NCBI GenBank assembly: GCA_000310025.1
Contig: FN649751.1
Location: 2,911,957 to 2,941,664, forward strand
DNA length: 29,708 nucleotides
Direction: 5' to 3'
Origin: Ectocarpus siliculosus
Lineage: Eukaryota; Sar; Phaeophyceae; Ectocarpales; Ectocarpaceae
A program made the position numbers and the translations under genes. Numbering within the stretch: position 1 is the first letter of the stretch; every line of letters starts with the position of its first letter. Below the pieces are notes generated by a model, which was given only the letters and a program-made list of their open reading frames with translations, was not told where the DNA came from and made no database searches. Below, piece after piece: positions 1 through 29,708 of the stretch.

Positions 1-139
1 CCCCCCCCCCCCTTCCCCCTTTCCTCCTTTTTTCCCTTTCTCCCTCTCCTCTCCCTCTGCACCCCCCCCCCCCTTGTTGCACCCGCCGCCACCTTCTTTC
101 GTGCAAATTATCATGTCGTGCGCTCGGCGGCTCTAATGA
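1..139. other. Intron or gap-edge sequence, pyrimidine-rich
   Basis: The first 100 bases are almost all pyrimidine, with poly-C runs at 1-12 and about 63-74. The frame of the first visible DHHC exon is closed by TGA at 137-139. This is most simply the 3' part of an intron of the DHHC gene, sitting against a homopolymer at the edge of the sequence. Confidence 0.5.
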
Positions 140-1222
140 AACCGGGCGTTAAAAAAAACGATTTTTAACGAAGCAGTCCGATCAGCCAGCGGCGGTTTGC
201 GTTACGACTCGCTCCCTCATGATGATGACAGCGTGGACGTTGGACCGGAGGCCTTTGAGGTGGCCGGCGAAATCCAGGTGAGGTTGTTTTCTGGCTTTGA
301 CTAACTTGGAGGAGTGAACAGTTGCCACAGCGCTATTTAGTTGCACTAGCAGTTCGATGCCGCCGCAGCTCCACTGCCAGTAGCAGGAGCAGCAACAAGG
401 GCAGGGACAATAGCAACAGCTACAAACGAGAGATGCTCCCGCCGCCGCTTCGGGATGTTAACCCCACAACACCTCATGATGTAATTTAGTCTGGCGGTGG
501 GATAGTGGTAATGTTTTGCCTGTTAGTGGTACGGTCTCGTTTTCCGCTCGTGCCCAGATGTTTGCTTCTCCCTGTTCTGCCTTTTACGTAGTATGTTTAT
601 GAGCACCCTTTTCGTTCCCCCTTGCTGATCGTTTGACGGAATCTGCTGATGATTTCACGGAATATTGTAGTCTCAACGCATGTCTTTTTGGCGCAACACA
701 TGTGTCTTTCAGGAAGTATATATTACCTCATTTGTCTTACACCGTATCCTTTTACTCCCTCGATAATGTGTGCACCCCTCCGCCCTCCTCCCTCCCCTTT
801 TGCCCTTCGATACCCCCCCCCCCTCCGCTCCCCTCCATTTTCCGTCCTCCGGCACATGCACGTGCGCGCGGCGGCGTCTCTCTTGAATCTGGTCGGTCGA
901 TCTTCCGCACGAACTACACGAAAACAAAAAACAGATTATCGAGCCGCGAAAGTACCGCTTCACGCCGACGGCCAGGGTCCCCACCTGCCCGCTGAGGCTC
1001 ATGCCGCTCGATGGGTCGAGGGTGCAGGGAACGGTGGGACGCAGCTGCGTCGTGACGGCCGTCGCGCAGAAGGTTTGCCGTGTTGGTGGGCGGAAAGGGG
1101 CTGACTGTCGGCGTGGTGTCTTTGTTAGTCGTCGCCTTGTTCCTGTGATTTTCGCCGGATTTTTTTTTTTTGTTTCGCGTTTTCAGTGACACGATTGTCA
1201 TGATGGCCCCTCTCTGTAGCAC

Positions 1223-1266
<44 letters not shown>

Positions 1267-1773
1267 TGCTCTCGTTTCTTGCTTTGCACGATACAGTGTG
1301 CATTTTTTTTCCCGCGTACAAGCCGCGCTCGGTCTGGTTTGTTTGGTGCCGTCACAGCGACGGCCTCTCCATACTCCCAGCCGCACGGCCTGCATATGTG
1401 TGTTCCCTAATCCCCCCCTACTCCCTATTTCGCGCGTGCTGTGTGGGACCCCGTCCACACACCAGGGCACATGGCTCCAAGTGCGTGTGGGCGGGGCGAA
1501 GGAAGGATGGATGCAGAGCCAGTTCTCAGACGGGACGGTTACCCTCGCGGAGGTTGATAGCTATCGAAGGTGAGACAGACAGACAGAGAGATGGTAGAGG
1601 TAGAGCTAGCCTGACCATGCTTCGATTATAAGCTCCTTTCTCTAGCTGGTCTGGTCCGGCACGGGGAGGGGGAGGGGGCGGGGGCTGGAATGTGGATCAT
1701 CTGGGCTGCGCCCGTGCCTAGGCGATGCAAGGGGTTGCCCGAGAAACCTAGTTTTCCGAGGGCAACCGCAGCT

Positions 1774-1805
<32 letters not shown>

Positions 1806-4800
1806 GGGAGTGCCACACGTTCGGAGGCGGTACCAGACGGAGGAAAACGACGAAGGACACAACAGTAGCCGCTGTTGTGCGGTGTCACCTGCGAGTTGGT
1901 TACGTGGCTGTTGAAGCTGCTCTCCAGTGTGCTAGTCAACCCGCCGCGCCTGGGTAACGTCTCCTCTGGATACCCTCCTATGGTGGTCGTGCCGGGACCC
2001 TCTGGCGCGAGGCGGCAGCGTTAAGGGAAGCGGCGGCAGCAAGGTTTGAGTGGGAGCTACTGGGTCTTGCCTCGTGTTGCCCAGGGCAGAGTTGGGCCTT
2101 GCCGTCGCGCGGCGTTCGGTCGAGGCCGATGCTGTAGGCGCGAAAGGAGCTAGAGAGCCGAGCACCAGCTTTGCTCGAGAACGACAGCAGAGCTTTCCTC
2201 TCCCTTTCGTCAGGGTTTTTACGCAGTCTAACCCCCGTGGGGACTGATCGGCACGCCTTCTGGCAGGGGAGGAGCGGAGTTGGGGGTAGGGGGGGGGGTC
2301 CGCGAAATGAAGTACCACAGGAGCTGTTGCGCTCGGGGTACGATAGGCTTGTTGGTGGACTACGTTGAGTTTGTTTTATTTTACGATTTTCGAAGGAAAA
2401 AAATCACTGCCCCGCGCCCGGTCAATGAGGATTGCACCTCACGGCCATTTTTGCTGCTCCCTATGATACCTTCCCCTGTCGTTCTTTGGCATGAAGTTGA
2501 TCGTCGCACGAGCGTTCGTCGACCCGAAAACGACCAAGGCGATCGCAACGTGCAAGGGACGCTGCATCCTCTGCTCTTCCTTGGCCGGTCTGTCTGCTCG
2601 CGTGACTGGTTTTCGAGCCTAGGCGTGGGGAGCTCCAGACTGGGCTTCTGTTCGCCTCTTCTTTTCGCTGGATGTTTTGCTGACCCGGCGAGCCGCATAC
2701 CCTGACTGCCTGCCTGCCTGACTCGTCCACATGCCTCCCTTCTTTCTTTTTTTTTGTTGGGTTTGTTTTGCCGTGCGCTGTGTGAACAACGACTGCCGTG
2801 GTAGACACGAGGAGTGGGGTGGGTTTAACCACTTTTTCTTGGGCGGGAGGGTGATGATGGGGAGCGACGTGAGGTGGTTCCTCAGCAGCAACATCACGCT
2901 CACCGTTCCTTCCATGCTATTCATCTGGGAGATGTTCCAAGGGTAAGTACAGCAGTAGCTCGGGAGTCCTGCACGGAATGTCGATCGCGCCCGCTGCGGC
3001 CCCGGTCCCCCCACCCGCCTGGCCGCATTCAATTGCTACGGCTTGCTTTTGCGGCACCGGTTATGCTGATATTTCGTTTTGCATCTATCGTGTCTCGACA
3101 AAACATGCTGCTGCTGTAGGGCAGCCAAGTGTGCTTTCAGGAAAAGGCCCGTTCGGCATGGACGGCGGCAGTTTGTGCACAAAATGACCCTGACTTCCCA
3201 CCTTGACCTCGACCTTAGCCCGGGTGCGGGTAGAAGGCCGATACAGGTCATCACCACCGCCGTAAAACTCCAAGACTCTTGGGCGGCGGCGTTCGACCTG
3301 AACCCGATCCCCGTCAGTGCGTCCCCCGGAAGCTGACAGCCGTCTTTACCACACTCAGTTTCTCACGGCACCAACCACCTCCAACACCCCTTCTCTCTGC
3401 CGCGTTGTCCATACGTTCCCATGATGTCATTGACTTACCCGTTTCCAACCATTTCTCTTGATCCGGTTCTCCCGTCTGATGGCCCGCCCGCAAACCCGAA
3501 AGGTTTCCGGTGCGCGGGGGAACGATTCTCGGGTGGATTGGGGTGTCGATGTGGGCCTTCGCCATGCTGAGCCTGTGGATGACGGCCTTGACGGACCCGG
3601 GAATCATCCCTCGTAACCCTTCCAACGAGCGAGCACCGCCTCCAGTGGGAGAGGTGTGTGCCCCGCTGTCTTGTTATTAGCACCGATCGCGCTAACCGGC
3701 TGACCAACGAAAAAACGTCAGCCTCAGTGCCGTTGCAAACACAAAACACTTGTAAATGCCATTAACTAGTTGTGTGTGTGTCGGCGTGGTCTAGATTTAG
3801 ATTGTGTTTCGTACGACAGAGGCGACGGCGGCCTGCGTTGGGGAGCAGCGCTGCTGCTTTGGTTCCCCCCCGCGTGTTTTGCGCTGGTTATTTTGGCACG
3901 CACGCTGCTGTATGCATGCGACGACGCACACGTAAGATCCAAGCATTGCACGTTTACGTTTCTGCTTGTACGGCCTGTGCTTAGCGGCACACCCTACCGC
4001 TCTTATGGATGGGGGCTTCACGTTCGCAACAGAAAGCCTCCCGTGACCCTCGACACCCGGAGGCTGCGGCTGCCTCCCCGTCGCCGCTTTTCCTCTTGGG
4101 GCGCTCTTCCACGTATTTTTGTTGTTGGTTTCTTCCTCGCTCCTGCTGCTGTTTATTGCGCGCTTCTTGTATTTTCTCACTACTCCCGCGCTCCCGTTTG
4201 TACCCGCTGCATCGCCTTGTGGTCGACCTCGGCTGTCTGGTTGGAGGACCGCAGGCTATTGGGTTGCACGGCTTCAAGTACTGCGAGACTTGCAACATCT
4301 TCCGCCCCCCTAGGTCCAAGCATTGCCAGTCGTGCAACAATTGCGTCGACAGGTGTGTAGTTTCCCTCCACCGCGCGATTTTCATTCGTTTTTGTTTGTT
4401 TTTTTCGAAGGGTTTTGTGGTGTTTCGTGTGGGTTTTTTATCACGTTGTTTGTGATGCTGTCCTCTCGGCGGACCGTTCAAGCGAACAAGGTGGTGACTG
4501 CTGTTGCATATCTCTCACCAAGGTCCTTCTATTGGCTGGCGCTCGGAGTTGGCAAGGGACGAAAGCGGCCTGAGTGCAGACACCGATCGTTTTTCTCACC
4601 GCTGTGCTCTGTTGGTCCCTGATCCGAGCTACCGGAAGAAAGGCTCCTCTGCGGACGCCGGCGATAGTTGTGGGCGTTGTTTTCTTGCTTTTTGTTTTTT
4701 TATCGTCTGACTGCGACGGAAAGGAACCAAGACGTTGCGGTGTTTGGCCGTTGGCTGTTGGTGGCACCCCTGGACACCGGACCGCTGGACCGCTGGACCG

Positions 4801-7800
4801 CTGGACCGCTGGACAAGACACAAGTCGGTTGTGAAGTCGGTTTTGTGATGGTCGATGTTTGTTGGTTGTCGGGGTTGAGCTTGTTGTCGTCATCGCTACC
4901 AGCGGTGTCGTCGTCTTGGTTGACGGTGTCCCTCCCTCCCCCCCTCCCCTTGTCGTTGTCGTCCGTCGCAGGTTCGATCACCACTGCCCATGGGTCGGCA
5001 GCTGCGTGGCGGTCCGGAACTACCGCTACTTCTTCGCCTTCGTGGGGTCGACGGCGCTGCTCATCTTTTTCATGATGGCGGCGGTGCTGGCGAGGCTGGT
5101 GCTGAGGGTGCTCGTGGACGGCGACGGGTCGGTGGAGAGCATCTTGGAGGTGGTCGCGTCCGGTGAGACGATGCGGGGTGTTTTTAGAAAAAGGCTACAA
5201 CACAACGTTTTACCCGAGAGATGGGGCAGGGTACACGGGGATGCCTTGCAAAAGCTTCCCGACCCTGCCCGGTGCTGCTTTTACAAAAGTTACCCAAGGG
5301 TATGGGGACGTCCTACGAAAGCTCTCGGAGTGTCTGTTAGGGTACAGGATGTCGTACCAATGTTCACAAAGGCTCGGATACAGGTAGTACCCGAGTGCAA
5401 TACCCGGATACCCGGATAAATATGGAACGCCCTACCGACCCTTGTCAAGGATGGACGCACGCCGCGAACGACAATTAATGCGATGAGACATGACGTGCAA
5501 CGCGGTGTGCTGGGCAGTACTGGCTGTATGACTGGCATGGCCGTATGTAGCCGTGCCGTACAGACGTCGCCGTCTAGAAGAGTGCGAGCAGAGAGAGATG
5601 CGATGCGTGCAAGCACGAGTGAAATGGAGGCGGTCATGGCAAGGGCATTGTTTCTGTGGTGGTATTTTGGTGGCAAATGTGAACGGGTCATGGTAGCATT
5701 TTTCCCAAGTCCCCTTGGTGCTAGGCACTCGACGTTTGGGGCATATAGGGGACTAAACTGCACCTTTCATCATGCACGTTTGTGTTGTTGTTGTACACGA
5801 TATGTTTTCGAACCCAACCGGGCGGCGGAGCGAGTTTCGATTCACGCGCTTCGCTCTTTCACCCTTCTCCGGCCCATGCGTGGGTGTTCCTCGGAACGCA
5901 GGCCCTGTGGATCTGCTGATGACGGCGATGGCGCTGCTCGTGGGGATCCCGCTGCTGCGACTTTGGTGGTACCACCTCCAGACGATCCTTTGCAAGGGGC
6001 AGACCACGAACGAGGACATGCGAGGTACCGTATAAACCTGATAGAATCATCTGGCAGCTTTCGATTGCCGTGTTGTGCGCTCACTGTGTCTCTCTGAACT
6101 CCGTGTGTGTTTGTGCTCAGCACCGGAGAATCACGTACGAACAATCCTTTGTGAGGGCCGTGGGTATGCATGTACGCTTGCCACCACTCATGGTCCGTTC
6201 CTCTTCCACCCCCGCTCAAACCAACCCAAAAACCTTCGCTCGCCCTACACCTCCGCCCCGCTCCCCAGCGGTGTACCGAAATCACCACAACAGCTACCAC
6301 AAGGGCTGTTGGCAGAACTCGGTCTCCCTGCTGTGCGCCCCCGCGCCCCGCTCCCGCCTCCCGGACCTGTCGGAACGGGTGTACGTGAACGAGCCTCTAG
6401 CAAGCCGCGGGAGCGGCACCCGCTGGGGCGACGGGGAGCGGGGGTCTCGAACGTTCTCGTGGATTTCTCCCGCCGGCGGGTTCGGATTCCTGGGAGATTC
6501 TGACGGGGACTGCTCCGACCAGCGGCGGCAGCACCAGCAGCACCAGCAGCAGGGCAGGCCGCCGCGGGTTCTGTCGGCGGGGGGCAGCAGCCGGCGGACG
6601 AACAGCGCGGGGTCGTTCGCGAGCGCGAGTTCCTTCGTCAGCTCCGCGGGGGAGGCGTTGTCGGACTTGTCCGAGTTGTCGGTGGGAGGGGGGGGCGGGG
6701 AAGGGCCGGCGGCGGCGGCGGCGGCGGGAGGGGGGGAAACCCCGGTTGAGGCGGTGGTAACGGCGGCGGTAACGGCGGCGGCTTCGGAATACAATCAGGA
6801 TGGTGGTGGTGGTGGTGGTGGTGATGGTGGTGATGAGGATGGTGAAGAAGAAGAAGATGCAAACGCAAACGCGTCGTCAACGTCAGAGGGGCCGCGGGAG
6901 GAAGAAGAGAAAGGGGTAGAAGAAGCGGCGCCAACGCTGGCGATTAGCACCGGGGGGGAGTTGCAATTCTCTAGTCCTCCTGCGGGTGATGAAAAACGGG
7001 AAGCGGGGAGAGAAGGGGCAGCTGACGAGGAGTCGCCACTGCTGGGAGCGCCGGAACCACCCCGAACACCGCCTTCCACAGCCTCCGCATCCTCCCCGCG
7101 TGCGGGGGACGTGCACGGTACGTCTCCTACCACCGCCGCCGCCGCTGCTGCTGTTGCTTCTGACGCGCTAGCCGGTGCGCCAGCACAGCCGGCCGCGGAC
7201 CCGAACGAGATCGACAACGACAATCCTAATAGCACGATTCCGACGATAGTTCGCCACCTCAGCAACAGCACCGACAACTCGTGGCACGGCCAGGCCAAGA
7301 AGGTTTCTAGCCCGTTGGTCGGGCTGTCGTACACCCACAGCCCGCTCTCGGTACGGTCCATGTCCGACGATGCGGGCAGCGGCGGCGGTGGCGGCGGCGG
7401 TAGCCGTAGAGGTAGCGCAAGGGCTTCGGCGACCGCGACAGCGGCGGCGGCGGCGGCGGTGGCGGCGGCAGCGGCGGCAAGGGACGGCAGCCACTCGTCG
7501 GGCGAGCTTACGTACTCGCCGAACCCGTCCGCTGCGGCGCCCGATCCCGAGGAGGAGGAGGTTGTTCCTTGGACCAAAAGCAGTAGCGGCGACGCGAGAG
7601 CACCGTCCGCCGCTCTTTTCAGCGAGGAGGGCGGCGGCGACCGAGGGAGTTACAACAACAACAACGCTCGGGGCCAGGGTGGGCAAGAGGCAGCGGCAGG
7701 GTTCTTTCCCCTGGAGGGGGGCAGCGACGCGGTGTTGCCGGAGGGTGAGGCGGCGGCAGCGGTGGCGGCGGCTGCTGCGGCGGCGATGGGCGCGGCGGGT

Positions 7801-7926
7801 AACAGAGGGAGAGATTCCGGGCGAAGGAGCGATTTCAGAGCCGGCAGCACTAGCGGCAGTCCGTCGCCGCGACGGGACGGGCAGCAGCGGCAGCATTTGT
7901 TGCCTCTAGAGAAGACCCTCCCGTGA
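140..7926 (+). CDS. DHHC protein S-acyltransferase with N-terminal SH3-like domain (5' end outside the window)
   Basis: This enzyme attaches palmitate to cysteines of membrane-associated proteins, usually at Golgi, ER or plasma membrane. Exons by splice site and frame: about 140/190-277, 935-1072, 1466-1569, 2805-2942, 3503-3653, 4255-4352, 4972-5162, 5902-6024, 6269-7926; the last eight join in frame to 866 codons plus TGA. Exons 2-3 read as an SH3b-like beta fold ([20 protein letters not shown]). Exon 4 has [12 protein letters not shown] and helix 1; exon 5 has helix 2 and TDPGIIPR. Exons 6-7 hold the full cysteine-rich domain ([15 protein letters not shown], then [10 protein letters not shown] and NYRYF) and helix 3. 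Exon 8 has helix 4 and a TTNE (TTxE) motif; exon 9 has [10 protein letters not shown] (PaCCT-like), then about 500 residues rich in Ala, Gly, Ser, Glu and Gln. Catalytic Cys and zinc ligands are intact. Exon 1 is open from 140 with no ATG, so the start lies upstream. The enzyme class is sure; membership of exons 1-3 rests on phase and motifs. Confidence 0.93.
935..1569 (+). other. SH3b-like domain encoded by exons 2 and 3 of the DHHC gene
   Basis: Exon 2 (935-1072) runs from [11 protein letters not shown] to TAVAQK and exon 3 (1466-1569) from GTWLQV to EVDSYR. Together they follow the SH3b pattern: a KYR strand, a GT-V turn, VVTAVAQ, then GTWLQV, a glycine turn, EGWM and DGTVTL. Both splice joins are in frame: phase 0 between the two exons, and phase 2 into exon 4, where the split AG+A makes Arg before HEEWGG. 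Such folds usually bind peptides or cell-wall-like ligands; the ligand here is unknown. The assignment is by eye from strand pattern, not from a profile search. Confidence 0.65.
1224..1264 (+). repeat. (CTG)n tract, about 13-14 units
   Basis: An uninterrupted CTG triplet tract in intron 2 of the DHHC gene (1073-1465). It opens in several frames as poly-Leu, poly-Cys or poly-Ala, but lies outside the exon model. Confidence 0.97.
1774..1804 (+). repeat. (GCA)n tract, about 10 units
   Basis: An uninterrupted CAG-type triplet tract in intron 3 of the DHHC gene (1570-2804). It is complementary to the CTG tract in the preceding intron, so the two flank exon 3 in inverted-repeat arrangement. Confidence 0.97.
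3674..3767 (-). repeat. 94-base dispersed repeat, copy A
   Basis: Read on the minus strand this matches 18452-18545 on the plus strand over the same 94 bases without an indel, at roughly 86 percent identity by eye. The best conserved part is the 3' half, with GCACTGAGGCTGACGT and GGTCAGCCGGTTAGCG. It lies in DHHC intron 5 just before a short GT run. Family unknown; a MITE or SINE-like element is the simplest guess. Confidence 0.8.
4780..4814 (+). repeat. Tandem repeat of an 8-base unit
   Basis: Four exact copies of GACCGCTG followed by a partial unit (GAC), within DHHC intron 6 between the exons carrying the first zinc ligands and the DHHC tetrad. Confidence 0.9.
5224..5270. repeat. 9-base inverted repeat in DHHC intron 7
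   Basis: GGGCAGGGT at 5224-5232 and its exact complement ACCCTGCCC at 5262-5270 could form a stem with a 29-base loop. The surrounding 5170-5470 also has locally repeated ACCCGGATA units near 5400-5418, unlike the rest of the intron, and may be an old insertion. Confidence 0.5.
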
Positions 7927-10675
7927 TGACGGGCGTCCCGCCCGTGGGGGAATTTCCTAGTTGACCGATTTTTTTGGTGCGGGGTAGGTACGCGCGTGGT
8001 CGTCGCCTCTACACCCTTCCTTCCAGCAGTGCCCTCGGCGCGACAGCGCTCGGTTGTGTAGGCACACGCCTGTTGGAAAGGGTTGACGGTTTTTACAGTG
8101 TTCGGTTTGACGTGAGAGAGCTACAGCTGTTTTTTGTTGTTATGATACTTACTTTTAATGCTGTTGGTCGTGCGTGTTCTTTTTTGTTCTTTGCATGACC
8201 CGATTGGTGTTTTTTTGCGTCCTTCCTGCTGCTTTTGTCGGCGCACAGCTTTGGCGCATTTTTTGTTTGCGCCCGGTCGGTGCAGCGGTATTCAGTCTGT
8301 CTGGTAGTAGTTTGTAAGGCCACGTTGTTGCACACAAACGTTGCTGCTGCTGTAGGAGTTCCCAGCTAGGTGTGTTGTGCGTGCGTCATATTTTAAAGTA
8401 TGGAACGTCACGATTCTGCTTTGACCTCCGTCGGTGTAATCAGTCACAGCGGTAGTATATTTTCATCACTACCACGTACTACTACACGCCCTTAGCCGTA
8501 GGTGGTCTTTTGTATTCCCTCCCTTCCCTGCGTTTGCTTCCCGCGTGCATGTTGTGTCGGTTGTTTTATTTGTCAAGCCCCGCATGAGCTTGTTGAAATT
8601 ATCGGCATTTTGGGCACTTTGTTGCGTCCATTGTGTTGGGCGTTTTGGTGGTAGGTCACGACTTGATTAGAGACTCGGTGGTAGACAAAAGAAGTGAAAA
8701 ATGGGTCATCACCTGGTGGGTGGGTGGTGGTGGTGGCCGCGTTTCGGTTTTCGGTTTCGAAACACTACCGATCGCGCCAATTTCTGCGTTTATTCTTAGT
8801 TTTTTTCTAGCAGCAGGAACACTGGTCTAATCATCTCTACCCGTAGATTAACGGTTTACCGGGATACATTTATTTATTTCCGATTATCGGATTTCATGGA
8901 GTGAGTCCTCCCCCCTATCCGACGGTTTCGTGTTCAGTTCGCAAAATAAATCGTTTGCATCAGAATTCTTGTGCTGTCAGTTGTTCCATTTATTGGGAGG
9001 GCGAGACGATGTGCCCATGCAGTGGCTCAGGACTTTGGAAGCTCCGCAACGGGGTTCACAGCGGGCGGTGGGTGCAACCTCAAAAAAAAAAGTGAAGACA
9101 GTAGAGGGGCTACACACTACACCGCTGCATGAAGCAAGTGCTTCTTAGGCAGTGAGTCGACGGCGGTGCGGCGGGTGTTCTTGGTCCGCACAGCACAGCG
9201 CGAAAAACGCAACGCACCAACCTTCTTCGTTCGATCGGGTTTCTTTGGGTTTCTTTAGGTTTACGATTTTTCTTGGTGAAAATCCTTGTTTCCCGACGTT
9301 GAGAGGACGCTTTTCGTCTGTCGGTGGTGTTGCCCGTAGCCAACCCCACCGCTCGGCAGGTCTACAGTGCAACAAAAAACTGAAGTTAAGTGACAGAGGC
9401 GAACGCTCTTTTCGTCCGTTCGTTGTACGTCCGATCTACAACAAAACGCCAAAGAGCGAGGGCCAGTATCGACTGAGCAAAGGGCTGCTTTGTGTACGGA
9501 ATGCTCTTTCTTGTTGTGTTTTCCGTCCGAGAACCCTGTGGAAAGAAATGGAGAGAGCTGGAAAATCCCTGAATGCGCTTCAGACTGTCGTCAACTAATG
9601 GCGTGGCCCTAGGAGCAAGACAACAAAGTGGCTGTTGGCACGCGCACTGTCCTATTGATTCAAGAGCATATGCACATCGTGGACAAGACAAAGCGCCACA
9701 AGAGCAGCAGGGGCAGATTGATACTACCAACCACCTCTCGCTTGTACTCTGTAGGCGACCGGGGAAAGGGGCATATACCGCCTTTGGCTTCGTTAATGTT
9801 CGGTCGTCGAGTCAACTTGACTCGACACAAAATCCGAGACACTGAAGAAGTGCGAAGGAAAGCTATCCTCCAAAAATCGTCGCACATTGCCCAAGCGCAT
9901 CATCTACGTCTATTACACCCTGTTGCTTGGGTTGGTGAGGCTCTGGCCCCCTTTTTTTTTCTTCCCGCTCTCGTAGTAGAGACTGTACCAAGGCCCGCCC
10001 CACCCCGCGCCGCGTACCTACCGAGTCATCTAGAAAGCCGGGGTGTGCCGGACGCCTTCTTGCATAAAGGGCCGACGACTTATAAAGGCTGTCTTCAAAT
10101 ATGATCGGTACTATTAAGAGCCCCTTGCCGCAGTCCAGCCTCTACTGCAGCAGCGAATGTGATCAAACATGGCACGTCGTATCGCGGGGATTACAACCTG
10201 CCCATACCACACACTTTCATCAATCTAGGACTTCGAGGTTCAAAGTGTAGGAGGCCTTCACACTCTTCGCGGAAAAGTCACATGCGCCGCGAAGGAGGGG
10301 AGGGGTAGGGAGGACAAACAGGAGCAGTTCTCCCTCCGCAAAAAATACGTTCCGAACGACTCCAAAATGAGGAAGACAAGCAGGTCTAATTACACAACAC
10401 ATATCCTTGCCGGTTGCTCCTTGTGTCCCATCTTCTTGTCATTTCCTCGCTGAGCCGACAAAGATTGTCAAAAATACAACCCTTGGCTTTTTCCTCTCGT
10501 CTCTTCACAAAACAAGTCACGGGACTGACTCCCTTCCCCCCCAAAATAGAGAAAAAAAAGAAGAAATGTCGGCTTGGGTGCGCGGGTGTTTTTTACATGA
10601 CAAGGCGCACTAAAAAAGAGACCAAAGAGAAACGTCCTCCGCTATCTTCCGTCCCTTGTGTTTTGCTTGGTCCGA
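7927..10675. other. Intergenic region between the convergent DHHC and LHC genes
   Basis: I see no gene here. Its edges hold the 3' untranslated regions of the DHHC gene (from 7927) and, on the other strand, of the light-harvesting gene (below 10676). The open frames, for example 9152-9598 on the plus strand, have no recognisable motif, no good flanking splice sites and skewed composition. The only clear structure is a 21-base palindrome at 9806-9826. Confidence 0.6.
9806..9826. repeat. Perfect 21-base palindrome with single-base centre
   Basis: The arm GTCGAGTCAA (9806-9815) and its exact complement TTGACTCGAC (9817-9826) flank one C. It is far from any gene start. Confidence 0.9.
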
Positions 10676-13600
10676 TTAGAAGGGGAGGGCGAAGTCGGGC
10701 ACGGATCCCGGGATGAGCGCGGCCGAGACAAACGAGGCCCAGCAGAGCATAGCCGCTCTCCCGTTCTTGAGCTCGCGCATCTTCATCTTCTCCTGCTGCT
10801 TCTCCGTCTTGGGCCAGCCCTTGAAGGGGTCGTAGAAGGGAGTGGTGTCCCCGGACTGCTGGTGCTTCCACTGGGCCGCCTCGGCGCTGCGAGACACCGG
10901 CAGCGGGAGTTGGAGCGGGGGGGCAGGGAGGAGAAATCAGGACTCAAGGGATGAGCGGGGTCGGCCTGTGGGTCTCAAAAAATTTGGAACAAATCCGAGT
11001 TCCAGATGTTAACATGCATGTGCTTCTTCCACGCACAATGTGGCCTTTTCAACTTTCACCGTGGCTACGAACTTCCACCGCACCGTTCCTGGTGGTCCAT
11101 TCGGACTGACTCTCCAAAGAATGTAATTCGAACGCACGATATCGGACGAGATTGCGCTGAACATCCCTCCATTCATGGCATAAAACGAACAGGGCCGCTC
11201 TACTACTACTGCTGTTCACAGATATCAACCGAACCCCCCCCCCCCCAAGAGACAAACGCCTTCTCTCCATGGCGCGCCTCCTCCGGCGTGGTACATTAGT
11301 GTACATAAGTGTGCGTATCACGCTATGATAGCACATTCAACGTCAGGGGTCAAGAGCGAGAGAACGCACATGCCGCAAGCGCCGATGATCTGGGCCCACG
11401 CCTCAGGCGCCGTCTGGAACAGCGCGTCTATCCCGTTCGCCGACTGCACGTCCGTCGCATCGAACATGCCGAAGATTTCTGTAGATGCGGTCAATACGGT
11501 CGGTCGATCGGCGGGGCACAGAGGAGCGAGGGAAGTGGAGGGAGAAGGAGGGGTTCAACATTAGGAGGAAGGGCACGGTAGTTGTTACCAGCTGATTGGC
11601 AGCAAGCAAAACCGGCACGGAGCAGCAGTATTCTCATGCCCAGAACTAGTAGCAGCAGCGGCCAACAACTCTGCCGTTGGTTCTCCACTACGGCACTTGC
11701 GTGTCTCAACAGGTGCAAGGAACCCAACACATGGAAACAAGTGCCGCAATTCTACGTTATCCAACCCAACAGACGAGCACAAGAGTTCTCCCTTCGGTCC
11801 GCCAGCCAACAGTTGCAACACACTCGTAAGAACACCGAACATTGCTGGAACATTCCTCATGCCTGTCTCGTGCAGTTGGCGCTGGGAATCCAACTGACAT
11901 CGACTTGGAACAAAGCTGAAACACATGGTCTGCATGTGACGTTGGTTTTCCTTGCCGAGACTTGACGACGGCAGACAGAAGCGCAGCGAAACTACCAGCT
12001 TTCGAGGTGATTTTCAAGAACTACATAACAGAGTGTTGCTGTTCTACCGTGTTTTACACGGCCGCAATTTCGTAGTAGACAAGAAGGACCATGTCGAGTG
12101 TGGTGCGAAATTAGTGCTTCTATCTCTGTACACTCTGTTTCCCGCGGTCGCGCACAACAACAATCCTTCCGGAATCCCTTGCAACCGACTGCTGTCTTCT
12201 CTCGGGACCCGGCGAGAGAGTACCAATTTTCCCAAGGGGTTGAAGTCAGAGGTAAGGTAACTACTGTGCACAACATGGCTAGAATAAGAAACGAAGGGAC
12301 GAAATTTCTTGCGAAGACATGCCCATAGATCGCGTCTATGGTCCCCAACGAACAGCAAACAGCAGTATCATGGTATGGTTGAAGATTTCAATGTTTTCTT
12401 GGCAAAAAAACGCGTTCAGCGCAAAATCACGAAGGTCTCGACAGTAAGGGCTGAGCAGTTGATGTCGCAAGCGATGGGGGTGCTCTTTATCGTTATTTAG
12501 GTTCTGTCTACTTGTACTTGCGAGCTCTTTGCATATGCCAACGTGCGCCGCTACATGTCAAGTATTGCCAGACAAAAAAAGAGCTTTAAGGCTCCCGTCT
12601 GTGAGCTTGAATAAAAAGTCACATGCACCACTGTAGTGGACAGAAGCAGCTGTTCAACGTACACACAGGTACGTCAGGTTGCGTTAGATACCACACCCCT
12701 GACCGATTTTCAAAGCGCGACTACACTCCACGACAAAAGAAGGATCCGCAATCAAATGATACGTGCTCGAAAGCCCTCACGAGACGGTTCCAACGCCGCC
12801 ATTCTCGTCAACATCACTGAAGTGTTTCTGCGGCTGAGCAATCGGCATTGAAAGATGGTGCGGAAATTCATTTGGCAACGGACTTTAGATCTACAGGAAC
12901 AAGGAACACACTCCCGACAAAAAATGAAAAACGCACTCACGAGGGAAAGCGTATCCTACGCACGCCAGCATCGCCACTCTGCAGTGCACCGTCTCGTACT
13001 TCCTCAAGGTCTCTGCCGGGATGTACTTCGCCAGGTGAAGCGGGTCGAGCGGCTTGCCGAGCGTCTCTACATCGTAACCCCCGATCGCCTCAAGCGAAGC
13101 CATCGCCTGTGGCAACGGGAACAGGAAAGCAGAGTCTGAAAAAACACGACTTTTCGCGCATCCAAAAGCAGCTGCTGCTCAAAGAATCCTGTTATGGGGT
13201 TGCTGTGTATCAGTTGAGAATCAGGTACATCATCAAACATCGACATTTGCGCCGGGTCTTTCTTGTTTCTAACAGCCAGCCCGTTTCCTTGGTGGGAAAG
13301 CCACGGTGTTCGTCCCCTCACGGGTTGCACCCTGCAGCAACAACGGGAGGGACGTACTTGGCGAACATCTGCTGCTGCTGCTGCTGCGCGCCAGGCCGTA
13401 TGGGGTCGGACAAAAAAAAGGTCCGGCCCTTTGTTCCTTAGAAAGCAAACCTGGCTTCCTTACATGAACGGCAGCAATCGCTGCCAAAGACCGACCCAAC
13501 GCAAGCCCGGACCTAGCCAAGGGAACAAGACAGAGAGCGGCATCACGGCAGTCCCACGTCATGTTTGCTCTCTCTCACCTCGGCGTCCGACAAGGGCTCG

Positions 13601-13719
13601 AGAGCGCTAGCGAGGGAGGTGCTGCTCCTCCTTGCAACGCTCGGCTTGACGTTCGCGGGCATGTGGAACGCCTGTGTAGAGGCGACCATTCCCAGAACGG
13701 TGGCTCCCGTGATCTTCAT
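10676..13719 (-). CDS. Chlorophyll a/c light-harvesting protein (FCP/LHC superfamily)
   Basis: An antenna protein that binds chlorophyll and carotenoids in the thylakoid membrane and feeds a photosystem. Exons on the minus strand: 13719-13579, 13106-12941, 11478-11370, 10886-10676; all junctions are GT-AG and in phase, giving 208 residues, normal for the family. The leader MKITGATVLGMVASTQAF is a signal-peptide-like stretch ending in the A-F junction of heterokont plastid preproteins. Helix 1 carries KYETVHCRVAM (residues 83-93, Glu85, His88 and Arg90 being the usual ligand and ion-pair residues). Helix 2 spans about EAWAQIIGACG (128-138). Helix 3 carries RELKNGRAAML (Glu177, Asn180, Arg182). 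The protein ends soon after helix 3 with PDFALPF. The segment before helix 1 (GKPLDPLHLAKYIPAE) and the short tail are not typical of the major Lhcf proteins, so I leave the subfamily open (Lhcr, RedCAP-like or other). Confidence 0.93.
11233..11246 (+). repeat. Poly-C run in LHC intron 3
   Basis: About fourteen consecutive C residues in the last intron of the light-harvesting gene; on the transcribed strand this is a poly-G tract. Confidence 0.95.
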
Positions 13720-13860
13720 AGTCACCAAGGGTTGGTGGTAAGACAGTAAGAGGTCGCGAAGTTGAGACTGGGCGAAAGGAGATGAGGAGAGGAAAAGAGG
13801 AGGGTGTGAAGCGAGCAAGAGCGCGGAAAAAAGACACAACTTGAACACTTTGAACTTTGG

Positions 13861-13915
13861 ATATAGGCCTACGGGATGGGTGACGTCAAACTGTCAACGT
13901 TTTGATTGGCCAATC
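13861..13915 (-). promoter_or_regulatory. Core promoter of the LHC gene: TATA-like, TGACGTCA and CCAAT palindrome
   Basis: Read toward the gene, a palindromic CCAAT element GATTGGCCAATC (13904-13915) is followed by a perfect TGACGTCA (13881-13888) and by CTATAT (13861-13866), about 140 to 200 bases upstream of the ATG at 13719. TGACGTCA is the symmetrical bZIP site. Aureochromes, the blue-light bZIP receptors of photosynthetic stramenopiles, are known to bind TGACGT. That this gene is aureochrome- or bZIP-controlled is inference from the site and its position. Confidence 0.5.
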
Positions 13916-15399
13916 CTGCGGTGCAATTATGCATTTTTTGACAGTCGCGCCGGTGGCCCCTCCTCCGCTTCCTCCAAGAAGAGGGTCTTTCTAGATGATT
14001 GTGGAGGGTGGAGGCTGAGCGTTCCGATGTCCATGAGCGTCCCCACTAAGCGTCCTGTTAGCAACACGTAGCTTATGCATGGTCCGCTGGCATATGCATA
14101 GATTTACATATCACCAAGCAAGCGAAGATCTTCAGGATGCAGCTACAGCAGTAAGAAAAGAAAGCTCCACAGCAGGCAGCAGCATATCTTCAGGTTCTTC
14201 AGGGAGGACGGGGAACGAACCCGTCCTCTCCCTCCCCGGCGTGGACCTAGGCTCCACCCCCAACATGGAAAGGATGGCTTCGGCTAGACTCCGCCATCCC
14301 GGCGTGCGGTTGTTTTCCCGCTCCGCCACCAATACCAACGAAAGGATGCATGATGTCGCCAGCAGTAAATAGTCTACACTACGAGTGAGTGCTTTTCGGG
14401 CGGAAACCACCGCGTGAAGTTCAACCTTGTTTCCCAGGAGGGGATGGTGCGGCGTCAAGGGCCAGCCACCCCGAGTCCGATGTGCAGCCCGGAAGAATTG
14501 TCCATCTCCACGGCGCCAACAATCACGTGCAATGTTTACGGTTGAGCTGGCCGTGGCGCAGGTAGGTGTCTCGACAACCACTTCTTGTCTGGACGTCTCG
14601 GGGAGTCTAGGCATCGCACCAGCGCCGGTGCCGGACATCGGGACGGGGTGGGGTTCTTAGGTCACGCCGGGCCGACGGCCGCCGCTGTTTGTGCCCGCGG
14701 CCACCGTCGCACCGCCACCGCAGGGGGTACACCGTTATACCTACACCTTGCCCCTCCTGCCCCCGTGACCACCGCAACCGCACTGCCGGTCCGCGTCATG
14801 TCACCATCGCCACCGCCGCCACCGCCGCCTGTGAGCAACGCTGTCGAGCCGATGTACCCGCCGCTCTCCGCAACGGAAGCTCGGCAGTTGGGATTCGGAT
14901 GAAAGACACGGATTCACGGCTGGCAGGGTGTGCGTTTTCTGGGGGAGGAGCAGCAGCGCCAACAGCGTCCCCGAGAGCCGGCGCCGCCGCAACCACCGTC
15001 GTCGCCTTCTGGGCATGACACCGCTTCTTCGGCGCCGTCACCGAGTTCTCTCGATGGTGGACAAGGCGACGCTGATCTCGTTGATAGCCACCCGTGATGC
15101 TGTCGACGCTGGGTGCCGTGACCCACCACCGCCGCCACCAAGCACTGAGGAAGGGGGCGCGAGGAGCGGGGGGGGGAGGGGCGCGGGGGATTGCCATCCG
15201 TGCTCTTGCGATGAGAGTCGCCACCCGTGAAGACATGGGCGCTGATCTCCTCGAGGAGGCCGATGAGCGACCGGACTTGCCGCAGCGTTGTGCGAACGAT
15301 CTCCGGGCACCGGAGAAATTGAAGGAGGCGGTGAGGTGGGAGCACTAGGAGAGGGAGCATTCGGTGGCTACAAAATTGTGTGGGTTGCTGAACGCGAGA
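13916..15399. other. Region upstream of the LHC gene with no confirmed gene
   Basis: There are open frames but no recognised protein. A proline-rich plus-strand frame ends at 14902 with SNAVEPMYPPLSATEARQLG and could be a last exon, but I found no convincing upstream exons. The minus-strand frame 14638-14132 and the plus-strand frame ending at 15348 have biased composition and no motif. The stretch just before 15400 may include decayed 5' parts of the copia element that follows. Confidence 0.4.
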
Positions 15400-16240
15400 A
15401 CGTTTGAGCCCGCCTAGCAACAACCTGTAGACGGAGCCAGTTCGAAGTTGGTGCTTTAAGTGTTCAGTTAGTTGGCGGCTTTGGCGTGTGCAGACAACGT
15501 GGGCTTGTGCCACACGTTGATAATCTGCAGGTTTTTGTGCAGTCTGGTCTTGATGGGGATGCTCTCTTGTGTGTATGGTCGTGAATTTGTGCAAGAGCTT
15601 GTATGCATACGGTATGGTTTGGGGCAGGCATCAAATCAACGGCATGGGCACCTGATGAGGTGTTCGTTGATTTTGGATTTTTTGCAGTGTTTGGCAGGTA
15701 CTGAGAAGCGGGGTGTCTACATGATCATACCATTTCAATTTCTTGCTGTGGGAAATAAGTAAAGGTGTGACCAGTTTGGTAGGGATCTCAATGAGATGCT
15801 CCCCATCAATAACCTTGGAGAGTCGCGGTGGTACTCAGCATGTGTTTTAGAGAAGAGACCTTGAGAGAGGCTCAAAGAAATTTCTCAGCAGGCATATGCC
15901 CAATGGTTGGCAGCAGAGCACGGAGTAGCGTGGGGCAAAGAGTGTTACCTCCCCACTAGGGTCAAACATACGGAGTTTGACAAGAACGATGCGATTGGCA
16001 CACAAACACGGCCGGACATCGCGAAGGCAGTGAGATCGGTAGCAAGGTGCGGTAAATGCTTCGCCTGTAAGGCAGCACGTGGAGGATAGCAGAAGTGCGT
16101 TGGACGAGTTGGATGAAGGGTACATTTCACTGAGGGAAGGTCCCAATTCAGATGTCACTCCGGTTCCAAAAACCATCCGCGTGGAGGTTTCGTTTCACAC
16201 GAAAACCAGTCCCTGGTTCTAGGAGAATCGAAAACCTCGC
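15400..16240 (+). mobile_element. Decayed Ty1/copia retrotransposon, reverse-transcriptase region
   Basis: Translation in shifting frames gives the conserved order of a copia polyprotein: LAALACADNVGLCHT with a following CRFLCSLVLMGM (RT block before the active site), IRYGLGQAS (the YGLKQA block), YMIIPFQFLAVGNK (the position of the VDD-containing block, here lost), LPINNLGESRWYS, KEISQQAYAQWLAAEHGV, and TRPDIAKAVRSVARC. Stops (for example the TAA after VGNK at about 15762, and TAG/TGA near 15848 and 15862) and frameshifts break it, and the catalytic aspartates are not visible. No long terminal repeats, gag or integrase can be seen, so it is an old dead fragment. Confidence 0.85.
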
Positions 16241-17494
16241 CGAAGTTAAGTGACAATCAATCTTTGCAACTTTCCGCCCTCAATCCGACTCCTTCAGACA
16301 ATCGACCCGCGTATCGTGGCAGTCTTCACGTTGAAACAATCCCTACTAAAGCGTGGGGCTGGAGCTTGGTCTCCTGGGTAGCGTCACGAGCCCTACTGTT
16401 CTGCAATGCGCTAATCTGTGCTGCATGCATTACGTGGCGGAATGGCAACCTCGGCGAACACAAATCGTTACATCAGCACCAACGGATGGCTTCGCACGTT
16501 TCAATGCCCAAACATTCATAGATGTGCTTAGACCCCACTGGCCAGGCAGAGGAGGCTTGCATAGCATATCCGAGGTTCTTCTCGGCTGAAACTGCTACAT
16601 AATCTATTGACGGCTCCATGGACTTGTATTGTACTTACAACCAAACCGAACCTCGTTTTGCATGCCGTGGCAGGGCCTGTCATGGGCTGGATATACATGC
16701 ATAAATCTGTACCATCAATTTACACCACACAAACCTGAGTGTTTGTGCAAATCTCGTCGCCGGCGCAGCAGCCAATAGATATTCCCAGCTAACCTTGCCC
16801 CCGACATCTACATGCTTGAGATATTCGACAACCTCAACCGACTTTCTTCTCCGGCAAACACAGATGGAAACGCTCCCCCAGACGTCTGGGGGACTGGCTT
16901 CGGCTAGCACCGAAAGGACAAAATTTCAAAGAGAGTGGACCTTCGGGGGTGGCAACACACAAGAACAAAATAAAATAAAAATCTGAATCTTCCCGCCGGA
17001 CTTCATGGCGGCGCTTCCTCGCGCTCGCGTCCCGCTTCTTCCCACGCTTGCAGCTCCTCCCTGTTTCGGTAGGTTCCAAGACCGGGAGAGCAACGACAAG
17101 GGTCGAGATATGGAGTTTATTTGGTGAGAGTCGAGATCCTGAGTTTCGTGCGAAGCCGCTGAAAAACGAATATCTAGCAAAATTTCTCCTCGTCATTGAT
17201 TCTAATCGCGTTGCTGTTACAACACGCACGCATCCATACTTTCGGGACCATTTGCAACGCGTTAGACCGCACGATTTTCCACGATTGCGTGTGCGTGGAT
17301 TCTCGTACTTCTGAGCACCCGAGCTAGACACATACGCCATCTGAACAGACTAGTACATTTTTCCAGGGGCTGCGTGCGGCCGGGGCGCTCGCGTGCCCCG
17401 TTCTCTCCGCGCAGTGTCCAAACATGAATCTCCCGGCGTAGCATTACACACATGAATACACAACGGCTTCGAACACATGATCACTACATTCACC
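16241..17494. other. No gene recognised
   Basis: The stretch after the copia fragment has only short open frames on both strands. A minus-strand piece around 16850-16740 (KSVEVVEYLKHVDVGGK followed by a fair donor) looks mildly coding but its phase does not fit the neighbouring candidate exons. An 18-base palindrome sits at 16875-16892. Confidence 0.5.
16875..16892. repeat. Perfect 18-base palindrome
   Basis: CCCCCAGACGTCTGGGGG reads the same on both strands. The following bases TGGCTTCGGCTAG also occur at 14275-14287, so a short dispersed sequence may be involved. Confidence 0.9.
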
Positions 17495-19433
17495 TCAAGC
17501 CAGCACGAAATGGTACAATATCATTCGTGCACACCAGAAGCATGGTGTCCATGTGTGTGGCAGTCTTTCAGTAAGAGTCTCCAAGAACTTAAACCCCGGA
17601 AATTCGTGAACCGTTTCTTCCATACGCTGCACGAGTTCGCGAAGAGACGGGCCTTGCGTTGTTTGCTGGTAAGTGAATGAGACTAAACCTCGCTGCCATC
17701 GCTGACGGTGCCGATGTACACCATTCTCCGTGTGCGTCATCTTCACTCGTCCTCGTGTGTGTGCCGTGTGCGTGCCACGAAAAGCAGGGGCGGATACATA
17801 CACATACCGACCATCGCAGAAAATTCAACCCGTCACGGTGTACAGAATAGAGTCAGCTGAAATTTTAATGGATCATTCCTTGTTTACTGTGAAAGCGTTC
17901 AAGAACGGGCTGAACTGCTTTCGCGGTTTAAGAATCGGAGCTCCAGCCCCACGAGCGGCCGCGTGCGGCGAATGCTGATCGCTCAGGGCCTAACGGCGCG
18001 GCATAGTAATAATCCTTGTGTTTATGAACAAAACACACACACTCCCTTGTAGTAGTGCAGTTAGAAATGACCAGGATGGCAATGACGGGAACTCGTTTGG
18101 CAGCGATCAAGGAGGAGGAGAGGGAACGGGAGGAGGACAAGATAGAGATCAAAGCAGCAATCAAGGAGGGAATAATGGCGTGGAAGAGAGCAAGAGCGTC
18201 GAGCCAGATTGCCTTCCCCACCACAAACGACGCAGGGCTAGAGAGGAAATGTCGAAAAGTTGCTATGAAAATGGCCGTGAGAACGATGGAGTTGGAAGGA
18301 AGGAGGATGACGGTGAAAGCACTCCAAAACGAACTCGAGTGCGAGGTAGCAGCCTTCGTAGACGTGTGCAGTTTTCTTCTGTTGCTACCGTTTCTGTCTT
18401 TGATGCGGAGAATAGGTTAGTCTCCCCCATGCCGCCCCCTCACGGGGTCCCAGTTAATGGCATTTAGAAGTGTTCTTGGTTTTCACCCGCACTGAGGCTG
18501 ACGTCTTTTCGTTGGTCAGCCGGTTAGCGTGGTCAACGCTAATAATAAAAACACACACACACACAAATCTGGAGAAACCCAGAGCAGTCTCACCAGTATC
18601 CAATCCAGACGCACGTCGCGCACCCGTTCCCGCAACACTCTTCCGCTTCAGGTTCCTGGTGATGAATGATGGCGAGGTAGGTTACAACCCGAAAACAGTC
18701 AAGATGAGGTTACAATAGTGGTCAACTTTCGTGTGTTGTCGTACGCCGCTCTGTGTGATGAATGGAAGACCAAGTACAAGGCAGGCAAACAGACAGCGCT
18801 GAACTTTCCGGCTTGTTGCCCGCTCACACCAGGTACTCCTGTATGGACTTCGAAGTAGAAAAAGCTCCCAGTCGCAACACATCAAATTCTCAACGAGCAG
18901 GAGCAAAAACACAGAGACAAATCACCAGTAGCCAGGTGTTACAGAGAGAGCATAGCCTACAGCGGGAGTCGTTGTCGTACCCAATGCGACGGTGTCCTTT
19001 CAAGGCATTGGTGTCGAATTGATGTTTCGTCGAGAGTTTTCGGAGGACGAGCAGCCACTTGATTAATTAGCTAAAAAATGGAACGCTGTAAAAAGGCACT
19101 GCTGTGCACGTACATACAGCCACATACCTCCGGTTTCGTCAAGGTATTTCTCAAACGACTGGATTGCCCGACGGGTTGAGCACCACCGGCACTCGCTTGT
19201 TGTGTTGAGCCAAGCTTCCGCTCAAGAGCTGCGAATTCCTCCATCATGAGTTGCTCCGGGGTCTTTCTCCTCGGTGCCTCCCGCGGCGAGGCGAGCTTGC
19301 GCTCCAAATCGGCGAACTCCTCCATTGCCACTGCCTGGGGAGACTTCGGTGGGAGGGCTGGTTTCGTCTGCGCCTGCTGCTGTGGTTGTTCTTGGTGTCG
19401 TTGTTGCTGTTGCTGTTCCTTATCGACTGCCAT
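17495..19433 (-). CDS. Hypothetical protein with duplicated MEEFAxLERKL motif (tentative two-exon model)
   Basis: I do not recognise this gene. The proposed exon 1 (19433-19128, 102 codons) starts MAVDKEQQ, continues through a Gln/Pro-rich stretch and contains two copies of a short helical motif, MEEFADLERKL and MEEFAALERKL, each after a proline-containing linker. It ends at a good donor, GAG|GTATGT. The proposed exon 2 (17665-17495) follows an acceptor CTTACCAG in the same phase and reads QTTQGPSLRELVQRMEETVH onward to TGA, for 158 residues in all. Exon 1 has strong coding character; exon 2 is less sure, because the opposite strand there carries an excellent GTAAGT donor, so the acceptor may be its shadow. 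The function is unknown; duplicated short helices suggest a protein-binding role. Confidence 0.4.
18061..18415 (+). other. Purine-rich open segment, possible exon
   Basis: A good acceptor (TAGTAGTGCAG before 18061) and a donor (AATAG|GTTAGT after 18415) bound a segment open in two plus-strand frames. One frame is Gly/Asp/Asn-rich with basic clusters (HHKRRRAR, PKRTRVRG) and RRRVQF, an RVxF-type motif of the kind used to dock protein phosphatase 1. The other is a charged helix-rich frame with KEEEREREED. The first frame could continue into 18656-18718 (FLVMNDGEVG to a stop). GA-rich sequence often stays open by chance, so I cannot say which frame, if any, is translated. It lies inside the proposed intron of the minus-strand gene. 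Confidence 0.25.
18452..18545 (+). repeat. 94-base dispersed repeat, copy B
   Basis: This is the partner of 3674-3767 in opposite orientation. Both copies start with AGTTAATGGCATTTA and end with GCTAATAA, and have the same length. An A/C microsatellite follows directly. Confidence 0.8.
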
Positions 19434-20014
19434 GTTCAATGACGTGCCGCTGTTGCTGTTGGTGTCGGTCGCCCCGGGAGGTGACCAATGGTGATACCGT
19501 CTTCTACATTGTACCGCTCCCAGACCCTGCTCTGCTGGACCGCTCGCTCTTGCGCGAGATGATCGCGGTTCTTCCCTTCTCCCGTCCGCCAGAGGACATA
19601 AAGAAGAAGCCGACGCACGACGTGCCACGCAGCACGTTCGAGTAGCAAGGTGCCGCTTACACGGCCCAAATAAAACGCTGGCGAAGGACATCCAACAAGC
19701 ACCTTCCTCTCGGCTTAAGATAGTGCGTTCGCTGGCACCAAATATAGGCTCCTCCACACACGCATTCCCCAATGGCGGACACACCTCGCTATAATATTAT
19801 AGTACGCTGCGATGACTCTCGGTTTATTCCTCGGACCTCGACCCTCCGACCCTCGACCTGACAGTTCAGTGACGAACCAACATGCAAACTCCGTACAACT
19901 CCCGCGCCCCCCCTGACTTCTCCAAAGTGGGCCCCCTCGTCCGCGGTGTCCTGTGTGTCCTGTGTCACTCTGTCGCTGCCGTCACTGACTGCTCTTCACG
20001 CTTCGTCCGGAACG
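19434..20014. promoter_or_regulatory. Divergent upstream region between the minus-strand gene and the hydroxylase gene
   Basis: A 581-base stretch between two start codons pointing away from each other. It holds a perfect AT-rich palindrome CTATAATATTATAG at 19789-19802, about 215 bases before the hydroxylase ATG, which could serve as a TATA-type site. No other motif is clear. The minus-strand frame stays open upstream of its proposed ATG, so part of the left side could be coding. Confidence 0.35.
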
Positions 20015-22963
20015 ATGTCGGCTTCCAGAGTAGCTCTTGGAGCAGCGATGCTGGCCCCGATGGCAAGTTCGATTTCCTCACGCGTTGGCGCCGAAGCCTG
20101 ATTGTGTGTCAAACACGCCCGGTATTTGATCCATGAGTGAGTTTGTATGATGTGCTGCCGCACATCCAGCCGGGCGTAGCAGAGCTGCGGGTGCTGAAAC
20201 ATGAGCTGTGCCATATTACACTTATCGTCCTGAGGTAACGCGCTGTTCTCGCTGTGTTTCCTGCACAGGCCCTGGGTTTTCTCGCTCCAATCTCCTTGCC
20301 ACGTGGTACGTCCAACCCTGCTGGTGCCATCAACTCAGCAACATCAGCAGCTGCGGCAAGCAGCTGCAGCGGCAGACGAGCTCCTGTAACAGCAGTGAGG
20401 ATGAGCACAAGAAACGAACCACAGCAGAAACAGCAGCTGAAGGCTTTGGAGATGACCCCACGAAGAAAACAGTTCTTCCGTATGGTGTCAGAGGGCCTCA
20501 AAGTTGGTTTCGAGGGCGAGGACCTCTCCCGTGTGGAGAACTTCGTCCGCTATTGCAAAGGAGAGCTCGAGTACAAGGCGCTGGGCCCGCTCCATCAGGT
20601 TGGTTTTTGCGCTGGGGCTCGTATGCATAGTGCGGAGAACTTTCGGGGGAGGATTAGGACTCGGGCCTTTTAACACAAGCTCCACTTGCTTGGTTCATGA
20701 TGTCATCGAGCGTTTCGTCCACACCATTTTGGTGACGCGTGGTCGTCCTTCTCATATCCGTCCCAAAGCATTGCAACTCCGAGAGGTGAAGCGCGCCCTG
20801 CGGTTCGAGGCTACTACTGCTGTAGTTTAGACTAACTGGTGTGCAGGTTCCACGCCAGGTATCTGATTATACCTTTATTGCAAATTACTATCCTGTCGTC
20901 GTACTCAAACCCGTGCTCGTTGTCTCCCGGATTTCCTACCTGCTCCAGCCCAGCGAGGAGTATGTAGAGGGCCTGCGAGCCAAGCCGTGGTGGGAACCGC
21001 AGGAGTTCGAGTGGATAAGCGAAATGGAGGAGAGGTCAAGCATCGTCATCGACGAGTTCAAGGCGTTCTGGAACGACCCTTTGTCGGGGTTTGCGAAAGA
21101 CAGCGTCAACATGAACATCATGGGCAAGGGTTGGAGCGGCGTCCGCCTTCAGCGGCTGGGCGAGTGGATACCGGAGAATTGCGAGAAGTTTCCCAAGACC
21201 GTCAAGCTACTGAAGGAGCTGGAGATTCCCCTGGCGGTGCGCGGAGTAATGTTCGCGCGGCAGGTGCCCGGGAGCGGGGTGTCTCCGCACACGGACGGAA
21301 GAAATTTCATTTTGACCACACATCTCGGTGAGCAACCAAGCAACCTGCGTTGCCCCCACCCTCCGATATGTAGCGCTGCTGCCTAAGCTTGCTGACTTCG
21401 GTGTACGCGGACACAGCAGTGTGTTTTGAGCGTGGTTGGCGTTGAAGAGAAGGAGTTTTTGTGTGTTTTACGCAACAGCTGGGGTCGCATGGGAGGAAGG
21501 TACAGCAAGAGGTGCTTTTTCGTTCTCTCTCCACCTCCCCACCTTGCGGTGCTTGCCTTTTGTAACGCGAGAAGAGTTCAGCCGTTTAATCCCTCCTTTC
21601 TTGTCTACTCACGACTACCATATGCTTGTCGCACCTACTGAATAATATGTTCTTTCTGCTCCAGAGAGATTCGAACCCGCAAATCTAGAGAGCCAGAAGG
21701 TTACGCCGCTGGACCATCGGGGCTTACGGTGTCAGGTCGCAGTTTCAGCGCCGTGTTCAGGCCGCTGTAGTAGGTTTTGCTATATGTAAATCTAACCCTA
21801 CCTCACTACTGCACCCACTCAATCGATCGAATCGACCGGCTGGCCATCACCAGGGGTAGACGTACCGGAGGATTGCTGGATGCGGGTTGGGGAGGAGAAG
21901 AGGAGTTGGGAGAACGGCAAGGCGCTGATCCTGGACACGAGCTTCGAACACGAGACCCGCAACGATTCTCGGCGCGACAGAATCGTCCTGATCATCGACT
22001 ACTGGCATCCAGGCATGTATCCGCGGTCGCACTGCAGCGTAGCGCCCCCACTTGACAACTTTGCAGCTAAGAAATAACAGCCCGGGGATAGCCCCGGCCT
22101 TCAACTGAACCCTTTCGATTTTTTTTTTTCCCGGGGAGGAAGTCGTGTATGTGTATGGTAGGGAGGGTGGTGGATCAGGTCCAACCAAGAACGAACCATA
22201 CCTATTGGCTGCTGCCACCAACACCGCCAGCAACGCCAGACCCCGCGGCGAGCAGAAAAAGGAACGCTTTGCCCGCAGTTCTGATGGAGAAGGAGAAGGA
22301 TGAGAAGTGCAATTTTGTTGGCAGGTGTTGCCTCATAACGGATACGGAAATGGCACCAGCTACACCGTTCCATCACTGTGGAGAGAGGACGTACGTGCAC
22401 ACTCGACCCAACCGTCTGCTGGGAGTCCGGCATCCTGCTATTATAGACGACGACATCGACGAAAAGATTTGATATACCCTCGAAAAACTCAATAGCTAGG
22501 AACTGGAGCACCATTTATGAGCCCGGTTCAGAACCCCTACGCTAACACTTATTTGGCGGCCATTTGGAGCTCAACACCCTAAACCAGAGGTTTTCTTTTG
22601 CGGGCGTTAGCTGTACTCTCCGTCCTATTGTTGACCAGTGATGCCTGTGCAGGTGCTAGGTGTGCGTGACGGCCGGTTGTCAACGCGCTGAGATAGGATG
22701 CGCATGTTTTATTCCTTGGCTTGTTCGATGAGCGAAGAGTTAAGAAGTACCAGTCCGTGTTTCGTATAGCTGCCGTGGCCCCAATCATTTGCCCTTGCTG
22801 CGCCCGCGGTCGTGCTCTCCCCGCAGACCTCACGAAGGCCGAGCAAGAAGCCCTGGCGTTCGTGTATGACCTTCGAAACAAGTTCGAGTCCGGAGAGATA
22901 CCGCTAGAGGAGCCGGAAGAGAAGGGCTTGTTCGGGGCTTTCAAGCGGGCGTTCCAACAGTAG
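20015..22963 (+). CDS. Aspartyl/asparaginyl beta-hydroxylase-like 2-oxoglutarate dioxygenase, possibly plastid-targeted
   Basis: A member of the Asp/Asn beta-hydroxylase family of Fe(II)/2-oxoglutarate oxygenases. Exons: 20015-20083, 20269-20598, 20949-21327, 21854-22012, 22827-22963, joining in frame to 357 residues. The catalytic core is intact: SPHTDGRNF (His247, iron), TTHLG (His258), SFEHETRNDS (His292, iron) and Arg302, which should bind 2-oxoglutarate; the spacings of 11, 34 and 10 residues are close to those of the animal enzyme. The core is flanked by PWWEPQEFEW before and DLTKAEQEALAFVYDLRNKF after. Exon 1 gives a short hydrophobic leader (MSASRVALGAAMLAPMASSI), followed across the splice by ALGFLAP, resembling a heterokont signal and transit junction. 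Exon 2 also has an in-frame ATG at 20401 that would give an untargeted form. Intron 4 requires a GC donor. The substrate is unknown. Exon 3 could instead begin at 20847, adding 34 residues, but the shorter form fits the family better. Confidence 0.92.
21658..21723 (-). tRNA. tRNA-like sequence or tRNA-derived SINE head (degenerate)
   Basis: On the minus strand, inside hydroxylase intron 3, a 66-base segment starts GCCCCGATGG, holds TGGTCCAGCGG, which fits the Pol III A box, and GGGTTCGAATC, which fits the B box, at tRNA-like spacing. The T arm has one mismatch, the acceptor stem has two, and no clean anticodon stem forms, so it is probably a tRNA pseudogene or a SINE head rather than a working tRNA. 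No identity can be assigned. Confidence 0.4.
22013..22826 (+). other. GC-AG intron of the hydroxylase gene
   Basis: The exon ends ...TGGCATCCAG and the intron begins GCATGT. Only this border gives the reading WHPDLTKAEQ expected of the family; the nearest GT (22017) shifts the frame. The acceptor CTCTCCCCGCAG is a good canonical one. Confidence 0.7.
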
Positions 22964-25679
22964 AAATGTTAGAAGCGTGGATCAGTGGCGTTGTTGCTGA
23001 TTTGTGTGCCGATGTCCTCCGGGGAACGTTGTACAAGTTGGACCAGGTCTACACTTGTATTGGCGGAGATCGAGTGTCTCCTTTCAAGGGCCGACGCTGG
23101 TTGTCTTCGTGGCAGGCGAAAACAACCGGCGTTCCCTCTAGGTTAGTTTGAATGCTTGTTGATACCGTAAACACAAAAAATTGAAGTGGGACAGATCCTT
23201 TGATGCGCGAAGAAGGTCGCTACCATCAGCTAGGTGGCTAGATGCATCACGGTTGAGCATTTCACGTGGCTTACATGCGAGCGATCCACGGCGGTTGGGT
23301 GACCTTTGGGACGAGATGCGAAAATGCACATTAATCGTGTGTGGTCATTTGACAAGGCTCCAACGAGGGAATGGGTCAGCCCCCAGCGCAGCAGCCAGGA
23401 TATGTATGCGAGCGTACGTATGTGCAGCGAACAACGAGGATGACCCACCCACGAAAGATGCCGTACTCCCGAACGGCATGGACACTGCTGATGTTGTTGT
23501 ATCGGTTCGAGTGCTGCTGATGACGATTGGGGCACAAGGGAAGGTAGACAGAAGGCACGTCACGAGAGAGCACGATGGCGAGCCGCTTTGCTTCTTTCAC
23601 CCGCTGCAGTTTATTCATCTAGCCCCATCGGGTAGAAGATGAAGTAGTATAGACGTTGCCAGCTTCTCTTGCGCATACAGCAGTTGCCAGGCAACCCACA
23701 ATAACCCAGGTGTTCAGAGGTACCGGGTTGAAAGAGCACGGACTTTTGCCATCTGGTCACAACCTAAGACCGCACGCGCCGCCGAGTACAGCTATCCCTG
23801 TGTCAGAAAAACAATTGAACAAACATTTTCAGGTCAAGCCCGTCCTCCGAACCTCGCACACCGTCCGCAACCTTCCTTGAACAGACTGTGATCGGTAAAC
23901 AACCCACTACGACCTGCACCTCTTGCCACCTGTGAGCGGCATACAGGCACGCCACAACGCATGATAATTATTTGTTTGGTCGTTCTTTGTTCCCGGCGTC
24001 ATGAACTCCCTAGTCTTTCGTATTGACGTCGTCGTGGCCGCTAGATAGTCTCGATCGACTCCTACTGTAATAACCCCAAGCAAGCTGTCTGCCACCACGT
24101 TCCCCTTTTGAGTTCGACTCTGTGGGCCACCGTCTTTCTTTCATCACCGGTCGAGAGCAAGTCAGTCTATTTCTCGTCCAAGACAAACCAGCAAACACAG
24201 AAATAAAAAATCTCAAAACCAACAGCGGACGGTGGCCGGCTGCCACGAAGCTCGCTACGAAGAAAGTCAGTCACTGACTCCTGTTCGTAGTGTTCATTTG
24301 ACGAAAAGCAACGACCGCGTGTAGCAATTCTTACAAGAGCCATCTTCTGTGGGTGGCCGCATGCGTGGCGGTCCTCTCTCACGATTGAATCGTGTTTGTG
24401 TGGTGCAACAGCCAGCCACACTTACTTACGGCACATGCATCTGTGGGTGGCTGCATGCGACAGCCCGTTTCGATACAGCAACAGAGACCAACAGTCGCAC
24501 AGAGACGACCTACATCGACGAAGCAGCTGCTGGTGAACACCAGCAACTGCAAAGGGACACCCTGTCTCCAAACGTAATTGCTGGTACGTAACCGATGACG
24601 ACGGCAATATTGCCGAGGGACAACTTGTGTCTATAAGCCCCTGATTTTTCCATCAGTAGCACAACCGCTGTGATGCTTGCTGGCGCGAGGTTAACGAAAG
24701 CAGTCGACGCGTTCCGAGCTCACAGGTGGGCAAGGGTGAACGCTGTTGTAGGTTAGACTCATCAGCGATCACCGTTGCCACAGCAGGCATGCAACACGCC
24801 AACCCCGTGCTGCTGTTACGTTGTGGGCTGTGCGCTGTGATTCGTAAGCTCTTGCAGCTGTGTACCAGGTGTGTCGTACTCCTGTCGTACCCGCTCTTCT
24901 TTTCGCGAACTTGGCCCCCAAGATTTAAGAAAGATATGTATTTCTCCTGCCGAACGGTGTGGCTGATTTTTCATATGCACATCCTCACACGTTCCCAACA
25001 AACTACTTTGCGAACGTCATGATAACTGCTGCCCCATCAGATGTTGGGCACGCCACAGATTTTCCCTAGACTGTTCGTCCGAAAACACGGTCAAACACAA
25101 TCGGAGCAAATGCCACAAACACAAACCATTCAACCGCGAAAACTTGTCCTGCCTGAAAGGGACCTTGCCTACATGAGGGGGTTCTGCTTGCCATCAATTC
25201 AACCAAACGACCATATCAAAAACCTAAAAAGTATCTCACAACCAACCCTCGCCTGACTGAGTGTCTCAGGTCTTCTAGCCTAATTATACACACTCCGCCT
25301 TGTGCCGCTTCATCGATTCCTTGCATCGGTCTTCCGCGTCAGTTCAACGTCAAGTCCGATGAAAAGGACGAACGGTTCATGCTTGCGGACCAGTTTTTTT
25401 ATCCAAGTCCGTGAGCCGTTAGTTTGGTCGTGTTCATCCTTCTTCGTTCCCGTTGAGGCCAGAAGATGTGGCTGTTGATGCAGGCGACGAGACGTTCTCA
25501 CAACCATTGCCTCCCTTGTTCCGGGCGTCCGTCTTCGCTCTCCATCGATTCCCGTCCACATTCGATCGACGAATTGCCACTCCATAACAGCTGGTCCTCA
25601 ACAACATCACTCACGACAGGTTCAGCGCAAGAGAACCGCTGAGGCCCGCTCAAGAGGCATGTTCTTCCAACGCGTGCTG
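22964..25679. other. Intergenic region without a recognised gene
   Basis: This separates the 3' ends of the hydroxylase gene (plus) and MED21 (minus). Open frames at 23181-23642 (plus) and 25585-25310 (minus, 91 residues starting MEWQFVDRMW, about 95 bases beyond the MED21 stop) have no motif I recognise and no splice context. The second could be untranslated MED21 transcript. There are no obvious repeats. Confidence 0.5.
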
Positions 25680-26468
25680 CTATCGCGGGGCTCCCAGCAT
25701 GTGGTCGGCAAGTTGGTCAAGGCTACCGTTCACCCCCTTGCTCAGTGCCTCCGCCTTCTCCACCATCTTAGCCAGCTCGGTTCTCTTGAGCTTTCCTTCT
25801 CTGTCGAGACGAGCAATCTCCTGTTGTTTGACATACAAACCGGGCAGGGGTGGTGTGAGTGTGCAGCAGCAGCAGGAGATAGGTTTGGCGGTGGGGGGGG
25901 GGGGGGGGGCGAGTGGGCCTGGTGCAGTGGGCAGCGGGCCAAACATGCAAAAATGGTGCTTCACGGCAAATGCGCGAAGCGGCCGAAAGATAGGCACGTC
26001 AGGTACACCAATCCCGGTCGTCCAAGCAACTTCAGCATACCCCGGCCGTGCTATGCTTACCATCACCGGTCCTTGTCACATGATCAGAGAGCCCAACAGC
26101 AGCAGGTAATGAATGCATGTGTGATAGAGGCAGCAAAAAGGTGTGTCACTTGCCTCCATTTGCTGGTCTTCGCGCAGCTCTGCCCCCGGCAGCACATCGA
26201 TGAGGCCATCCAGCGCTCTCGCTTGCTTCAGCACCCCATCTGCCAGGGACTGCACCGTGTCCGCCCACGCAGCGTTAGTGGTAACCGCCCGCCTCAGGGG
26301 AGCTGCATCGGGTTGTCCCGGCTGCTGCTGCTGCAACGGGGCCACCCCCCTCGCCCCCCCTTTGACTTCCTCTGAAAATGGGATTAATCGAAGGGAATCG
26401 AACATGCTGAGAGCTAGCTGGTCCACGGACTCTTGCATGGCAGAAACGGCATCCTTGTCCACTTCCAT
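25680..26468 (-). CDS. MED21: Mediator complex subunit 21
   Basis: MED21 (yeast Srb7) pairs with MED7 in the middle module of Mediator, the coactivator that links transcription factors to RNA polymerase II in the nucleus. Two exons on the minus strand, 26468-26154 and 25820-25680, give 151 residues, close to the usual 140-150. Family features: an N-terminal helix DAVSAMQESVDQLALSMFDS, then a variable Gln/Pro linker, then WADTVQSLADGVLKQARALD leading into GLIDVLPG (the conserved LIDxLP motif), and a C-terminal coiled coil EIARLDREGKLKRTELAKMV ending LADHMLGAPR. The start was chosen at MEVDKDAV; an upstream in-frame ATG at 26528 would add 20 hydrophobic residues not expected in this family. The intron uses a GC donor. 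It is transcribed divergently from the SDR gene. Confidence 0.85.
25821..26153 (-). other. GC-AG intron of MED21
   Basis: The donor ATGGAG|GCAAGTG matches the GC-AG consensus (AG|GCAAGT) exactly. The frame is kept only with this border, joining REDQQME to EIARLD. Using the GT two bases further in (26149) puts exon 2 out of frame. The intron also holds a 17-base G run on the plus strand (25893-25909). Confidence 0.75.
25893..25909 (+). repeat. Poly-G run (poly-C in the MED21 transcript)
   Basis: Seventeen consecutive G residues within the MED21 intron, close to its acceptor. Confidence 0.95.
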
Positions 26469-26687
26469 AGCGCAGCTGCCAGGTGTGGCAGTGAGTGCCA
26501 TGATGATCATGTGAAGGGTTGCGGACATTCTTGGGGGGCAGAAAGCTTGGACATTCTACAGGGGGGGTGCATCAACGCGCGTCGCCCCAGCAATGCAAAT
26601 TGGCCCGCACAAGCACCATGACGGTCTCATGCATGTACCTGCGCAAACAAAGCACTGCTGTTCTGTGGTGCACTACACGCCGACAGC
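26469..26687. promoter_or_regulatory. Compact bidirectional promoter between MED21 and the SDR gene
   Basis: Only 219 bases separate the two start codons, so both promoters and 5' leaders must lie here or overlap the genes. An ATTGG (reverse CCAAT) at about 26600 is the only core element I can point to. There is no TATA box. Confidence 0.5.
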
Positions 26688-29677
26688 ATGCTGATGTTAG
26701 CGCAGCCAAGCGGCAGCAGCGCCAGCGTTAGCGTTGTTTTATCTGGTGGAGGAAGCTTTGGATCAACCCTCGCGGGCAGTATTGCAACATCAGCGATCAC
26801 CGCCGAGGTTAGGTCCTCGCCCGTGCTGGAGAACTGGGAAGGGCTGAAAGACGTAAGCACATTTTGGTGGGGGCAGTGTGGTGTTCTTGTGTGAGGGAGT
26901 GCCACAAGCAAAGGGATGAGGAAGGGCGAAAGAACAACACGTGTTAAGGAATTGTAGTTCGTAAATGCCGTTTGGGTGAGAGATTCGTTTGACTCCGAAC
27001 CTGACACACGCCAAAGATCGGAGCACACCTTTCCTGTGTGTCTACAGAGCAGTCCTGATGTGTCGCTACCGCCGCGCTGGTGCGGTTCATCGGATTCGCA
27101 TGCGCAGTAATATAGCTAATCGGCCTCTTCGCCACACGCAGCTGGATGTTAGGTGCATGATGAACATAACCTACACCACCACAGAGCTAAATTGTTAGGT
27201 ATGCTCACCGGATCCCAATTCAAACTGCTCATAGGTTCAGATCCCTGCGTTATTTCACAGGTCTGCACCGGCGCCGACACCGTGTATTTGCTCTCGGCGC
27301 TAGATCTCCCTCCCTCGCCAAACGACTCCGACTTGCAGGCCTTCACAGCAGGTGAACAAGGGTGGGTCTCGCAGCTGACACGAAGAACTGCTTGCACAAA
27401 CCGTACACGAGTTTTCCCACAGAAATGACATCGGACTTGTAGCGCGTCTTGTTGCGATGTCCTGTCTCACACTGCCCCGTGCCTGCCAAACTCTTGTTCA
27501 TATTCCTCCGTCTCTGGACGCACAACACGACCAGGTGTAAGTAGGGTGATTGAGTGCTGCCTGGAGTGCGGGGTAGAGGGCTTGGTGTTCACCAGCTCGT
27601 CCAGCGTGTTTTCGTCTGCGGAGAAAGCGCAAGGGCCAACCGAGCACGAAGGAGAAGATGATATGAAGGCGCGGGCCGTGGCCAGGGCTGAAGCAAGAGT
27701 CCTCGACGCCAGGTTCGGAAGCTAAATAATGCAACATGAATGTCAAGCGACTTGGTCGTCCTCTAGATAACGTTTCGATAAGTGTTAAACGCCAATCTAT
27801 CCAGATACGTAGCTTGACGAAGTTCGTACGAAGTACGCGATACTCACCTGGGAAGCTAGGAAGCGGTAGTGTACGAAGTAAACATAGGAAAGGTCACGAA
27901 TATCTTCAAGACCAACAAAGTTTGTGCAATTGGCAGCACTAATGTGTTTGTTTTGTACCCGTCAAGATATAGCTATATATACCGCCTATGTAGAGCGCCG
28001 CAAGGACCTCTCTTGGTCCATAAAACTGTATCCCGTTTGCAGTCAGTCCCTCTTCACTCCCCTAGTTGGTGTGGGGTGGTGATTTGGTCTCGAGACAATT
28101 GAGACGGAGTGGCGTCGCGGTGAAATATCGACGTAATACATTTGCAACCGACCTCCTGATGCCCGTGTTTTGATACGAAACTATTCTTGCATTACATCGT
28201 TCCGGCGTCCGTCCTTCCATCCGTCCATCTGTCTGTCTGTCTGTCTGCTTGGCTGATTTCTGTTGTGCATGCCCGCCTCCGACTTTGCAATGGTTGTTCA
28301 GTGGTGCGACATCCCCGTCGCGCTTGCACACCTGCGCTCTGCGGCCTGCTGCCTTCGTCTACGGGACATCGGAGAAGGATGGGTGAGCGAAGAAGTTCGC
28401 TCCACTTGTTGCGTTGTTTCTTGGCCGTGGTTTACGGCTGTCGCTGCGGCTCTTGTGTGATCGTCTTGTTTTTATTGTGGTAGCAGTTGTCCTGGCACCG
28501 TGGGTACAAAGCACACAGAGCCGTTTGGACCAAGTCCGGTCCATGCCACACCTTCCTCGGAGGCGAAGAGGCGTGCAGACTAACCGAGGCAAACGGCTGG
28601 GGGGGAACAGGCAAACAGGCTTGAACTCGCGCATTTGTAGGTACCACCAATTTATTCTCGTGGTGGTCGTTGCCTCACGGCGGGCGGAACACGACGCGTC
28701 TCCTTCAGTAATAGCACGGAATCAACGCCACCCTTGCATCCCGGAACTCTTATCCCTGTTCTACGTTGCTGTACCGATCGTAGTGTTGCTCAGATGCCAG
28801 ATTTACTTCTTCTATTGGAGAAGACACGGGCGCTCAAGCATTCGTCGTGTCCTCGTTTGATTCTGTACCAAATTAACACCCGGATGAAGTCACGGGCAGC
28901 CGCTCTCGCGGGGCTGGGTGAGCGGAAATCGTCAGCAGCAGCAGCATCAGCGTGCGACGGTTACAAGGAGAATCGTTGGCGTTTGTTCTCGGCGACGCCT
29001 CCTGCAGATCGGCTGCTTGTTTCGTTTCTTCCCCATGGCTCAGACCTCTCCGAGACCCCCACGATAACAAGCCTCTCTTTAACACAGCTCCGCCCTTCAA
29101 TCTTTCCACCCGCGGTCCAGGCCGTTACATCGAGCCCTGTCGTGGGTGGGCTGGGGTTTGGATCGCGTGGCGGTGGGGCCGAAGTGCCCGGAAGACGGCG
29201 GCGTCAAGGTGGACATGGTGCACTTGGACAACCTGGTGGGTGCGTCTTCGGGGAAGGGAGGGGGAATAGCTGGCGGCGTCTCACCTCAAGAAACAAGTCA
29301 TGGATTGATATGAAAGTCCGGCTACGTGAAAAGCGTACCTACCCACGAAAACACGCCGCTCGTAATACTATCGTGCTGTCTTCTTTGCCCCGTACGGCCT
29401 GCCATTGGATGCCCCGGAAGCACAGGCGGAGGCACACCTGCTTGCCGGCGCAAGACTTAAGAAGAAGAGAGCAGAAACAGACGCACCAAACGCCATGGTA
29501 GACGTTGGGGCAGACGTTGGGGGTGCGGCCGCAGAGCAAAGAAGAGGCCCCGGAAGCAAGACCGAAGCTGCTCCGGCGTGCGCTGGAAAGGCCTACGATG
29601 TGACGGACGGTCAGCCCCGCAACCCTCAGGCGTTCCTGGATGAGATTCTTGATGGACTCGGTGCGGAGACCCTATAA
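26688..29677 (+). CDS. 3beta-hydroxysteroid dehydrogenase / SDR42E-like extended short-chain dehydrogenase, active site apparently lost
   Basis: Extended SDRs of this group oxidise or isomerise sterol-type substrates with NAD(P). Exons: 26688-26852, 27261-27351, 27535-27712, 28302-28382, 29121-29235, 29426-29677; the phases agree throughout and give 293 residues. Family blocks in order: VSVVLSGGGSFGSTLA (Rossmann glycine loop), GADTVYLLSA, VIECCLECGVEGLVFTSSSS, AEARVLDA, LHTCALRPAAFVYG (the LRTCALRP-xxIYG signature), VKVDMVHLDNL then AEAHLLAG, and GKAYDVTDGQPRNPQAFLDE. Oddities: the glycine loop is one residue short, about 20 residues are missing between it and GAD, and at the place of catalytic YxxxK stand Lys130 and Val134. 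At 293 residues it is shorter than typical members (about 350-390). It could be a non-catalytic SDR, or a further small exon may have been missed. The fold is sure; activity is doubtful. Confidence 0.85.
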
Positions 29678-29694
29678 TAGTGCTCTCGAAGGCA

Positions 29695-29708
29695 GGGGGG
29701 GGGGGGGG
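29695..29708 (+). repeat. Poly-G at the right edge
   Basis: The window ends in at least fourteen G residues, mirroring the poly-C at its start. Confidence 0.95.

Follow-up and report, generated by a model that had tools for sequence, protein, structure and literature searches.

A putative SH3b-like domain ahead of the membrane part of a DHHC S-acyltransferase in Ectocarpus siliculosus

On balance, the plus-strand exons between positions 140 and 7926 of the analysed window (29,708 nucleotides of Ectocarpus siliculosus contig FN649751.1) are best taken as one gene, the product of which would be a four-pass DHHC S-acyltransferase with an SH3b-like domain (approximately residues 51–119 of 913) placed just before its first membrane segment. 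The gene model itself holds: nine exons, separated by eight introns of 244 to 1235 bases, all of the GT–AG type, form a single open frame, and their in-silico joining gave 913 codons with the sole stop at the end (TGA, 7924–7926).

Exon structure and the DHHC S-acyltransferase part

The sequence-only reading of this DNA had eight exons joining without a frame error. The frame was indeed kept, but the count differed: seven exons lie within 140–5162, the eight are the first eight of nine, and the model continues past 5162 through 5902–6024 and 6269–7926. The junctions 277/935, 1072/1466, 1569/2805 and 2942/3503, proposed in the same reading, each fall on GT...AG and keep the common frame. Exon 1 (140–277, on the plus strand like all the others) is an open frame that runs from TGA 137–139 to the donor GTGAGG, and its 5′ boundary is uncertain. 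Exon 2 (935–1072; GT–AG, phase 0) encodes the first half of the SH3b-like region, and exon 3 (1466–1569), assigned by splicing and by a match to the GW profile at E = 0.071, encodes the second half of this region and the linker to the DHHC part. The DHHC part begins in exon 4 (2805–2942), which was placed by splicing and by the alignment with ZDHHC9, and which contains the region of the first membrane segment. Splicing together with motifs defines exon 5 (3503–3653; second membrane segment and DPG motif) and exon 8 (5902–6024; fourth membrane segment and TTNE motif), splicing together with PF01529 defines exon 6 (4255–4352; first part of the cysteine-rich domain, CRD), and all three kinds of evidence define exon 7 (4972–5162; DHHC motif and third membrane segment). 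Exon 9 (6269–7926), defined by splicing and by the stop codon, carries a PaCCT-like motif and a long low-complexity tail.

Two of the donors, GTTTGC of exon 2 and GTACCG of exon 8, appeared weak when inspected by eye. Exons 2 and 3 look coding, since their GC3 in the assembled frame (0.89 and 0.68, respectively) compares with 0.75–0.95 in exons 4–8; exon 1 is less coding-like, with a GC3 of 0.59, which is lower than its own first-position GC. The frame is kept if exon 2 is skipped, and is lost if exon 3, or exons 2 and 3 together, are skipped.

The identity of the enzyme as a DHHC S-acyltransferase, claimed earlier from the letters alone, was borne out by the family profile, by a complete catalytic motif and by ZDHHC9 as the best solved relative. 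PF01529 matched residues 230–360 in a Pfam scan (E = 4.6e-36; 124.3 bits against a cut-off of 28.7), and the zinc/catalytic pattern of the DHHC family, C-x2-C-x9-HC-x2-C-x2-C-x4-DHHC-x5-C-x4-N-x3-F, is complete, starting from residue 233. Beyond the fourth membrane segment, at residue 368, there is a PaCCT-like stretch, NSYHKG, which would fit the PaCCT motif. The DHHC tetrapeptide itself occupies residues 258–261, with DPG at 204 and TTNE at 354; DPG and TTxE are given as motifs of DHHC enzymes in an extract of PMC8059564. Past the DHHC motif, exon 7 reads SCVA, as compared with NC[VI]G in the three other aligned rows, Asn and Gly being replaced. The hydropathy profile had three peaks above 1.4, and the first membrane segment was weaker (1.16). 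Among the solved proteins closest by sequence were 8hf3 (ZDHHC9, E = 2.8e-36), followed by 9oa6 (ZDHHC5) and 8hfc (ERF2). The tail past residue 360 comprises 552 residues, mostly Ala, Gly and Ser, and the C-terminal end of the model is LLPLEKTLP.

At the join of exons 3 and 4, the translation runs VDSYR, then R, then HEEWGG, as had been described before, and the phmmer alignment with ZDHHC9 begins at YRRHEEW. The arginine at the end of exon 3 (R126) pairs with a ZDHHC9 arginine that lies on the outermost, lower-confidence edge of this alignment; the unspliced frame would have a glycine in its place. The pairing of R126 thus gives modest support to the 1569/2805 junction. Because no ATG precedes the SH3b-like region in frame, and because exon 3, if left unspliced, runs on to a TGA, two separate genes have also to be considered: exons 1–3 would then close an upstream SH3b-like gene at TGA 1571–1573, with the protein terminating in VDSYRR, and the DHHC gene would start on its own. 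Such an arrangement would fit with the frame of exon 4, which is open back to 2722 and contains ATG 2731 within a poly-T tract, and a protein starting at M144/145 in exon 4 would still have its membrane segments as well as the catalytic motif. However, TGA 1571–1573 overlaps a good-looking donor (AAG/GTGAGA), the phases fit, and the sequence past ATG 2731 is just the pyrimidine tract that would be expected ahead of an acceptor; moreover, it is the spliced frame, and not the unspliced one, that provides the arginine matching ZDHHC9. We regard two genes as unlikely, and keep to the reading of all nine exons as one gene.

Evidence for the SH3b-like region and the 5′ end

An SH3b-like domain upstream of the DHHC part is likely, as judged from profile comparisons. 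Of the earlier claim of an N-terminal SH3b-like module, what stood was its location in the same frame as the DHHC part, by gene structure, and a weak but specific profile signal for a probable SH3b fold. In residues 1–408, the top Pfam matches other than DHHC were SH3_3 (E = 0.025), SH3_4 (E = 0.064) and GW (E = 0.2); AllG, an unrelated family, followed at almost the same level as GW (E = 0.21). A 69-residue piece of the region matched SH3_3 at E = 0.0014, SH3_4 at 0.003, GW at 0.0085 and AllG at 0.018; since three trims were tried and shorter pieces give better E-values, the full-length E-values are the fairer ones. The best scores were all under the Pfam cut-offs (19.2 bits against 27 for SH3_3, 17.7 against 24.1 for SH3_4, and 17.2 against 21 for GW). 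The three SH3-type families converge on one stretch, and positions 11–52 of the SH3_3 profile align in a near-gapless manner with residues 26–66 of a 92-residue piece, spanning the 1072/1466 junction. Not one of ten control copies (one reversed, nine shuffled) matched an SH3 family in Pfam; another family was matched at E = 0.15 by two of them.

The main source of the signal was exon 3, because its shuffling left no Pfam match in any of four copies, and because exon 2 alone did not match anything in Pfam. Exon 3 alone matched GW and Plus-3, which tied at E = 0.071. When exon 2 was shuffled, SH3_3 was gone in three of four copies (E = 0.076 in the remaining one) and SH3_4 in all four; GW stayed in all four at E = 0.0081–0.087, as compared with 0.011 for the intact 81-residue piece. 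Exon 2 thus contributes to the SH3_3 and SH3_4 matches and not to that of GW, and GW, which outlasts the shuffling, is uninformative on exon 2.

Up to E = 10, the sole PDB sequence match of the piece was Lmo1076, which is a Listeria protein containing repeats of the GW type (E = 0.0035), and NCBIfam returned a single weak match of GW type (E = 0.12). By tblastn, the 69-residue piece matched three plasmid records with E-values from 1 to 9, including one annotated as an SH3 domain protein and one as an amidase, as well as 67 phage records; the 25 phage matches listed all had E = 3 and were named tail fibre or fibre protein. The eukaryotic signalling SH3 families (SH3_1, SH3_2 and SH3_9) gave no match up to E = 10 in residues 1–408, in a search where the HMMER filters remove most weak matches. 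Modelled alone by AlphaFold2, the exon 3 peptide was predicted to form three strands (mean pLDDT 83.5), and the exon 2 peptide two (pLDDT 53.1). A Foldseek search with the 34-residue exon 3 model was uninformative: it found no SH3 domain in the best 50 of 72 matches, the best E-value being 3.1.

Some of these results would suit a single gene whose N-terminal region is not SH3b, and is either a small beta domain of a different kind or an extension in which a GxW...GW pattern arose by chance. The scores are under the cut-offs and come mostly from exon 3, for which Plus-3 ties with GW when the exon is taken alone; AllG scores close, exon 2 is poorly folded in the prediction, and Foldseek did not bring up SH3 among its best 50 of 72 matches. 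On the other hand, SH3_3, SH3_4 and GW agree on one stretch, none of the ten controls reproduces them, and SH3_4 appears only when both exons are intact. We consider a region of another kind improbable, and the SH3b-like assignment is the one followed below.

No in-frame ATG is found upstream of the SH3b-like region in the frame of exon 1, which is closed by TGA 137–139, and the first in-frame methionine, M69, is already inside this region. ATG 136 is out of frame, and a run of eight A residues (151–158) separates it from most of exon 1. ATG 219, 222 and 225 were rejected as start codons, being in another frame than exon 1 and, by eye, meeting a stop across 277/935. The missing start codon could be located in an upstream exon beyond the window, or could result from an error in the A run. 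An artefact of the gene model or of the assembly, in which exons 1–3 are not expressed with the DHHC gene, would account for the missing in-frame ATG, for the out-of-frame ATG 136 next to the A run and for the low GC3 of exon 1, but is hardly credible in view of the coding-like character of exons 2 and 3, of the profile match that crosses 1072/1466, and of the upstream exon by which the missing ATG would equally be explained.

Triplet arrays around exon 3 and other features of the window

Exon 3 lies between two triplet arrays of the plus strand, (TGC)13.7 in intron 2 (1224–1264) and (GCA)12.3 in intron 3 (1768–1804), which are inverted with respect to each other and 93–95% complementary over 41 bases. 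RNA folding of positions 1190–1840 (651 bases) gave −307.8 kcal/mol and a z of −7.35, with none of 20 shuffles equal, but as shuffling destroys the arrays, this value mostly restates their complementarity. By the partition function calculated over 1073–2000, the two arrays are expected to form 35.6 of 37 pairs with each other. A stem of about 35 pairs, if formed in the pre-mRNA, would loop out exon 3, and the length of the arrays might tune the yield of full-length enzyme or promote the formation of an exon 3 circle. Repeat length could have such an effect because translation stops in exon 4, after seven of its codons, if exon 3 (104 nt) is skipped. As triplet arrays are common in genomes of such kind, chance is the default explanation for the pair. 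The combined proposal, namely that a brown-algal fusion of a bacterial-type SH3b domain with a DHHC enzyme serves as a recruitment module and has its exon 3 framed by (CUG)n/(CAG)n arrays, is a long shot.

Further repeats are present in the introns of the gene. One arm of a 97-base inverted repeat (3671–3767 and 18452–18548; 86% complementary, dispersed-repeat-like) lies in intron 5, and intron 6 contains a perfect 8-base tandem repeat, GGACCGCT, in 4.5 copies (4779–4814). The window is intron-rich and eukaryotic-looking, and a Pfam scan of open frames in it gave a match in four of the ten that were scanned. Two of them, on the minus strand (10679–10936 and 12894–13178), match PF00504, of the chlorophyll a/b-binding type, and probably encode a fucoxanthin–chlorophyll protein; the frame at 13546–13893 on the same strand, guessed to be the first exon of this gene, is without a Pfam match. 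The other two, on the plus strand (20826–21383 and 21796–22074), match PF05118, aspartyl/asparaginyl beta-hydroxylase, at E = 4.7e-14 and 9.6e-20, respectively.

Putative role and comparison with known systems

Four-pass DHHC enzymes have both ends and the CRD in the cytosol, with the DHHC loop connecting the second membrane segment to the third, and their DHHC cysteine takes up an acyl group and hands it to cysteines of the substrate. C261 would be the acyl acceptor of the Ectocarpus enzyme and would pass the acyl group on to substrate cysteines. Since the N-terminus and the CRD are both cytosolic in four-pass DHHC enzymes, the SH3b-like domain would be located beside the active site, where it may fold by itself at the cytosolic face. 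The cytosolic position of the CRD is also given in extracts of PMC8059564 and PMC4109852. By analogy with ankyrin repeats or with the SH3_2 domain of zDHHC6, the domain may be a docking or regulatory module, and the recruitment of substrates or scaffolds by it, as suggested earlier, is plausible. Docking of a substrate or of an adaptor (peptide) ranks as the most likely of its putative roles. Binding to the membrane surface comes second, as the 69-residue piece is basic (charge +7), and regulation by S-acylation of its cysteines, C64 and C84, as in zDHHC6, comes third. Substrate choice is a standing question for DHHC enzymes, many of which are without a recognisable docking domain, and a small soluble beta domain fused by the active-site face would provide a handle on both ligand and substrate choice.

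A scan of viral contigs with the single protein gave one pattern match, which was not confirmed as a relative, and with an alignment of four DHHC cores none of 19 matches in viral contigs and none of 107 in genome contigs was confirmed. The PF01529 signal was seen in none of 14 control genomes, which does not prove absence. Among the titles and abstract openings listed in searches of the open-licence PMC literature, we found no description of SH3b and DHHC in one protein; an N-terminal SH3b domain on a DHHC enzyme may well stand in eukaryote protein and domain-architecture databases. Separately, zf-DHHC and SH3_3 each partner other domains, according to an excerpt of PMC2837644. Should the architecture be common to relatives, stramenopiles would build DHHC specificity otherwise than in the ankyrin and zDHHC6 designs.

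The catalytic layout of the algal protein is shared with the ZDHHC9/Erf2 group, in which the partner proteins are GCP16/Erf4, and in which we know of no SH3b domain. The GxWxxVxxG...GW pattern is shared with bacterial SH3 domains (SH3_3, SH3_4 and GW). These are found mostly in extracellular wall-binding proteins, whereas the algal SH3b-like domain would be cytosolic, belongs to a eukaryote, and scores under the cut-offs. In Drosophila, a separate SH3 adaptor, Dlish, is by their titles the subject of two pathway papers (PMC13104975 and PMC5047748), one of them together with the palmitoyltransferase Approximated.

Akr1, zDHHC13/17 and TIP1 likewise have an N-terminal protein-binding module ahead of the DHHC membrane part. 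Ankyrin repeats of the Akr1/HIP14 type were not detected in residues 1–408 (no Ank family in Pfam up to E = 10), and zDHHC13/17 and the Akr1 group have six membrane segments, as stated in portions of PMC8059564 and PMC4109852. An ankyrin palmitoyltransferase is named as a candidate in Ectocarpus parthenogenesis in a section of PMC6592573.

The SH3 domain of zDHHC6 had been placed at the C-terminus by the sequence-only reading, and an extract of PMC5582869 agrees, identifying it as SH3_2; according to the same extract, cysteines of this SH3_2 domain are acylated by ZDHHC16. Binding of selenoprotein K to zDHHC6 is described in a passage of PMC8059564. The KKNR end of the zDHHC6 type is missing from the algal translation, which ends with LLPLEKTLP. 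Both proteins thus represent a DHHC enzyme with a domain of the SH3 class, which in zDHHC6 serves for regulation and partner binding; in zDHHC6, however, this domain is a variant SH3_2 at the C-terminus, whereas in the algal protein it is SH3b-like and N-terminal.
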